Assembly (NCBI GenBank): GCA_003223245.1
Contig: QHYI01000112.1
Coordinates: 1 to 64,000 of the forward strand
Length of the DNA: 64,000 nt
DNA from: Acidobacteriota bacterium
GTDB taxonomy: Bacteria > Acidobacteriota > Terriglobia > Acidiferrales > UBA7541
Direction: 5' to 3'
Numbering within the stretch: position 1 is the stretch's first letter; each line of letters opens with the position of its first letter. The notes under the pieces are model-generated. The model made no database searches, was not told the origin of the DNA, and was given only the letters and a program-made list of their open reading frames with translations. Made by a program: the position numbers and the translations under genes. Positions 1 to 64,000 of the stretch are shown in pieces.

Positions 1-136
1 AAAATACGCCTACAGGGCTCTAAAACGATCTTTTTTCGACTTTCCACCAGGGAAAGGAGTTTATAACCAAAAATGTCAGAAATGAGACTTGCAGGAAAGA
101 TCTCCGATAGGTACAACGTCTAAAGTTCCGGGCCTG

Positions 137-185
137 CTATGGCCGGTTTTGAAGTGACCCTGCATGGCCGGTTTTGCACTGACCC
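137..185. repeat. Two 25-bp-period direct repeats, IS21-type end
   Basis: Two near-identical copies (137-160 and 162-185) share the core ATGGCCGGTTTTG and end in TGACCC, with a 25-bp period. Multiple short direct repeats of this kind, ending in TGACCC on one strand, are typical of the termini of IS21-family elements. No istA or istB reading frame is visible in the 136 bases to the left, so the family call is inference. The IS3 transposase frame loses its homologous sequence exactly here. Confidence 0.5.
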
Positions 186-808
186 TTGAGGGCGATGAAC
201 TGCGGTCCATTGTCGGAGATGATTCGCGGTTTTGCTTCCGGATATTTCTCCCGCCCTCTTTGCAAGATGACTTCAATTTCTGCTTCGGTCATCGATTCTC
301 GTAGATCCCAATGAACGATCGAACGGCTATAGCCGTCCAGGATGCTGCACAAATAGTAGAAAGTGCCGCTCACGTTGATGTAGGAAACATCGATATGCCA
401 ATGCTGGTGCGGCTGTGGGGGCTGCTCGAAGCCGGTTCCTTTGCGCGACGGCTTGCCCTTCCATCGGGAGAGCAACCCTGCTTGTTGAAGAACCCGCCAG
501 ACGCTCGATGGGCTGACGGCCACGACATCCGCGTCCAGCATCATGAACGTCAACCGCCGGTAGCCTTCCAGCGGATGGTCCAGATGATAGCGGATGATGG
601 ATTGTTTCTCCCACGGCTGTAGCCAGAAATCCCGGGGAATCCAACCGTTGTGCTCATTGACGCGCCCATAGCGTTCTCGCCAGTCGTAGAACTTGCTGGC
701 TCGCACCCCCAGCCAGTGGATGAACCGTCCGGCACCGATCTCGGTCTTTTCTGACCAGTACCGGACGAAATCCACCACCAGGTCCCGCACATCGTGCGGC
801 ACCCACAC
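137..808 (-). pseudogene. IS3-family transposase OrfB, C-terminally truncated
   Basis: This is the DDE integrase-like catalytic half of an IS3-type transposase. It carries the first Asp in HIDVSYINV and the second in ISDNGPQF, but the region that should hold the catalytic Glu is absent: after DNGPQFIALK the frame reads into the flanking TGACCC repeats until a chance stop. A GTG at 808 could start it, but by analogy with IS3 elements it is normally made as an OrfA-OrfB fusion by a -1 shift at the A8 run; the -1 frame is open from that run through 808. About 210 recognisable residues remain against roughly 280 in intact relatives, so it should not be catalytically active. Confidence 0.8.
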
Positions 809-813
809 CTTAG

Positions 814-1122
814 TCAGAGCTCCCCAAGACTTTTTTTTAAAGCGATGTGCTCGGCCATCAATTCGGCGAGCACCTCGTCCTTAGTCTGAATTTTCTTCTC
901 CAGGAACTCGATCCGCTGTTGTTCCCCTTGACGGTCCGGCCGGCTCTTGCTCTGGAAGGCGGCGGCGCCATTCTCGAAAAGCTCTTTCTGCCAACGGTAG
1001 AACACCGTGGGCTGCAGTCCATACTCCTCACACAGATCAGAAACCGGCACGTTATCCAACAAGTGCCGCCTCAGAATGGCAACCTTTTCTTCCGCAGTGT
1101 AGTGCTTTCGCTCTTTTCTCAT
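814..1122 (-). CDS. IS3-family transposase OrfA (helix-turn-helix)
   Basis: A 102-residue DNA-binding subunit of an IS3-type transposase. Residues about 8-55 form the helix-turn-helix (YTAEEKVAILRRHLLDN through YGLQPTVFYRWQKELF), followed by a leucine/glutamate-rich coiled coil (about 65-95) that in this family drives oligomerisation. The ATG at 1122 is preceded by an AGAGGA ribosome-binding site. It ends in TGA just after the A8 run at 831-838, the expected arrangement for -1 frameshifting into OrfB. The gene looks intact even though its partner is truncated; such lone OrfA proteins can act as inhibitors of related elements, which is inference here. Confidence 0.85.
   Translation of the reverse strand: MRKERKHYTAEEKVAILRRHLLDNVPVSDLCEEYGLQPTVFYRWQKELFENGAAAFQSKSRPDRQGEQQRIEFLEKKIQTKDEVLAELMAEHIALKKSLGEL
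831..838 (-). other. Programmed -1 frameshift site of the IS3 element
   Basis: Eight A residues on the minus strand followed by G (an A AAA AAG-type heptamer) lie five codons before the OrfA stop. Slipping back one base enters the OrfB frame, which is open through this point. Both the position and the frame relation (-1) match the known IS3 mechanism. Confidence 0.7.
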
Positions 1123-1283
1123 GCGTCCTCTCCGCTATCTTAACGGAAGAACGCTCTCTCCGCTTCCAGCTGAGGCAAGACACCTGGTGAGTCAGTATTC
1201 GGTGAAAGCGCTATCTATTCACAGAGAATTAAAACAAATTTAGAAAGGAACCTGAGGGGACTCTCGAGCTGAATGAAGTTTCC

Positions 1284-1312
1284 TTGACAGAGCCCGTAAA
1301 TCTGTCCTAAAA
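1284..1312 (+). promoter_or_regulatory. Candidate promoter for the TonB-dependent receptor
   Basis: A perfect TTGACA (1284-1289) is followed after 17 bp by CTAAAA (1307-1312), a weak -10. It sits about 85 bp before the receptor start. The -35 match is good, the -10 poor, so this is a candidate only. Confidence 0.35.
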
Positions 1313-1395
1313 GTTATGGCAATGGTTGAGTTTTCGAGGGTTCAGGGCAGCGAAGCAGCCTGATTTCCGTTCAAGGTGCGCGAAAGGAGTTCTCT

Positions 1396-4300
1396 ATGCG
1401 GTGGTCTTGTATGAAGCGCAATCTCCTGTTCAGTTTTGTTGCTTTTAGCCTCACGGCAGCCTGCTCGTGGGCACAGACAGGCACAACGTCTTTGCGCGGG
1501 ACGGTTACAGACAAAACCGGTGCGGCCGTCGTCGGCGCTAAAGTGACAGTTAGTAATCAAGGGTTGGGGCTGACCCGCGAATCCACCACGGGGACTACCG
1601 GTGAATACGAGTTTCTCGCTTTGCCGCCTGGCACGTATGTTTTAACGGTAGAAATGAGAAGCTTCCGCAAGTACGAGCAAACCAACCTGCAACTGCTGGT
1701 GAACACGCCGGGGACGGCCAATGTGAGCCTGGAGGTGGGGACCGCAGTGCAAACCGTTGAAGTCTCTGCCCAAACTGTGACGCTAAACACGACCGATGCC
1801 TCGTTGGGTATCGCCTTTGATGAGAACCAGGTGAAGGCGCTTCCACTAGAAGCCGGCAATGTGCCCGAACTGTTATCTCTGCAGGCCGGAGTGACGTACA
1901 CGGGTAACCGGCCAGATTTTAATAAAGACACCGATACTCGCAACGGGGCGGTCAATGGGGCACACAGCGACCAGAGCAACATCACACTGGATGGTGTGGA
2001 CGTCAATACTGATACGAAAGGGTACGCCTTCCAGTCTGTTTTGCCTATTACTCAGGATTCCGTACAAGAGTTTCGCGTGACAACCAGCAACTACAATGCG
2101 GACGAGGGACGCTCGTCCGGCGCCCAGGTTGCTCTAGTGACCAAGAGCGGTACCAACGATTTCCACGGTTCGCTGTTCGAGTTGCATCGCAACACCTTTA
2201 CGAGCGCCAACGATTACTTCATAAAGCTCGCCGAATTACAGGGCGGCGCACCCAATACACCCCCGAAGTTGATACGTAACATCTTTGGAGGGTCCGTCGG
2301 CGGACCTTTCAAGAAAGACCGGCTTTTCTTCTTCGCGAACTATCAAGGCGGACGCCAACGGGAGGCGCAAAGCGTCGTGCGAGTCGTGCCCAGTGCGGCA
2401 TTGCAGGACGGCGTAATCACTTATCAATGTGCGGTTCCCAGCCAGTGTTCGGACGGAACCATGCAGGTTGCTGGCCTGACAAGCTCCCATACCATCCAGG
2501 CCGGCTACTATGCCTTAAGCCCCGCGCAGATCCAGGCCATGGATCCTCAAGGTATCGGAGCTAGCCAAAATGTAATGATTCCGTACTTCCAATCGTTTGC
2601 GAAATTCGTACCCAATGATAATTCGGTCGGAGACGGGGTGAATTTTGTGGGTTACCGTTTCAGCGGACCTGTAGCGATCAACACGAATTGGTACATTGCA
2701 CGAGCCGATTACAAGATTACTAGCAACGGCAACCACACAATATTTTGGCGCGGCGCGCTGCGCAATGACACAAACTCCGGGGTTCCCTACCTTCCCGATG
2801 GGGCCCCTGAACTCAGCACCGTGGACTACAGCAAGGGATATTCTGTTGGGTACTCGGCCGTACTCCGACCGACGCTCGTGAACAACCTGAGGTACGGCTA
2901 TACGCGGCAAAGCGTGGGGCAGATCGGCAATCAGGGCACGCAAATGATCTTTTTCCGCGGCCTTAACGATAATGAGGGCGCAAATAACTCTGAGTTAGCC
3001 GTCACAAACAATAACAACTTCCGGGTCCCGGTTCACAACATCGTGGACGACGTCTCGTGGATGAAGGGGCGGCACACGCTCCAGTTCGGCGCAAATTTCA
3101 ATTTCTTGCGCAGTCCGCAGGCCAACAACCTCCATTCCTTTACTTCTGCTTCTGACAACCCGTCGTGGCTCGACAAGGCCGCTATGGCGAATACCGGCGC
3201 TCCTGGGCATTTCGATCCTGCTTGCTCCACGGGGAGCGGAGCGTGTGGCGGCGCCGCTTATCCCGCGGTGGATTCAGGATTTGGCAACAATTATGACTAC
3301 CCGATGGGCGCGTTGATCGGCATGATCACGCAAGTGAACGCCCATTACAATTTCACCCGCAGCGGCACCGCCTTGCCCGACGGGACTCCGGTCTCGCGCC
3401 GCTTCGCCGCGGACAGTTGGGAGATGTACGCTCAGGATTCCTGGAAGGTGAAGCCCAATCTGACCGTAACTTTTGGCCTTCGGTACACGCTCGCTTCGCC
3501 TCCTTGGGAAACAAACGGACTTCAGGTCGCTCCGAATGTGAGCTTGAGCGATTGGTTCGCTGGGCGTGCTGCAGGCATGCTTCAAGGAACGCCGGCGAAT
3601 GCTGCCCCTCGTCTTAGCTTCAATTTAGCTGGCCCTGCGAATGGGAAGCCGGGCTTTTACGATTGGGACAAAAAGGACTTTGGGCCCCGAGTCGCTATCG
3701 CGTGGTCTCCCAGCGGAAAAGAAGGGTTGTGGAAGAGCCTGTTTGGGGGCCCTGGTCAAACCACGATTCGTGCTGGCGCGGGAATTGTTTACGACCGCCT
3801 TGGGCCGGCACTGCTCGCCACCTTCGACGCAAGCGGCTCGTTTGGGATGGCTACGGAACTGACCAACACCGGAGGGATAGAGACACCCGGGATTGCACCT
3901 CGCGCAACCGGCCTAACGGGCATTAACAACATTCCTGTCTTCGATCTTGCCAACCCACCAAACAGGCTGTTTGCAGTCGCGCCTGGCGGAAGTTTCCCGC
4001 AAACTTTCCCGAACGGCTTGAACGGCGACACCGGTTCCTATGCTGTTTATTGGGGAATGGACCGAAATCTCAAGAGCCCTTATTCGTATACTTTAGACTT
4101 ATCGGTGGGGCGCGATTTGGGCCACAACCTAGCCCTGGAAGTCGCCTATGTGGGAAGGCTGTCTCACAGACTTTTGTCGCAAGAAGACGTGGCCTCGCCC
4201 CTGGATTTGGTCGACCCGAAAATCAAAACCGACTACTACACGGCAGTTACTGCACTGGCAAAGTTGTATAGGCAAGGAATTCCAACAAGCTCCATCACAC

Positions 4301-5355
4301 CCCAAATGGTCGGACCCACTGCGCAGTATTGGTACGACATGATTCAGTCCGCTCCTTCTTACGCATTGTTCTGCAGCGGCGGGTCAACGGCGGACACATT
4401 ACAAGCAATGTATGATCTATTTTCCTGCTTCTCGTTCAACGAAACTACCGCGCTGCAGGGGCTAGACCAAGGGTGGGGCCTCACGGACCCCTCGGGTAAC
4501 AGCTTATATGCGGTTGGTGGGCCCTATAGTTTCGTGGACCCACAGTTTGCAGCCCTGTATGTATGGCGTTCGATCGGAACGGCAGCCTACAACGCGATGC
4601 AGGTAAATCTGCGCAAGCACATGAGCCATGGCTTGCAATTTGATTTCAACTACACCTATTCCAAGTCGTTTGACATTTCATCGGATGCCTACCGGATCTC
4701 TGATGAAGGCGGCCTTGGTGGGCAGGTGATTAAACCGTGGGACCCCAAGGCGCTGCGAGCCGTTTCCGACTTCGATCTGACCCACCAGTTCAACGCCAAC
4801 TGGATAGCAGACCTGCCATTCGGGAGGGGCCGTTGGATTGGAAGCGGAATCAGCAAAGGTCTCGATGCAGTCATCGGCGGCTGGCAACTGTCCGGGCTTG
4901 CCCGCTGGACTAGTGGATTTCCGATCGGCGTAAGCAATGGAGCGCAGTGGCCAACCAACTGGGAGCTCTCCGGCTTTGCGACCCAAATTGCCCCTGTGAA
5001 AACCGTCGGAGCAGGAAAAAATCCAGACGGTACGGTCAATCTCTTTGGAGCTAACGCCGCAACAGCCATTAATGCTTTCCAAGCAGACTTTCCAGGCCAA
5101 GTTGGGAATCGGAATAACCTAAGAGGCGATGGCTTTGCCGGGCTGGATCTCGGCCTGAGCAAGCGCTGGCAGATGCCTTACAAAGAATCCCACAGCATGC
5201 TTTTGCGTTGGGATGTCTTCAATGCCCTGAACCTCACGCGATTCGATGTGCAGAGCCTAAATCTTTCCATCACCAATTCGAGCAACTTCGGAGACTATAC
5301 CGGCTTGCTCACGAACCCGCGCGTAATGCAATTTTCGTTGCGCTACGAGTTCTAA
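1396..5355 (+). CDS. Oar-like TonB-dependent receptor with carboxypeptidase-regulatory domain
   Basis: A 1319-residue outer-membrane beta-barrel of the Oar-like type common in Acidobacteriota. A signal peptide (hydrophobic FSFVAFSLTAACSWA, about residues 11-25) precedes a carboxypeptidase regulatory-like beta-sandwich (about 28-115, starting SLRGTVTDKTGAAVVGA). A plug-like region follows (about 120-250, with NITLDGVDVNTDTKG and SGTNDFHGSLFELHRN), then a long barrel ending in an aromatic residue (SLRYEF), as expected for insertion by the outer-membrane assembly machinery. AGGAG at 1385-1389, six bases before ATG 1396, favours this start over ATG 1411. Such receptors are thought to bind and import large substrates, probably oligosaccharides; the ligand cannot be read from sequence. 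No classical TonB box was recognised. It is monocistronic, with a strong terminator downstream. Confidence 0.9.
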   Translation: MRWSCMKRNLLFSFVAFSLTAACSWAQTGTTSLRGTVTDKTGAAVVGAKVTVSNQGLGLTRESTTGTTGEYEFLALPPGTYVLTVEMRSFRKYEQTNLQLLVNTPGTANVSLEVGTAVQTVEVSAQTVTLNTTDASLGIAFDENQVKALPLEAGNVPELLSLQAGVTYTGNRPDFNKDTDTRNGAVNGAHSDQSNITLDGVDVNTDTKGYAFQSVLPITQDSVQEFRVTTSNYNADEGRSSGAQVALVTKSGTNDFHGSLFELHRNTFTSANDYFIKLAELQGGAPNTPPKLIRNIFGGSVGGPFKKDRLFFFANYQGGRQREAQSVVRVVPSAALQDGVITYQCAVPSQCSDGTMQVAGLTSSHTIQAGYYALSPAQIQAMDPQGIGASQNVMIPYFQSFAKFVPNDNSVGDGVNFVGYRFSGPVAINTNWYIARADYKITSNGNHTIFWRGALRNDTNSGVPYLPDGAPELSTVDYSKGYSVGYSAVLRPTLVNNLRYGYTRQSVGQIGNQGTQMIFFRGLNDNEGANNSELAVTNNNNFRVPVHNIVDDVSWMKGRHTLQFGANFNFLRSPQANNLHSFTSASDNPSWLDKAAMANTGAPGHFDPACSTGSGACGGAAYPAVDSGFGNNYDYPMGALIGMITQVNAHYNFTRSGTALPDGTPVSRRFAADSWEMYAQDSWKVKPNLTVTFGLRYTLASPPWETNGLQVAPNVSLSDWFAGRAAGMLQGTPANAAPRLSFNLAGPANGKPGFYDWDKKDFGPRVAIAWSPSGKEGLWKSLFGGPGQTTIRAGAGIVYDRLGPALLATFDASGSFGMATELTNTGGIETPGIAPRATGLTGINNIPVFDLANPPNRLFAVAPGGSFPQTFPNGLNGDTGSYAVYWGMDRNLKSPYSYTLDLSVGRDLGHNLALEVAYVGRLSHRLLSQEDVASPLDLVDPKIKTDYYTAVTALAKLYRQGIPTSSITPQMVGPTAQYWYDMIQSAPSYALFCSGGSTADTLQAMYDLFSCFSFNETTALQGLDQGWGLTDPSGNSLYAVGGPYSFVDPQFAALYVWRSIGTAAYNAMQVNLRKHMSHGLQFDFNYTYSKSFDISSDAYRISDEGGLGGQVIKPWDPKALRAVSDFDLTHQFNANWIADLPFGRGRWIGSGISKGLDAVIGGWQLSGLARWTSGFPIGVSNGAQWPTNWELSGFATQIAPVKTVGAGKNPDGTVNLFGANAATAINAFQADFPGQVGNRNNLRGDGFAGLDLGLSKRWQMPYKESHSMLLRWDVFNALNLTRFDVQSLNLSITNSSNFGDYTGLLTNPRVMQFSLRYEF

Positions 5356-5395
5356 CTACGCAAATGCATTACGGCGGGATAACCCGCGCTACAAG

Positions 5396-5436
5396 AGCTG
5401 CCGGGAAGCCAAGCCTCCCGGCGGCTTTGTTTTTGC
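5396..5436 (+). terminator. Intrinsic terminator after the TonB-dependent receptor
   Basis: An 11-bp stem (5396-5406 with 5416-5426, one G-T pair, core GCCGGGA/TCCCGGC) with a 9-base loop, followed by a T-rich tract. It begins 40 bp after the receptor stop. Confidence 0.85.
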
Positions 5437-5759
5437 TTTTTTGCTCATTCCGTTTCCCCGCTTCCCGCTTCGCGGAGGTCGCGACGGCTGAAATCCCAGC
5501 GTCCGGAACGCTCCATGACCGCGAATAGCGCCGGTCACTGATACTGGACCAACACCCTCGGTGTGCTCGTTGGAGAAGGATTGGTGACACTCGATAGAAT
5601 GTCAGAATGACTAAATCAGGTGGTGAGAAGAACCTGGGCAAGTCTGCATAGCGACACCAGCAGTGGATGTTGTTCTACCTACTTTCTTGCGCGGAATTGC
5701 AGTCTACTGGACGAAGGGACGAATACACTCGGTTGCCGCTCTTCCCGGCGGATGCTACG
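5437..5759. other. Spacer, no gene seen
   Basis: No supported coding sequence, RNA gene or clear promoter was found between the receptor terminator and the hydrolase gene. The hydrolase frame is open back to an ATG at 5667, but that upstream part shows no family similarity. Confidence 0.4.
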
Positions 5760-6590
5760 ATGCGTAGTTCTATGTCTGTCACCGACACCCAGCAGAGCGC
5801 CAGCCATCCTTCCCGCGGCGACCGCAACGGAACCATCCGCCCTCGGGTCGGTATTCCTTGGCGCACTCTTGCCGAACAAAAAGAGAAAAAGCGGGACAAG
5901 CTGGATCTTTACTTCGAGGCCATTCGAAGGGCTGGCGGAGAACCCACGGAAATCTGCCTTGATCAGACTCCCCAAGACCTTGCGAGGCAGCTCGAGGAGT
6001 TGGACGCTTTCGTCCTGCCGGGCAGCCCGGCCGACGTCGATCCCGCCCGTTATGGCGTGCCGCGGCACGCCAAGACAAAAACCGTGGATGAAAATCGCGA
6101 CCGTACCGACGAGGCCGTTTTCAGGCATGCTTTCCACTCGTCGAAGCCGGTCTTGGCGATTTGCTACGGCTGCCAAATGCTGAACGTGCATTTGCACGGG
6201 ACATTAATTCAGGACATCCGCGCCCAAAATCCGCACGCGCTCGCCCACGGACACACGGATTTGCCGCCGGAGCAGCGCCAGGGGGATGCCGAACACGCGG
6301 CGAAGATCGAGCTCGGAAGCCGTCTCGCCAAACTCAATGGCGGCACGGAGACACGCATCAATAGCAGCCATCATCAGGCGATTGATCGACCCGGGGAGAA
6401 CTTGCGCGTGACCGCTCGTGCTCCCGACGGGACCATTGAAGGCATCGAATGGACTAGCGATTCCAACTGGGTTGTAGGCGTGCAGTGGCATCCCGAGCGC
6501 ATGCTCGGAGATGCGTTTTCACAGCGGTTGTTTCGCGATTTCGTTGCTGCCGCAGACAAAGCTCGCGAGGTTGTTGCTCACAAAACGTAG
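5760..6590 (+). CDS. Class I glutamine amidotransferase-like hydrolase (PuuD type, peptidase C26)
   Basis: A cytoplasmic hydrolase of the gamma-glutamyl-GABA hydrolase (PuuD) family, which cleaves gamma-glutamyl bonds, classically in putrescine breakdown. The nucleophile Cys lies in AICYGCQMLNV and the His-Glu pair in GVQWHPERM; NSSHHQAID is the usual substrate-loop region. The family's N-terminal strand begins at RPRVGIPW. The frame opens at ATG 5667, but the first 31 residues resemble nothing in the family, so ATG 5760 (or 5772) is preferred; none has a strong ribosome-binding site. No other putrescine genes are nearby, so the physiological substrate is uncertain. Confidence 0.8.
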   Translation: MRSSMSVTDTQQSASHPSRGDRNGTIRPRVGIPWRTLAEQKEKKRDKLDLYFEAIRRAGGEPTEICLDQTPQDLARQLEELDAFVLPGSPADVDPARYGVPRHAKTKTVDENRDRTDEAVFRHAFHSSKPVLAICYGCQMLNVHLHGTLIQDIRAQNPHALAHGHTDLPPEQRQGDAEHAAKIELGSRLAKLNGGTETRINSSHHQAIDRPGENLRVTARAPDGTIEGIEWTSDSNWVVGVQWHPERMLGDAFSQRLFRDFVAAADKAREVVAHKT

Positions 6591-6603
6591 GCAACGTGAA
6601 TTT

Positions 6604-6735
6604 CGGCTTTAGTTTGCGGCTTTTCGATTTTCCAATTTCGATTTTCGAGTTTCCGGTTTCTGAAGCAGGCTAGGCCCGGTTTTTGGTTTCCCAGTTTCAA
6701 TTTTCGAATTTCCAATTTCGCTGTTCATGTTCCAA
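6604..6735. repeat. Degenerate TTTCNATTTTC-type intergenic repeat
   Basis: The spacer is filled by short imperfect units such as TTTTCGATTTTCCAATTTCG and TTTCAATTTTCGAATTTCC, in two blocks (about 6611-6660 and 6678-6722). It is far more AT-rich than the genes around it and has no reading frame of its own. Related TTTTCCATTTTC sequence recurs at 19161-19195, with an inverted copy at 18976-19010, so it appears to be a dispersed repeat family. Confidence 0.6.
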
Positions 6736-6746
6736 TCGGGGGTGTC

Positions 6747-7511
6747 ATGATTTCTCTTGCAGGCAAGGCGGCGCTTATCACCGGCGGCTCACGCGGCATC
6801 GGCGCCGCGGCAGTGAAAATGTTTGCGCAAGCCGGCGCCGATGTCGTCTTTAGCTACTTCAAGTCCAAGGACGCCGCGCAGCAGATTCAGCAGGAGGCCG
6901 GCAAGCATGGCACGCGCGTTGAAGCCTTCAAGGCCGATGTCAGCAAGCACGCTGACAACAAAAGCCTCGTCGAGCATTGCATTTCGCGGCTCGGCCGTCT
7001 GGATATTCTAGTGGCCAACGCGGGCATCTGGAATCTCGAGGATCTGCCCATCGAAAAAATGTCCGAGAAGCAGTGGGACGACATGATCCGCACCAACCTC
7101 AAGAGCACCTACTCCGTTATTCATTTTTCCGTGCCGCACATGATCAAGCAGAAGTCCGGCAAAATTATTACCATCAGCTCTACCGCCGGCCAGCGCGGTG
7201 AATCGCTCCACACCCACTATGGGGCATCCAAGGGCGGCATCATCAGTTTCACTAAAGGCCTCGCCACCGAGCTGGCACGCTACAACATTTTGGTGAACTG
7301 CGTCGCTCCCGGCTGGGTGGCTACGGATATGTCTAACCCCGTGCTGGACACGAAAGCGGGCCAGAAAATGGCCGCCACCGTGATTCCGCTCCGTCGCGCC
7401 GGCACACCGGAAGAAATTGCCGGGCCTATCCTCTTCGTTGCCTCCGATTTAGCCAACTTCATGACCGGCGAAATCATCAATGTAAATGGAGGCGCGGTCT
7501 TGTGCGGGTAA
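6747..7511 (+). CDS. SDR-family oxidoreductase (FabG-like)
   Basis: A 254-residue classical short-chain dehydrogenase/reductase. The nucleotide-binding motif TGGSRGIGAA is at residues 13-22, the NAG motif follows LDILVANAG, the catalytic Ser is in TISSTAGQRG, and the Tyr-Lys pair is in YGASKGG. The C-terminal FMTGEIINVNGG is typical of 3-oxoacyl-ACP-reductase-like members. These enzymes reduce ketones or oxidise alcohols with NAD(P)H; the substrate cannot be told, and it is not next to fatty-acid synthesis genes. The downstream gene overlaps its last ten bases, so the two are probably co-translated. Confidence 0.9.
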   Translation: MISLAGKAALITGGSRGIGAAAVKMFAQAGADVVFSYFKSKDAAQQIQQEAGKHGTRVEAFKADVSKHADNKSLVEHCISRLGRLDILVANAGIWNLEDLPIEKMSEKQWDDMIRTNLKSTYSVIHFSVPHMIKQKSGKIITISSTAGQRGESLHTHYGASKGGIISFTKGLATELARYNILVNCVAPGWVATDMSNPVLDTKAGQKMAATVIPLRRAGTPEEIAGPILFVASDLANFMTGEIINVNGGAVLCG

Positions 7512-8398
7512 AGTGCGGGCAATTTGTCCTCGGAATCTTAGGCGCAGCAGCGCTTGTCGGCGCTGCTTGTTTTGTTCCTCGCTCCCAAGCGCAGAATCCG
7601 GACACTATGATGCCGGAGCAAAGCGAAGCGAAGGGCAAACAGATTCTCCAAGCTCTCATTAATGGTCTCGGCGGCCCGGGTTATATGGAAGTGCGGGAAA
7701 GCGATTGCACAGGCCGCCGCGCGCTCATTGGTCACAGCGGCGATCTGACCGGCTACGTCAACTTTGACGATTTTCGCCAATATCCCGATAAGGCGCGCAT
7801 CGAATACATTGCCAAAAGGCACAATACCATTCTCTTGTCGCTGATTGGCCTGGACGGTCTGGATTTCACGCATGGCGGAATCGTGATCGCCTTGTACAAC
7901 GGCGACCGCGGCTGGTCGTACGATCGCAGCGGCATCAACGAACTACCTGCCACGTCGGTAACCGATTTTCAGGAGCAGGTGAAGCGGAACGTCGACAACC
8001 TTTTGCGTTTCCGCCTCAATGAACCGGGACTTACCATTCGCTTCGGCGGAAGCGACACGGTGGATCTAAAGCCGGTGGATTGGGTCGAAATTACAGACAG
8101 CGAGGGGCGCAAGTACCGGCTTGCGGTGGAGCAAGCCACGCATCTTCTGGACCGCGCCGTAGTCAGCACCGAAGACCCGGAGAACCAACAAATCAACGAC
8201 GACACTACGATTTATACGAATTACCAGCTAAAAGACAGCGCTTGGACCCCCATGCAGATTACCCGGGAGCACAATGGCCGCCGCGTCGCTCAACTTTTCT
8301 TTGATAGCTGTCGCTACAACCTCGGCTTTCCCCAGGAGCTCTTTACAAAAGACTCGCTGAAAACGCGCGGTGCGGAACTCGTTTCCAAAAGAAAATAA
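7502..8398 (+). CDS. Secreted protein with LolA-like fold (predicted)
   Basis: A 298-residue protein with a signal peptide (GQFVLGILGAAALVGAACF, cleavage near SQAQN). The rest alternates short beta strands (YVNFDDFRQYPDKARIEYI, IVIALYNGDRGWSYDRSG, PVDWVEITDSEGRKYRLAVE) and ends with an LFFDSCRYNLGFPQELF-like segment, a pattern resembling periplasmic LolA/outer-membrane-lipoprotein-sorting folds. No named family can be assigned with certainty. It starts at GTG 7502, overlapping the dehydrogenase stop by ten bases; no alternative start in this frame explains the signal peptide better. Confidence 0.6.
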   Translation: MRVKCGQFVLGILGAAALVGAACFVPRSQAQNPDTMMPEQSEAKGKQILQALINGLGGPGYMEVRESDCTGRRALIGHSGDLTGYVNFDDFRQYPDKARIEYIAKRHNTILLSLIGLDGLDFTHGGIVIALYNGDRGWSYDRSGINELPATSVTDFQEQVKRNVDNLLRFRLNEPGLTIRFGGSDTVDLKPVDWVEITDSEGRKYRLAVEQATHLLDRAVVSTEDPENQQINDDTTIYTNYQLKDSAWTPMQITREHNGRRVAQLFFDSCRYNLGFPQELFTKDSLKTRGAELVSKRK

Positions 8399-8730
8399 GC
8401 GCTACGACGAAGACGCCCTCGAACGAAATATGAACGCGCCATCGGGTTCTTTTGAGAAGCCATGGTTAAGTACTTAAGGATATACGTCACTCCGAGGATT
8501 TGAGAGCCGCCGTACCCTGTTTCAATTTGTTACACTTCTTCCCGTCTTTTTTGCGCTCTGTAATATGATGTAATTAGAGAGCCCAAGAAAGTACTATATC
8601 TTGCAGCACTCGCGAGCCATTGTCCCTGGCACTGGCGAACTATTGTTCGTGGCCAAGCGACTGCTTAGAAGTGGTATTGAGAACAGCCCTATTTATAGAT
8701 AGCCAGTTCCGCCTCGAATGAGGAACGACC
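8399..8730. other. Spacer upstream of the first pilin set
   Basis: About 330 bp without a gene. It holds a perfect 12-bp palindrome TTAAGTACTTAA (8466-8477) and a TAATAT hexamer (8561-8566) that could be a -10 element, although no good -35 lies 16-18 bp before it. The promoter of the first minor pilin operon is presumably here. Confidence 0.4.
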
Positions 8731-9348
8731 TTGATTAAGAGTGCAGCCCGCTCCGGCACTCGGCGAACCGCTGTCGCCGGTTTCAGCATGCTCGAGTTGG
8801 TAATGTCCATCTGCGTGATGCTGATTCTCACGGCCCTGGCTATTCCTTCGCTGACGCGGTCTTTGCGAAGTTATCAGCTCAATAGCGCGGCGGCGAGCGT
8901 CTCGGACATGCTGAAATTTACGCGCTTTGAAGCTGTGCGGCGCAACACGCAAATAAACTTTTTGATGCAGGCGAATGGCCCGGGCTGGCTAGTGGGTACG
9001 GATTCGAACAACAATGGGGTGCTGGATCCGAAGGAGAAACAACAAATGATCGCCGGGTATCCCACTTTGTTACCGGCAGGAACGGCGCCTGCTCCCACGG
9101 CCATCAAGGCTGCGCTCGGCGGCGCGGCGCTCACTACCCTGTCTGGGGCCAATGGCACAGTTACCTTTGACGCGCGAGGAGCGGTGCGGCAGGCAATCAA
9201 CGGGCCGTTAGCCGTTAACCCTTACGTGTTTTATGTTGGCAACGCCAACGATCCCGACTCCGGGTATCGTGCGGTCATCTTGCTTCCCTCTGGTAGCACG
9301 CAGACGTGGACGGCTCCGAGCGGCGGACCCTGGCGCCAGGTTGGCTAA
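8731..9348 (+). CDS. GspH/FimT-type minor pseudopilin, set 1
   Basis: A 205-residue type IV pilin-like protein. The class III leader ends in Gly before FSMLELVMSICVMLILTALA: the Phe+1 and Glu+5 required by prepilin peptidase and pilus assembly are both present, followed by the hydrophobic helix. The C-terminal globular part (about 60-205) contains the TVTFDARGAV strand seen in GspH/FimT proteins. The TTG at 8731 is chosen because GAGGA (8720-8724) stands six bases before it. It leads a four-gene run of minor pilins; such proteins prime the pilus or tune its surface properties. Confidence 0.85.
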   Translation: MIKSAARSGTRRTAVAGFSMLELVMSICVMLILTALAIPSLTRSLRSYQLNSAAASVSDMLKFTRFEAVRRNTQINFLMQANGPGWLVGTDSNNNGVLDPKEKQQMIAGYPTLLPAGTAPAPTAIKAALGGAALTTLSGANGTVTFDARGAVRQAINGPLAVNPYVFYVGNANDPDSGYRAVILLPSGSTQTWTAPSGGPWRQVG

Positions 9349-9369
9349 GGTGTGAGATCGCGGATTACC

Positions 9370-9924
9370 ATGCAACGCTCGACCAAAACGTTTCCTGTTC
9401 GGCAGAGGGGATTCAGTATCCTTGAAATGTTGTTTGCTACAGTTATTTTGCTGGTGGGCCTGGTTTCTGTTGCCCAACTCGTGCCCGCCTCCCTCATGTT
9501 GAATTACCGCAATCGCATGGATTCCTCCGCGCTGGTGTTTGCCCAGCGACAGCTCGACGTGATTCTGGATCAGCCGCTCAACCCTCCGGGGAACGCCTTT
9601 ACCGATCAGAACGGCAATACCTATCAGTTGGGCGATCCGACCACGCCCAATGTGGTCCAGGGCAACAACGTCGTGCCGTTCAATAATCAGACGCTCATCG
9701 ACTTTAGCGGGCCCACGCCTGCTGCCTACCCCACGAACGGCTACGGATTTACGTATCAAGATCCCCAAGACCCGACAGGGACAACCTACGACGTGCGCTG
9801 GGCTGTGATCGTCACCGGCAATGGCAACGTGGCGGCTTGCAAGCGCTTTATCCTCGGGGTTCGCCAAATCGGAGGTAATGGTTTCTTCTTGCCTATCACC
9901 CTCGATACCATGGTGACTCGATGA
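9370..9924 (+). CDS. PilV-type minor pilin, set 1
   Basis: A pilin-like protein with cleavage site RQRG/FSILEM (Phe+1, Glu+5) and a hydrophobic helix (MLFATVILLVGLVSVAQLV). The length (184 residues from ATG 9370) and order after a FimT-type gene match PilV, the type IV pilus modification pilin. A GTG at 9352 would add six residues to the leader; neither start has a convincing ribosome-binding site. Its last four bases (ATGA) overlap the start of the next gene, indicating translational coupling. Confidence 0.8.
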   Translation: MQRSTKTFPVRQRGFSILEMLFATVILLVGLVSVAQLVPASLMLNYRNRMDSSALVFAQRQLDVILDQPLNPPGNAFTDQNGNTYQLGDPTTPNVVQGNNVVPFNNQTLIDFSGPTPAAYPTNGYGFTYQDPQDPTGTTYDVRWAVIVTGNGNVAACKRFILGVRQIGGNGFFLPITLDTMVTR

Positions 9925-10766
9925 CGAGGCGGCGCGGCGGCAGATCAGAGCGCGGCTTCACGCTCATCGAAATGCTGGCCGCTCTTGGTATCTTTCTGGT
10001 GGTCAGCGGAGCTGCCTTTACGCTGCTCACTTCCTCTCAACAGCGCTACCAGACCGAATCCCAAGTCCTGAATTCTTTTCAGGAAGCGCGCCTCGGCCTG
10101 GATCAAATGGTCCGCGACATTAACGACGCCGGCTTCCCACCACCCACCTTCGCTAATGTCGATCCCACCCTGGTGACGAGCGCTCCCTTCGCCTGGAGCC
10201 CCGGCTACACCGTAATTCCCCCTTCACCGTGCCAGATCGGAACCGCCGGAGGCGGGACGTGCTTCACTCCCACAGACTTTGACATCATCATCGAGACAAA
10301 TACCGATCCCAGCCGCGATCCCGCCTGCGCCCCAAATTGCCGGGTGCAGTGGATTCGCTATCAACTCGGAGGCCCAAACGGGACGGCACTCATGCGCGGC
10401 GTTGTAGACAAGACGTCAGGCGGTGAACCGGGCGTGCAAACCTCTCAGGCCGGCGTGCTAGCTCCCTTCGTTCAGAATGTGGTGAATAATTCTCCCACAC
10501 TGCAAATCGGCCAATTTCAATTGGAGGCAGCATATCCTGCCGTCTTCCCCGGAGGAGCCCCCGTGCCTCTGTTTCAATACACTTGCGACACGCCCAACAC
10601 GCCCCAGCCTTGCCCCGGACTCGTAGGCACGGATAATTCACCAGCAAACATTCGTGACGTTGCCATTACCTTGATTGTAGCAGCGCCTTTACCGGATGCC
10701 GCGACAGGCCGCCCGCGCCTCGTTCAACTGGAAGGAAGGGGCCGCCGCATCAATCCGAATCAGTAG
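9921..10766 (+). CDS. PilW-type minor pilin, set 1
   Basis: A 281-residue protein with a short Arg-rich leader, cleavage site SERG/FTLIEM and the helix LAALGIFLVVSGAAFTLL, followed by RLGLDQMVRDINDAGFP, the conserved segment of PilW-like pilins. The C-terminal half is rich in Pro and contains Cys pairs that may form disulfides in the periplasm. ATG overlaps the preceding stop (ATGA), so it belongs to the same operon. Confidence 0.85.
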   Translation: MTRRRGGRSERGFTLIEMLAALGIFLVVSGAAFTLLTSSQQRYQTESQVLNSFQEARLGLDQMVRDINDAGFPPPTFANVDPTLVTSAPFAWSPGYTVIPPSPCQIGTAGGGTCFTPTDFDIIIETNTDPSRDPACAPNCRVQWIRYQLGGPNGTALMRGVVDKTSGGEPGVQTSQAGVLAPFVQNVVNNSPTLQIGQFQLEAAYPAVFPGGAPVPLFQYTCDTPNTPQPCPGLVGTDNSPANIRDVAITLIVAAPLPDAATGRPRLVQLEGRGRRINPNQ

Positions 10767-10804
10767 GGAGACCAGTATTCAGTTGGGCCAGGTTGCAAGC
10801 TGAG

Positions 10805-12325
10805 ATGAAGGTGCAGAAAACAAGACGAAAACGCCAGAAGGAAGCGGGAATCGCTCTGCTCATCGCCATTTTTATTTTGCTTCTGATTGGCGTGGCCGCG
10901 ATTGCTCTGGTTGTCTCTTCGGGCACGGAATCAGCTCTGGCTGGCAACTATCGCTCGTCGACGAGCGTGTACTATGCGGCCGTGGCAGGTTTGGAAGAGG
11001 CCCGCTCGCGCTTGCGCTCGAACAATCCCAACTCGTTTAGTAACCTTCCGCCCGGCAGCTTTCTGCCCCCGCCCGGAACGCCGCTGGCCGTTTGTAATCC
11101 TGTTTACGTCCTCAATCCAGCGCCCGGTGAGGTGGTCACGCCGTGGGATTCAACCAACGCCTACTATGATCAGCAGTACGGCCAAGAGTTCGGCGGCGTT
11201 TGTGGCACGACTGCGCCTCCGAGCACCTCCCCCAACACAACCTCTGTTTGGCAGAACAGCCCCCTGAGCAGTCTCCCGTTCCCTGGACCCCCCTACAAAT
11301 GGGTGCGCATCAGCGCTGTCACCGAGCAGTCCCTCAAGCTGGACACGTGCCCCAATGACACTTCTATAGACGCGACGCTAGTCTTCTACGGCGTGTTATC
11401 GCCTCTGTGTCCCCCTCCCAACCCTTATCCCATTCCGGGTCTCAACGACAGAGCTGCCGGGGCGCAGGTGCTGGAGGTCACCGCCCTTGCGGTTCTTCCC
11501 AATGGTAGCGAGAAACTGGTTCAATATCTTGTTGCCCCTATCGCTCTCCCCCCTTTTTCGGCTACGCTGACAATGGCTGGCCAGACTGCCAACAGTGTCG
11601 CCTTTAGCGCCCCGCAGTCAAATGCCAACTACAGAATAAACGGTGGCGATCAGGATGCCGTCGGCAGCTGCGTGCCGGGCCCGCCAGTCGATGCCATTGG
11701 CGTTTTTAACGGCGTTGACGAGGGAAACGTGATCAATGGGGGAAATGGCGGAACAGGGATTCCAGCCGCCGACCGCCCCAATTACACCGGAAGCAATGCT
11801 GCCCCTGATGTGAACGTCATCGCCTCAATTCCACCCACACTCCAAACACCGGCACAGCTCGAAGCTTTGGTGCAGGGTATCATTCAGGTCGCGGATGTGG
11901 TCATTCCTGGCCCCGCGACAGGCGCTAGTTTGCCCAGTTCCATGTATTCGCCGAACCCCAATCCTATGACGGTCGTGGTCAACGGCGACTTGGACCTGAA
12001 TGGGTGGAAGCATACCGGCTATGGCCTGCTCTTGGTGCGCGGCCACTTGAACTATGACCCGGACGCTTCCTGGGATGGCATTGTTATGGTGGTGGGCCAA
12101 GGCATAGTGACCGGCACTAAAGGCGGTACCGGCGTGTTTGATGGCGCGTTGCTTATCGCCAAGACTCTGGATGCTGGCGGCAACCTTCTCTCCCCCAATT
12201 TCGGCTTGGCTACTATGCTGTATGGTACCAATATGGGCGGCCGAGGTATGCGTTATAGCAGCTGCTGGATTCAGGCCTCCCAACCCGGCATCCGAATTCT
12301 CTCTTTCCACGAAATCTCCCAATAA
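10805..12325 (+). CDS. PilX-type protein, set 1, large C-terminal domain
   Basis: The N-terminus has a basic stretch, then GIALLIAIFILLLIGVAAIAL and the ESALAGNYRSSTSVYYAAVAGLEEA segment, the hallmark of PilX N-terminal domains: Glu+5 of ordinary pilins is absent. At about 500 residues it is much longer than classical PilX (about 200). The extra part is secreted-type, rich in Asn, Gly and Pro, with repeated beta-like units towards the end (MTVVVNGDLDLNG, GLLLVRGHLNYDPD, WDGIVMVVGQGIV), suggesting a beta-helical surface domain. Start may be TTG 10793 or ATG 10805; neither has a clear ribosome-binding site. It closes the first pilin set. Confidence 0.8.
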   Translation: MKVQKTRRKRQKEAGIALLIAIFILLLIGVAAIALVVSSGTESALAGNYRSSTSVYYAAVAGLEEARSRLRSNNPNSFSNLPPGSFLPPPGTPLAVCNPVYVLNPAPGEVVTPWDSTNAYYDQQYGQEFGGVCGTTAPPSTSPNTTSVWQNSPLSSLPFPGPPYKWVRISAVTEQSLKLDTCPNDTSIDATLVFYGVLSPLCPPPNPYPIPGLNDRAAGAQVLEVTALAVLPNGSEKLVQYLVAPIALPPFSATLTMAGQTANSVAFSAPQSNANYRINGGDQDAVGSCVPGPPVDAIGVFNGVDEGNVINGGNGGTGIPAADRPNYTGSNAAPDVNVIASIPPTLQTPAQLEALVQGIIQVADVVIPGPATGASLPSSMYSPNPNPMTVVVNGDLDLNGWKHTGYGLLLVRGHLNYDPDASWDGIVMVVGQGIVTGTKGGTGVFDGALLIAKTLDAGGNLLSPNFGLATMLYGTNMGGRGMRYSSCWIQASQPGIRILSFHEISQ

Positions 12326-12564
12326 CGCTTGCTGCGTCCCCTTAGGTCCAGGCGCGACGCGACTTGTTACCTTTCTACCCATGGCTTGCTCTTTAATCCA
12401 GGCGCACTCGTTGAAGTCTTTCTGTAACCTCCACTATTTCAATGACTTGAATTAGCAATGCGCTTGGTGCGCAAAGTGCCTCCCCTAATACGTCGTCAAG
12501 TCTCTGTCCGCTGCGGTAGACCCGGCCATTTATGGCGCAGGGACTTAGGACATGAGGGATTTCT
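12326..12564. other. Spacer between the two pilin sets
   Basis: About 240 bp separate the two sets. The only structure seen is the branched leader fold at 12498-12546. No gene or convincing promoter was recognised. Confidence 0.4.
12498..12546 (+). ncRNA. Possible branched RNA leader before pilin set 2
   Basis: AAGTCTCTG (12498-12506) pairs with CAGGGACTT (12538-12546) as a 9-bp stem with one G-U pair. The enclosed 31 bases can form two small hairpins, CCG-CTG-CGG and GCCA-TTTA-TGGC, giving a three-way junction that ends 18 bp before ATG 12565. This is a hand fold; it does not match the c-di-GMP riboswitch consensus I know. It may be a regulatory leader or chance. Confidence 0.3.
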
Positions 12565-13242
12565 ATGAGGATGAACGGCAAGCTAGATCGATCGCAGCGC
12601 AGACGCTGCAAAGGCTTCTCCACTCTCGAGTTGCTCATGGTTATGTTCGTATCGCTGGTTATCGCTGCGATGGCCATACCTGGGTTTAACCAAGTGCAGC
12701 GCACTTTGCGCATATCGGGGGATGTTCGGAACCTGAATGGGGCCATCAACCAGGCAAAGCTAATGGCGGCAGCGGACTTCACGCGCGCCCGCCTGTACAT
12801 CGACCTGGGCGCTGACAACGTAAATACTTTTCATGTCGACGTCTGGAATAACGCGAATGGCTGCTGGCAGGTTGTCGGCGACCTTAGCAACCCCTGCCTG
12901 GTTCGTGGCGTCAGCCCCGTCCAATACCTCTCGCCGGGCGTGAGCTTCGGGACCTCCGGAGTTGCAGCGCCTCCGCCGAATACGCAGTCGAATGGCATAC
13001 AACAGGCACCGACTTGCTTCCACACGCACGGAAACGGGCTTGGCACAGTCTCCGCTACAGCCTGCATCACGTTCAATTCGCGAGGCATACCGATCCTCCC
13101 GCTCAACGGAGTGCCGTACAGTAACGATGCTGTCTATATCACCGACGGCAGGCAAGTCTATGCCGTGACGGTTGGACTTACGGGCCTTAGCCAAGTCTGG
13201 GCCATAAGCGCAAACGGCAATGGACACTGGTACCGCAAATAA
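12565..13242 (+). CDS. GspH/FimT-type minor pseudopilin, set 2
   Basis: A 225-residue pilin-like protein with cleavage site RRCKG/FSTLEL (Phe+1, Glu+5), then LLMVMFVSLVIAAMAIPGF and a FimT-like arrangement with a late ACITFNSRGIPILP strand. It is the counterpart of the gene at 8731 but shares little outside the N-terminal helix, so the two sets diverged long ago or were acquired separately. GAGGGA (12553-12558) precedes ATG 12565. Four Cys in the globular part may form two disulfides. Confidence 0.85.
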   Translation: MRMNGKLDRSQRRRCKGFSTLELLMVMFVSLVIAAMAIPGFNQVQRTLRISGDVRNLNGAINQAKLMAAADFTRARLYIDLGADNVNTFHVDVWNNANGCWQVVGDLSNPCLVRGVSPVQYLSPGVSFGTSGVAAPPPNTQSNGIQQAPTCFHTHGNGLGTVSATACITFNSRGIPILPLNGVPYSNDAVYITDGRQVYAVTVGLTGLSQVWAISANGNGHWYRK

Positions 13243-13253
13243 GGAAGGCAGAG

Positions 13254-13802
13254 ATGAAACTTCACGGTTCAACCCGAGTGGGTAACGCCAAAAAGAAACT
13301 GCAGGCGGGCATCAGCCTTATCGAGACCATGATCGCGTTGTCCCTGCTCCTGGTCGCCGCCGCCGGCATCATGACCATGGCGACCGTGGCCATGACCACG
13401 ACGGAAAACCAAGGCCACTTGGTCGCACGTACCGCCGAATACGCCCAGGACAAGATGGAGCAATTGCTTGCCTTGCAATATCAAGATCAACTTACTGATA
13501 CGACGGTGTTTCCCGCAGTTGCTGGAGTCGCTTGCCCAACCACTTGTGGGCTGACACCCGGAGGCGGTTTGAACCCCGATGCGCCTGTCGTGGGTTACTC
13601 GGACTATGTGGACAAGAGCGGGAACCCGGTTGCGGCAGGAGCCAACTGGCAATATGTGCGGGTCTGGCAAATCACCGAAAATGTAGCACTGAAGTTGAAG
13701 ACCATCACGGTAGTAACCCAGGTTCGTTCCCAGATTGGTGGGTACCAACGCGCTCTTCTTCCCAGGTCCACCGTCAGTTGCCTAAAGTCGAGCCCTTTCT
13801 GA
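13254..13802 (+). CDS. PilV-type minor pilin, set 2
   Basis: A 182-residue protein with leader ending KLQAG and mature start ISLIETMIALSLLLVAAAGIM: position +1 is Ile instead of Phe, which prepilin peptidases tolerate, and Glu+5 is kept. MEQLLALQYQDQ corresponds to the PilV segment after the helix. An AAGGAAGG ribosome-binding site stands before ATG 13254. It lies 11 bp after the FimT-type gene and 9 bp before the PilW-type gene. Confidence 0.8.
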   Translation: MKLHGSTRVGNAKKKLQAGISLIETMIALSLLLVAAAGIMTMATVAMTTTENQGHLVARTAEYAQDKMEQLLALQYQDQLTDTTVFPAVAGVACPTTCGLTPGGGLNPDAPVVGYSDYVDKSGNPVAAGANWQYVRVWQITENVALKLKTITVVTQVRSQIGGYQRALLPRSTVSCLKSSPF

Positions 13803-13811
13803 GGGGTCATT

Positions 13812-14987
13812 ATGCGAATCGAGAAAGAGTGGAAGCTCATCATGCGCAGACAACAAGCTGGCTTCACCTTGATGGAAACCATGGTGTCTCTGCTGGTCCT
13901 CTTGGCCGTCTCCGCGATCGTCATGACGGGGATGATGCAAATGATGAAAACCGAGGGAACCATCACCAACCGCACCGAGATGCATACGAGCGTGCGCGGC
14001 GCGACGGAGCTCTTGGAGCAGGAAATTGGTCAGTCCGGGAAAATCTCACTGCCTCCTCTTCCAAACGCAAACACCGCTTGGGCCATGCTGACCCCCGTGG
14101 TGGTCCCAATGGACCTACCTGTTACGGCGGCCGTGCAGTTTAACGTTTATGACCCACAGGATCCGGCTCGAGGTCCGGTCCTCTTTGAGGGGGAATGGGT
14201 CACCGTAGATACCGGGCTGAACAAGGAAGCGGTGCAATTGCAGTGCCCCGCAGCGCCGGGGAACTGCCCCAATCCTTCTTTCACATGGAATGCGACCTTT
14301 TATTACTCCCACACACCCGCTGCGTTTCGGGGAACCGCCATTGTAGGGGTCCCCATTAGCGTGCCGGGGGCCTTCTCGACCGGAATTGTGCCACCCGCCG
14401 CGGGGGTTATGCCGACGCCCCCAGCGGGTTATGCGGGCTATCCGGTTTGGCCGGTGAATGCACCCGGGCAGGGTTCGACTGGCACAGTATTGAAACTCTA
14501 TGGCGACATCAACGGGGATGGGCACATGGTTTATGTGGAGTACACCTGTGTCCCCGGCACTCCGCAAAACCCGGGCTTTCTCTACCGCAACCAGGTGAAT
14601 TTCTGGAATTTGCCGGTAGTGCCCCCGTTGGATCCCTCGATGATCGTCTTGAACGGGGTTCTCGCAAATCCGGCCAGTCCCACCGGAGCCGCCGTCCCCT
14701 GTTTTTCTTACCAGCTTCAGACCCGTGAGGGGATCAACGCGGCGGCCAAGGACATGACGTTTGTTACCGACGTGGCGGTTACGCTTACCGTGCAGACGCA
14801 GAACCCTGATCCCCAAACGCCACTCATCAATGGCCAACCCAACTACCAGACCGAGACCAAGGCGCTGCTGAACGTCTCGCCGCGCAATGTGTTCAACGCC
14901 TTCGAATTCGCGGAACTCGATTATTTGAACCGTATTCAGCCTACGCCCATGATCATCAAAAGCAATACTCTGCCGAATTACCAGTGA
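13812..14987 (+). CDS. PilW-type minor pilin, set 2
   Basis: A 391-residue PilW-like pilin: leader to RRQQAG, mature start FTLMETMVSLLVLLAVSAIV with Phe+1 and Glu+5, then RGATELLEQEIGQSGKI, the PilW signature segment. The globular region is about 100 residues longer than in set 1 and is rich in Pro, Gly and aromatic residues. GAGGGGT just upstream supports ATG 13812; a second ATG at 13842 would give a leader of only six residues, which is unusually short. Confidence 0.85.
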   Translation: MRIEKEWKLIMRRQQAGFTLMETMVSLLVLLAVSAIVMTGMMQMMKTEGTITNRTEMHTSVRGATELLEQEIGQSGKISLPPLPNANTAWAMLTPVVVPMDLPVTAAVQFNVYDPQDPARGPVLFEGEWVTVDTGLNKEAVQLQCPAAPGNCPNPSFTWNATFYYSHTPAAFRGTAIVGVPISVPGAFSTGIVPPAAGVMPTPPAGYAGYPVWPVNAPGQGSTGTVLKLYGDINGDGHMVYVEYTCVPGTPQNPGFLYRNQVNFWNLPVVPPLDPSMIVLNGVLANPASPTGAAVPCFSYQLQTREGINAAAKDMTFVTDVAVTLTVQTQNPDPQTPLINGQPNYQTETKALLNVSPRNVFNAFEFAELDYLNRIQPTPMIIKSNTLPNYQ

Positions 14988-15024
14988 GCGCATGGTGAGG
15001 AAGAACGGAAACGGAGAAATATCC

Positions 15025-16527
15025 ATGAAACCAAACAACCAAAAAGGTTCCGCGCTGATCTTCGCCCTGATCCTCCTGTTGGTGCTCTCGGCGATGGCCG
15101 GCTCGCTGATGTTCCTGTCCAACTCCGAGACCTATTCGAGCATGAATTACCGCATGATGACCGAGGCGCGCTACGGCGCGGAGGCCGGTGTGCATGCGGC
15201 CTCGAACTTCATCATGAATGCGTATGTGCCGCCCACGACTTGCGCGGGCTGCAACTTTGCGGGGTTCACCACCAACGTCTATCCAGTCACGGACACGAAC
15301 GGTCAACCCATCTACTTGTCCACGTTAAGCACCCAGTCTGCCAATTATCCGAATGGGGCAATGCAGACGGCCTTTGCCACTGCCATGAACGCCAATCAGC
15401 CCTTGCAGCAGGCTGGCCGGGGAGCAAACACGGTCACCTACAGTGCTTCGGCGCAGTTGATGTCTATGGTGTCCATCACACCGTTTGGAACCACCCAGCC
15501 CATGACCATTCAGACCTGGCAAATCACCGCGCATGGCAACATCGGCAACGTGCAAAATGGCGAAGCCGAAGTGGTCACCACACTGGAACGCTACATCTCG
15601 CCGGCATTTGCTTATGCAGCGTTTGCCGACGGCAGTGGTTGCGGGCAGATTACCTTCACAGGCAACGGCTCAACCAACGGCTACGATTCCAGCTCGCTTT
15701 CCACAGTCGGCGGAGTCGTTCAAGCGCCGACGGGCGCTAACCTCCTTGGCTACGGCGGAAACATCGGTACGGATGGAAATGATAACAGCAGCGCTGGCAA
15801 CCCCACGATCCACGGGACGTTGTCGACTCCTAACTCAGGGTTCGGCGTTTGCTCCTCGGGTAACGTAACAGCGTATACGGGCAACCTCAATCAGGTCACC
15901 GGCGGCCTGGTGCAATTGCCTCAGGCCGTCACTTTCCCCGCGCCATCCATAACGCCGCCGACGCCGGGCTCTCCCAACATCACCACGGGACAGCAGCTCG
16001 GACCTTGCGCGGCATCCCCCTGCAATTACGGGGATATCACCTTGAGCGGGAACGAAACGCTGACGCTCACCCCGGGAACTTACAGCATCAACAGTCTCAG
16101 CATTTCCGGTAATGCCAAAATTACGGTCGCTCCCGACCCCGTCACGGGTCAATACGGTCCAATCATCCTCAATGTGGCAAACCAACAAACTACGGCCAAC
16201 AATTCCAACACGCCTATCACTATTACGGGCAATGCGATCAATAACCCGACGTACGATCCCTCCTTGCTCCAGATCGTTTGCTGCGCCTCAGGAACGCCTG
16301 CTAACCCCACTATTCAGATCGCCGGGAACGGCGCCAGCGCGGCGGTAGTTTACGCCCCAAACGCAACGGTGGATCTGAAAGGAAACGCTACATTCTACGG
16401 GTCGGTCATCGCGAGTCAGTTGTTGGATGTCGGAAACGGGGCCATCTACTACGATATGAAATTGAGAAAGAAGCTGTTTACGGTCGGAAATTACGTCCTC
16501 AACGCCTTCACCTGGAACAAGTACTGA
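15025..16527 (+). CDS. PilX-type protein, set 2, with beta-helix-like C-terminal domain
   Basis: The N-terminus KGSALIFALILLLVLSAMAG followed by SNSETYSSMNYRMMTEARYGAEAGVHAA is PilX-like, without Glu+5. The long secreted part (about 100-500) carries Gly/Asn/Thr-rich repeats (ITLSGNETLTLTPGTYSIN, LSISGNAKITVAPDP, PTIQIAGNGASAAVVYAPN) resembling the polymer-like domain often attached to such proteins, and ends GSVIASQLLDVGNGAIYYD. A GGAG at 15013-15016 favours ATG 15025 over ATG 14992. It is the last gene of the pilin region, directly before a strong terminator; no PilY1-type adhesin is present. Confidence 0.8.
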   Translation: MKPNNQKGSALIFALILLLVLSAMAGSLMFLSNSETYSSMNYRMMTEARYGAEAGVHAASNFIMNAYVPPTTCAGCNFAGFTTNVYPVTDTNGQPIYLSTLSTQSANYPNGAMQTAFATAMNANQPLQQAGRGANTVTYSASAQLMSMVSITPFGTTQPMTIQTWQITAHGNIGNVQNGEAEVVTTLERYISPAFAYAAFADGSGCGQITFTGNGSTNGYDSSSLSTVGGVVQAPTGANLLGYGGNIGTDGNDNSSAGNPTIHGTLSTPNSGFGVCSSGNVTAYTGNLNQVTGGLVQLPQAVTFPAPSITPPTPGSPNITTGQQLGPCAASPCNYGDITLSGNETLTLTPGTYSINSLSISGNAKITVAPDPVTGQYGPIILNVANQQTTANNSNTPITITGNAINNPTYDPSLLQIVCCASGTPANPTIQIAGNGASAAVVYAPNATVDLKGNATFYGSVIASQLLDVGNGAIYYDMKLRKKLFTVGNYVLNAFTWNKY

Positions 16528-16560
16528 TTTCCAGTTAAGACGAAAAACTCGGTCTTTTCC

Positions 16561-16580
16561 TTGACCCAACTTGACCCAAC
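16561..16580 (+). repeat. Tandem TTGACCCAAC duplication
   Basis: Two exact head-to-tail copies of TTGACCCAAC lie directly before the terminator hairpin; the second copy overlaps the first two bases of the stem. Confidence 0.8.
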
Positions 16581-16613
16581 GGGCCGGCCTTACGAGCTGG
16601 CCCGTCTCTTTTG
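16579..16613 (+). terminator. Intrinsic terminator closing the pilin operon
   Basis: ACGGGCCGGC (16579-16588) pairs with GCTGGCCCGT (16596-16605), ten base pairs with one G-U, around a 7-base loop, followed by CTCTTTTGT. It lies 52 bp after the PilX stop. Confidence 0.85.
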
Positions 16614-16646
16614 TGTTGGCCACTCAGGGCCACTGGAGCGGGCCTT

Positions 16647-16676
16647 TTGGTGCACGGCCACTTCGGGCGCTATAAT
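16647..16676 (+). promoter_or_regulatory. Promoter for hslV
   Basis: A consensus TATAAT (16671-16676) with a partial -35 TTGGTG (16647-16652) at 18 bp. Transcription would begin near 16683, which rules out the upstream in-frame ATG at 16683 as the start and agrees with ATG 16710. Confidence 0.55.
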
Positions 16677-16695
16677 CGTCGGATGCGAAGCAGCC

Positions 16696-16702
16696 AGGAA
16701 AG
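16696..16702 (+). promoter_or_regulatory. Ribosome-binding site deciding the hslV start
   Basis: AGGAAAG ends seven bases before ATG 16710. With the TATAAT at 16671 it fixes the short form of HslV. Confidence 0.6.
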
Positions 16703-16709
16703 TGCGCCG

Positions 16710-17234
16710 ATGCACGGCACCACGGTTTTGTGTGTGCGCAAAGACAACAAAGTCGTGCTTATCGGCGACGGCCAAGTGACCATGGGCGATCATGTGATGA
16801 AGCACACGGCGCGCAAGACTCGGCGGCTGTATAACGACAAAGTCCTTGCTGGATTCGCCGGGTCCACCGCCGATGCCATTACACTGTTCGAACGCTTCGA
16901 GGGGAAGCTGCAGGAATCTTCAGGCAATCTTCAGAAAGCCGCTGTCGAGCTGGCCAAGGAATGGCGCAAGGACCGCGCGCTTCGTCATCTTGAGGCCATG
17001 CTCATCGTGGCCGATAGCAAGAATACGTTCATTCTTTCAGGCAACGGCGACGTCATCGAGCCGGATGACGGGCTTGTGGCGATTGGTTCTGGTGGCAGTT
17101 ATGCTCTGGCCGCCGCGCGCGCGATGCTGAAAAATTCCAAGCTGAGCGCCAAGGATTTGGCGATGGAAGCAATGCGCATCGCGAGCGAAATCTGCATCTA
17201 TACCAATGCTAATTTCACCGTCGAAGAACTTTAG
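16710..17234 (+). CDS. hslV: ATP-dependent protease subunit HslV
   Basis: The proteolytic core of the HslVU (ClpQY) protease, a dodecameric threonine peptidase in the cytoplasm that degrades proteins unfolded by HslU. From ATG 16710 the protein starts [11 protein letters not shown], so the catalytic Thr is residue 4 and must be exposed by removing three residues, as in some other bacteria, whereas in E. coli only Met is removed. [15 protein letters not shown]-like [21 protein letters not shown] and the C-terminal [15 protein letters not shown] and ICIYTN segments are family hallmarks. Length (174) equals the usual size. HslU follows after a 286-bp gap. Confidence 0.95.
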
Positions 17235-17520
17235 TCTGCGTTTTTGTGGATCGCCCAAATGGATACGAGGCGTAACGTCATGAACTTTTCATCCTGAGCT
17301 GGCCTGCAGCAGGGAGGCCAAGCCAAGGATCCCAGGCGATCCCCAGTCGGGACAGGAATGGCTTTTAGCTCCGATCGTTTGCCAGTGCATTCGACGGATT
17401 TCGTTTGTAAACCATCTCAGGGTGTGTAGCATCTTGTACTTAGGGGATGTTAGGCTGTGACCGTGCCTCTTTTCACTAAAACTTGGAACGGAAACCGGGA
17501 CGTAGAACCGAGAGCCCAGA
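17235..17520. other. Spacer splitting hslV and hslU
   Basis: 286 bp without a supported gene; hslV and hslU are normally adjacent. No good promoter or terminator was identified by eye. The stretch CCTGAGCTGGCCTGCAGCAG near 17295 looks like dispersed intergenic filler, but no second copy is in the window. Confidence 0.4.
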
Positions 17521-18969
17521 ATGACCAGTAAGTCCGAAAAAGAAGTAATTGCCGCACCGGGCGGTAACGGCGCGGTTGGCGTGGAAGAAGAGGCGCTTCT
17601 TCCCGCGCTCGACGACATGACGCCGCGCGAGATCGTGCTGGAGCTCGACAAGTACATCGTCGGGCAAGCCGCGGCCAAGCGCGCCGTCGCGGTGGCATTG
17701 CGGAACCGGGTTCGGCGGCAGAAGCTTCCGCCGGAAATCGCCGACGACGTCTTGCCAAAAAACATTCTGATGATCGGACCTACGGGCGTGGGAAAAACCG
17801 AAATTGCGCGCCGCTTGGCTCGCTTGGCCGGCTGCCCATTCATCAAGGTGGAAGCTTCGAAGTACACGGAAGTCGGTTACGTGGGCCGCGACGTCGAATC
17901 CATGGTGCGCGATCTCGTGGAGACGTCCATCGACATGATCCGCGAGGAAAAACTCGATGAAGTCGCGGACCGCGCCGAACAAGCCGCGGAAGAGCGCGTG
18001 CTCGACGTGCTGCTGCCGCCGCTGCCGTCCCCCGCTCCGGGCACTCCCGAAAGCGAAGCGACCGCGCAGCGCGAGCAAAACCAGCGCACCCGCGAAAAAC
18101 TCCGCAGCCAGCTTCGCGAAGGCAAGCTCGACCAGCGCATGGTGGATCTGGAAGTCCGCGAGCGCATGATGCCCGCGTTTGAAATCATTTCGAATCAGGG
18201 CGGGGGCTTCGAGGAAATGGATGCTTCGAAGTTTAGCGACATGATTTCCGGTATCTTCGGGCAGCAGAAGAAAAAACGCAAAATGACTGTCGCGGATGCG
18301 TTCGAATACCTGATCCAGGAAGAAGAAAACAAGCTGCTGGATATGGAGATGGTTACGCGCATGGCGGTGGAGCGCGCGGAACAAATGGGCATCATTTTTA
18401 TCGACGAAATCGACAAAGTGGCGGGCCGCGAAACCGGCCACGGTCCCGACGTCTCCCGCGAAGGCGTGCAGCGCGACATTCTCCCCATCATTGAAGGAAC
18501 CACAGTCAACACGCGCTACGGCATGATTCGAACCGATCACATCCTGTTCATCGCCGCCGGTGCCTTTCACGTGACCAAGCCGTCCGACTTGATTCCCGAG
18601 CTCCAGGGGCGATTGCCCATTCGTGTCGAACTGCAATCGCTCAAGGAAGAGGATTTTATTCGAATCCTCACCGAACCGAAGAATGCGCTCATCAAGCAGT
18701 ACGCCGCGCTGCTGGAAACCGAGGGCGTGAAGCTGAATTTCACCGACGATGCCGTCGCCGCCCTCGCGCGTTTCGCCACCAGCGTCAACGAGCAAACGGA
18801 AAACATCGGCGCGCGTCGCCTGCACACCATTCTTGAAAAGGTTCTGGACGAAATTTCCTTTGAGGCCCCCGACCTCAAGAAAAAGAACGTAAAAATTGAC
18901 GCCGCCTACGTCAACAAACAATTGATGGACATTGTGAAGAACCAGGATCTGAGCCGCTACATCCTGTGA
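17521..18969 (+). CDS. hslU: ATP-dependent protease ATPase subunit HslU
   Basis: The AAA+ unfoldase that feeds substrates to HslV. Residues about 30-55 hold [16 protein letters not shown], the usual HslU start; Walker A is GPTGVGKT, the pore loop sequence [19 protein letters not shown] follows, and Walker B is [12 protein letters not shown]. The I-domain lies between them and includes an acidic, Arg-rich stretch with [14 protein letters not shown]. The sensor region has [11 protein letters not shown] and the protein ends SRYIL, the conserved tail that inserts into HslV. The first 30 residues (Gly/Glu-rich) are an extension relative to E. coli. No strong ribosome-binding site precedes ATG 17521. 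Confidence 0.95.
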
Positions 18970-18972
18970 AGC

Positions 18973-20280
18973 GTGAAAATTGAACTTGGAAAAATGGAAA
19001 ATAGAACAGGGAAGTACGCGCGCTCCCCGCAAAGCGTCCAACAAGCGACCCTCATTTTCCGTTTTCTAGATTCCGTATTGCCCGCGGGAGTTGAACGCCG
19101 TCCCTGGAGCAGAACGCTTCTTTTTCGCAAGTCACAGGTCACCAGTCACCACTCACCGTTCTTCGCTATTTTCCATTTTCTATTTTCTATTTCCCTTTTC
19201 GGGTGTGGCGCGCCGGGAGACCCTGTGCCTCCCGCCCCACCGGTCCCCGTTGGCATCTCCGATCTAGCGGCTCGGCAGGCAGGAGATGGCGTGGAATTGG
19301 CGTTTTCGCTTCCCTCCAAGACGGTTTCCGGAGAGAAGCTTACGGCTATCCCGGCGATTGAAATCGTTCGCGGTTCCCTCAAACCCAACGGCACGCCTGA
19401 TATGAAATCGTTTCGCGTGGTCTACACCATTCCTGGCGCGCTCGCAGGCAACTATCTGGTTGCCGGCCGTTTACGCTTCACGGATCCGATTTCACCGGCG
19501 GAAACGAAAGCGCATCCAGGTGCAGCGTACGCGTATCTCATTCGAACGCGCCTGTCAAAGAAACGCGCCTCGGCCGCGTCGAATGAAGTCAGCGCACGAG
19601 TGTTTGCGGTTCCGGAGCCCATCTCTTCGGTTAAGTTTCAGGTCACCGAGACCGCCGTGAATCTCACTTGGGCCGCGCCCACGCAAACTTCCGCGGGTGA
19701 ACCGCTGTCGGCCATCTCCGGCTACCACGTATATCGCGGGGAAATCGCGTCCCACGCTCCAGCCCCGACAGGCAAGGACCTTTCGACCATTCACTGGATT
19801 TCGCCGCTTGCGTTTCTGGGGCCGTCCGCCACCAACAGCTACAGCGATACGCACTTTGATTTTGGCAAGACATATGTCTATGTTGTTCGAAGCGTCATTT
19901 CAGCGGAAGGAAACGAGATCGAGTCGGACAACTCGGAAGCCGTCAGGGTGACGCCGCTCGATACATTTCCTCCCGCCGCTCCGCAGGGTGTTGTCGCCGA
20001 GGTGCTTCCTGGTTCGGTTGCGTCGAGCTTTGTTGTAGATCTGTCCTGGTCCATCAACACGGAAACGGATTTGGCCGGTTATCGCGTCTATCGAAGTGCG
20101 CAGGAAGGCGTCCGCGGCCAGCTGATTACTCCGGAATTGTTGCCTGTCCCGGCCATTCGTGATAGCTCTGTAGCGTTCGGTCATCGCTATTGGTACACGG
20201 TGACGGCCGTGGATCGCGCGGGGAACGAAAGCGTGCCCAGCAATCCCGTTGCGGTTGACATCACACAGCCGCCTTCGTAG
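18973..20280 (+). CDS. Lipoprotein with two fibronectin type III domains
   Basis: The recognisable protein begins with a hydrophobic stretch FFAIFHFLFSISLFGC, whose SLFGC is a lipobox, followed by a Pro-rich linker GAPGDPVPPAPPVPVG. Two fibronectin type III-like domains follow: one around 19620-19960 (VNLTWAAP, ISGYHVYRGE, YVYVVRSV) and one around 19980-20270 (VDLSWSINTETDLAGYRVYR, YWYTVTAVDRAGNESVPSN). An outer-membrane or periplasmic binding or adhesion role is likely. The frame is open from GTG 18973, four bases after hslU, but the first 55-60 residues are encoded by repeat-like DNA and the true start is unknown; ATG 19003 and a TTG near 19078 are options. Confidence 0.75.
   Translation: MKIELGKMENRTGKYARSPQSVQQATLIFRFLDSVLPAGVERRPWSRTLLFRKSQVTSHHSPFFAIFHFLFSISLFGCGAPGDPVPPAPPVPVGISDLAARQAGDGVELAFSLPSKTVSGEKLTAIPAIEIVRGSLKPNGTPDMKSFRVVYTIPGALAGNYLVAGRLRFTDPISPAETKAHPGAAYAYLIRTRLSKKRASAASNEVSARVFAVPEPISSVKFQVTETAVNLTWAAPTQTSAGEPLSAISGYHVYRGEIASHAPAPTGKDLSTIHWISPLAFLGPSATNSYSDTHFDFGKTYVYVVRSVISAEGNEIESDNSEAVRVTPLDTFPPAAPQGVVAEVLPGSVASSFVVDLSWSINTETDLAGYRVYRSAQEGVRGQLITPELLPVPAIRDSSVAFGHRYWYTVTAVDRAGNESVPSNPVAVDITQPPS
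18976..19195. repeat. Inverted pair of TTTTCCATTTTC-type repeats
   Basis: The sequence GGAAAAATGGAAAATAGAA (about 18988-19006) is an inverted copy of TATTTTCCATTTTCTATTTT (about 19161-19180). The interval also holds CATTTTCCGTTTTCTAG and short direct repeats GTCACAGGTCACCAGTCACC (19133-19152). It resembles the repeat at 6604-6735. The right copy is read as the signal peptide of the following lipoprotein. Confidence 0.55.
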
Positions 20281-20325
20281 ATTCGTTGCTTTCCATTTCG
20301 GCCATCTTGGGAGCCCCAGCTTCTG

Positions 20326-20784
20326 ATGCAGCTTCGAACAAACTTGCCAGGTTCCCGCCAGCTGCAGTTTCTTCACAACGCTGCCATTCGCACCGGTGTC
20401 TACACCGGGATTTGCCTCAGTTTGGTTTTTACCACCTGGCTGGTCATTGCCAACCAGGTTCCCTTTCTCGAACGCTTTGCCTTCGAGCGCAATGTCGCGG
20501 CCGCGGGGTTTTTTGTTTTTCTTGCGGCCGTTCCTGTTCTTCGATTTCTTCGCTGGCCCGGGAATCTTTTGGCCGCAAGTATGATCGCCTGGGTGATTTT
20601 CACTTTGGTTTACCGGATCCTTTGCCTGATTTACCACGGGCTCAGCGACTGGCACAGTACCTTGCAGGTGTTCATGATAGGTGGCGTGAGTTACTTGATG
20701 TTTACGACGCTATGCTGGATTGGTGCGATCCTTCGGAAGGCGCGCGCCGCCGAGACATCTCATCCAAAACGCCGCGAGAGCTGA
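20326..20784 (+). CDS. Four-helix membrane protein, unknown function
   Basis: A 152-residue protein with four predicted transmembrane helices: GVYTGICLSLVFTTWLVIA, VAAAGFFVFLAAVPVLRF, LLAASMIAWVIFTLVYRIL and VFMIGGVSYLMFTTLCWIG. Charged residues between them (RFLRWPGN, LRKARAAETSHPKRRES) suggest a cytoplasmic C-terminus. I do not recognise the family. It lies between the fibronectin lipoprotein and the fumarylacetoacetase-family gene in the same direction (6 bp before the latter), so it is probably in one transcript with them. Confidence 0.65.
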   Translation: MQLRTNLPGSRQLQFLHNAAIRTGVYTGICLSLVFTTWLVIANQVPFLERFAFERNVAAAGFFVFLAAVPVLRFLRWPGNLLAASMIAWVIFTLVYRILCLIYHGLSDWHSTLQVFMIGGVSYLMFTTLCWIGAILRKARAAETSHPKRRES

Positions 20785-20790
20785 GAGTAC

Positions 20791-21573
20791 ATGAAAATTT
20801 GCCGCTATGTTCCACGGAATGCCACTTCGATGGCCTCACCGCACTACGGCCTCGTCGATGGCGAAAACGTCATTGAAATGACTGGTCAACCCTGGGGGCC
20901 ATGGGCGCGCCGAGCGCACTCTTGGCATCTTTCAGACGTGCGCCTCCTTGCTCCCGTGGAGCCTTCGAAGATTGTTTGCGTCGGACGCAATTACGCTGCG
21001 CACGCGGCTGAACTAGGCAACGAGTTGCCAAAAGAACCTTTGATTTTTCTCAAGCCTTCTACTTCGGTCATCGGCCCCGAAGAACCCATCGTGCTCACAA
21101 AATTCTCTCAACAGGTGGAGCACGAAGGCGAGCTGGCCCTGGTTGTTGGACGCCGCTGTGCGCGTTTGCAAGACTCCGACGATGCGCTGTCTTTTCTTCT
21201 CGGGTATACCTGCCTCAACGACGTTACTGCGCGGGATTTGCAGAAAAGCGACGTGCAATTTGCCCGCGCCAAAGGTTTCGACACTTTTTGCCCAGTCGGG
21301 CCGCATATTGAAACGGACCTTGATCCGGCGAGCCTCCATGTGGAGACGCGGGTCAACGGCGTGGTCCGCCAAGTCGGCAAAACTTCTCTCATGATTTATC
21401 CCGTACCCTTCCTCGTCCGCTGGATTTCCCGCATGATGACGCTTCTCCCGGGCGACATCATCGCCACAGGCACGCCCGCGGGCGTTGGTCCCTTGGTGAC
21501 AGGCGACACTGTCGAAGTCAGCGTCTCCGGGATCGGCGTGTTGCGCAATCCGGTGCAGCCGCCCCGGGAATGA
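20791..21573 (+). CDS. Fumarylacetoacetate hydrolase family protein
   Basis: A 260-residue metal-dependent enzyme of the FAH fold, whose members hydrolyse, isomerise or decarboxylate beta-keto acids from aromatic or amino-acid breakdown. [17 protein letters not shown] begins the catalytic domain; [11 protein letters not shown] carries the metal-binding Glu pair, [14 protein letters not shown] the metal Asp, and [13 protein letters not shown] plus [15 protein letters not shown] are diagnostic. A short N-terminal domain (1-50) is typical of the 2-hydroxyhepta-2,4-dienedioate isomerase-like branch. The exact substrate is unknown, as no aromatic catabolic genes are adjacent. Confidence 0.85.
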
Positions 21574-21713
21574 TTCACGGGAGGCCCCGATTTCGCTAGA
21601 ATACGCAGGAGCGGGGCTTGTGATCGTTGCAATCCGTCCGTTAGGTTGCTAGTCGCCCAGCCATGGCTGGTGTTCTTTGCAGTCCCCGGGATTTCGTCAA
21701 TGGAGTTGTATCG

Positions 21714-22166
21714 TTGAAAACCATGCCTGCCGATTGGAGATTCGCGCTTGCCATGGGTGGCGCCGCTCTCGCCGCCATCGCCATGATTGTTTACGCGTTT
21801 CTCCGCCCGGAGAGTGACCCGGAAGTGGAAGAGCGCAAGCGCCGTCTCCATCTGAATCAAATCGGCCGGATTGCCGAGGGCCAGGTCGAGGACCTCCTCG
21901 AGAATCCGCCCGAACCGAAGAAGCCGCGCAGGCGGTTGTTTGGCTTCCGCGCCACGCCGCTCGGGGACCTGCGTCCACGTCACCTCGTATCGTACAGCTA
22001 TGCGATTTCCGGCGTGACCTATCACACTGCGCAGGACATCACCGGCCTGGAGAGCCAGGTGCGCCTTGACCGCTTGGTTCCCGGACAGCCCGCCAGTGTC
22101 AAGTACGATCCCTCGAATCCCGTCGATTCCATCCTTGTTGCTGACGACTGGTCCGGCTTGCGCTGA
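21714..22166 (+). CDS. Membrane-anchored DUF3592-like protein
   Basis: One N-terminal transmembrane helix (FALAMGGAALAAIAMIVYAFL) is followed by a charged linker (EVEERKRRLHLNQ) and a small beta domain reading LVSYSYAISGVTYHTAQDITG and VKYDPSNPVDSIL, the pattern of DUF3592-like proteins in which a variable loop is closed by a YDP-N-P element. TTG 21714 has GGAG eight bases upstream; ATG 21723 or ATG 21663 are alternatives. Function is unknown. Confidence 0.6.
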   Translation: MKTMPADWRFALAMGGAALAAIAMIVYAFLRPESDPEVEERKRRLHLNQIGRIAEGQVEDLLENPPEPKKPRRRLFGFRATPLGDLRPRHLVSYSYAISGVTYHTAQDITGLESQVRLDRLVPGQPASVKYDPSNPVDSILVADDWSGLR

Positions 22167-22337
22167 GCTTCGAAGCGCCGCCCGTCCTTGGCGCTTGAAT
22201 GTTGCTGCTAGGCAGCCTTGCGGAGCCTGGGCTGAGCTGTTAAGTCCGCAGCGGCCACACTACTGGGAACGGAAGACTGACGGCCTTAGGCGTCTTGGGT
22301 TATCCTGTTGCTTAGAAGCCGGTCGCGTCTTGGTCGT

Positions 22338-22697
22338 ATGAGAACGGTTCTTGCTTCGATTATCACTACCTTGCTCATCGTGGCGATGACCCTTGCCGCC
22401 ATGTTCCTGCTGGTGTGGGCCACCGTGAAGGTCACTTCGCTCCCTTCTCGCTGGCATCGGGCCGCGGGCATGGGCGCGGAGCTAGTCCTTGGCGTCGTGC
22501 TGCTTCTCGGCACCACTTGGCTGGCAACACATCTTGCTCGGCGCATCTTCCGCACTGGCGAGCAACCACCGATGGATCTGTCGAAGCTGTCCAAAAGTGG
22601 GTTCGACGACTCAGCGAAGGCTCCCATCGAAGCTCGAACCAAAACACCACCGAGCGCCCAATCTCACGTGTCTTTCAAGGGAGGTTCTGTTGTCTGA
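22338..22697 (+). CDS. Small two-helix membrane protein, unknown function
   Basis: A 119-residue protein with two transmembrane helices ([23 protein letters not shown] and [22 protein letters not shown]) and a soluble C-terminal tail rich in Lys, Ser and Pro. The stop overlaps the start of the carboxyltransferase gene by eight bases, which suggests translational coupling. The frame is open upstream to 22308 but ATG 22338 begins directly at the first helix. No family recognised. Confidence 0.55.
22677..22684 (+). promoter_or_regulatory. Strong ribosome-binding site deciding a TTG start
   Basis: AAGGGAGG, nearly the full anti-16S complement, ends five bases before TTG 22690. This fixes the carboxyltransferase start and rejects the long upstream extension of its frame. 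Confidence 0.75.
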
Positions 22698-24297
22698 AAC
22701 CAAGCGCAGCTTAATCGCCACGCCCAAGGCTTCCGAAGTCCAGCAGGCGAATGACCTCACAGATGAGTTGCGCCGCCTCGACGCGGAAGCCGAAGCGGGA
22801 GGCGGCCCCGAACGGCGCGAGCGAGAACATCAGGCTGGCAAGCTCACGGCGCGCGAACGCATTCATCTTCTTCTCGACGAAGGCACGTTTGAAGAGCTGG
22901 ACAAATTCGTCCGCCATCGCTGCATGGATTTTGGCATGCAGGAGCAGCGTCCCGCTGGCGACGGCTTCGTCACCGGTTTCGGGCGCATCGATGGCCGGCT
23001 GGTCTACGTTTTCGCGCAAGACTTCACGGTGTTTGGCGGTTCGCTCTCCGAAGCCAACGCCCAGAAAATCTGCAAAATCATGGATCTTGCTGCCCGGGCG
23101 GGCGCCCCGGTCATCGGTTTGAACGATTCCGGCGGCGCGCGCATCCAGGAAGGCGTGGCGTCGCTCGCCGGTTATGCGGATATTTTTCTGCGCAATACGC
23201 TATCGAGCGGCGTAATTCCGCAAATTAGCGCGATCATGGGCCCTTGCGCGGGCGGTGCGGTTTATTCCCCGGCGATCACCGATTTCATTTTTATGACGCG
23301 CGAGACTTCCTACATGTTCGTGACCGGACCGGACGTCATCAAGACCGTTACGCACGAGGAAGTGACTAAGCAAGAACTCGGTGGGGCGATGACCCACAAT
23401 GAGAAAAGCGGCGTAGCGCATTTTGTGGCGCGCGATGATGCCGACTGTTTGGCCATGATTCGCGAGTTGCTGAGTTTTCTCCCATCAAACAATCTCGAGG
23501 ATTCGCCGCGACGAGCCACTTCCGATTCGCCGACGCGCCGCGACGAAGCGCTCAACACCCTCGTTCCGCCAGACCCACAGAAGCCTTACAACATCAAAGA
23601 TGCGCTTCATTCCATTGTGGACGACGGCTATTTCTTCGAAGTCCATGAACACTACGCGAAGAATTTGGTCGTGGGTTTCGCACGCCTCGATGGTCGCCCC
23701 GTCGGCATCGTCGGCAATCAGCCTGCTTACCTCGCTGGGGTCCTCGATATCAATGCTTCGGTGAAAGGTGCGCGTTTCGTGCGATTTTGCGATGCTTTTA
23801 ATATTCCGCTGCTGACGTTCGAAGACGTACCCGGTTTCCTCCCCGGCACGCAACAGGAATTTGGCGGCATCATCAAGCATGGCGCGAAGCTGCTTTTTGC
23901 TTTTGCGGAAGCTACCGTTCCGAAAATTACGGTTATCACGCGCAAAGCGTACGGCGGGGCGTACTGCGTTATGGCCTCCAAGCACATTCGCACGGACGCT
24001 AACTTCGCTTGGCCTACAGCGGAGATTGCCGTGATGGGCCCGGAAGGCGCGGTGGACATTGTTTACAAACGCGAACTCGCAAAAGCCTCGGATTCGGAGC
24101 GCGAAAAATTGCGCCAGGAAAAAATCGCTGAGTTCCGCGAGCGCTTTGCCAATCCTTTCGTTGCTGCCGAGCGGGGCTACATTGACGCTGTTATCGAGCC
24201 CGCCGACACACGCGCGCGTGTTATTACCGCCCTCCGCGCGCTCGAAAACAAGCGTGACACCAACCCACGCAAGAAACATGGCAACATCCCCCTATAG
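22690..24297 (+). CDS. Acyl-CoA carboxylase carboxyltransferase (beta) subunit
   Basis: A 535-residue carboxyltransferase of the propionyl-/methylcrotonyl-CoA carboxylase type, which moves CO2 from carboxybiotin to an acyl-CoA. Early motifs are [20 protein letters not shown] and [14 protein letters not shown]. The two crotonase-like halves carry oxyanion-forming segments: [19 protein letters not shown] and [16 protein letters not shown] in the N half, and [14 protein letters not shown] and [14 protein letters not shown] in the C half. The ending RKKHGNIPL is conserved. The TTG start follows AAGGGAGG and overlaps the preceding small membrane gene by eight bases. The biotin carboxylase and carrier genes are 3.2 kb downstream, so the enzyme is probably assembled from both loci. 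Substrate (propionyl- or another acyl-CoA) is not decided by sequence alone. Confidence 0.9.
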
Positions 24298-24302
24298 AGG
24301 AT

Positions 24303-24352
24303 GGTTCTGTCAGGTCTTTTTTTCACGCGGTGATGGACCTCTCTGACAACCC
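24303..24352. terminator. Possible hairpin between convergent genes
   Basis: GGTTCTGTCAGGTC (24303-24316) and GACCTCTCTGACAACC (24336-24352 region) are imperfect inverted repeats around a 19-base interval that starts with a T7 run. They lie between convergent genes and could serve as a weak terminator. Confidence 0.35.
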
Positions 24353-24379
24353 TGCGGCCTCCGCGTTGAAAACTCGCCT

Positions 24380-26317
24380 CTACTTTAGCAGGTATTCCTC
24401 GAGGAATTCGACGGTGGCGTAGAACTGGAAATCCTGATTGGGCTTCTTGCGGTAGCCGTGGCCTTCGTCGTCGGCAATCATCAGCCATACGGGCGTGCCA
24501 GCTTTCTTCAAAGCGTCAGCAATTTGTTGTGACTCGCTGACCGGAACGCGCGGATCATTCTTCCCGGCAATCACCAACATGGGCTTCTTGATTTTTTCGA
24601 TGTTGTTCATTGGCGCAATTTGTTCGAGATAATCGCGCATTTGTGGGTCGCGCTCGTCGCCATATTCGACGCGCCGCAAATCGCGCCGGTACGCTTCGGT
24701 GTGCTCGAGGAACGTCACGAGATTCGACATGCCGACGACGTCCACGGAGCAGCGGATGCGGTCGCCATAAAATGTGGAAACCGCCAGCGTCATGTGCCCG
24801 CCGTAACTTCCGCCGGTCACGGCGATGCGATGGCCATCGAGTTCGGGCTGCGTGGTGATCCAATCGAACAGCGCGTTGATATCTTTGTAGGTGTCTTCGC
24901 GCTTCATTCCGTTGTCCAGCAGCGAAAATGTTTTTCCATAGCCGGTCGAGCCGCGCACGTTGGGATAAATCAACGCGATCCCCAGCTCATCAAGGAAATA
25001 GTTGTTGCGCCCCAAGAACGTTGGCACCGACTGTCCTTCCGGGCCACCGTGGATCACCACGAGCACCGGCCGTTTGCCAGTGAACTTTGCCGGCGGCTTG
25101 TAGAGAAATCCTGAAATCATCTTTCCATCGAAGCTTTTCCAATGAACGAGTTCGGCAATGGGGAACGACTCGTTCTTCACGGCGGTTTCGCTGTTGGTCC
25201 AGCGCTCCAGCTTTTCGTTGGCAACATCAATCGAATAGCAATCGCCCGGGCCGCGTGAATTGTTCAGCGAGAAACCGAGGTCATGCCCGTTTTTGTGCCA
25301 GCGCAGGCCGCTGATGACGCCCGAAGGAATGTGCGGCAGCGGCATCTCTTTTCCGTTGGTGGTATCGCGCACGTGCAAGGCGCTTAAACCTTCCTCGTCG
25401 GTCACAAAGGCGAGCAGTTTTCCGTCGTGCGCGATGTCAAACGTTTCCACGTCCCAGTGAATCGAGGTGGTGAGATATGTCGGCTGTTTGGTTTCCAGGT
25501 CAATGTACGCCAGCCGGTGGAACTCGGAGTCTCTGTCCGTGGTGACATAAATCCCCTTGCCGTCTTTGCTGAAGCGCGCTTCGCCGTAGGAAACTTTCTC
25601 TGCGGCATGTCGCGGTAGCAGTTCCGTTTTCTGACCCGTCGCGGTATCCACGAGCCACAAATACGATTCGTTGAGTGAAAGCTCTTCGAGCAGCAGAATC
25701 TTCTTGTCCTCAGCAGACCAATCCTCGGGCCGCCATCCGCCGCCATTCAATTGGGTCAGCAGATGATCCGTTTTCGGATCGGCGGGGTTCATCACCCACA
25801 AATCTGTGTCTTTACCCGTCCTCCGAGTGGACACGTAGGCGATGCGGTCGCCATCGGTGGACCATGGACCCATCAGGTTACGCGATTTTCCATCCGTGAG
25901 CAAAGTGACGTCGCCGGTCTTCATGTCGTAGCGATAAAGTTGATACCATTCGCCGCCGCCGACATCTTTCATGAACACGATGTACTCACCGCCGTTCGGA
26001 TGAAAACGCCCGTTCGAAACCGAATCCGCGAAAAAAGTCAGTTGTTGGCGCGCGCCGCCCGGCATAGCCAGGAGATGAAGTTGCGGCGTCTCGGCGAAGC
26101 GCGTGGAGATCAGCATCTCATGCCGTGTTGGATGCCAGTCGGAGAGGCTCGCACTGCGAAACGAAGCGTAGCGGCCGGCGGTTTCCGCTAGCGCCTCGGG
26201 AACATTGGGAACGCCATCGACGATCAAGCTTTCTGGCGGCGCAACGTAAGAATCCTGCGAGCGTGCGGGCGACACCACCATCAAAGCGACCGGCAGCAAC
26301 AAACAGATCCGTTTCAT
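24380..26317 (-). CDS. Secreted S9-family peptidase (prolyl oligopeptidase type)
   Basis: A 645-residue exported serine peptidase. A signal peptide (MKRICLLLPVALMVVSPARSQ) is followed by a TolB/DPP-like beta-propeller (about 40-380, with repeats such as WSTDGDRIAYVSTR and FSKDGKGIYVTTDRD) and an alpha/beta-hydrolase domain (about 400-645). The triad is visible: Ser in TGGSYGGHMT, Asp in AGKNDPRVPVSE and His in DDEGHGYRKK. GPEGQSVP and NVRGSTGYGK are typical S9 strands. Start ATG 26317 has GGAGG upstream; the 21 residues before it have no role. It probably trims peptides in the periplasm or outside. It diverges from the ChbG-like gene. Confidence 0.9.
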   Translation of the reverse strand: MKRICLLLPVALMVVSPARSQDSYVAPPESLIVDGVPNVPEALAETAGRYASFRSASLSDWHPTRHEMLISTRFAETPQLHLLAMPGGARQQLTFFADSVSNGRFHPNGGEYIVFMKDVGGGEWYQLYRYDMKTGDVTLLTDGKSRNLMGPWSTDGDRIAYVSTRRTGKDTDLWVMNPADPKTDHLLTQLNGGGWRPEDWSAEDKKILLLEELSLNESYLWLVDTATGQKTELLPRHAAEKVSYGEARFSKDGKGIYVTTDRDSEFHRLAYIDLETKQPTYLTTSIHWDVETFDIAHDGKLLAFVTDEEGLSALHVRDTTNGKEMPLPHIPSGVISGLRWHKNGHDLGFSLNNSRGPGDCYSIDVANEKLERWTNSETAVKNESFPIAELVHWKSFDGKMISGFLYKPPAKFTGKRPVLVVIHGGPEGQSVPTFLGRNNYFLDELGIALIYPNVRGSTGYGKTFSLLDNGMKREDTYKDINALFDWITTQPELDGHRIAVTGGSYGGHMTLAVSTFYGDRIRCSVDVVGMSNLVTFLEHTEAYRRDLRRVEYGDERDPQMRDYLEQIAPMNNIEKIKKPMLVIAGKNDPRVPVSESQQIADALKKAGTPVWLMIADDEGHGYRKKPNQDFQFYATVEFLEEYLLK

Positions 26318-26522
26318 TCCCGTGAGTCCTCCGTGAAAAGAGAGTTCTTGTATACACCATCGCCAGCACTGGAGAGACAAAATCTTTCGCCGGGCGCTCT
26401 CATCGGTCGAATCCCCAAAATTGGGATTGATGTCGTGCGAGTTTGTGGTTTTGCGGAATTACGGCCTGTGCGCCTCGCGCTCCGTGTTACCTTTTAACGG
26501 CTGCAAACGACGGGAGTGTCCC

Positions 26523-27452
26523 ATGAACGTGCGAGTGGTTGCGGCGACGGCCGTTGCAATTGTTCTGCTGATGGTAAGTACGAGTGGACCGGCACAAACT
26601 AAGACGGTGGCCGAGCGGCTGGGTTATCCGGCGGACGCAAAGCTCCTCATTGTTCATGCGGACGATCTTGCGGTGGCGCATTCGGTTGACGCGGCTAGCT
26701 TCGATGCATTGAACAAGAATGCGGTGACATCCGCAAGTGTGATGGTGCCTTGTCCTTGGCTCAGTGAGGTCGCTGGCTATGCGAAGGACCATCCTGATGC
26801 CGATCTGGGTTTGCACCTCACGCTGACGAGCGAGTGGAAAAGCTATCGCTGGGGGCCCGTGGAGTCCAAAGACAAGGTGCTGAGTCTTTTCGATCTCTCC
26901 GGATATCTTTGGCCGGACACCGCGCCTGCGGCGCAAAATATTAAACCGGAAGAGGCGGAGCGCGAGATTCGAGCGCAGGTCGAACGGGCTATGGCGGCGG
27001 GAATTCACCCGACGCACCTCGACAGCCACATGGGCGTGCTTTTTGCGAAGCCCGATCTTTTTGCAGTGTATGTGAAGATCGCTCATGAATACCATTTGCC
27101 TTTCTTGGCCCCGCGCATTCCGGGCGACCCTTTGAAGTTTTCATCTCAGCTCTCTGCGAAGGATTCCGTTGTGGATTCGGTAGTGATGGCCAATCCCTCC
27201 GTGCACGCGGATCAGTGGAAAGAGTTTTACGAAAACGCGATTAAGGCCTTGACGCCGGGGCTCGCGGAAATGATCGTGCATCTCGGTCATGACGACGCGG
27301 AGCTGCAGGCCGTGACGCTGGACCATCTCGATTACGGCTCGGCTTGGCGCCAGCGGGACTATAATTTTGTGATGAGCGCGGAGCTCCAGAAAATGCTCGA
27401 GGATAACCATATCGTGCTTGTCCAATGGAGGGACTTGCGACAGCTTAAGTAA
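26523..27452 (+). CDS. Secreted ChbG/YdjC-family carbohydrate deacetylase
   Basis: A 309-residue exported member of the ChbG/YdjC deacetylase family, metal-dependent enzymes that remove acetyl groups from N-acetylated oligosaccharides such as chitobiose. A signal peptide (VVAATAVAIVLLMVSTSGPA) is followed by the metal motifs: Asp-Asp in IVHADDLAVAH and the His pair in THLDSHMGVLF; LGLHLTLTSEW is also conserved. GGAG six bases before ATG 26523 selects this start. Unusually for the family it carries a signal peptide, so it probably acts outside the cytoplasm. Confidence 0.8.
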   Translation: MNVRVVAATAVAIVLLMVSTSGPAQTKTVAERLGYPADAKLLIVHADDLAVAHSVDAASFDALNKNAVTSASVMVPCPWLSEVAGYAKDHPDADLGLHLTLTSEWKSYRWGPVESKDKVLSLFDLSGYLWPDTAPAAQNIKPEEAEREIRAQVERAMAAGIHPTHLDSHMGVLFAKPDLFAVYVKIAHEYHLPFLAPRIPGDPLKFSSQLSAKDSVVDSVVMANPSVHADQWKEFYENAIKALTPGLAEMIVHLGHDDAELQAVTLDHLDYGSAWRQRDYNFVMSAELQKMLEDNHIVLVQWRDLRQLK

Positions 27453-27530
27453 CGGGAACGGAACACGCGAAGACCGAGGAACAGCGTGCGTTTTTCTCCA
27501 TGCTAAACTCTTTCCTCGCTCCACTTTTCT

Positions 27531-29072
27531 ATGTTCAAGAAGATCCTAATTGCCAATCGCGGCGAAATCGCCGTGCGCATCCTCCGCGCCTGCCGCGAAC
27601 TGGGCATCAAGTCTGTCGCGGTATTCAGCGACGTCGACCGCAAAGCGCTGCACGTGCAACTGGCAGACGAAGCTTACGGGATTGGGCCGGCTCCTTCGCG
27701 CGAAAGCTATCTTCGCATCGACAAGCTCATGGATGTAGCCCGGCGCGCGGGCTCGGACGCCGTGCACCCGGGCTACGGTTTTCTTGCGGAAAATCCAGCG
27801 CTGCCGCGCGCGTGTGGCGAAGCGGGAATCACTTTCATTGGGCCTCCTCCGGAGGCCATGGAGGCGCTGGGTTCAAAGACCGCGGGACGCCGGCTAGCGC
27901 GACGCGTCGAGGTGCCTACGGTTCCTGGCGCCAACGATCCGACCGACAGGTCCCAAGCACAAGCTCTGGCGCAGAGCATGGGTTACCCCGTTTTGCTGAA
28001 GGCGGTAGCAGGCGGTGGCGGCAAGGGTATGAGGCTTGTTTACAGCGATACGGAATTCGAGTCCGCTTTTCGCAACGCAGCTTCGGAAGCGCTGAATGCC
28101 TTCGGCGATGAACGCTTGTACCTGGAGAAGTATCTCGAGCGCCCGCGCCACGTCGAAATTCAGATTCTTGCGGACGCGCACGGCCGGGTAGTTTCTTTGG
28201 GCGAGCGCGAATGCTCGATCCAGCGTCGTCACCAGAAAGTAGCAGAAGAATCGCCTTCACCGATTATCACTGCGGAATTGCGCAAGAAGATGAGCGACGC
28301 CGCGGTGCGGCTGGCTCGCGCGGGCGGCTATGTGAACGCGGGCACGGTGGAATTTCTGGTCGACCAGCGCTTGAACTTTTATTTTTTGGAAGTGAACACG
28401 CGGTTGCAGGTGGAACATCCCGTCACCGAACAAGTCACCGGCCTTGACCTTGTCAAACTGCAAATCGCCATCGCCGCGGGGCACCGCCTGCCGTTTGCCT
28501 GGGAATCCATCACCCCGCGCGGGCATGCGATGGAAGTGCGGCTTTACGCCGAAGATCCGGAAAACAATTTCTTCCCTTCTCCGGGAAAAATTCTCGCGCG
28601 CCATACTCCCAGCGGCCCTGGAATCCGCATGGATGAAGGCGTGTACGAAGGCTGGACGGTGCCCAACGATTACGATCCTCTGCTGAGCAAACTCATCGTG
28701 TGGGGTAACAGCAGGGAAGAAACGATGGCGCGGTTGCGCCGCGCGCTCGACGAATATGTCGTCACCGGGATTCGAACCAACGCGGGACTTTTCCGGCGCA
28801 TTCTGGCGGAGCCGGAATTTCTCCGCGGCGAAATTCATACGCGATGGCTCGATGACCTATTGCGGCGGCCACGCGCCGCAGCCGCTTCGCCTGCAGCGCA
28901 TAGCAACCCGGTAACGGATCCGAATGCCGCGGCCGAAGCCGCGGCTATCGCCGCCGCGGTCTGGCAAGCAAAACAGAATGCTAGGCAAGCTTCGACGGCA
29001 TCCCCTGTGAACGAAACTTCCTCTCGCTGGAAAATGGAAGGCCGTCGCGAGCAACGGGACCGCATGCCATGA
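27531..29072 (+). CDS. Biotin carboxylase subunit of an acyl-CoA carboxylase
   Basis: A 513-residue ATP-grasp enzyme that carboxylates biotin using ATP and bicarbonate. It begins FKKILIANRGEIAVRILRACRELG, has the ATP-binding glycine loop AVAGGGGKGMRLV, GERECSIQRRHQKVAEESPSP and the active-site ending FLEVNTRLQVEHPVTEQVTG. The core ends near residue 445; the remaining Ala-rich tail (EAAAIAAAVWQAKQ) is typical of propionyl-CoA-carboxylase-type alpha subunits, but the biotinyl domain itself is in the next gene. Its stop overlaps the carrier start (ATGA). It most likely works with the carboxyltransferase at 22690-24297. Confidence 0.92.
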   Translation: MFKKILIANRGEIAVRILRACRELGIKSVAVFSDVDRKALHVQLADEAYGIGPAPSRESYLRIDKLMDVARRAGSDAVHPGYGFLAENPALPRACGEAGITFIGPPPEAMEALGSKTAGRRLARRVEVPTVPGANDPTDRSQAQALAQSMGYPVLLKAVAGGGGKGMRLVYSDTEFESAFRNAASEALNAFGDERLYLEKYLERPRHVEIQILADAHGRVVSLGERECSIQRRHQKVAEESPSPIITAELRKKMSDAAVRLARAGGYVNAGTVEFLVDQRLNFYFLEVNTRLQVEHPVTEQVTGLDLVKLQIAIAAGHRLPFAWESITPRGHAMEVRLYAEDPENNFFPSPGKILARHTPSGPGIRMDEGVYEGWTVPNDYDPLLSKLIVWGNSREETMARLRRALDEYVVTGIRTNAGLFRRILAEPEFLRGEIHTRWLDDLLRRPRAAAASPAAHSNPVTDPNAAAEAAAIAAAVWQAKQNARQASTASPVNETSSRWKMEGRREQRDRMP

Positions 29073-29569
29073 AGTATAAGGTCTGCATTTCCGGCAAATC
29101 GTATGCCGTCGAGTTAGAACACAAAGCTGACGGCTGGCAAGCCAGACTTGACGGAGAAGCAATGGCGGCTGATGTTGTGGAAACGCTTCCGGACACTTTT
29201 TCCGTTTTGTTTTCGGGCCAATCTCACCAAGTTTGCGTGACACCTTCTTCAGGCGGCCAGCTCCAACTGCAGACCGGTGGATTGGAATTCACCGCGGAGG
29301 TGATCGACCCGCGTTCGTGGAGCGGGCGCCGTCATGGAGCCGCGGAAGCGGAGGGCCGCCAGCAGATTGCCGCACCCATGCCTGGCAAGGTGGTGCGGCT
29401 ATTGGTCAAAGCAGGCGACTCGGTAGAGGTCGGCCAGGGGCTGCTGGTAGTGGAAGCCATGAAAATGCAAAACGAGATTCGGTCGCCAAAGAGCGGATCG
29501 GTCGAGCGCGTTTTGGTTGCCGAAGGGCAAGCCGTGAACGCGGGCGAAGTGCTGTGTGTGGTGGCGTAA
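29069..29569 (+). CDS. Biotin carboxyl carrier protein
   Basis: A 166-residue carrier with an N-terminal beta-rich domain (1-95) and a C-terminal biotinyl domain (about 98-166). The biotinylated Lys is in VVEAMKMQNE, preceded by IAAPMPGKVVRLLVKAGDSV and followed by GQAVNAGEVLCVV, all standard. The start overlaps the biotin carboxylase stop by four bases. The N-terminal part resembles the domain linking the biotin carboxylase to the carrier in single-chain alpha subunits, so this looks like a split form of that protein. Confidence 0.92.
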   Translation: MKYKVCISGKSYAVELEHKADGWQARLDGEAMAADVVETLPDTFSVLFSGQSHQVCVTPSSGGQLQLQTGGLEFTAEVIDPRSWSGRRHGAAEAEGRQQIAAPMPGKVVRLLVKAGDSVEVGQGLLVVEAMKMQNEIRSPKSGSVERVLVAEGQAVNAGEVLCVVA

Positions 29570-29572
29570 GTT

Positions 29573-29597
29573 GCGGAGGCCCGCAGAATACCTCCGC
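29573..29597. terminator. Hairpin between convergent genes
   Basis: GCGGAGG (29573-29579) and CCTCCGC (29591-29597) form a perfect 7-bp stem around 11 bases. No T run follows on either strand, so termination is only suggested by its place between convergent genes. Confidence 0.35.
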
Positions 29598-29621
29598 TAA
29601 CGGAATTGATGCGGCTGAGAA

Positions 29622-30779
29622 TTAGTGGCCGATGGAGCGAGTCGGCATGTAAGTCTTCGCCGCGTCGGGAAGCTTACCCCCGGCTTCGATCACTTGCTGC
29701 GCCAGATAATTCGTGACCTGAGCGTCGTCTCGCGCGATGGCGAGATACGCCGAGCGCAATAGTTGCTCCTTGCGGCTACGCAGGGTATCGCGGATATTTT
29801 GCTGCACCTGCGGCTCATTAAGGCTGCGCTGGCCAGCCGCTTCGCGGGAAATCAATTTCAGGATGCGGTAGCTGGTGCCCGCTTGGTCTCGGGCTTCGAC
29901 GGGCTGGCTCACTTGCCCGGGCTTCAACGAAAGCACCGCTTTCTTGAGGGCCGGATCGACCTGCGGTGAATTCAGCGCCGATTCCGGCACATAGCCGAGG
30001 TCTCCGCCGGTTGAAACCGTGTTCATGTCCTCGGAGTAGTCCATGGCCAGTTGCGCGAAGTCCGCGCCGCTGTTGAGGCGATCCATAAGCATTTTCGTCT
30101 TGCGCAGCGCTTCGGACTCATTGCTGGCGTCGTCGTTTTTGCGGTTACGGATTTGCTGATCTTTCCGCGGCGTAACCACGATTTGCGCGAGGTGGTAAGT
30201 GGGCTCCGCGAAATTGAACTGCATTTTGTTAACGTTGTAATAATCGGCCACTTCCTGATCGGTGATAGTAATCTTGGACAGCACTTCGCGATTCAGCAGT
30301 TTCTGGATGGAGAGCTGGCGGCGCACGTCCTGCTTCCAATCGTCTACCGTCATGCCCTGCTCCCTCAATTGCCGTTGGAATTCGGCTTCCGTGTAGGGGC
30401 TCTTCCGCTCGGTGAATTTATCCTCGACTTCTCCATCAGTGGCCTCGAGACCCAGTTTCTTGGCGCGCTCGAAGAGAATTTCGTTGTAGATGAGCTCATC
30501 AAGCACGTTCAGCTTTAGGGAAAGCGCTTCTTCTTCAGAAGGTTCCTGCCCTTCGGGATTGACGCGCGTGCGGTAGTATTTGTCCACCTCATCGCGCTTG
30601 ATTTCTTTTCCGTTGACTGCGGCCCACACGTCGGGCGAATGCTGCGCCTGCCTCATGCAGCCGGCCCCGAAGGAAAAGGCCAAAGCGATGAACGGCAGCA
30701 GTGCTCGGCCGCGGAGGATTCCTCTTGAGCGGTCCGTTGGGTGCCCCACCAATTGCCGGTCCACAAAAGGTTTGTTCAA
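29622..30779 (-). CDS. SurA-like peptidyl-prolyl isomerase lipoprotein
   Basis: A 385-residue exported foldase. FIALAFSFGAGC ends in a lipobox Cys (about residue 41). A SurA-like N-terminal chaperone region follows (VNGKEIKRDEVDKYYRTRV; LDELIYNEILFERAKKLGLEATDGEVEDKF), and a parvulin domain (about 195-320) with LAQIVVTPRKD, ADFAQLAMDYSED, GGDLGYVPES and SYRILKLISRE. It probably helps fold outer-membrane or periplasmic proteins, of which this region encodes many. The TTG at 30779 gives a long pre-lipobox leader; a GTG at about residue 6 is also possible. It lies ten bases after rpmB. Confidence 0.85.
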   Translation of the reverse strand: MNKPFVDRQLVGHPTDRSRGILRGRALLPFIALAFSFGAGCMRQAQHSPDVWAAVNGKEIKRDEVDKYYRTRVNPEGQEPSEEEALSLKLNVLDELIYNEILFERAKKLGLEATDGEVEDKFTERKSPYTEAEFQRQLREQGMTVDDWKQDVRRQLSIQKLLNREVLSKITITDQEVADYYNVNKMQFNFAEPTYHLAQIVVTPRKDQQIRNRKNDDASNESEALRKTKMLMDRLNSGADFAQLAMDYSEDMNTVSTGGDLGYVPESALNSPQVDPALKKAVLSLKPGQVSQPVEARDQAGTSYRILKLISREAAGQRSLNEPQVQQNIRDTLRSRKEQLLRSAYLAIARDDAQVTNYLAQQVIEAGGKLPDAAKTYMPTRSIGH

Positions 30780-30789
30780 AGTTGGAAGC

Positions 30790-30981
30790 TCAGGCAGCTT
30801 TTTTCACGCGGCCGGCGCGGATGCACGCCGTGCACACCCGGACGTGCTTCTTAACGCCCGCCACTACCGCACGCATCCGTTTCAGATTCGGGTTCCAGCG
30901 GCGCCGCCGCGTGTTATTGGCGTGGCTGATGACGTTGCCATAGTGCGGCATTTTGCCGCAGAAATCACACTTCAGTGCCAT
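30790..30981 (-). CDS. rpmB: 50S ribosomal protein L28, zinc-binding form
   Basis: A 63-residue L28. MALKCDFCGKMPHYGNVISHANNT-type start and WNPNLKRMRAVV core are diagnostic. Cys pairs CDFC and CTAC indicate the zinc-binding form of the protein. AGGAAAA precedes ATG 30981; the same frame runs open to 31227 but the upstream 82 residues have no L28 similarity. L28 sits in the large subunit near the peptidyl-transferase region. Confidence 0.95.
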   Translation of the reverse strand: MALKCDFCGKMPHYGNVISHANNTRRRRWNPNLKRMRAVVAGVKKHVRVCTACIRAGRVKKAA

Positions 30982-31226
30982 TCGTTTTTCCTGCTCGGTC
31001 GAATTTAAGCATGAATATCTTGCTTGTCGGAGTTGCGAAACCAAGCTCCTCATTTTAACAGAGGGCCTACTCCTTACAAAGCGTCCCTTTTCGTCAATTT
31101 CGTCTAAGCCAGCACCCTGTTCCACCGGACGGGTTTCGACGGGGCGGTGCGAACCAGTAACCCCCGAAACCTGTTGAAGTAACAGGGTTTGTTTGAAAGT
31201 TTTTCGGACCTTGGCCCCACGTACCA
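30982..31226. other. Divergent spacer between rpmB and the HEAT protein
   Basis: A hairpin AAACCTGTT/AACAGGGTTT with one bulged G (31167-31190) followed by GTTTGAAAGTTTTT is the only structure seen. It points towards the HEAT gene on the plus strand, where no gene lies upstream to terminate, so its role is unclear. Confidence 0.3.
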
Positions 31227-32318
31227 TTGTTGGCCTTTCCCCTACCTCTTATTTTCCCTTCAGACGGCGCGGGAGTCGCGCGCGAAATCGGTTGTAAGGA
31301 TGAAGCCTTGGCAAATTTCACCAGCCCTTCCAAAGCTACCTCGGGCGCTTTGCGCCTCCATCGGTGGTTTCCGCGATGCTCCTATTCCTATCTGTTGGCG
31401 CCTGTGGCAGTGGCCGTGCTCTCGACCCTAACGGGATTCTTTGCCGGGCAATGCCGGAGCTCCCTGCAAAATTGGCTCAAGATTCATCCCGTGGCCGCGG
31501 CGCGCCCCTTCAAGGCAACGCCCGCCCTGGTTTCGACACCGCAGCCGCGCCCGAACGACAGCGACATTGAAGCCATCTCGCACCTGGCGCCGCAACAGCA
31601 AGCCGAACGTTTGCTGGAACTGGCCACGCAACAGCCGGACCCTTCTCTCAACCTGATTCAACGCAACTTGAACTCCTGGCGCGGCCAGCTGCAAGATTCC
31701 GACCGCCTGTTTCACCTCGTCCTCGAAGCGCTCAATTCCGATGATCGCCGCGTCCGCGTGGCGGCCGTGGAAATCGATTTGGCGGCAAATAACCTGATGA
31801 AGTCACCGGAAAGCCTGGAAAAACTTCAGGCCCAGATTCAAAGCGGCACCGCAGAGCGGTTCATGGCGCTGTGGAGACTCGGCGCTCTCGGCAATCGCGG
31901 CGTTGAGCCGGCAGAAGCACTCACTACGCTGAAACTTTATGCCCACAGTCGAAACCAGACGGTGCGCTTCTGGGCGGTAGAAGGGCTGGCGATGCTGGCC
32001 AACACTGAAGCCATTGACGCCCTCCTCGACATCCTCGGGCGCGACCCGGCGGCACAAATCCGGCAGCGCGCCGCAAATAGCCTATCGAGGTCGGGCCTCC
32101 TGACCGGAGAGCAGCGGCTGACGGCCGTTCCTCAGTTGCTGAATCTGTTGGATGACGACTCTCTGGACGCGCCGACGCGGGACCTGGTTTGCGCGACGCT
32201 GGAAGCGATTACCGGTGCGGCGTTCGGGAAGAACGTTTCGGCTTGGCGCGATTGGTGGGCGCACCACGACATCAGGGACAAGCATTCGGTGCCTCGGCTA
32301 GGGCTTTCTTTGGCGTGA
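31227..32318 (+). CDS. HEAT-repeat protein with one membrane anchor
   Basis: A 363-residue protein. A single transmembrane helix lies near residues 55-72 (YLLAPVAVAVLSTLTGFFAG). The rest is alpha-helical with HEAT-like repeats from about 140 onward (DDRRVRVAAVEIDLAANN, ERFMALWRLGALGN, QTVRFWAVEGLAMLANTEAIDALLDIL, AAQIRQRAANSLSRSG), a protein-binding solenoid. It ends with a conserved Trp-rich VSAWRDWWAHHD. The first 50 residues are doubtful and the real start may be further in. Partner unknown. Confidence 0.65.
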   Translation: MLAFPLPLIFPSDGAGVAREIGCKDEALANFTSPSKATSGALRLHRWFPRCSYSYLLAPVAVAVLSTLTGFFAGQCRSSLQNWLKIHPVAAARPFKATPALVSTPQPRPNDSDIEAISHLAPQQQAERLLELATQQPDPSLNLIQRNLNSWRGQLQDSDRLFHLVLEALNSDDRRVRVAAVEIDLAANNLMKSPESLEKLQAQIQSGTAERFMALWRLGALGNRGVEPAEALTTLKLYAHSRNQTVRFWAVEGLAMLANTEAIDALLDILGRDPAAQIRQRAANSLSRSGLLTGEQRLTAVPQLLNLLDDDSLDAPTRDLVCATLEAITGAAFGKNVSAWRDWWAHHDIRDKHSVPRLGLSLA

Positions 32319-32456
32319 TCCCAGTTCCGGTACATCCCTTCAGGTTCTTTCTGTAGGACCAAAAAACTTATTGACCCCTTTACGCCGCTCTCGTAAAACT
32401 TTATCGTGCCCACCCAGAGCAGCTTGCTCCAAAGAAAATCACGCCAAAGGATTTCT

Positions 32457-32798
32457 ATGTCGGGAAATGAGCGTCGTCATGGACACCGGTTCATTATGAG
32501 AGTTCCACTCCGGTTTCATGCAACGAAGGGAGCTGCCCCGCAAGAAGAATCCGTTTCCTCCATGAATATCTCGACTCATGGAGTGTATTTCGCCACGGAT
32601 CAAAAAATCGCCGAGGGGCTCATGGTGCAGTTGCATTTGAAGATGCCGAAAGAAATTGTCGGCGACGAAGTGGACGAATGGAGTTTCACCGGCCGCGTGG
32701 CACACGTCGAACCGCTAAGCCGGCAGAACGGGAAGTCCGGTGTGGGCGTGCAGTTCTTGTTCTATGAGGTGCCGCGCCCCGAGGCAAAGCAGCGATAG
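32457..32798 (+). CDS. PilZ domain protein
   Basis: A 113-residue single PilZ domain, a receptor fold for cyclic di-GMP. The nucleotide-binding motifs are RRHGHR at residues 6-11 (RxxxR) and NISTHGVYF (N-x-S-x-x-G). LMVQLHLKMPKE and VGVQFLFYE are the closing strands. ATG 32457 is chosen for the AAAGGA at 32446-32451. It stands alone between the HEAT gene and a convergent oxidoreductase. Likely target is motility or surface behaviour, given pilin and PilZ genes elsewhere in the window. Confidence 0.85.
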   Translation: MSGNERRHGHRFIMRVPLRFHATKGAAPQEESVSSMNISTHGVYFATDQKIAEGLMVQLHLKMPKEIVGDEVDEWSFTGRVAHVEPLSRQNGKSGVGVQFLFYEVPRPEAKQR

Positions 32799-32808
32799 GG
32801 TCAACCAG

Positions 32809-34383
32809 TCACAGCTCCCAGCCTTTGCGACGCTCCGGGGCGATCATTTTCTGCGCGCCTTCGGAGTTGAGCACCCTGAGGTTTGCTCGATCCCAATCCA
32901 ATCTTTGTCCCGCACGGACGGCCAGGTCGCCAAGAAGAAGCGTTTCGGTGACCATTCCCGAGAATTCGAAATTCCCGCCGGGCTTGACTTTTCCGCCCTT
33001 CGAGGCATCCAGCCATTCGCGTTCATTGCCGGGCGAGCGTGGCAAGGTTTTTGGCGGTTGTTTGTAGGCCTCCATCTTGGACTGCGGTATGAGTCTTGGA
33101 TGCGAGCCGTTGAATCCGCACAGAATCTTGCCGCGGTCTCCGATGAACAAGAGGCCTTCATTGTCTTCTTCGGCGTCGCCGGTTTTCGCCGGTGGATTTT
33201 CCAGCAATTCCTGGGGAGTTGGCGGCCGCAGACCGCCGTCAAACCACGAAAAATTCACGGCCGGCATGTCCCCTCGCGGAGCGAAATGGTAGCGGATGAT
33301 GGAGGCCAGGGGATAGGTTTCCTCGTAGCGATCGGTGGAGCTCGATTCCACACTCGTGGGGGCTTCCAGTTTCAGGACGCGGAAAATCGTGTCGTAGCTG
33401 TAGCAGCCCATGTCGCCTAGGGCGCCGCAGCCGAAGTCGGTCCAGCCTCTCCACACAAAAGGCAGGTAAGCGTGGTTGAACGCACGCTCGGGAGCAGGCC
33501 CGAGCCATAAATCCCAATCCAGGCCTTCGGGAACGGGTTGCGTTTCCTTGGGGCGGTCGACGGCCTGTGGCCAGAAGGGACGCGTGGACCAGTTTTGTAC
33601 TTCGCGTACGGGCCCAATGGCGCCGTCCCAAATCCATTCGCAGAGCAAGCGCGTCGCTTCCGAGGCTTGATTGCCCACGGCAATTTGCGTGGCCACGCCG
33701 GTTTCGCGCGCAATCTCAGCGATTCGACGCGCTTCGTAGATCGTGTGGGTCAGCGGCTTTTGACAGAAGACGTGTTTGCGCTGCCTCATCGCGGCTGCGG
33801 AAATGACCGCGTGCAGATTGTCCGTGGAGCAGACCACGACCGCATCCACATCTTTTTGCTTTTCGAGCAATTCGCGATAATCGCTGTAGGCGGCGCAGCC
33901 ATTGTATTTGCCGGAGGTCTGCCGCAAAGCGTAATAGGCGTTTACAATCTGCTGGCAAGGCTCGCGGCCAGCTACACCGCTCGTTACCGTCATGGAATGC
34001 GTCAACCGAATGGGCTCGTCAGGGCTTAGCCAGTCCCAGCCGGATTGCACCCCGAGCAGTTCTCTCACGGATTTGCAGAATTCGTGAGTTTCCCATTGCG
34101 GATGGTCCGCACTGGCCTTGTTCGGGTCGCAAACTGCCACGCCTTGCACGTCGGGCTCTTTCAAGAAGTGCAGCATGACCCGCAAACCTTGCGAGCCCAC
34201 ACCAATGAAAGCAATATTGACCTTGTCGCTGGGAGGGACGAACCCAGGACCGCCCAGTACGTGGCGGGGAACCACGGAGAAGGCCACTGCCGCGCCTGCG
34301 CCTTGCCCCAGGAACTTGCGGCGGCTCAAGCGATTGGACGATTCTGCGGGTAATGCTTTACTAGCGCCGTCTGCCGTTTTCAT
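32809..34383 (-). CDS. Tat-exported Gfo/Idh/MocA-family oxidoreductase
   Basis: A 524-residue NAD(P)-dependent oxidoreductase. The twin-arginine signal SRRKFLGQGAGAAVAFSVV (about residues 20-38) shows it is exported folded with cofactor. The Rossmann fold begins VNIAFIGVGSQGLR, VDAVVVCSTDNLHA follows and VFCQKPLTHTIYEARRIAEIA contains the conserved Lys of the family. The C-terminal domain includes VWRGWTDFGCGALGDMGCY, typical of the group acting on sugars or sugar-like compounds. It diverges from the Tat-exported aldo/keto reductase across a 192-bp gap. Confidence 0.88.
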   Translation of the reverse strand: MKTADGASKALPAESSNRLSRRKFLGQGAGAAVAFSVVPRHVLGGPGFVPPSDKVNIAFIGVGSQGLRVMLHFLKEPDVQGVAVCDPNKASADHPQWETHEFCKSVRELLGVQSGWDWLSPDEPIRLTHSMTVTSGVAGREPCQQIVNAYYALRQTSGKYNGCAAYSDYRELLEKQKDVDAVVVCSTDNLHAVISAAAMRQRKHVFCQKPLTHTIYEARRIAEIARETGVATQIAVGNQASEATRLLCEWIWDGAIGPVREVQNWSTRPFWPQAVDRPKETQPVPEGLDWDLWLGPAPERAFNHAYLPFVWRGWTDFGCGALGDMGCYSYDTIFRVLKLEAPTSVESSSTDRYEETYPLASIIRYHFAPRGDMPAVNFSWFDGGLRPPTPQELLENPPAKTGDAEEDNEGLLFIGDRGKILCGFNGSHPRLIPQSKMEAYKQPPKTLPRSPGNEREWLDASKGGKVKPGGNFEFSGMVTETLLLGDLAVRAGQRLDWDRANLRVLNSEGAQKMIAPERRKGWEL

Positions 34384-34575
34384 CTTGCACCTCGAACAGC
34401 GGGGAGGATATCACTCCGCGAGTTTGTTCGAAAGATGAGAGACCAAGGCGGCTGGCGGTTTTAGCGGGCGAGTCCCGATTTTTCGCCTTTTGTTTCAATC
34501 AGTGATACCCGGCAGTTCTCTTTCGCGTCCAAGGAAGGTAAGCTTCTGAACAATGCGACGGTTGAGGAGGTCCCC

Positions 34576-35445
34576 ATGAAACGGCGTGAATTCCTGCATC
34601 GGGCGGCGTACGCAGCAGGCGCGGCCTGGCTCCAGCCCAAGGCGCTCGCGAACACTGAGCTGGCGCTGCCGACGCTCTCGCGAAAGTTCAACGCATCCGA
34701 CACGGTTGCGCTGGGAAGCACCGGCATTCGAACCAGCCGACTGGCGATGGGAACCGGCACGGTCGGCAGCGGACACCATTCCCACCAGACCGCGCTTGGC
34801 ATCAAAGGTCTCTCTGACCTGCTTTTGAACGGCTATGACCACGGGCTAAGATTTTTCGATAGCGCGGATTCCTACGGCAGCCATCCGCACGTGGCGGAGG
34901 CGCTGAAGCACGTTCCGCGCGACAAAGTCACCGTCCTCACCAAGACTTGGGCACGCGATGCCGCAAACGCGCGCGCCGATCTCGATCGTTTCCGGCGGGA
35001 ACTGGGGACCGATTACATGGATATCTGCCTGATGCATTGCTTGACGGAAGGCGACTGGACCGAGCGTTTCCGAGGAGTCATGGATGTGCTCGAAGAAGCC
35101 AAGCAGAAGGGCATCATCCGCGCGCACGGCTGCTCGTGCCACAGCATCGAAGCCCTGCGCGCGGCAGCCAAGTCGCCGTGGGTCCAAGTCCATCTCGTGC
35201 GCATCAATCCGATTGGGGCCTACACGGACGCCGCGCCGGATACGGTTGTGAGTGTGATGCGCGAAATGCGCGCCAACGGTCACGCTATTGTGGGCATGAA
35301 GATTCTAGGCCAGGGCGAGTTGCGCAACCGGCAGGACGAGGCGTTACGCTACGCGCTGTCGCTGGACCTCCTGGACGCCTTCACCATCGGCGCCGAGTCC
35401 AAATTCGAGCAGGAAGATTTGATCCTGCGTATTGCTGCGGTCTGA
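34576..35445 (+). CDS. Tat-exported aldo/keto reductase
   Basis: A 289-residue aldo/keto reductase with a twin-arginine leader MKRREFLHRAAYAAGAAWL. The tetrad is present: Asp and Tyr in FFDSADSYGSHPHV, Lys in VTVLTKTWARD and His in MDICLMHCLTEGD. C-terminal AIVGMKILGQGEL and LDAFTIGAESKFEQ resemble the NADP-binding end. GAGGAGGT (34564-34571) gives an unambiguous start. Export of both this enzyme and its divergent Gfo/Idh neighbour points to a periplasmic oxidation/reduction step, probably on sugars (inference). Confidence 0.88.
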   Translation: MKRREFLHRAAYAAGAAWLQPKALANTELALPTLSRKFNASDTVALGSTGIRTSRLAMGTGTVGSGHHSHQTALGIKGLSDLLLNGYDHGLRFFDSADSYGSHPHVAEALKHVPRDKVTVLTKTWARDAANARADLDRFRRELGTDYMDICLMHCLTEGDWTERFRGVMDVLEEAKQKGIIRAHGCSCHSIEALRAAAKSPWVQVHLVRINPIGAYTDAAPDTVVSVMREMRANGHAIVGMKILGQGELRNRQDEALRYALSLDLLDAFTIGAESKFEQEDLILRIAAV

Positions 35446-35762
35446 CTCGAGCCACGCAGCAGTTTCACATCAAACACGGCAAGCGACGCTGGCCGCCCGA
35501 TTTATGCTGGCCAAAGCACGCAAATTCAGGATACAATTTATTTCATTCACTCAAGATTCGCCCACGTTGTTTAGGAACCAGAACGTTCTCGATGCGCCGG
35601 GGCAGCGCCTAGGAAGTGAAGATGTTTAACCCGCGAATTGCCCAAGTACGCTAATCCGCTCCCGCGGATTTTGATTTTTCCCGGTCTCTGCCATTTCCTT
35701 TGCCTAACCGCGTTTGCGCTGCGCATCTTTGATGCGGGCATACGCAGAGAGCTACGGTCTTT
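35446..35762. other. Spacer before the MATE gene
   Basis: No gene seen. A small hairpin CGCATC-TTT-GATGCG (35722-35736) lies 26 bp before the MATE start; no T run follows, so it is not a terminator. Confidence 0.35.
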
Positions 35763-37184
35763 ATGTCGGCGGAACGAGTCATAATTCCGGCGGCGCCTCC
35801 GCCGCCGATTTGGAGCTCCATTCGCGAAGCGCTCTCTGGCTCGCACCAGGATTTCACCACGGGTAGCCTCAACCGCGCCATTCTGCTGCTCGCCATTCCG
35901 ATGATCCTCGAAATGGTGCTGGAGTCGCTTTTCGCGGTCGTGGACGTGTTCTGGGTGGGCCGCCTGGGCGCAGACGCCGTGGCCACCGTCGGCCTCACGG
36001 AATCACTGCTCAGCCTGGTCTTTGCGATTGGACTGGGGTTGAGCCTGTCGACCACCGCCATGGTCGCGCGGCGCATTGGAGAAAAAGATCCCGCGGCTGC
36101 GGCGGTTGCCGGAGTCCAAGCCATCCTCCTTGGGCTGACCGTGGCCGTGCTTGTTGGCGTGCCGTGTTTGTTTTATGCGCCGACGCTGCTGCGCTGGATG
36201 GGCGCATCGGGGCAAATTATCCAAGTTGGTTCCGGCTACGCCCGTATCGCGCTTGGAGGCGGCGGCGTCATCATGATGCTGTTCCTTAACAACGCCATCT
36301 TTCGCGGAGCGGGCGATGCCGCCATCGCCATGCGCCTGCTGTGGGTCTCGAACATCATCAACCTGGTTCTCGATCCTTGTTTGATTTTCGGCTGGGGACC
36401 ATTTCCGAAGCTCGGCGTCACGGGCGCTGCTCTGGCCACTTTCACGGGCCGCAGCATTGGCGTGTTGTATCAGTTCTATCGCTTGCTGCGCGGCACGGAA
36501 CGCATTCGCATTCTGCGCCACCAGATTCACGTCAATTTTCAAGTTTTGCTCCGGCTGTTGCGCGTTTCGTTGACGGGCATCCTGCAGTTTGCCATCGCGC
36601 ATACGAGCTGGATCGGCCTAGTGCGAATCGTCAGCGTCTTCGGCTCCGCAGCGCTGGCGGGCTACACCATCGCCATTCGCATCCTAATTTTCGTCATCTT
36701 GCCAAGCTGGGGTTTGAGCAACGCTGCGGCCACGCTGGTTGGGCAAAACCTCGGTGCTAGGCAGCCTGAGCGCGCCCAGATCTCCGTCTGGCGCACCGGC
36801 TTTTACAACATGCTGTTTCTCGGCATCATTGGCGTATTCTTCCTGCTGTTCGCCACGCCCGTCGTTCGCTTGTTCACTAACGATCCCGTGGTCGTGCCAC
36901 TGGCAGCCACTTGCCTGCGGATTCTCAGCTACGGAAACATCGGCTATGCCTACGGAATGGTCATGCTCCAGGCGTTTAACGGCGCGGGCGACACGGTGAC
37001 GCCCACCTACGTCCACTTCTTTGGCTTCTGGATCCTGGAGATTCCCTTGGCCTACTCTCTTGCCATCTCTGCCCACATGGGTGCGAATGGCGTGTACATT
37101 TCCATCGTGATCGCCGAATGCGCCATTGCGGCGGCTGGAATTCTCCTTTTCCGCCGCGGCCGCTGGAAGGGCCAGCAGATTTAG
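35763..37184 (+). CDS. MATE-family efflux transporter
   Basis: A 473-residue inner-membrane antiporter with about 12 transmembrane helices, exporting drugs or metabolites in exchange for Na+ or H+. Two homologous halves are visible, starting AILLLAIPMILEMVLESLFAVVDVFWVGRLG and, in the second half, LLRVSLTGILQFAIAHTSWIGLVRI. LNNAIFRGAGDAAIAM and LQAFNGAGDTVTPTY are the symmetric GAGD motifs of the family. The N-terminal 35 residues are hydrophilic. No strong ribosome-binding site precedes ATG 35763. Substrate unknown. Confidence 0.9.
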   Translation: MSAERVIIPAAPPPPIWSSIREALSGSHQDFTTGSLNRAILLLAIPMILEMVLESLFAVVDVFWVGRLGADAVATVGLTESLLSLVFAIGLGLSLSTTAMVARRIGEKDPAAAAVAGVQAILLGLTVAVLVGVPCLFYAPTLLRWMGASGQIIQVGSGYARIALGGGGVIMMLFLNNAIFRGAGDAAIAMRLLWVSNIINLVLDPCLIFGWGPFPKLGVTGAALATFTGRSIGVLYQFYRLLRGTERIRILRHQIHVNFQVLLRLLRVSLTGILQFAIAHTSWIGLVRIVSVFGSAALAGYTIAIRILIFVILPSWGLSNAAATLVGQNLGARQPERAQISVWRTGFYNMLFLGIIGVFFLLFATPVVRLFTNDPVVVPLAATCLRILSYGNIGYAYGMVMLQAFNGAGDTVTPTYVHFFGFWILEIPLAYSLAISAHMGANGVYISIVIAECAIAAAGILLFRRGRWKGQQI

Positions 37185-37213
37185 CTGTCACACCCGCCTT
37201 TGCAGAGTAGGCG

Positions 37214-37237
37214 TATAATCCCGCCCACAAGGAGGTG
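37214..37237 (+). promoter_or_regulatory. -10 element and ribosome-binding site of the ACT gene
   Basis: TATAAT at 37214-37219 has no clear -35. AAGGAGGTG at 37229-37237 ends four bases before ATG 37242 and fixes that start. If the -10 is real, the 5' leader would be only about 15-20 bases. Confidence 0.55.
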
Positions 37238-37241
37238 CGGC

Positions 37242-37631
37242 ATGGCCAAAACCAAGCAGTTCACGATTTCCGTCGACAACCAACCCGGGACAGTCGCACA
37301 CATCGCGAAAGTACTGGGAGACTCGAAGGTGAACATTCTGGCGCTATTGGGAACGGCCCACGGAACGACGGGTATCGTCCAACTCGTCGCCGAGGACGCC
37401 AAGAAAGCCAAGAAGGCGCTGGATGAAGCAAGAATCGCGTATCAGGAGACTCCTGCCGAGCAGTACGAGCTCGCGAACAAGCCCGGCGCGCTGGCGCAAT
37501 GTCTGGCGGGGCTCCAGAAGAAGGGCGTCAACTTGAGTTCCATCCACGCGACGACGGCAAAGGGCGGGAAAAAGGCCGTAGTCGTCTATACCGTGGAAAC
37601 CGCCGAGAAAACCGCGACGGCCACTGCATAA
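37242..37631 (+). CDS. Tandem ACT-domain protein
   Basis: A 129-residue protein made of two ACT domains: QFTISVDNQPGTVAHIAKVLGDSKVNILAL (about 5-70) and YELANKPGALAQCLAGLQKKGVNLSSIHATT (about 75-125). ACT domains bind amino acids or other small ligands and regulate enzymes. Here no enzyme is fused, so it is a free-standing sensor of unknown target. A near-perfect AAGGAGGTG precedes the start. The Lys-rich middle (AEDAKKAKKALDEA) is also typical. Confidence 0.85.
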   Translation: MAKTKQFTISVDNQPGTVAHIAKVLGDSKVNILALLGTAHGTTGIVQLVAEDAKKAKKALDEARIAYQETPAEQYELANKPGALAQCLAGLQKKGVNLSSIHATTAKGGKKAVVVYTVETAEKTATATA

Positions 37632-38025
37632 GAGCAAGGCCTCAAGGTCTGACCCGTCCTGCAAATAGCGTGCGGGTGTGTGCGAACTCGAACGGCGAAA
37701 TGGCTCGACGCGGTGCCACCAACAGCGGGCGGAGCTAACTAAATTCGATTCTGACGCTTTGCGCCACAAATAACCGAGAGGCGCGAGAGGTGTGCTGCGT
37801 CAGCGCGCCTGCCCGCATTGTGGTAATCTAGACACGCCTGTTTGGAAGCCCGATCCCCTGATGACGAAAACGGCAATCGGTAAGTCTTTTTGTATCAATC
37901 ACCTAAAGATTTGCTCAAGAATTAAGACGAGCGGCTATGCGGATGCTTTTCCTCGACCGTGAACGATGCACTGCAGGGAGCAACAATCCATTGGCAGAGT
38001 ATCTACACAGAGGGGAGGCTAACCC
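37632..38025. other. Spacer before the transglycosylase gene
   Basis: About 390 bp with no supported gene. GGGGAGG near 38012 is the ribosome-binding site of the next gene. No convincing promoter or riboswitch fold was seen. Confidence 0.4.
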
Positions 38026-39597
38026 ATGTCGGTAAAAAAATTACTCCAGAAACTGCTCCGATATGTGCTGTGCCTTGCGGCAGGGTTGCTGGCTTTTGCC
38101 GCCTGCGGATACACCGACTACCGCCTATGGCCTCTGGATTTGCCGGCTTCCGCCCACCCGAGAATTCCCGTCACCGCCCTGCAGAACAAGCAGTTGGTCG
38201 TTCCTTTTCTTACGCCCGGCGTGCCCGTGGCGGATGTCGCCACCTTTAACGACCAGCTCGAGGCGTTTCTACGCTTTGAGTATCTGCGCGGACGCGAAGC
38301 GCGCGCGGGCCACGACACCTCGCGCATGCTCCTGGCGGCGGTAAACACAAAAAAGGCGCCGCACTACAAGATTTTTATCGTGACTGACAACGATCTGCTT
38401 ACCGCGCTTCCACAACTGGCGGATCTTGAAGGCCGCAACCTCATCTCGCACTACGAACTGGAGACCTGGTCCGAGAAGGAGCTCTCCTATTACCAGCAAG
38501 AGAGCCACACCTTTGACGTGGCTTACGACTTGCCCACGGCGGAGAAACTCGAAACGATCAACTCCTCCAAATTGCTGCCTGCGCTGGCGCAATTCCTTAT
38601 CTTCAAATCGCAAACCGACAATCGCGTGGTGGACCGCAGTGATTCCGCACCGCAGCCCTTGACGCGCGAGCAGGCGACACAACTGGCTTCGGACATTCTC
38701 GATGTCGCGCACTTCTACGACCTGCCTCTCGATTACTTCATGGGTGTAGGGGCGATGGAAAACGACTATATGGACGTGAACGGCGACCTGACGCACGCGG
38801 TCTGGAAGAAACGCGCACAGCGGGGAGACGTTGTCCTCCGGCGCACCCGGAAGCGCGTCATGGTTAGCGACTACGCCATGGGCACCTGGCAAATTACCCG
38901 CGAGACCCTGCGCGCCGCGCACCAGCTTTATTTGCACGACAAACGCGATTACAGCCAGCTGCCCCCGCGCCTGCGCCCGCCTCACGAGTTGGACATGAAC
39001 AATGTCAGCGACGCCGTGCTCACCACGTATGCCGGGTTGCTCTTGCGCGATTTGCTTGATCACTTCGGCGGCGACGTGGAGAAAGCCATCGGCGCTTATA
39101 ACGGCGGCGTCCGCGCTCCCAACCAGAATTATGCTTCCGGGGTCAAGACCATCGCCGACTACGCGCGACGCATCCTTGAACACGCTTCCTCGGGCGACCA
39201 GCCGGGCGCAATTCTGCCGAACGCAAATGCCCCCGCCACGACCGCCCCTAGCACCACGGCCACCAGCACATCAGCAAAGCCCTCCGACATATCTCAACCA
39301 TCCGCGGCTTGCACCCCCATTGTTCCTGGCCCGGCCGCTGCTTCCACCGGCACCCCCGCTCCAACCGCTGCTCCTGGTGTGGCGAGTACACCCACCGCGA
39401 CCACTTCTTCTACCGCAGCCTCCGGCACGCCAAACGCAGCCGCTTCGTCCAGCGCGCCTTCCAGCACCGCAACCAATAAGCCCAACGCTGCGGTTCCGAC
39501 GAATAATTGTGTGACTCCGGCCGCGCCCAAGCTGTCTGCGGATTCTGCGCCAGCTCCCACGCCGCAGCCCAAGCCTCCCTATCGCCGCAACGACTAG
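38026..39597 (+). CDS. Lytic-transglycosylase-like protein with Ala/Thr/Pro-rich tail
   Basis: A 523-residue envelope protein. The signal segment VLCLAAGLLAFAAC may end in a lipobox Cys (residue 27). Residues about 215-390 form a lysozyme-like transglycosylase domain: GVGAMENDYMDVNG, with the candidate catalytic Glu at 245, then DYAMGTWQITRETLRAA and AIGAYNGGVRAPNQNY. Such enzymes cleave peptidoglycan glycan strands. From about 395 to the end the protein is almost entirely Ala, Thr, Ser and Pro, ending PQPKPPYRRND; this could span the periplasm or be glycosylated. The usual Glu-Ser of SLT domains is Glu-Asn here, so activity needs testing. Confidence 0.75.
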   Translation: MSVKKLLQKLLRYVLCLAAGLLAFAACGYTDYRLWPLDLPASAHPRIPVTALQNKQLVVPFLTPGVPVADVATFNDQLEAFLRFEYLRGREARAGHDTSRMLLAAVNTKKAPHYKIFIVTDNDLLTALPQLADLEGRNLISHYELETWSEKELSYYQQESHTFDVAYDLPTAEKLETINSSKLLPALAQFLIFKSQTDNRVVDRSDSAPQPLTREQATQLASDILDVAHFYDLPLDYFMGVGAMENDYMDVNGDLTHAVWKKRAQRGDVVLRRTRKRVMVSDYAMGTWQITRETLRAAHQLYLHDKRDYSQLPPRLRPPHELDMNNVSDAVLTTYAGLLLRDLLDHFGGDVEKAIGAYNGGVRAPNQNYASGVKTIADYARRILEHASSGDQPGAILPNANAPATTAPSTTATSTSAKPSDISQPSAACTPIVPGPAAASTGTPAPTAAPGVASTPTATTSSTAASGTPNAAASSSAPSSTATNKPNAAVPTNNCVTPAAPKLSADSAPAPTPQPKPPYRRND

Positions 39598-39699
39598 AGC
39601 AATTCCTCACCTTTCTGTCTGGTCTGTCTGGCAGGGCGCTTTTTGGTCGTTTGTCCGCGTGATAATAGCCTCCCGTTGTTTGACAGTGGGAGGCTCGCT

Positions 39700-39990
39700 C
39701 TACTCTTTCCGGTCACTCGCCGGCGTCAAGAAATCCAGTCCGACAGCAAATCCTTTGGGACTTCTCGCGTGGCAATACACTACTCGCGCCCTTACCGACA
39801 GTTCGCGAACGGTAGAGCTAACATCCACAGGAGAGCCAGGCTCCCAAAACCGCTCTGTCGCAACACGCGCACCACGGGAACTGAGATTTTCTACGGAGGC
39901 CGTATCGGTTAGGAGTGGGTCATGCACAGCAGAGATTTGCACGACGAACTGATCGGGAGTACGCGGCTGCTTCCGCCCTTCCGCCAGCAT
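39700..39990 (-). CDS. PilZ domain protein, short
   Basis: A 96-residue PilZ-like domain. ENLSSRGARVATERF is the N-x-S-x-x-G element and VGLDFLTP the closing strand; the N-terminal RxxxR is imperfect (RKQPRTPDQF), so cyclic di-GMP binding is uncertain. GGAAGGAGG directly upstream sets ATG 39990 as start; the same frame continues open to 40050 without similarity. Confidence 0.7.
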   Translation of the reverse strand: MLAEGRKQPRTPDQFVVQISAVHDPLLTDTASVENLSSRGARVATERFWEPGSPVDVSSTVRELSVRARVVYCHARSPKGFAVGLDFLTPASDRKE

Positions 39991-40266
39991 GTAGCCTCCT
40001 TCCAAAGGCTGGAAACAGGGCGGCACAAGTCTTAGGGAAGAACCCTTCAACGGTCAATCAGGGAAAGACCTGTCTAAAGACAATCCCTTAAGGTAAATAC
40101 CGGGTTTGTCCGATTCCCCGGCACGCGCGGATAATCACGGAAGGTAAGATCTACGATAACTTCACGGCGAAGATTTGAGGATCGCCCAAGTTGGTGATGA
40201 TCTGAAAGGCGTTCCAGATGGGCGGCACAGAGATCCCAGGCAAATGCGGACTTGAATTGCGGCACC

Positions 40267-40719
40267 CTACTGGTCCACCAGATGATAGGCATGGCTATTC
40301 CCAGGGCCCGCCTCGACAATCTTTGTCAGCTGATGGGTTTCGAAGTTTAGAATCAAGTGATATACAAACTTGGTAGCACCTGGGCTGGATTTGCTGGTTT
40401 GGTCTCCATTCTTGTCGGCGTAAAATTCGGTAGTTGCTGTCAGAGAATGTTCGTCCCAGGTGGTAACGGCGAACGTATTCGTGGACATAGTGACAGAATC
40501 CTTGGCACTGGCTTGTGCCTCCGTCAAGAAACACGCTCCGCTGCTCTCGCCTTTTAGCACATCTTCTTGAGTCGTGACGCGAACACAGAATAGGCTGACG
40601 CCTTCATGGGATTCCTTCCACTTACCAACAGCGAAGGCGGCGTCGCTATTTCCATTCACGGTCTGGGCGCCTACGGCTGTTGGTAAGACCAACATGAGAA
40701 ACAACGCGAGGTACTTCAT
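40267..40719 (-). CDS. Small secreted protein, unknown function
   Basis: A 150-residue protein with a signal peptide (YLALFLMLVLPTAVGAQ) and a beta-rich mature part containing two Cys (SLFCVRV, SGACFLTEA) that could form a disulfide. GGGAGG precedes ATG 40719. No family was recognised. Located in the PilZ-rich block, but no functional link is shown. Confidence 0.65.
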   Translation of the reverse strand: MKYLALFLMLVLPTAVGAQTVNGNSDAAFAVGKWKESHEGVSLFCVRVTTQEDVLKGESSGACFLTEAQASAKDSVTMSTNTFAVTTWDEHSLTATTEFYADKNGDQTSKSSPGATKFVYHLILNFETHQLTKIVEAGPGNSHAYHLVDQ

Positions 40720-41173
40720 GTCGTAGCCTCCCTGGGGGCCAGCAACACGGAGACTATAACAAATCTGCTACGCGCTGGCCGATCATGGAGTGAAATCGCC
40801 CAAGAAACGGGCTGGATGAGAAGCACGGTACAAAGTGCCTGTCTACGGCAAGAAGTCTTTTCTTAGCATGCCAAAAATCTTCGCGGATTTGGGCAAGAAG
40901 TTCCGGGATGCCAGAGAGAGCCTTTATTCAACATCGGATTGCCACCGTGTGGAGGGGGCGGACTTCGGAAAGCTTGGCGATTCCAAGAATCGCAGCATCC
41001 CCAAGGAGGCACCTTTAGGTCCGAACCCCGTCCCCTCCGCACACATGCTTTGGCAATCCACTCGCCAGCCGAGGGGCTGCTAACAGAGGTTTACAGGGAG
41101 TTAACAAAGAAATTACGTCTAGATTGTACTTTTTCACAGCTTCCCCACAAATCTCCTTATGCCACAGCACGGC
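40720..41173. other. Spacer, no gene seen
   Basis: About 450 bp without a supported gene. An 82-residue open frame on the plus strand (40835-41083) has no ribosome-binding site and no protein-like pattern and was left out. Confidence 0.4.
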
Positions 41174-42049
41174 TTACGAATCTAGATCGCCGAGAAGCTC
41201 ATTAGCCTCCGAGTGGCTCAGAACCCCTTTGCGCAACAGCGTGTGAATGAGCCGGACCGTCCGGGATTCTCCTGCGTCGTTCGATAGCGCCCTCTTTTCA
41301 ACGCAGGCAAGCCTCGCGGGAGATGCTTCCGGTGGCACCAGAGTCTCGAACAACCAGGACTCGAGAATGGCGCGCTGCGCAGGTGTAACTTCCCGGAACA
41401 CTAGCCCCATTCCCGATCCCGTAAATCGGGCGCTGACGTCCGCTCGTATTTCCAATTGCTCGGTTCCCCTACAGATCCGCAGCTTGATGCCCGTGCCCTC
41501 CGGAAACGGATTCAGTGTGTCCACGTAACAACCGTTCGGACTCAGGTCCGAGGTCCGGGCCTGAACCCGCATTCCCGTGCGAAGATCGATCACCTCGGCC
41601 GGCGCGATGAATGCGGAGCGCAGGTCAAGCCGACGGTCCGCAACACGGACCCTTTCCGGCTGCGGCGCCTGCCCAGGCACACCCGGCGTCGCGCCGCCAC
41701 ACGCCGGCAGAAGCCGGACAGCGACTCCGAAGCCGCCTTCTCTGGGGTGCACCCGCACGACTTTGCCCGTCCCCTCCAGATTTCCCGACTCCACAGACGG
41801 ATTATAGGGAGACGTCACGCGCAGCCGCATACCCTTGTAATAGTGCTGCGACAGCGTAAAGAAATACAGGCTGTTGCGCGACGCGTTCAGGGTCATCTTG
41901 ATTTCTTCGAAATTCCCGTCGCTGAATTCCAGCGGCCGCAGGCGCACTAGCAGGGAAACTCCAACCCTTCGTTTTTCCCGGCGTTCCTGCGCTCTCGCGG
42001 AGACTTGTTGTGAGGATTCCCTTTGTTCCGTAACAAACGGTTTAGACAT
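41174..42049 (-). CDS. Tandem PilZ-domain protein
   Basis: A 291-residue cytoplasmic protein with two PilZ-type domains. The first (about 20-125) reads RREKRRVGVSLLVRLR, MTLNASRNSLYFFT and GKVVRVHPREGGFGVAVRLL; its second motif lacks the usual D/N-x-S-x-x-G Gly. The second (about 135-245) reads RRLDLRSAFIAPAEVID, ARTSDLSPNGCYVDT (canonical D-x-S-x-x-G) and GMGLVFREVTP. Probably only the second could bind cyclic di-GMP. The C-terminal 45 residues form a helical tail, VRLIHTLLRKGVLSHSEANELL. ATG 42049 or 42085 may be the start. Confidence 0.75.
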   Translation of the reverse strand: MSKPFVTEQRESSQQVSARAQERREKRRVGVSLLVRLRPLEFSDGNFEEIKMTLNASRNSLYFFTLSQHYYKGMRLRVTSPYNPSVESGNLEGTGKVVRVHPREGGFGVAVRLLPACGGATPGVPGQAPQPERVRVADRRLDLRSAFIAPAEVIDLRTGMRVQARTSDLSPNGCYVDTLNPFPEGTGIKLRICRGTEQLEIRADVSARFTGSGMGLVFREVTPAQRAILESWLFETLVPPEASPARLACVEKRALSNDAGESRTVRLIHTLLRKGVLSHSEANELLGDLDS

Positions 42050-42211
42050 GGCACTCTGCGATTCGTGGCGCGCTACGCCACCCACGACAACAATTCTGCG
42101 CTGTATCTTGCGCGATGGCTATAAAGCAGAAGTACCTTACCCAAAGTACGAACGTGGCTCGAAGAACAGAACCAACGTACTGATTTCGGCAGTACAACTC
42201 TCTCATTGTCT

Positions 42212-42249
42212 CCCACACGGGGAAGATGCACGATCGAGTATCGTGTGGG
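42212..42249. promoter_or_regulatory. Two mutually exclusive hairpins in a PilZ-PilZ divergent gap
   Basis: CCCACACG (42212-42219) pairs with CGTGTGGG (42242-42249), while CACGAT (42229-42234) pairs with ATCGTG (42240-42245). The arms overlap, so only one can form at a time. Either an RNA switch on one strand or a compound operator is possible. Confidence 0.35.
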
Positions 42250-42367
42250 CAGGCTTTGTGCGGGCCTCCTCGCTTGCCTCGGTCGTGTACTTTAGCGGCC
42301 TGCTCAAACGTGCGCACATGCAGACACCGGTCCCCTAGAGCAATTGTTATCCGCATGAGGTTGGCCA

Positions 42368-42703
42368 GTGCACTCCTCAACCGAGCAGGCTTCTGACAAG
42401 AAGCGGCGCCACCCGCGCATCGTGCTGCAGAAGGGCATGTTCGTGGCTTGGCACGGTGGCGATCTCCAACTTTTCTCGCGCGTGAAGACGTTAGGCACGG
42501 AAGGCCTCTTCATTTCCGTGCCGAATCCGCCTCCCGTGGACACGAAACTGCGATTAGCCTTTGATGTCCCGGGAGGAAATGTACATGCACAGGCAATCGT
42601 ACGAAATATTGTTCCCGGGGAAGGGATGGGTGTTGAGTTCACCAGGATGGACTTGAAAGATAGGGTCTTGCTCGAACATTTGTTGAAGCGATTGTTGCGT
42701 TGA
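42368..42703 (+). CDS. PilZ domain protein
   Basis: A 111-residue PilZ domain protein. KKRRHPRIVLQKGMFV is the RxxxR strand, but the second motif is KTLGTEGLFIS, with Thr-Glu-Gly in place of N-x-S-x-x-G, so nucleotide binding may be weakened. VRNIVPGEGMGVEFTRM and a C-terminal helix LLEHLLKRLLR follow. GTG 42368 has GAGG seven bases upstream. It diverges from the tandem PilZ gene. Confidence 0.75.
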   Translation: MHSSTEQASDKKRRHPRIVLQKGMFVAWHGGDLQLFSRVKTLGTEGLFISVPNPPPVDTKLRLAFDVPGGNVHAQAIVRNIVPGEGMGVEFTRMDLKDRVLLEHLLKRLLR

Positions 42704-43208
42704 AAGGACTTTGGCTGCCTGGTTGCCCATACCGGAAATCACTTCCTAACCGCGCGACTGGTCGGAGTTCCAATGGCTCGTTGAGTTGGGCTGCGGTGGT
42801 GCTTTGCTTTGCGGATTATCGGCGTGAAGTTCCGCCCCGCACGACAGGACGGCGCGCGTTCCGTCCACGACGGCGTAACGCTGCAATAGGTCCGCCCCGG
42901 TGGATCCGTCTGCCAAAGAAATGTAAGACGGATGTAAACATTGTAAGAACGATGTAAGGCACAGCAGGCGGTTTCGACCCGCCGATGTCGGAGATGGTCT
43001 CTCTGTCGTTCCGCTCAGGTTAGACTAACAACGGGCTTGGATTGCGGACGAACAAGGAAGCACAATCACCACTTACTGTAAATTTCCTGTAGTCCCCGAC
43101 GATAATCGCGACAAATGTTTTCAAGATTTTCGCATGCCCAACGAGGCGAACCATAGGCAGCAGCCCAAGGCCAGAGTCACTCGGCGTCAGTAGACGGGAA
43201 AAGAAGTT
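42704..43208. other. Spacer before the kinase gene
   Basis: About 500 bp with no gene. The notable content is the TGTAA repeat block at 42921-42958. A clear -35/-10 pair was not found. Confidence 0.4.
42921..42958. repeat. Four helically phased TGTAA motifs
   Basis: TGTAA occurs at 42922, 42933, 42942 and 42953, with spacings of 11, 9 and 11 bp. This is close to one DNA turn, as expected for sites read by a protein on one face of the helix. It lies 250 bp before the kinase gene. Confidence 0.4.
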
Positions 43209-44621
43209 GTGAGCAAAATCCATCAAGCATTGAAAAGAGCGCAGGAAGAAAGATCTCAGAAGGAGACCGCATCGCTCTCTCTCCCTCTATTCCCATACAC
43301 GGAGGGAATAACCAACGGGAGGCCTGGCGGTCGGGAGCCTAAGGCGAGAGCAGCGCCTGCACGAAGCCATCTCACCGGCAAATACCTGCATTTTGAGGAT
43401 CTCCTGAGGTACTGCGCGAAGCCGTTTTGGCAGCCCAACGCCAATGCCATTCTGTTCTCTGAACTCTATCGCCGCACCCAAGGGGCGGAACAGTTCCGGG
43501 CACTTCGCCACCGGCTGTATCAGTTGCGAAGCGGCTCACCGCTAAAAAAGATAGTGGTCACCAGCGCCGTCGCCGGGGAGGGAAAGACATTTGTCGCCAC
43601 TAACCTGGCGCAAGCTTTCCTCTGCGAACCTCAACGCAAGGTCCTTTTGGTTGACGGAGACCTGTGCAATACGAGCCTGCATCTCCCCTTGGGAGCTCCG
43701 GTCGCACCTGGGCTGGCAGAGTACCTCCGTGACGAAGCAAGCGAGGCAGAAATCATTCAGCACGGGCAGGAAGGAAATTTATGCTTCATCGGCGGCGGAA
43801 TAATGGAAGGCGAAGGGAACGCGAGCGAGTTGCTTTCGAACGGGCGGCTGCAAAAACTGCTTGACCGCGTCGGCCCTTTGTTCGATTGGGTGATCATCGA
43901 TTCGGCCCCCTGCCTTTCCGTGGCGGACGCGGGAAGGTTGGCGAGTTTTGCGGATGGGTTGATTCTAGTCGTGAGAGGCAAGTCCACCCCTGCCGCGATG
44001 GTCCAGAAGGCGGTCCAGGAATTAAAAAGTAAGTTGATCGGCGTGGTCTTAAATGGGGTCGAGGATTCCCCAACGTACGGCGGCGATAACGATTACTCCG
44101 CGGGCCCGCCCCCGCAAACTCTTGTTCCCGCGCAAGCGATCTCGTTATCAACCTCTTTCTGGTCCTCGATCAAGAAAAGCCTCTTGCAGCAGAGAGTTTT
44201 TCGCGCTTCCTTGCTTGAGCTGCTGCTGCTGAGTTTGGCCATTTATCTCGGGACACGTGCGGGGGCTCGGACCTTTTGGCGGGAACACGCCGGCGACTCT
44301 CCGTTGCCCAGCGCAACGTGGCAGTCCACCCTGAAACACGCGCCTGAGGGGGCTGTTGCGACCGCTTCCGTCATTTCGCAGCTTGCAGACGCGCCTCACA
44401 CGGAGCGAGCGCAAGACTCATCGAATGTTTTCACCTATGTGGTCCAGCGAAACGACGCCATGCGGTCATTGTGCATGTCTCTTGTCGGGCGATACGATGA
44501 AGCTGTTCAAACTGAAATTTGCAGGCTCAATCCGGATTTGAAGGATCCGCAGCATCTCAAAACAGGACAAGAGGTTCACCTTCTCCTGAGTCCTCTAAAG
44601 CAAGACGAAAACCGGCGTTGA
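43209..44621 (+). CDS. BY-kinase-like ATPase fused to a membrane segment and LysM-like domain
   Basis: A 470-residue protein. The N-terminus SKIHQALKRAQEE matches exopolysaccharide-associated tyrosine autokinases. A CpsD/CapB-type P-loop domain follows (about 95-285): Walker A SAVAGEGKT (119-127), Walker A' VLLVDGDL (145-152) and Walker B WVIIDSAP (227-234). In the family this enzyme regulates polysaccharide polymerisation and export. Instead of the usual Tyr-rich tail, there is one transmembrane helix (about 334-347) and, after a linker, a LysM-like domain (about 408-460: FTYVVQRNDAMRSLCMSLVGRYDE, CRLNPDLKDPQHLKTGQEV). The C-terminus would therefore be periplasmic and able to touch peptidoglycan. 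The start is GTG 43209. No polysaccharide genes follow. Confidence 0.8.
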   Translation: MSKIHQALKRAQEERSQKETASLSLPLFPYTEGITNGRPGGREPKARAAPARSHLTGKYLHFEDLLRYCAKPFWQPNANAILFSELYRRTQGAEQFRALRHRLYQLRSGSPLKKIVVTSAVAGEGKTFVATNLAQAFLCEPQRKVLLVDGDLCNTSLHLPLGAPVAPGLAEYLRDEASEAEIIQHGQEGNLCFIGGGIMEGEGNASELLSNGRLQKLLDRVGPLFDWVIIDSAPCLSVADAGRLASFADGLILVVRGKSTPAAMVQKAVQELKSKLIGVVLNGVEDSPTYGGDNDYSAGPPPQTLVPAQAISLSTSFWSSIKKSLLQQRVFRASLLELLLLSLAIYLGTRAGARTFWREHAGDSPLPSATWQSTLKHAPEGAVATASVISQLADAPHTERAQDSSNVFTYVVQRNDAMRSLCMSLVGRYDEAVQTEICRLNPDLKDPQHLKTGQEVHLLLSPLKQDENRR

Positions 44622-44776
44622 CCGGCGCGCCCCAAAATTGAACCCTTCATCCATAAGGCAGCAATGAGCAAGAACTAGCATCAGCTGCGAAAAAGGACTG
44701 CTTTAACGTCGCCGCCAGCTACAACTCCTTCTCTTTCGCCCGCTTTATGTGCAACGCACGCACTCCTTTGCGGAGG

Positions 44777-45847
44777 TTAGTGGTCGTGGGCCATGCCGGC
44801 CATTTCGCGCATGGTCGGCGCTTTGCGGCGCAGCGAGGCCATCTTGGAATCATCGTTTGGCACGAAGTAGCCCACCGCGATGCCCATCGCGCCCTCGCGC
44901 AACAGCCTGCCGGTAGGATTCTCGTAGGTGGCGGAAGTTTTCAGAACATCGCCCGCGGAAAGCTTGAAGCCGCCCTCCTCGACAAACAATTTCACGGGCA
45001 TAGCTTCGAGGCGGCCCTTTTCGTCCACTTTCGCGTCGAGCGTGGCCACCGTTTCTTTGCGCGTAGCATCCTGCAGGACGATTCGCCTGCCGTAGTCGTG
45101 AAGGTGCCCGCCGACGCCAAGAAGCACACCGTCGTATTTCACGGTCACGGTTCCGGATTTCTCGCTTTTGCCGGCAGGCACGTCATATCCGGAACTTCCA
45201 CAGGACTTCACGTCCATCCACGCGGGATAGGCGTTCTTGCGCGGCGGAAGATTTTCTGACGCATCCTGATACGGAATAATGACTTGCAGATAAGCGTTTT
45301 CATAAGAAGTTGCCGTTGGATTATGGACCATCGTTTCGATACGGATTTTGTCGCCCTTCTGCACGTGATAGCCGTAACCGGGAACTTCCGCCCAGTCGGT
45401 CATCTCACTTCCGGCGCCGAAAATGTGCTCTTCCTTATTGGGGCAAAGAAAATCAGAGCGGTTTTCGTTCCAGAAGGCCGTGTGGTGAAGAGCGGTTCCG
45501 GGAACCTCATTGCCAGCGGAATCCACGAGCTTGGGGTGATAGGACAGGAGCCAGCCGTCGAAAGGGATCTGCCAGACTTGATCGGGAGGCTGCGGCATTT
45601 TCATGTGGCCAGTATGCGCAGGAAGATTCATTGGCCCGACGCGAAGAGTTACAGTGTGGGAGGCAGCGTCCAGTTTTGCGTCCAGCGTTACGCCCTTGGC
45701 GACCAAATGGTGCATGCCCTCTTGCATGAAGCCGCCATGATGGTGGTGCTCCATGTCCATTTGGGCTTCAGCCGGTTTTTTCTGAGCCCGCGCGGGGCCA
45801 ATTGGCAGCAAGCTCGTGAACACGAACAGGAATTTCAAAGGCTTCAT
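44777..45847 (-). CDS. His-rich secreted protein, Nod19-like
   Basis: A 356-residue secreted protein. After the signal peptide (PLKFLFVFTSLLPIGPARAQ) comes a Met/His cluster (AQMDMEHHHHGGFMQEGMHH), suited to metal binding, then a beta-sandwich region with ALHHTAFWNENRSDFLCP, IFGAGSEMTDW and VGGHLHDYGRRI. This arrangement resembles stress-up-regulated Nod19 proteins and, more remotely, copper-dependent peptidylglycine monooxygenases, where an H-x-H binds copper. It ends AHDH. GGAG before ATG 45847 fixes the start. Copper or other metal binding is inference. It is the last gene of the minus-strand cluster, 140 bp after the glucosidase. Confidence 0.7.
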   Translation of the reverse strand: MKPLKFLFVFTSLLPIGPARAQKKPAEAQMDMEHHHHGGFMQEGMHHLVAKGVTLDAKLDAASHTVTLRVGPMNLPAHTGHMKMPQPPDQVWQIPFDGWLLSYHPKLVDSAGNEVPGTALHHTAFWNENRSDFLCPNKEEHIFGAGSEMTDWAEVPGYGYHVQKGDKIRIETMVHNPTATSYENAYLQVIIPYQDASENLPPRKNAYPAWMDVKSCGSSGYDVPAGKSEKSGTVTVKYDGVLLGVGGHLHDYGRRIVLQDATRKETVATLDAKVDEKGRLEAMPVKLFVEEGGFKLSAGDVLKTSATYENPTGRLLREGAMGIAVGYFVPNDDSKMASLRRKAPTMREMAGMAHDH

Positions 45848-45987
45848 GCTAGTACTCCAAACCGCGTGGACGTGGGGAAACGCAGCTGCACTTCCTATCA
45901 TAGCCCTGAAGGCAGCATTCCGTCTTACGAAGTGGGCATCGGGCCGGCTGGATGTATTTCCGCCAAACGGGGCGAGTCGGAGGTTAT

Positions 45988-47775
45988 TTAGTGGACCGAC
46001 CCGACGAAAGCGCCAAAAGGCGCAATCACAAAATGGTCCAGAGGCATCGGATCGTGTTCCGGTTCCGGAGAAGCGATCAGCATTTTTGCGGAATTTTCCT
46101 TAATGCCGTGCGAGGCGAGGTTGAACTTCACGGTTCGCGGGTCATTGCTCATGTTCAGCACGACCAGAACGGAATCGCCTTCACCGGGACTCTTGCGCAA
46201 ATAGGCAAGCACGTAAGGATCGTCGCGGTCCAAGGCCACACAGCTTTCGCTGCCCATGTACTGCAACGCGGGCTCGCTCTGGCGCAATGAGAGCAAGCCT
46301 TTGTAAAAAGAGAAAATGGAATGAGGATCCTTCGACTCCACTGCAACATTGTATTTTGCCGCGCTCGGAGGAATAGGGAGCCAGGTGTGATCGGCGGTGC
46401 TGAACCCGGCGTCCTTCGAAGTATCCCATTGCATAGGCGTGCGCTCGCCGTCGCGGCCTTTTTCTTTAGGCCAGCCAATTTTTCCGATGGGATCCTGCAC
46501 ATCCTCCTTGCGCTTGGGAGGAGTGGTCCTCATGCCGATCTCTTCGCCGTAATACATCAGCGGCGTTTGCCGCGTAGTGAGAAGCAGCGCGGGCAATAGT
46601 TTTGCGATCTGATCGTTGTGCACGCCGTCGCCATAGCGATCCCATTGGCGCGGCTGATCATGGTTGCTGAAAAAGAAAAGCGGCTGGCCGTGGGCGGTGT
46701 TGTGCTCGACCTGGTCCAGCAGCTTGCGGAATTCCGGAGCGGAAAGCTTGTTCACGTCTGCGATCTGAAAATCCATGGGCAGCTGGACTTCGTCATCGTG
46801 CGCACCGTACATTTTCGTCAGTTCCTTGATATTCGGCTCATCCGCTTCGCTGATGAGCACGGGGTTTCCGGGATAAGCGTCGACGACCTTCCGCATTTCG
46901 CGCAGCACGTCGTGAACTTCCGGCAGATTGTCCGTGTATTTGTGCTGAATGTTCGGATCGCCGTAAGCGTTTTTCCCGGGAAGAATCGGATCATCGTGAA
47001 GATTCGGGTCTTCGAAAAGGCGCGACACGGCATCGAGACGGAAGCCAGCTACCCCACGATCCAGCCAGAAGCGCACGGCGTCGTACATGGCTTTGCGCAC
47101 TTCAGGATTGCGCCAGTTCAAGTCGGGCTGCTGCACATAAAAGTAATGGTAATAATACTGGCCCGTGGTGGGATCGAATTGCCAGGCGGAGTGCCCAAAC
47201 CACGACTGCCAGTTGTTGGGAGGCTCGCCAGGGCCTTGGCCGTCGCGCCAAATGTACCAATCGCGTTTTGGATTGTTGCGCGAAGAACGCGATTCCTTGA
47301 ACCACGGATGCTCGTCGGAAGTGTGATTGGGGACGAAATCCATGATGACACGGATGTTCCGCTTTTTTGCTTCCGCCATAAGATGTTCGAAGTCGGCCAT
47401 CGTGCCATAGAGAGGATCGATTGCGGTGTAACCGGCGACGTCGTAGCCAAAGTCGACGAGCGGCGAAGGGTACATTGGCGTGATCCAGATGGCGCCAATG
47501 CCGAGGTCGTGCAAGTAGTCCAAGCGAGACGTGATGCCGTTGATGTCGCCGACGCCGTCTCCGTTCGTATCCTGAAAGCTGCGCGGGTAAATTTCGTAGA
47601 TCACCGCGTGCTTCCACCACGGATCTTGCGCGGTCTCAGCGGTTTGCTGCTGAACTCGCGCCGAAGAGGCATGCAGCGCGGAAGAAGTGAAGTGTTGCGA
47701 CCGCGCGGCGAAACTCGCGGAAAGACAAAGGGCGAGCGGGACAGCGAGGTAAGAGAGCTTTTTGAACATCGCCAC
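45988..47775 (-). CDS. Secreted GH13 alpha-glucosidase (oligo-1,6-glucosidase-like)
   Basis: A 595-residue glycoside hydrolase of family 13. A signal peptide (YLAVPLALCLSASFA) is followed by WWKHAVIYEIYPRSFQDTNGDGVGD, the standard start of alpha-glucosidases. Conserved region I is MDFVPNHTSDEH, region II GFRLDAVSRL with the nucleophile Asp, region III LISEADEPN with the acid/base Glu and region IV FFSNHDQPR. GERTPMQWD is typical of the oligo-1,6-glucosidase branch. It should release glucose from alpha-glucans or trehalose-like sugars in the periplasm or outside. GTG 47775 follows AGGGAGG by seven bases. It lies 40 bp after the TPR gene. Confidence 0.9.
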   Translation of the reverse strand: MAMFKKLSYLAVPLALCLSASFAARSQHFTSSALHASSARVQQQTAETAQDPWWKHAVIYEIYPRSFQDTNGDGVGDINGITSRLDYLHDLGIGAIWITPMYPSPLVDFGYDVAGYTAIDPLYGTMADFEHLMAEAKKRNIRVIMDFVPNHTSDEHPWFKESRSSRNNPKRDWYIWRDGQGPGEPPNNWQSWFGHSAWQFDPTTGQYYYHYFYVQQPDLNWRNPEVRKAMYDAVRFWLDRGVAGFRLDAVSRLFEDPNLHDDPILPGKNAYGDPNIQHKYTDNLPEVHDVLREMRKVVDAYPGNPVLISEADEPNIKELTKMYGAHDDEVQLPMDFQIADVNKLSAPEFRKLLDQVEHNTAHGQPLFFFSNHDQPRQWDRYGDGVHNDQIAKLLPALLLTTRQTPLMYYGEEIGMRTTPPKRKEDVQDPIGKIGWPKEKGRDGERTPMQWDTSKDAGFSTADHTWLPIPPSAAKYNVAVESKDPHSIFSFYKGLLSLRQSEPALQYMGSESCVALDRDDPYVLAYLRKSPGEGDSVLVVLNMSNDPRTVKFNLASHGIKENSAKMLIASPEPEHDPMPLDHFVIAPFGAFVGSVH

Positions 47776-47814
47776 GGAGGAGCCTCCCTTTCGATTACGG
47801 TTCCAATTTGGCCT

Positions 47815-48984
47815 TCAAGGCTTGGCGTTCGCTCTGTCCTGCAACTGCTCCGATAATTTCAATTCGCGATCTGCGTCTTCGGTTTGGCCCAAATCGCGAT
47901 AAGCCAGGCCGAGCAAATGATGAGGAATGGAATTATTCGGATCCATGGCGATGGCGCGCTGCAGCGCGCGAGCCGCCAACGCCGGTTCGCCTTTCTTCTC
48001 CAGCACTTTTCCCATCAGGATGTATGGGCCAGTGGACGTGGCGTCGAGCCAGATCGAGCGCTGCAACAGTTTTTCTGCGTCCTCGTATTTCTGCGCGCGA
48101 GAGTATGCGTCCGCGAGCTTGTAATACACGGCGGCATCGCCGGGATTTAGTTCCAGCTCCTTCTGAAATTGTTCAGTGGCTTCCGGAATGCGGGACTTGA
48201 AGAGATAAATCTCGCCCAGCAACAAATGCGCGAGTGGAAGTTTGGGATCCAGCTCGACGGCCTTCTTCGCGTATTCCTCGGCGACCACTTCGAATTCGAA
48301 GCGCAGCATCATGCGCGCGGTAAATAGATAGCTGGCGGCCGAATCGGGCGGAACGCCGAACATTTTCGCGAACGCTTTGCGCGAGTTGGCGTAATCCTTG
48401 GTTTGCATGTAGCAAATGCCAAGGATGTAGGCAGCATCGACGTTCGCACTGGGATACCAGGTCTGCACTTTTTCGAGCGGCGCGATGGCGTCGGCGAGGC
48501 GTCCAGCGAGGTAGTACGATAAACCCATTAACTGGATGGCTTCATTATCGCCGGGATTTTCGTCAAGGTCTTTCTTGAAGTTTGCGATGGCCTTGAGGTA
48601 GTCGCCCTTCTTGTAATGGACGATTCCCAATTCATGGGCGAGTCCCTTCGCATCGGGCTGCTTGGCCGCGAGCGCGTCCAGTTGCGCAATCGCCTCGTCG
48701 AATTTGCCTTGCTGGGATAGCCGCCGCGCCTCGGCAAACGCCACATCTGTGGAATCTTTCGGCGTTAGCTTGGCAGGCTCGGATGACTGTTCAGCCGCTT
48801 GCTCCCAAGGCCCCTGCGCCGAGATCATACTGGGGAAAAACAGAAAACCGCTCAGAAGTCCTGCCGCAAAAACGGCGACCAAATATGGGCAATTGCGCAT
48901 GTGTGGAAAGGGCATGCGACTAGGTCTGAGCCCTGTCTCTGGTTTTGGTACTCTTGCGACTTCAGGCACAAGCACCCTCTCCAC
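47815..48984 (-). CDS. Secreted TPR protein
   Basis: A TPR solenoid of about 300 residues after a signal peptide (YLVAVFAAGLLSGFLFFPSMISAQ). At least eight TPR units are visible, for example FDEAIAQLDALAAKQPDAKGL, YLKAIANFKKDLDENPGDNEA, IPEATEQFQKELELNPGDAAV and PALAARALQRAIAMDPNNS. Such proteins are interaction scaffolds. The reading frame starts at GTG 48984, sharing one base with the stop of the preceding gene (TAGTG); a start at ATG 48900 would place the signal peptide at the very N-terminus and may be the real one. Confidence 0.8.
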   Translation of the reverse strand: MERVLVPEVARVPKPETGLRPSRMPFPHMRNCPYLVAVFAAGLLSGFLFFPSMISAQGPWEQAAEQSSEPAKLTPKDSTDVAFAEARRLSQQGKFDEAIAQLDALAAKQPDAKGLAHELGIVHYKKGDYLKAIANFKKDLDENPGDNEAIQLMGLSYYLAGRLADAIAPLEKVQTWYPSANVDAAYILGICYMQTKDYANSRKAFAKMFGVPPDSAASYLFTARMMLRFEFEVVAEEYAKKAVELDPKLPLAHLLLGEIYLFKSRIPEATEQFQKELELNPGDAAVYYKLADAYSRAQKYEDAEKLLQRSIWLDATSTGPYILMGKVLEKKGEPALAARALQRAIAMDPNNSIPHHLLGLAYRDLGQTEDADRELKLSEQLQDRANAKP

Positions 48985-50828
48985 TAAGGCTGTAGATCCT
49001 TAGAATCGTGACTTATCTGCTCAAGGTTCTCCCTCGCCAACTTGTGGCTGGGATCAATCTGTAAGGCGCGCCGGAGATGAGCTTTTGCCTCCGTGAGATT
49101 GCCGGTTTCGGCGAGAGCCGCGCCAAAATTAGCTTCCACATTGGCGTCGTCCGGACGTAGGCGGACAGCGGCACGATAGTGCTCAAGCGCCTCGACGAAT
49201 TTTTCCTGCGAGACCAGAGCATTCGCCAGATTGTAGTGCGCGTCGAAATTGTCGGGCTGTGCTTTGAGCGCCGCATCCAGGTAGGGTATGGCTTCACCGG
49301 ATCGGCCCACAGCTAACAGAGACGCACCAAGCGCGTTGTTCGCGGTGGCATCCTGAGGGCGAAGATGCACGGCCTGTTCGAACTGCTCGGTCGCCTCCGC
49401 CTGCGCGCCGCGTGCAAGAAGCATGGCGGCAAGGTTGTAATGCGCTTCGAAGTCGGCAGGATTCTTGTCCACGTTATGCCTTGCCATAGCCTCCTGCAGC
49501 ACCATGCGTGCGTCGGAATTGGCATCGGAGGACGTACGCGGCAGAACCTGAAGCCAAAGATGGGCCATTTCGTCGCTCGAGCGATTTCCTGCGACCACAC
49601 GTCGTGGTGGATCGTTTGGGTTAGCAACATTTTCGTTAGAGTTGTCGTAAACATAGCGCATCGAGATGGTGGTGCCCTTCGGCAACGGCACGGGATCTGC
49701 GTAGCGGTAGACGGCTTGCCAATTCAAGTCCCACCGCGGAATGTGAATCAGTGTTTCTGTCGAGCCGTCGGGAAGAGTGGCCAGTGCCCGTAGATCCTTG
49801 CCGAGATAGTGCGCGTGAGGGTAAATGGCAAGCAGCGCTACGTCGACCGGCAGCGTAAATCTGTCCGTAACCAAGAAGTTGTTTTCCCCAGGAGGAATGT
49901 CGAGCTGACGGTCGTTTTCTAATTGCAGCAGCAGAGGAAATAGAGTTGCCGGTTTGTCGGTGAAGTACAGGCCAAGGCTTGGCTGGATCTTTTCCGGCTT
50001 GCCGGAAGGCTGCAAGTGGATGTTCAGAACCAGATCGGTGTCTTTGTCCAGGCGCAGCGCCATGCCCTCCGGCTCGGGCTTTGTCACGGTGCCGGGTTTC
50101 CAGAAAAGGAAGTGGCTGTCCGGATCGAAGGTTTCTGATTCGATTTTGAGCTCCATGCCCGCGAAACCCGCGCCGCGCTCTGACTCCTGGTGGCGTGCCG
50201 AGCGGCCACGATCCACGAGAATGTTTGCGTGATGAACGACGCGCTTGTTGCCTGGCCGGATTTCAATCGCTTTCAGCCAGCGAGTTCGCTCGACGGGCGT
50301 CCGAAAGATGAAATTCCAATACATGTCGGAGCCACTGGCCGGAAGAGTGTACGGTTTTTCAGCTTCGACGATTTTGTCCGGCTGTCCGAGTTGCCACCCT
50401 GGAACAAAGCGCGGCGCAGGGCGCAGGTCAGCGGGGGCGCCCTCGACGGCTCCCTGCTCCACCCACTTTTGAATGAGCGTAATCTGTTCGTCGGATAGGC
50501 GGAGTTCGTCCGCAAAACGCAACTCCTGTAGCTCCGGCAGCCACGGCGGCATGAACCGCGTCGAGGTTACTGCAGAGATCTGGCGTGCGTGGGCCTTGGC
50601 GTCTGCATAGGTGAGCAGCGGAAAAGGACCCGCCTCTCCGGGGTGATGGCACGGGGCACAGTATTGAAACAAGATTGGAGCGATATCGCGGTTGAAGGTA
50701 ACCTCTGGCGAGGCAGGCTCGGGGCCGGCGCGTCGCGCACGGGCGCCATTGTGCTCAGCAAAGGCGGCCGCGCTGACGGAACTCACACCCAGCAGGCAAG
50801 CAACTATGGTTCGGCGGGAAGAGGTCAT
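48984..50828 (-). CDS. Haem c / copper-monooxygenase-like / TPR fusion protein
   Basis: A 614-residue secreted protein combining three modules. After a signal peptide (IVACLLGVSSVSAAAFA) a cytochrome c-type site CAPCH is at residues 57-61, in the setting FNRDIAPILFQYCAPCH and RFMPPWLPE. Residues about 150-400 resemble the copper-dependent monooxygenase (PHM) fold: VVHHANILVD and IYPHAHYLGKDLRAL supply paired His. The last 160 residues are TPRs (FEAHYNLAAMLLARGAQAEA, FDAHYNLANALVSQEKFVEA). ATG 50828 overlaps the redoxin stop (ATGA). Likely a periplasmic redox protein with haem and copper; the reaction and substrate are unknown, and copper binding is inferred from fold resemblance. Confidence 0.8.
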   Translation of the reverse strand: MTSSRRTIVACLLGVSSVSAAAFAEHNGARARRAGPEPASPEVTFNRDIAPILFQYCAPCHHPGEAGPFPLLTYADAKAHARQISAVTSTRFMPPWLPELQELRFADELRLSDEQITLIQKWVEQGAVEGAPADLRPAPRFVPGWQLGQPDKIVEAEKPYTLPASGSDMYWNFIFRTPVERTRWLKAIEIRPGNKRVVHHANILVDRGRSARHQESERGAGFAGMELKIESETFDPDSHFLFWKPGTVTKPEPEGMALRLDKDTDLVLNIHLQPSGKPEKIQPSLGLYFTDKPATLFPLLLQLENDRQLDIPPGENNFLVTDRFTLPVDVALLAIYPHAHYLGKDLRALATLPDGSTETLIHIPRWDLNWQAVYRYADPVPLPKGTTISMRYVYDNSNENVANPNDPPRRVVAGNRSSDEMAHLWLQVLPRTSSDANSDARMVLQEAMARHNVDKNPADFEAHYNLAAMLLARGAQAEATEQFEQAVHLRPQDATANNALGASLLAVGRSGEAIPYLDAALKAQPDNFDAHYNLANALVSQEKFVEALEHYRAAVRLRPDDANVEANFGAALAETGNLTEAKAHLRRALQIDPSHKLARENLEQISHDSKDLQP

Positions 50829-51418
50829 TCGGTGTCCGCGATGTAGCATCCCACCCCCGGCGCGCTGGGCGGAGGCGCTTTCCCACTCAGGGCAGCCTGG
50901 ATGGCATCGTCGAGTTCGTGCGTGGTAGCCGCTGGACGCGCGTGCCCAAAATCCTCGTACAAGTTGTCGATGCGGCCGTGATAAAGCAAACGACGCTTGG
51001 CATCGAAGACGGCCACTTCCGGCGTCACCTGGACCTGTGCTCGCGCGACAAGCGCATGTTGCGGATCGCGCAGCGCCGGCAGTTTGTAGCCGTAGTCGCT
51101 TTCATGATGGCGAATCTTGTCGGCCAGAGCTGTCTTGCCAAGATAGACAAGCCAGAACCGCGCCTTGCCCTCATATTGCGAGCTGAGTCGCTGAATCAGC
51201 GGCGCGTAGCGGTTGGAGACGGGGCAATCCGCGCGCACGAAAACGAGCACAATGGGCTTTCCCGAAGCCTCCTGGAAAGGGTCTGCCGGAGTACCGTCAA
51301 GATGCAGTGCCGTCTTTTGGGCCGCGGGTGAAAAAGGAAAAGCGATGATGAGGAAAAACCCCGCGATTAGCAGAATAGAGACATGAAGCCAGCGCGAGAT
51401 GAATCCGGAACCTTGCAT
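50825..51418 (-). CDS. Membrane-anchored redoxin (thioredoxin-like)
   Basis: A thioredoxin-fold protein with one N-terminal membrane segment (HVSILLIAGFFLIIAFPF). The active region is VLVFVRADCPVSNRYAP, with a single Cys in the position of the thioredoxin motif, followed by VTPEVAVFDAKRRLLYHGRIDN, the cis-Pro strand. A second Cys occurs near the C-terminus (GVGCYIAD). This one-Cys ADCPVSNRY type resembles AhpC/TSA-like redoxins. It could keep haem c or copper sites of the downstream protein reduced; its stop overlaps that gene's start (ATGA). The frame extends to 51490, but ATG 51418 places the anchor sensibly. Confidence 0.75.
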   Translation of the reverse strand: MQGSGFISRWLHVSILLIAGFFLIIAFPFSPAAQKTALHLDGTPADPFQEASGKPIVLVFVRADCPVSNRYAPLIQRLSSQYEGKARFWLVYLGKTALADKIRHHESDYGYKLPALRDPQHALVARAQVQVTPEVAVFDAKRRLLYHGRIDNLYEDFGHARPAATTHELDDAIQAALSGKAPPPSAPGVGCYIADTE

Positions 51419-51522
51419 CAGCGTGCCCGGGGCCCGTCGCCCCAAAATCTTACTGCCTCGCGAAAAAACTTGTCTATTCCCGAGAGCCATTCCGAGTCAT
51501 CCTGCCCAAAGCCAGAACAAGA

Positions 51523-51548
51523 ACGGGGAGCCGGTCAGGGCTCCCCGT
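51523..51548 (-). terminator. Intrinsic terminator after the second TonB-dependent receptor
   Basis: A perfect 10-bp stem ACGGGGAGCC/GGCTCCCCGT (51523-51532 and 51539-51548) with a 6-base loop, 30 bp after the receptor stop on the minus strand. The following minus-strand bases TCTTGTTCTGGCTTT are moderately T-rich. Confidence 0.75.
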
Positions 51549-51577
51549 CGGGGTGGTAGGGGTGTCCTCGTCCTTGT

Positions 51578-54500
51578 CTAGAAATTGACTTTCAAACCAA
51601 ATTGCAGTCGGCGCATCGTCGAACCGAACGTTAGGCCAGTGATTTGTCCGCCGTTTGAGCAATCCACACAGCCGTTCGGCCGATCGAGATTTACATGGTT
51701 GAAGACGTTGAACGCCTGAAACTGAAATTGCGTTTTGAACCTCTCCGTGACACTGAATGTCTTGAAAAGGGAGAAGTCCGTGTCGAAGAGCTTTGGACCT
51801 CGCATTGTATTGCGCCCGATGCTCCCAAAGGAATCGCAGCCCGGCTGACCCCACGGGCCAGCGGTCAACTTTGCTCCGCCATTGCAAACGTTGCCTGGGG
51901 CACCGGCTGGTGGAGCGTTTGCCGCTGGTTCCAAAGACACACCATTTGTCGTTTGAAACCAATAGCCTGGGGCCTCAGGGTCGCCCGAACGAGTTCCGCT
52001 CTTGATGGAGCCGAGCAAGTCGGGCTTACAGGGATCGACATCAATCTCGGCTCTGCAGCTATTCAGACCAGGCGTAAATGGCAATCCGCTGCCAAACGTT
52101 GTCGCACTGTTAACGGACCATCCACCGATTAGCAAGTCCCCTGGGCGACCAACGTCAGAAGCCCACTTCTTGCCTTTGCCAAAGGGCAGTTCGTAAACCT
52201 CTGTGAGGATGAACATATGGTTGCGATAGTCGTCGTTTGGTCCGTAAGCAATTTTGCGATCAATATTGTAGTAATTCGAGTCATAGTTCGTGGAATGCTG
52301 GAACGTGTAGCTGCTCTGGAATGACAAACCGTTCGAGAAGCGCTTTTCAACTGAAGCCTGCAAAGAATTAAAGTGGTTATCCGCATCGTTTCCGAAATAA
52401 TCGATGCCCTGCGTCCAGCCATAGAGCGGGTAAAAAGGCCTACGCTGATTACGTGAGATGCCACCGTTCGGATTGTAGCCCACCACGGTTGGTTCATTGG
52501 ATCCATAGGCGGGACCGCCGCCTGCAAAGGTGTGCGTGCCCTTATTGCCGACATAGGCCAGCGTCGCCGATAAAGTTGAAGTCACCTGACGCTGTACGGT
52601 GACATTCCACTGGTCAACACTAGGTAAGCGGTTATTGAAGGGACGCGAACGCGAAAAGACTCCATCCGGCACAAGCGGCCGCCCATTGACACCGAGGCAT
52701 TGTGCTTTGTCGGGAGTAAATACGCCGCCCACGACTCCACTCGGGTCGGTGATCGCATTGCAGTTGCTGGTGGCCAGCGTCCCGCCGAGTTTGGTTGCTG
52801 GGTCGAAGGAAGGTGGCCCGGCGGCGAGGTTGAAAACGAAGCCTCCAGTATTGGCGTTCATTTGTTGGGCACCAAGTACCGGCAGATTCTGGGTGATCGC
52901 GTGGCCAAAGATGGAACCGAATACGCCAATGTCATAGCTTCGGCCATAGCCCAACCGAACTACCGTTTTCGCATTTGCCTGATACGCGACGCCCAACCGC
53001 GGTGCAAAGTGCTTGTAGTCCGTTGTGGTGTTCCCACGAAGATCGACGCCGGTTTCTCCGGCAATTCGCATCTCTCCGGTCTTCAGGTCGACCCAACCCC
53101 CTCCATCCTTGCGGGCAGCGGACTCGGGCCTATAGATCTCCCAGCGCAGCCCTGCGTTGAAGGTCAACTTGGGCGTCAAACGAATCGTGTCCTGGCCGTA
53201 GAAAAACAACCGAGGCTGAGTCTCATAAGCGTTGAGAGAATTACTCACATAGCGTTCAAAGTGGCTCACGTCGCCAAGCAAGAAACCGGCCAGGCCTGCT
53301 CCTCCAGCGCCAGCCGGCCCTTGAGTGACGTCATTGTTGAAATCAAGTTGGCCTGCGCGATGAGAGTCGCTAGGGATTCTAAGGTTATATGCATAGCGGA
53401 CGTCTGCACCAAACTTGATCGTGTGCTTTCCGCGGATATTCGTCCAATTGTTCACGAACTGATACTGGTGTTCGCTTTCGGTGAGCGGGCAGTTGCACTG
53501 GTTTACGCCCAAGGAATAGCCAAACTGAAAGTCGGAAGTTCCAGGAGCGCGAATCGTGAAAGCTGGCATCGCGGAGGTAGTGCTGTCCAAATTAATGCCT
53601 GGAATGCCGGCGTCTTTGGCGGGTGTCGTGCCGAAGCCTCCGGGAAGCACGTTTACGTGGTAGCGCATGTAGCCAAAGCGGAAATCGGTCAACAAACTGG
53701 GGTTAAGTATGTAATCGAAACCGGTCGCAACGCTCTGGTTGCGAACCTTGGAGTCCCCAGCGAAGTCGCCGACGGAAGGGTCGCTTGGCAGCGCGTGGCC
53801 GCCGAGAGCTACGCCAAACAGACCCGGGCCCGAGCGCTTGAATTGCTGGAGGCTGTAACGTCCAAAGACGTTCACTTTGCTTGAAGCCACAAAATCTGAG
53901 CGAACGTCAAAACCATTGGAATCGAGGGTGTTATTGCCAGAAGCGAAATAATTGTTCCCCAGAATTGTACTGGGAGTGGTATTGGGCACTGGAATCAGAG
54001 CGAGGAGAGCCTCCGCCTGTTGTGACAAGCGATTCGCAGGGATGATATTTCCTGGAAACTGCTGTCGGTTCGCAGGCGCAACGTCGCACGCCGGGTGAAA
54101 CGTGCCAGTCGAATCAGTACATGGGTCGAATATGGGTATCCCCAAATCGCTAAGATCGGCTCCCGTGCCAGCGCTAATGCTTCCTCTCTCCGCAGCCGTG
54201 GGCACACGGCTGCCGAAAGATCCGCCAACGTGGCTGCGCAGGCCCTGGTAATCGCCAAAAGCGAAGAGCTTGTTCTTTTTGATAGGGCCACCCAGCGTGC
54301 CGCCAAACTGGTTCCAGTTCCCGCTGGGAACTCCGGTGGCCTGTGTAAATGGATTGCGGGCAAAGTTGGAGTTGGAACGTTCATAATCGAATGCAGATCC
54401 GTGGATTTCATTGGTGCCTGACTTGGTTTGCGTCGTTACGATCGCGCCGATCGCCTTTCCAAATTCGGCATCGTAATCCTGATGGATGATCTTCGATTCG

Positions 54501-55165
54501 TCGATGGCATCAAGGTTCGGATTGATGACGATGATCCCGAGAATTGGATCTTGGTTATCCGTGCCGTCCAGTTCGAACGCCGTCCCGGCAAAGTGCTGCC
54601 CGTTCGTTTCAATCTGCTGCGAACCCTGGGGGTTTTCGCTGGCGGCGTGCCCCCAGTTAAGACGCTGCGCTCCGGGAGAGAGCAATTGCAAGGTCGTGAA
54701 GTTTCGATTGTAGATGGGAAGGTCTTCCACGGTTCGTGACGAAAAAACCGTGGCAACGTCGGTCTTCTCTGTTTGGAGTTGCGGAACCTCGCCAGTGACT
54801 TCCACGGTCTGCGTGACCGCACCGACCTGCAACTGAGCATCGACACGAACAACAGTGTCCACATCGACTCGGACACTTGCCACGTCATGGGCCTTGAATC
54901 CTGCTGCTTCGAGGTGAACCTTGTAGTTGTCCGGAATCAAGTGTGTTATAGAATAGGTTCCGGTTTCGTTTGTGACTGCTTCTGCTGTTGTTCCCTTTGA
55001 AATGTTGGTTACGGTAACCTTGGCGCCCGCCACCGCATTCCCCTGCGGGTCAGTCACCGCACCGGTAATGCTTCCATATACCGCCTGACCCGAAGCGGTG
55101 TTTGCGCACATCAAAAAGGCCAAACAACCGACGAGAATCCACCCCAGGCTAACTCGCTTTTTCAT
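51578..55165 (-). CDS. Oar-like TonB-dependent receptor with carboxypeptidase-regulatory domain
   Basis: A 1195-residue outer-membrane receptor. A signal peptide (GWILVGCLAFLMCANTASGQ) leads into a carboxypeptidase-regulatory beta-sandwich (about 28-115: GSITGAVTDPQGNAVAGAKV, ETGTYSITHLIPDNYKVHLEA). The plug region (about 120-250) contains RTVEDLPIYNRNFTTLQLL, ELDGTDNQDP and TKSGTNEIHGSAFDYER, and the barrel ends LQFGLKVNF. It belongs to the same class as the receptor at 1396 but is only distantly similar. AGGAGGGG four to five bases before ATG 55165 is an excellent ribosome-binding site. Probably controlled by the divergent membrane winged-helix regulator at 55597. Confidence 0.9.
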   Translation of the reverse strand: MKKRVSLGWILVGCLAFLMCANTASGQAVYGSITGAVTDPQGNAVAGAKVTVTNISKGTTAEAVTNETGTYSITHLIPDNYKVHLEAAGFKAHDVASVRVDVDTVVRVDAQLQVGAVTQTVEVTGEVPQLQTEKTDVATVFSSRTVEDLPIYNRNFTTLQLLSPGAQRLNWGHAASENPQGSQQIETNGQHFAGTAFELDGTDNQDPILGIIVINPNLDAIDESKIIHQDYDAEFGKAIGAIVTTQTKSGTNEIHGSAFDYERSNSNFARNPFTQATGVPSGNWNQFGGTLGGPIKKNKLFAFGDYQGLRSHVGGSFGSRVPTAAERGSISAGTGADLSDLGIPIFDPCTDSTGTFHPACDVAPANRQQFPGNIIPANRLSQQAEALLALIPVPNTTPSTILGNNYFASGNNTLDSNGFDVRSDFVASSKVNVFGRYSLQQFKRSGPGLFGVALGGHALPSDPSVGDFAGDSKVRNQSVATGFDYILNPSLLTDFRFGYMRYHVNVLPGGFGTTPAKDAGIPGINLDSTTSAMPAFTIRAPGTSDFQFGYSLGVNQCNCPLTESEHQYQFVNNWTNIRGKHTIKFGADVRYAYNLRIPSDSHRAGQLDFNNDVTQGPAGAGGAGLAGFLLGDVSHFERYVSNSLNAYETQPRLFFYGQDTIRLTPKLTFNAGLRWEIYRPESAARKDGGGWVDLKTGEMRIAGETGVDLRGNTTTDYKHFAPRLGVAYQANAKTVVRLGYGRSYDIGVFGSIFGHAITQNLPVLGAQQMNANTGGFVFNLAAGPPSFDPATKLGGTLATSNCNAITDPSGVVGGVFTPDKAQCLGVNGRPLVPDGVFSRSRPFNNRLPSVDQWNVTVQRQVTSTLSATLAYVGNKGTHTFAGGGPAYGSNEPTVVGYNPNGGISRNQRRPFYPLYGWTQGIDYFGNDADNHFNSLQASVEKRFSNGLSFQSSYTFQHSTNYDSNYYNIDRKIAYGPNDDYRNHMFILTEVYELPFGKGKKWASDVGRPGDLLIGGWSVNSATTFGSGLPFTPGLNSCRAEIDVDPCKPDLLGSIKSGTRSGDPEAPGYWFQTTNGVSLEPAANAPPAGAPGNVCNGGAKLTAGPWGQPGCDSFGSIGRNTMRGPKLFDTDFSLFKTFSVTERFKTQFQFQAFNVFNHVNLDRPNGCVDCSNGGQITGLTFGSTMRRLQFGLKVNF

Positions 55166-55596
55166 TACACCCCTCCTGAACTCTCTGCATTCTCCTCAGA
55201 GATTCGCTTGAATGCAATTGCTCGCCCTCAGAACAAGTCATTTCCTTCGCATATGGACCGGTTTCGATACACAAAGACATCGCTGTGAGAGGCACACCTG
55301 GAACGTATCAAAATGAAAATGGCTGAAACGGCAACCTCTCGAACCGATAGGTTCGTAGAACTAGCCCCCAAACTCCTCGAACTTACGACCACTGCGGATC
55401 GCCAATTCCGCCGGTAGCTCCCTTACCGAGCAAGGGTGACACCTCATGCAGGCACCCTAAGTTGGGCGAACAATACTTGCGATGGCTTCTAGCAGTTTTT
55501 TGGTAAGCCGTATAGTCTCACAGGGTCTGATACGGTTACCTGGGATAAGTTCCTGAGTTTCAATGAACTGCGAATCTCGTTACCGTTGGTGTTACA
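55166..55596. other. Divergent control region, receptor and regulator
   Basis: About 430 bp between two divergent genes. The clearest signal is the perfect dyad at 55340-55355. A second, looser inverted repeat AGGGTG...CACCCT lies near 55428-55453. Promoters were not identified with confidence. Confidence 0.4.
55340..55355. promoter_or_regulatory. Perfect dyad CGAACC-GATA-GGTTCG, candidate operator
   Basis: Two 6-bp arms that match exactly around GATA, placed about 175 bp before the receptor start and 240 bp before the regulator. The arms are too short for a transcript terminator and no T run follows. Confidence 0.4.
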
Positions 55597-56841
55597 ATGT
55601 CGTGGCGGAGTGTGTCAGTGGGGGACAAGGCTCATTACCGCGGTCAGATCGAGAAACTCCTCAATAGCCACGCCTTGCATGGTTCCGAGTCACTGTGCAA
55701 GCTGCTGCGCTATCTGGCGGATCATGCCTTGGAGCACCCCGGCGCTTCCCCGAAGGAGTATCAAATTGCGACGGAGGTCTTTGGCCGTCCGAGTGATTTT
55801 GATCCCCATCTAGACTCAATGGTCCGCGTTCAGGCGGGACGCCTTCGGGGAAAACTCGCGGAATACTACGCATCGGAAGGCGCGGACGACCAGGTCCTCG
55901 TCGATTTCCCACGAGGCACCTACGCTCTCAGTTTTCATGAGCGTCCCGCAGGGACCGGGCGCAACCACGGAGCCGCGCCGCACGAATCATCCTCTGATGC
56001 AAGCCAAAGCCCCCGGAAGTGGTTCGCGGGGGTCATTCTGCTATCGGTTGTTCTCTCCGCGGTCGTTGCCGTTGCCACAGACCGGTTCCTCAACAGGCGT
56101 ACCGCGGAAGCCCGGCTCAGTAGCGACACTTCCGATATGCCGTTGGCTTTTCATGTCTTCTGGAAAGGCTTTCTCACCGGCCCGCAGGAGCCTTGGGTTA
56201 TCTTCAGCAACGCCGCTTTCGTAGGTCGGCCCTACGTGGGCATGCGTTATTACAATCGCGCCAAGGATTCCGGCGCCGCGATCTTGGATCATTATACGGG
56301 AGTCGGTGAAGTGCTGGCAGTTCACGCTCTCGATGGTGTTTTTGGAAAACTTCATCAGCAAATTCGTGTCAAGCGCGGCAGCCTGTTTTCCTTGGATGAC
56401 GCGAAGAACGACTCGCCTTCGGAGAATTTGACCCTCTTGGAGCTGCCAAATACTCAGAAATTCATCTTCAAGCAGATCACTTCTGGGCCCCGCACTGGCA
56501 CTATGGAAATCATCAATTCTCATCCTGAATCCGGCGAACCGAAAGAGTTCCTTCCATCTCTGCCTGACGAGACACTGACGGAAGACTATTCGATCATCGC
56601 TCTGAAACGAGGATTGAACCCCGCACATTCGGAATTGATTCTGGCAGGCGCTACCACGATCGGCACGCAAGCTGCTGTCGAGTATGTTTGCCAGCAAGCC
56701 TCGCTCGAGGAATTGCTGCTCCGGCTTTCCGTTTCGAACTCCGGGGAATTGAAACCGTTCGAAGCGGTCATTCGAGTGAGAGTCGCTCGCGGCGTGCCCG
56801 TGGGGACGGAACTTGTCGCCCTGAGGAAAGAGCCAACTTAA
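55597..56841 (+). CDS. Membrane-anchored winged-helix-type regulator
   Basis: A 414-residue protein. The N-terminal region (about 15-110) carries LCKLLRYLADHALEHPGASPKEYQIATEVFGRPSDFDPHLDSMVRVQAGRLRGKLAEYY, matching in pattern a winged-helix-like domain found in acidobacterial and rhizobial regulators; VLVDFPRGTYALSF is the wing end. A single transmembrane helix (GVILLSVVLSAVVAVATDRFL, about 145-165) places the C-terminal 250 residues in the periplasm, where they could sense a ligand. It starts at ATG 55597 without a strong ribosome-binding site. Its position opposite the Oar-like receptor suggests it controls that gene. Confidence 0.75.
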   Translation: MSWRSVSVGDKAHYRGQIEKLLNSHALHGSESLCKLLRYLADHALEHPGASPKEYQIATEVFGRPSDFDPHLDSMVRVQAGRLRGKLAEYYASEGADDQVLVDFPRGTYALSFHERPAGTGRNHGAAPHESSSDASQSPRKWFAGVILLSVVLSAVVAVATDRFLNRRTAEARLSSDTSDMPLAFHVFWKGFLTGPQEPWVIFSNAAFVGRPYVGMRYYNRAKDSGAAILDHYTGVGEVLAVHALDGVFGKLHQQIRVKRGSLFSLDDAKNDSPSENLTLLELPNTQKFIFKQITSGPRTGTMEIINSHPESGEPKEFLPSLPDETLTEDYSIIALKRGLNPAHSELILAGATTIGTQAAVEYVCQQASLEELLLRLSVSNSGELKPFEAVIRVRVARGVPVGTELVALRKEPT

Positions 56842-56862
56842 AATTCCATTCGGATTTGCAAT

Positions 56863-58662
56863 TCACAGTGCGGGTGGCTTCCAGCGGGGATCGAGTTCCG
56901 CTGCTGCCTTGAATTCCTGAGCCGCGCCCTGTTTGTCACCTTTTCGTTGCAAAGCCAAGCCCAGTTGGTAATGAGCGGGAGCATACTTTGGCACCGAATG
57001 GATTGCCGTTCGAAACTGTGAAATCGCTCCATCGATATCGCCAGCGTTGAGGAGCCGCCGTCCCGAATTGGTGGCGAACAGCGCGGCCTGCTCGTCGGTT
57101 TTTTGCTTCGCGATTTCTGCTCCCGTTCGGCTTTCCGCCGCGGCGCCTTCCGCGTCCCCGAGTTGGCGCAGGACGGTCGCCAATGTCGTGTGTGCACCGG
57201 CGAATGTTGGCTGGAGACGAATTGCTTTTCGCAGCGTCTGTGCGGCTTCCGCCAATTCACCTTTTTGCTTCAAGACGGTGCCGAGCGTGTAGTAGGCCTC
57301 CGCATAGTCCGGCTTGGCTTGAATCGCCGCACGAAGTTCTTCCGCAGCGGCGGCAAAGTCGCCTTGCTGCCAAAGAGTGACACCTAATGTGTAGTGCGCG
57401 TCCGCCTGCCCTGGATCGAGATCAGCGGCCTTGCGCAACTCGGCCATCGCTTCGGGTAGTTTATCCTTCAGCTTGAGAGCCAAACCCAGGTCATAGTGCA
57501 GCGTGGCATCTTGCGGAGAAAGTTTCAGCGCCTCCTGAAAATTGGTCACGGCAGAGTCAAAATCCGAAACTTGCAAGTACGCTGCGCCGAGATTGCCGAT
57601 GTATCCACTATCGTCGGGACGCAAACGGATCGCGGCCTTGAATTCGGTGATTGCCCCTTGAGCATCCCCATCTTGCAAATACGCGAGCCCCAAATTGTTG
57701 TGCACGTCTGGGTTTTCCGGCTGTAATTTCAAAGCTTGGCGAAAAGCCGCGATGGCCTGTTCGGTCTCGCCGCTGTGCTGCAGCAGCAATCCCAGGCTAT
57801 TTTGGGCGTCGGGATAATTCGGATTTAGTTTGACGCACGCTTGCAGTTCGCCGATGGCTGCGTCTGACTTGCCTTGCGCCTTCATAACCTGCGCGAAGTA
57901 GTAGTGAGGGCCCGGATCCAAGGGTTCCAGTTGCACCGCCGCCCGCAGGTGCTGCGCGGCTTCCGTCAGTGACTCCTTTTGATACTGCAAAACGCCCAGG
58001 TGAAAATGGGCCTTTGCGAAGTTGGGCCGCAGCTGGAGGGCCTTGGAGAATTCCGCCTCCGCACTCTGCGCGTCGGATTTCTGCACAAGCACGGTGCCGA
58101 GATCATCGTGCAAATCCGCCCTTTGCGGCTCGAGCTCAATCGCCCGGCGGAATTCGAGGATCGCATTGTCAAGATCGTTGGAAAAATCAAGCACGCGGCC
58201 CGATGTGCGATGGGCCTCGGAATCGCTGGGAGCCAAACGCGCGGCCTCCCGCGACTCGCGGAGCGCGCCGGCCAAGTCTCCTTTGCGAATAAGCGCGTTC
58301 GCGAAGTTTATGTGTGCCTGCACAAAATCCGGCTTCAGAGTGAGCGCCTTTTGAAATTGGCTGACGGCGGAATCAACCTCGTCTCGCGCGAGCAACACCC
58401 AGCCGAGCGAATTGTGCCCCTCGGGACTTTGCGGCGCGAGCCGAACGACTTTCTCGAAAGCGGTGCGCGCGGAATCCAAGTCTCCCCTTTGAAGTGCGGC
58501 TAAACCTTGCTTGTAAATCGCCGTTGCGTGCGATGCAGCGTCCCCCGGCGCCGAACCTTTGGATTGAGCAATACATGGCGCTGCCGAGACGCAGAGAAAA
58601 AGCAAACAAAGGCCGCGGCTTTGGAGAAACCGTGCACGGCGATGAACAAGTATGAATTTCAC
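56863..58662 (-). CDS. Secreted TPR-repeat protein
   Basis: A 599-residue protein from GTG 58662, with a signal peptide (GLCLLFLCVSAAPCIAQ) and about sixteen consecutive TPR units of 34 residues, for example GDLDSARTAFEKVVRLAPQSPEG, DLDNAILEFRRAIELEPQRADL, ETEQAIAAFRQALKLQPENPDV and KGELAEAAQTLRKAIRLQPTFAG. It would form a long superhelical scaffold in the periplasm. The frame is open upstream to 58788 with no protein-like pattern. It is divergent from the CRTAC1 gene; TPR and CRTAC1 proteins are often neighbours in Acidobacteriota. Confidence 0.82.
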   Translation of the reverse strand: MKFILVHRRARFLQSRGLCLLFLCVSAAPCIAQSKGSAPGDAASHATAIYKQGLAALQRGDLDSARTAFEKVVRLAPQSPEGHNSLGWVLLARDEVDSAVSQFQKALTLKPDFVQAHINFANALIRKGDLAGALRESREAARLAPSDSEAHRTSGRVLDFSNDLDNAILEFRRAIELEPQRADLHDDLGTVLVQKSDAQSAEAEFSKALQLRPNFAKAHFHLGVLQYQKESLTEAAQHLRAAVQLEPLDPGPHYYFAQVMKAQGKSDAAIGELQACVKLNPNYPDAQNSLGLLLQHSGETEQAIAAFRQALKLQPENPDVHNNLGLAYLQDGDAQGAITEFKAAIRLRPDDSGYIGNLGAAYLQVSDFDSAVTNFQEALKLSPQDATLHYDLGLALKLKDKLPEAMAELRKAADLDPGQADAHYTLGVTLWQQGDFAAAAEELRAAIQAKPDYAEAYYTLGTVLKQKGELAEAAQTLRKAIRLQPTFAGAHTTLATVLRQLGDAEGAAAESRTGAEIAKQKTDEQAALFATNSGRRLLNAGDIDGAISQFRTAIHSVPKYAPAHYQLGLALQRKGDKQGAAQEFKAAAELDPRWKPPAL

Positions 58663-58808
58663 GCGCGCGAGCCCAGAAGAGCGGCAACAAAAATAGTAGC
58701 ATGCCTGTATGGCGGTTTCCTGCCGCCGGGCACAAGCCCTAGCTCTTTTGCATGGCCCTCCGCTTGGTTGACCTCGTCTTTGCGGCATCTTACTATGCTG
58801 GAGAATTG

Positions 58809-60611
58809 ATGACTCGCCACTTTTCCTTTCTGCGGCTTCTTACCTTGGTAGGGCTTTGTGCTTGGCTCTCTTTGCGGCTTGCCACGTTCGCGACGCAATC
58901 CGCAGATCACCGGCAAAACGCGGATGCGAAAGGCACAAAAACACTCGCGCATTTTACCGACATTGCCGTAAAGGCCGGCCTCACTGCTCCCGTCATCTTT
59001 GGCGGAGAAAACACAAAGAAATACATCATCGAGACCACCGGCACGGGTGTGGCGATTTTCGATTACGACAATGATGGCTGGCCCGACATTTTCATTGTAA
59101 ACGGTACCAAGTTAGAAGGTTTCGCCCCTGGCCAAGCCCCGACGAATCACCTTTATCACAACAATCAAGACGGCGCCTTCACCGACGTTACAGAGAAAGC
59201 CGGTTTGGCGCATACAGGATGGGGCCAAGGCGTGTGCGTGGGCGACTACGACAACGACGGATTCGAAGACCTTTACGTGACCTACTACGGGAAAAATGTC
59301 CTGTACCACAACAACGGCAACGGCACGTTTTCGGATGTCAGCGAAAAGGCCGGTGTTGCGGGAAGCGGCAAGATGTGGGGCACGGGCTGCGCGTTTGTGG
59401 ATTACGATCGCGATGGCAAGCTCGATTTGATGGTCGCGAACTACGTGGACTACGACTCCGCTGTAGCGCTGGCGCCAGGAGAGCGCCCCTCCTGCATATG
59501 GAAGGGCGTTCCGGTGATGTGCGGGCCGCGAGGATTGCCGTGGGCGAAAAACATTCTTTATCACAACGTCGGCAACGGCACGTTCGAGGACGTGACGAAG
59601 AAAGCCAAAATCGATCAGACCAACGGCCATTACGGCTTCAGCGTGTCCACGCTCGATTACGACGACGACGGCTGGCCCGACATTTTTGTCGCATGCGACA
59701 GCACCGCCAGCATTCTGTATCACAACAATCAGGACGGAACTTTCACCGATGTTGCCGTCGTTTCCGGCGCGGCGTTCAACGACGATGGGCGCGAGCAGGC
59801 GGGCATGGGCTCGACGGTCGGCGATTATGACGGCGACGGCAGACTCGATATCTTCAAAACGAATTTTTCCGACGACACTTCCACCCTCTTGCACAACAAT
59901 GGCGACGGCACATTTGACGACAAGACCTTTCCGGCTGGCTTTGGATTGAACACCCAGTATCTGGGCTGGGGCACAATGTTCCTTGACGTGGACAACGATG
60001 GCTGGCCCGATCTGTTGCTCGTGAACGGCCACGTCTATCCCGAAGTCGACAGCCAGCATTTGGGCAGCAATTTTCGCGAACCGAAGATTCTCTATCACAA
60101 CAACGGGAACGGAACGTTCACCGACATATCCGCCAGCGTCGGCCCGGGCATCACTTCCGTGAGTTCGTCGCGCGGCTTGGCGGTCGGCGATTTATGGAAC
60201 GATGGGCGAATGTCCGCGGTGATCAGCAATATGAATGCTGCTCCCATGCTGTTGGTGAACGACGCACACAATGGCAATCACTGGATTGCCCTGCAAACCG
60301 TGGGCACGTCTTTTTCTTCTTCGGCGGCGGCGGAAAAATACCGCTCCAATCGCGATGGCATTGGAGCGAAGATCAGGGTGAAAGCCGGCGGCCGACTCCA
60401 GGTAAACGAAGTGCGCAGCGGCTCGAGCTACATCTCGAATAACGACATGCGCGTGCATTTTGGACTGGGCGCGGCCACCAAGGCGGACTGGGTCGAAGTG
60501 CGCTGGCCGAGCGGTTTGGTCGAGCGCTTTGAAGGCTTGGCCGTCGATTCGTCTCACAGGCTGCGGGAGGGCTCCGGCACGCCCGTAAACACTGCAGCAC
60601 ACAACCCTTAA
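58809..60611 (+). CDS. CRTAC1-family protein (FG-GAP repeats, ASPIC/UnbV domain)
   Basis: A 600-residue secreted protein. After a signal segment (LLTLVGLCAWLSLRLATFA) come FG-GAP-like beta-propeller repeats with calcium-type Asp loops: FDYDNDGWPDIFIVNG, GDYDNDGFEDLYVTYYG, VDYDRDGKLDLMVANY, LDYDDDGWPDIFVAC, GDYDGDGRLDIFKTNF and LDVDNDGWPDLLLVNG. The C-terminal 80 residues match the ASPIC/UnbV domain (SNRDGIGAKIRVKAGG, GLGAATKADWVEVRWPSG). GGAG before ATG 58809 gives the start. Family function is poorly known; adhesion or binding of extracellular material is usually proposed. Confidence 0.9.
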   Translation: MTRHFSFLRLLTLVGLCAWLSLRLATFATQSADHRQNADAKGTKTLAHFTDIAVKAGLTAPVIFGGENTKKYIIETTGTGVAIFDYDNDGWPDIFIVNGTKLEGFAPGQAPTNHLYHNNQDGAFTDVTEKAGLAHTGWGQGVCVGDYDNDGFEDLYVTYYGKNVLYHNNGNGTFSDVSEKAGVAGSGKMWGTGCAFVDYDRDGKLDLMVANYVDYDSAVALAPGERPSCIWKGVPVMCGPRGLPWAKNILYHNVGNGTFEDVTKKAKIDQTNGHYGFSVSTLDYDDDGWPDIFVACDSTASILYHNNQDGTFTDVAVVSGAAFNDDGREQAGMGSTVGDYDGDGRLDIFKTNFSDDTSTLLHNNGDGTFDDKTFPAGFGLNTQYLGWGTMFLDVDNDGWPDLLLVNGHVYPEVDSQHLGSNFREPKILYHNNGNGTFTDISASVGPGITSVSSSRGLAVGDLWNDGRMSAVISNMNAAPMLLVNDAHNGNHWIALQTVGTSFSSSAAAEKYRSNRDGIGAKIRVKAGGRLQVNEVRSGSSYISNNDMRVHFGLGAATKADWVEVRWPSGLVERFEGLAVDSSHRLREGSGTPVNTAAHNP

Positions 60612-60643
60612 CTTGCCGTCATGCTGTTCGGATGGGGCGAGCT

Positions 60644-62443
60644 TTATCCAGGGCAGTGCTTGTTCAGAAACCGAAACACATCGCCGGCCCAAACAGAGCT
60701 TCCGAAATAGCCAAACGTGTGGCCATCTTGGACGGACTCGCCATAGGGCGGATAGATCTTGACCTCGAATTCCTTCCCAGCGTCCTTCATGGCGTTCGAA
60801 AGCACGCGGCTAGGAGAAAGGTCGTAATCATTCTCGGCCTGAAAGAAAAAGATTGGAGCATGGGAATTCCGGACACTGCGCGTCATCAGCGATTGAAGTT
60901 CGGGCGCCTCCGACCAGCTCTGAGCCCCGCCGGCAGAATCGATGGCCGCGCAATACAAACCGCGCTCCGCGCCTAACACAGCCTCGATGCCGCCAAACGA
61001 ATTGCCTGCCACAGCAATGCGATCTCCCTCAACGAACTTCTGTGTTCGCAGCCATGCCAAGGCGGCAAGTTGGTCGTTCAGGTGATCGGTCTCGAGCAAG
61101 CGGACCATGGTTGCTGCGCCGCTGGCGAGGCCTCCCGCTTTAGTCGCTGAGGCAATCTCATCTCCAATGTACTTGCCCGCCGAAGAACTTAGACCTTGGC
61201 CTCTCCTGTACGGTCCGAAGAAAACCCAACCGTTCTTGGCAAACACCGGGCCCAGCGCGTCAAAAGCTCCTTTGCTGAGCATGCCCGGAGCGCCGCCATG
61301 GTTGTAAACCACCGCGGGGAACGGCCCAGCTCCGCTGGGCTTGTACAGCGTCCCGTGAAGGCTAAGATCTCCACTGGGAAACGTGACCACCTCGCCTTCT
61401 GACGCTGGAGGTGAAGACGACGGCACTGACGAGAGAGCGGCGTCAGGGAGGCGCTCGGCTCCTGCCACGCCGACGTATTTGTCGGCGCCGCCATAATAAA
61501 ACAGCCAGCGACCGTCTTGCCGGACCATTCCTTCGACAAACACCACGTTGGGCACCTGGCCGACCTTTTCCCATTCTTTTTCCGGTGCGAAGATGGGATC
61601 GGCGGAACGGGAGAGAACTTTGCGCGGATCGTTCGAATCGAAGATCGCCACGCCCGTGCGATAAACAAGCTGGTCGTCGGCGCCGTTATAGATCAGCACG
61701 ATGCCTTCCTTGGTGAGAATGGGCGGGGGGCCCGGCTCGACCACTCGCGAATCGAACTTGCCGGGACGCTTTGGGAGAACGGGAGTTTGTGTCGCTTCCG
61801 TCCAATGAATTAGGTCCGTGGACCAAGAGAGGCCCGCCTGGTCGGTCTTATCCGCTGCGGTGCCCAGCCAATACATCCAATACTTGCCGTCAATTTTTTC
61901 CGGAACGATTGCGCCGGACTTGGTCCAGCCTTTGTTCCAGTTTCCTTTGTAAGCCGGAAGAACCACGCCTTTGCGGTCCCAGTGAATAAGATCGTGCGAG
62001 GTAGCGAGGCAAAGTTGCGCGTCTTTTCTGTTATAGCCCGTGTAGGTGAGGTAAAACGTGTCCCCGAATTTCTGCAAGCGGGGATCTTCCACGCCGCCCT
62101 CTTTTTCGTAGGCCGTTTCGGGAGCAAAAACCGGCCCCGGCCTGCGTGTGAAGTGAATTCCATCCGTACTCTCCGCGTAGCCGAGACGAGAAGTTCCGGC
62201 CGCATCTTGCGCCCGATAAAGCATCACGAATTTGCCGTTGTGAAAGGCGACAGCGGGATTAAACGTGCCTGCGGATTCCCATTTGGTTCCCTGCGGAGAA
62301 ATGATGGGCTCGTTCGACGCTCGGGTCCAGGCGCCAAAGGGGAGAGTGGAGATTTTCTCTGTTCGCTTTGCTAGGCCAGCCGCAGCAGCGAGCCACACGA
62401 TCGCGACAAGCAGCATCGCCGGAGAACTTCTTCGCTTCATCAT
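60644..62443 (-). CDS. GH130 glycosidase/phosphorylase fused to an alpha/beta hydrolase
   Basis: A 599-residue exported two-domain protein. A signal peptide (LLVAIVWLAAAAGLA) precedes a five-bladed GH130 domain (about 30-335): FNPAVAFHNGKFVMLYRAQD, GGVEDPRLQKFGDTFYLTYT, GAIVPEKIDGKYWMYWLG and VVFVEGMVRQDGRWLFYYGGADKYVG. GH130 enzymes act on beta-mannosides, as phosphorylases or hydrolases. The C-terminal domain (about 350-599) is an alpha/beta hydrolase of dienelactone-hydrolase type with Ser482 in AGNSFGG, Asp539 or 541 in AENDYDLS and His575 in QDGHTFGY. The pairing suggests removal of an ester group from the same mannan-type substrate; that is inference. Export of a phosphorylase would be odd, so hydrolysis is more likely. 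Confidence 0.85.
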   Translation of the reverse strand: MMKRRSSPAMLLVAIVWLAAAAGLAKRTEKISTLPFGAWTRASNEPIISPQGTKWESAGTFNPAVAFHNGKFVMLYRAQDAAGTSRLGYAESTDGIHFTRRPGPVFAPETAYEKEGGVEDPRLQKFGDTFYLTYTGYNRKDAQLCLATSHDLIHWDRKGVVLPAYKGNWNKGWTKSGAIVPEKIDGKYWMYWLGTAADKTDQAGLSWSTDLIHWTEATQTPVLPKRPGKFDSRVVEPGPPPILTKEGIVLIYNGADDQLVYRTGVAIFDSNDPRKVLSRSADPIFAPEKEWEKVGQVPNVVFVEGMVRQDGRWLFYYGGADKYVGVAGAERLPDAALSSVPSSSPPASEGEVVTFPSGDLSLHGTLYKPSGAGPFPAVVYNHGGAPGMLSKGAFDALGPVFAKNGWVFFGPYRRGQGLSSSAGKYIGDEIASATKAGGLASGAATMVRLLETDHLNDQLAALAWLRTQKFVEGDRIAVAGNSFGGIEAVLGAERGLYCAAIDSAGGAQSWSEAPELQSLMTRSVRNSHAPIFFFQAENDYDLSPSRVLSNAMKDAGKEFEVKIYPPYGESVQDGHTFGYFGSSVWAGDVFRFLNKHCPG

Positions 62444-62503
62444 CCCGAAAGCTTAGCACCGATTGATTTTCAGGCGGTGCGGCAACACGGAAAGCGCCAC
62501 ATC

Positions 62504-64000
62504 TTACTCGTACCGCAGCGCCACCATGGGATCGACGCGCATCGCTCGTCGCGCCGGAAAATAGGTTGCCGCCAGCGCCGCCAGAATGAGCAACGACAGC
62601 GCGCTCAGAAAACTCACCGCGTCCATGCTTGTCACGCCGAACAGCAATCGTTTGATCAGGGACGCCGACCACAGCGCAAGCACGAGCCCGACACCGAGCC
62701 CCACACCGGCGAATCGCGCCGCCCGGCGCATGAGTAGGGCGGCGATATCCTCGCCACGAGCTCCAAAGGCCATCCGCACGCCAATCTCAGGAATGCGCTG
62801 GGTCACAAAGTAATGCATCACGCCGTAGACACCGACCGCGGCAAGCAGCAACGCAAGCCCTGAGAACAAGCCCATCAGCCAAGCTTGAAAACGCCTCGGC
62901 GCCGTCTGCTCACGCAGGACGTCTTGCAGGGTCTCCATGCCGGACAGGATCACGGTGTTATCGAGAGAGCGGAGAGTGGCGCGAACCGATTGCGCGAGCA
63001 ACATCGGGTCGGACGAAGTTCGCACCACCAGGTTGGGCGTAGCTTCGCCGCTTTGCACTTGAACCTCGTAAATCTCTGCCATGGGAGCCCGTTCGAGGCC
63101 ATGGCTGCGCATGTCCGCGACGAGCCCGACGACCGTCACCCAATCGTCGTGCTTGCCCCGCGGATCGAATCCCTTTAAACGCTTGCCAATGGGATCTTCG
63201 CCTGGCCAGTAGCGCCTCGCCAGCGTCTGATTGATGATGGCCACAGGAGGGGAGTCCGGCCCATCCTTGACAGTGAACGTTGTGCCTTCCAGCAAGGGAA
63301 TCCCCATGGCCCGAAAATAGTCGCCACTGATCTGCGTCCACACCAGCGGCGTCCAACTCGACACCGGCTCGGGCGGGTGCCCTTCCACCTGGCGCAGCGC
63401 GTGGTTCTTGTTTTCCTCAAGAAAGAAAATATTCCCCACAATGCCGGCCGCCTGCACTCCGGGAATTTGCCGCACTCGCTCCAACGCACGCTGGTAATAA
63501 TCGGCCAGCCGACCTGAAGGAACGGCATCCGGAGTGGTGAAGAGCGTCCGGAGGGTAAGGATGTGGTCGGGTTGGAATCCGGGATCCACTTCCAACACAT
63601 TGATGAAACTCCGAATCAGCAGGCCGGCGCTGGCCAGCAAGACCAGAGAGAAGGCAAACTGAGCGCCGACGAAAAATCCCTGTACTCCGAGAGTGCTGGC
63701 CATGCTGCCTTGCTGGCCTTTTTTCAGCAATTCGTGCGGGTCAGACGCCGAAAATCGGTAGGCCGGCGCCAGCCCGAACGCCAGGCCGCAAAGCAAAGCC
63801 AACACGAAGCTGAAAGCCAGCACCGCAGCGTCAACATGGGTTTCATCCAGGCCAGGGATATTCACCGGCGAGCTCGCGGCTATCAAATGCGTTGCAGGCC
63901 CTGCGAGCAGCAGGCCCGCACAACCGCCGATCAGGCCGACTAAAGCGGATTCCGTGAGGAGCTGCCGGATGACCCGCCAGCGGCTGGCGCCAATTGCCGC
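62504..64000 (-). CDS. ABC-type permease, acidobacterial orphan type, 5' end beyond window
   Basis: The C-terminal 498 residues of a large MacB/FtsX-type permease. The frame is open to the window edge, reading IGASRWRVIRQLLTESALVGLIGG, the conserved end of the first FtsX domain. VLALLCGLAFGLAPAYRFS and FVGAQFAFSLVLLASAGLLIRSF are transmembrane segments, followed by a periplasmic MacB-like core (FRAMGIPLLEGTTFTVKDG, INQTLARRYWPGEDPIGKRL). The second FtsX domain holds FGARGEDIAALLMRRA and it ends MVALRYE. This two-FtsX architecture without a fused ATPase is the acidobacterial duplicated orphan permease type. The start lies outside the window. Confidence 0.88.
   Translation of the reverse strand, partial: AAIGASRWRVIRQLLTESALVGLIGGCAGLLLAGPATHLIAASSPVNIPGLDETHVDAAVLAFSFVLALLCGLAFGLAPAYRFSASDPHELLKKGQQGSMASTLGVQGFFVGAQFAFSLVLLASAGLLIRSFINVLEVDPGFQPDHILTLRTLFTTPDAVPSGRLADYYQRALERVRQIPGVQAAGIVGNIFFLEENKNHALRQVEGHPPEPVSSWTPLVWTQISGDYFRAMGIPLLEGTTFTVKDGPDSPPVAIINQTLARRYWPGEDPIGKRLKGFDPRGKHDDWVTVVGLVADMRSHGLERAPMAEIYEVQVQSGEATPNLVVRTSSDPMLLAQSVRATLRSLDNTVILSGMETLQDVLREQTAPRRFQAWLMGLFSGLALLLAAVGVYGVMHYFVTQRIPEIGVRMAFGARGEDIAALLMRRAARFAGVGLGVGLVLALWSASLIKRLLFGVTSMDAVSFLSALSLLILAALAATYFPARRAMRVDPMVALRYE

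Follow-up and report, generated by a model that had tools for sequence, protein, structure and literature searches.

A predicted exported protein of Acidobacteriota joins a GH130 domain to an alpha/beta hydrolase through a young gene fusion

Introduction

An open reading frame of a soil Acidobacterium seems to place a glycosidase and an esterase-like domain on one secreted chain. Is such a protein real, how did it arise, and do its two halves act on the same substrate? The frame lies in a stretch of 64,000 nucleotides of contig QHYI01000112.1, which was analysed as a whole and is called the window hereafter. A preliminary description had proposed that the two domains are coupled on acylated mannan, and we consider this a reasonable hypothesis.

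A complete fused gene

The gene occupies positions 60644..62443 (-) and encodes 599 amino acids plus a stop. The single frame described earlier is indeed continuous and free of stops over its 599 codons. Its N-terminus, MMKRRSSPAMLLVAIVWLAAAAGLA, resembles a signal peptide and shows a hydropathy peak, its first residues being rich in K/R and the next ones hydrophobic; a Sec signal peptide is predicted at about residues 1-25 (62369..62443, -), in agreement with the export claimed before. Residues 40-330 (61454..62326, -) form the GH130 five-bladed beta-propeller, recognised by Pfam (Glyco_hydro_130, PF04041, residues 56-328, 232 bits against a cut-off of 26, E=9.6e-69, profile positions 31-308 of 320), by matches to GH130 structures in the PDB at E ~1e-59 and by AlphaFold2, whose full-length run gave this part a pLDDT mostly above 90. 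The motif GGVEDPR, named in the preliminary description, stands at residues 116-122.

A Ser/Pro-rich linker (61400..61453, -) marks the fusion junction, at the point where the GH130 of relatives ends (junctions of L035, L041, L075 and L038). It is followed by an alpha/beta hydrolase domain of the DLH/S9-like type (residues 349-599; 60647..61399, -), supported by AlphaFold2, by fold matches and by two Pfam families, DLH (residues 394-565, 32 bits, cut-off 21) and Peptidase_S9 (residues 450-504, 30 bits, cut-off 22.6). The fused product is confirmed as a real two-domain protein with predicted export.

Recurrence of the fusion in the genus

The preliminary description would have been undone by an assembly fusion of two genes or by an architecture found in no other genome, and neither applies. 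An intact second copy of 598 amino acids, about 82% identical to the window protein, is encoded at L035:745-2541 in the gp2 Acidobacterium isolate AA89 (G012), and a contig search recovered a third copy with the same domain order, frameshifted, in isolate AA91 (L036, G030). The three come from different species of one genus, with proteins 81-88% identical. With the architecture also present in L035 and, in frameshifted form, in L036, the fusion is neither a mis-assembly nor a chance event; an assembly artefact is ruled out by the same junction in independently assembled genomes at this level of identity. Two opposite frameshifts were noted at L036:6897-7510 (+), one where the linker has six consecutive G, the other within the hydrolase.

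The fusion is young and lineage-restricted. It was found in only three of the 27 GH130-bearing genomes of the genus, one of these copies being the frameshifted one. Every other GH130 relative fetched from the group is a standalone gene of ~320-390 aa, and the remaining hydrolase relatives fetched are likewise standalone, at ~275 aa and with a signal-like N-terminus of their own, so that outside the fused copies the two are separate and unlinked genes. The genus probably includes Candidatus Acidiferrum typicum, since the GH130 gene of one of its members (G033, L014) appears to be the same as that of record L042. Among openly accessible papers, none describing a fusion of GH130 with an esterase came up, which is weak evidence of absence.

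Active site and context of the hydrolase half

The triad announced as Ser482, Asp and His575 is complete and its numbering correct. Ser482 (GNSFGG; 60998..61000, -) would be the nucleophile, Asp539 (ENDYD; 60827..60829, -) the acid and His575 (DGHTF; 60719..60721, -) the base; they stand in the order expected of a DLH/S9-like alpha/beta hydrolase, and all three are invariant in an alignment of 18 homologous hydrolases with identity down to 50%. With these 18 homologues, AlphaFold2 returned a confident alpha/beta hydrolase (pLDDT 93.9, pTM 0.92). The same half came out poorly in the full-length run (pLDDT mostly 27-77) because the alignment used there contained no hydrolase homologues.

Among PDB folds, it is most similar to S9 acylaminoacyl peptidases, feruloyl esterases, lipases and DLH proteins, with identities of 15-24%, and in the VIA-align listing of these matches no one esterase family stands clear of the rest. 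Feruloyl and cinnamoyl esterases, DLH-family esterases and S9 catalytic domains (PDB 7Z2V, 3PF8, 3F67, 4HXG) share the fold (Z 21-24) and the triad with the window hydrolase, but at ~15-24% identity their specificity is not transferable. The acetyl xylan esterase family AXE1 (PF05448) scored 13.2 bits, under its cut-off of 21. For this half we infer activity as a serine esterase or acylhydrolase.

The genomic context of the standalone homologues points to no particular substrate. Their neighbours are thymidine-kinase-like, GHMP-kinase-like, FtsX-type permease, integrase-like and dihydrofolate-reductase-like genes, and at five such loci (L085, L088, L092, L093, L098), where neighbour sequences were read without a family scan, no glycan theme was visible. 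Hydrolase and GH130 genes do not co-occur significantly either (8/9 versus 19/27, Fisher P=0.40, 36 genomes).

A deviating GH130 domain

The best-studied comparison is the beta-1,2-mannosidase BT3780, whose residue roles are known (PMC4599007). In the alignment, the window GH130 matches it at N62, R77, E119, D120, K175, E236, Y261 and D321. E119-D120 (62084..62089, -) correspond to Glu141 and Asp142, a +1 subsite residue and the presumed catalytic acid; D120, the Asp of the E/Y-D-P-R motif, is invariant in 28 alignment rows. K175 (61919..61921, -) corresponds to Lys199, proposed to set beta-1,2 specificity in BT3780 (PMC4599007), and is invariant in the GH130 alignment. E236 (61736..61738, -) is the counterpart of Glu268, one of the two base glutamates. 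The place of the other, Glu227, is taken by T195 (61859..61861, -), within a longer loop, WLGTAADKTDQ. Most close relatives also have Thr at this position, deeper relatives have Asp or Glu, and distant ones carry WGE.

The hydrolase signature is therefore incomplete, and since a review gives GH130 hydrolases two canonical carboxylates (PMC8950772), one of which is replaced here by T195, the window GH130 belongs to a deviating subgroup. Among the features of BT3780-type beta-1,2-mannosidases, the Glu268 base, Lys199 and the lack of basic phosphate-binding residues are shared by the window protein; the second base, Glu227, is absent, and the NCBIfam mannosidase model NF058598 gave 238 bits, below its curated cut-off of 550. 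Catalysis with E236 alone is nevertheless plausible, as the E227Q mutant of BT3780 retains 3% activity and E268Q 0.4% (PMC4599007). Perhaps D198 or D201, in the same loop, helps E236 in place of the lost Glu.

BT3780 and BACOVA_03624 (PDB 5A7V, 3QC2; PMC4599007) are secreted GH130 enzymes like the window protein and agree with it in the acid, the +1 residue, the linkage lysine and one base Glu. They differ from it in having both base glutamates and no C-terminal hydrolase, and in belonging to Bacteroides mannan utilisation loci, whereas the window gene sits in no such locus. The 1,2-beta-oligomannan and beta-1,2-mannobiose phosphorylases (PDB 9FJ8, 7FIP; Teth514_1788/1789, PMC4264767) match the window GH130 with a similar score and share the linkage lysine, but they are cytoplasmic and have basic phosphate-binding residues. 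In the alignment these residues are absent from the window GH130, which reads WLGT against LHR of phosphorylase 9FJ8. The NCBIfam model of beta-1,2-mannobiose phosphorylases, NF052550, gave 248 bits, below its cut-off of 450.

Hydrolysis is likelier than phosphorolysis, because the phosphate-binding residues are missing and the acid, the linkage lysine and E236 are kept. From its residues, the domain is probably a secreted beta-mannosidase that works by inversion and represents a new subgroup, and our best guess for its substrate would be a beta-1,2-mannoside. Acetylated plant manno-oligosaccharides are not the substrate of first choice, since the residues (K175) favour a beta-1,2 linkage over plant beta-1,4-mannan.

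Origin of the fusion

In three relatives (L041, L075, L038) the corresponding site is empty: the GH130 gene ends with its stop and is followed, after tens to ~150 bases, by a convergent FG-GAP/UnbV-ASPIC gene. In the window, an 850-base hydrolase module stands exactly at this empty site and the GH130 has no stop there. In further relatives the same position is occupied by different inserts, roughly 1-6 kb long, so this site is variable. The junction position coincides with the end of the signal peptide in the standalone hydrolase (L084: ...AFSVSPKGEVVSFPSG; window: ...SSSPPASEGEVVTFPSG).

The three fused copies group as a single clade of the hydrolase tree (97/90), and the sister of this clade is a standalone gene of a genome of the same genus, G029 (98/94). 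One six-member group of the GH130 tree contains fused and unfused copies intermixed; therefore, either the fusion was lost or the tree is unresolved, and some lineages may have lost the hydrolase half. A decayed remnant of a fused-type hydrolase, frameshifted and with its start missing, was also seen at L140 ~2703-3312 (-) (G018:C79), away from any GH130. It shares 87% identity with the window protein across 116 residues, and the GH130 site of that genome is empty.

These observations suggest a scenario in which a standalone gene for a secreted alpha/beta-hydrolase would have landed directly behind a conserved GH130 gene of gp2 Acidobacteria. The GH130 gene would have lost its stop codon upon this arrival, and the hydrolase would have shed its own signal peptide in fusing. 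Stop loss between two old neighbour genes is unsupported, as no fetched locus (flanks up to 6 kb) has both genes adjacent and unfused. Import of the hydrolase from outside the genus is equally unsupported, the sister of the fused copies being a standalone copy of the same genus.

On the other side of the GH130 gene, relatives also vary. In L037, L042, L043 and L079 it lies directly after an upstream frame or overlaps it by 4 bases; in L042 this frame encodes an FG-GAP/UnbV-ASPIC protein, and in the window an FtsX/MacB permease takes its place. This arrangement suggests that GH130 and the upstream frame form an operon in several relatives, absent from the window. Elsewhere in the window, positions 55597-56841 (+) encode a 414-aa protein without Pfam match, which has a conserved N-terminal region (HALHGSESLCKLLRYLADHAL...) and syntenic counterparts in L041 and L043.

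Selection on the two domains

Between the window and L035, the dN/dS (Nei-Gojobori) is 0.05 for the GH130 and 0.10 for the hydrolase, approximate values given the high dS, and rough because synonymous sites are near saturation. Purifying selection acts on both domains in the two intact copies, and both have been retained at the protein level since these two copies diverged from their common ancestor. The pieces of L036 show similarly low ratios despite the frameshifts, which are therefore recent or assembly errors.

Other fusions of GH130 with serine hydrolases

By following GH130 frames of unusual length, we found further fusions in Acidobacteriota. A GH130 with a C-terminal SGNH/GDSL hydrolase in a single frame of ~770 aa is present in G295, G744, G645, G686 and L105, and the two halves also share one frame in G467 (C15), G718 and G728. 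Among these Acidobacteriaceae genomes, the exported fusions at L105:5974-8310 (+) and L133:4032-6347 (-) may serve as examples. G467 additionally encodes, at L132:2008-5322 (+), a GH130 followed by a full S9 prolyl-oligopeptidase, with propeller and catalytic domain, in 1104 aa.

Like the window protein, these fusions (L133, L105, L132) have an exported GH130 and, in the same frame, a serine-hydrolase domain at the C-terminus. They differ in that the SGNH hydrolase is unrelated and the S9 one, with its propeller, is much longer, and in that their GH130 domains are of the WGE, two-glutamate type. Judged by sequence, exported GH130 enzymes are joined to at least three types of serine hydrolase in Acidobacteriota, a parallel that was unexpected. 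Since the unrelated SGNH/GDSL and S9 domains were also joined to exported GH130, an added hydrolase seems to have been repeatedly tolerated or useful. A looser parallel is the xylanase-glucuronoyl esterase CkXyn10C-GE15A (PMC8280721), which likewise unites glycosidase and esterase domains in one secreted protein but belongs to other families, acts on another substrate and has carbohydrate-binding modules.

What the fused protein may do

In the explanation that we favour, to which we give about an even chance, the young fusion yields an exported bifunctional hydrolase made of a GH130 beta-mannosidase half and a serine esterase half. Outside the cytoplasm, the GH130 half would most likely cleave off terminal mannosyl residues in beta linkage, beta-1,2 being the best guess, through hydrolysis with inversion. 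As a working hypothesis, the esterase half would take acyl groups off the same or a neighbouring glycan. The main rival to such coupling is an accidental and functionally neutral fusion, in which the domains have unrelated substrates, are co-exported on one chain and are each selected for their own job. The missing co-occurrence of the two genes, the unrelated neighbours of the standalone hydrolase, the few genomes concerned, with unfused copies within the same GH130 clade, and the frameshifted hydrolase half of L036 all speak for it. It is, however, at odds with the joining of other serine-hydrolase domains to GH130 in the phylum and with the purifying selection on both domains after fusing, and we consider it a serious contender that falls short of even chances.

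Two further readings concern the GH130 half itself. Owing to Thr195, it might be catalytically weak, or serve mainly as a propeller that binds glycan and holds the esterase in position; nearly all close relatives have T195 in place of Glu227, and the 3% activity left to BT3780 E227Q (PMC4599007) would fit. Yet the GH130 retains E236, D120 and every sugar-binding residue and has the lower dN/dS of the two domains, and the loop carboxylates D198 and D201 could stand in for the lost Glu, which makes this reading unlikely. A GH130 phosphorylase accompanied by a hydrolase, both periplasmic, draws on the NCBIfam phosphorylase model, which at 248 bits scores no lower than the model for the mannosidase at 238 bits, with both far under cut-off. 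We regard it as highly improbable. The preliminary description had already doubted a phosphorolytic role on account of secretion, and the signal peptide does count, given that characterised phosphorylases are cytoplasmic (PMC4599007); the missing basic phosphate residues and the presence of the hydrolase-type glutamate E236 speak against it more directly.

Going beyond the bifunctional hydrolase favoured here, exported GH130s of Acidobacteriota might acquire C-terminal serine hydrolases of different superfamilies (DLH-like, SGNH, S9) again and again because in nature they act on an undescribed acyl-decorated beta-mannoside, necessarily deacylated before or after mannose release. This is a speculative idea and, on present evidence, a rather doubtful one.

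Conclusions

If the two domains cooperate, their fusion gives a direct hint at what is cleaved by a GH130 group without one canonical catalytic glutamate, a group found widely among soil Acidobacteria. The unrelated hydrolases found on the same enzyme family provide several natural constructs for testing. If the domains do not cooperate, the locus would offer a clear case in which two enzymes were fused neutrally and relatives kept the empty site.
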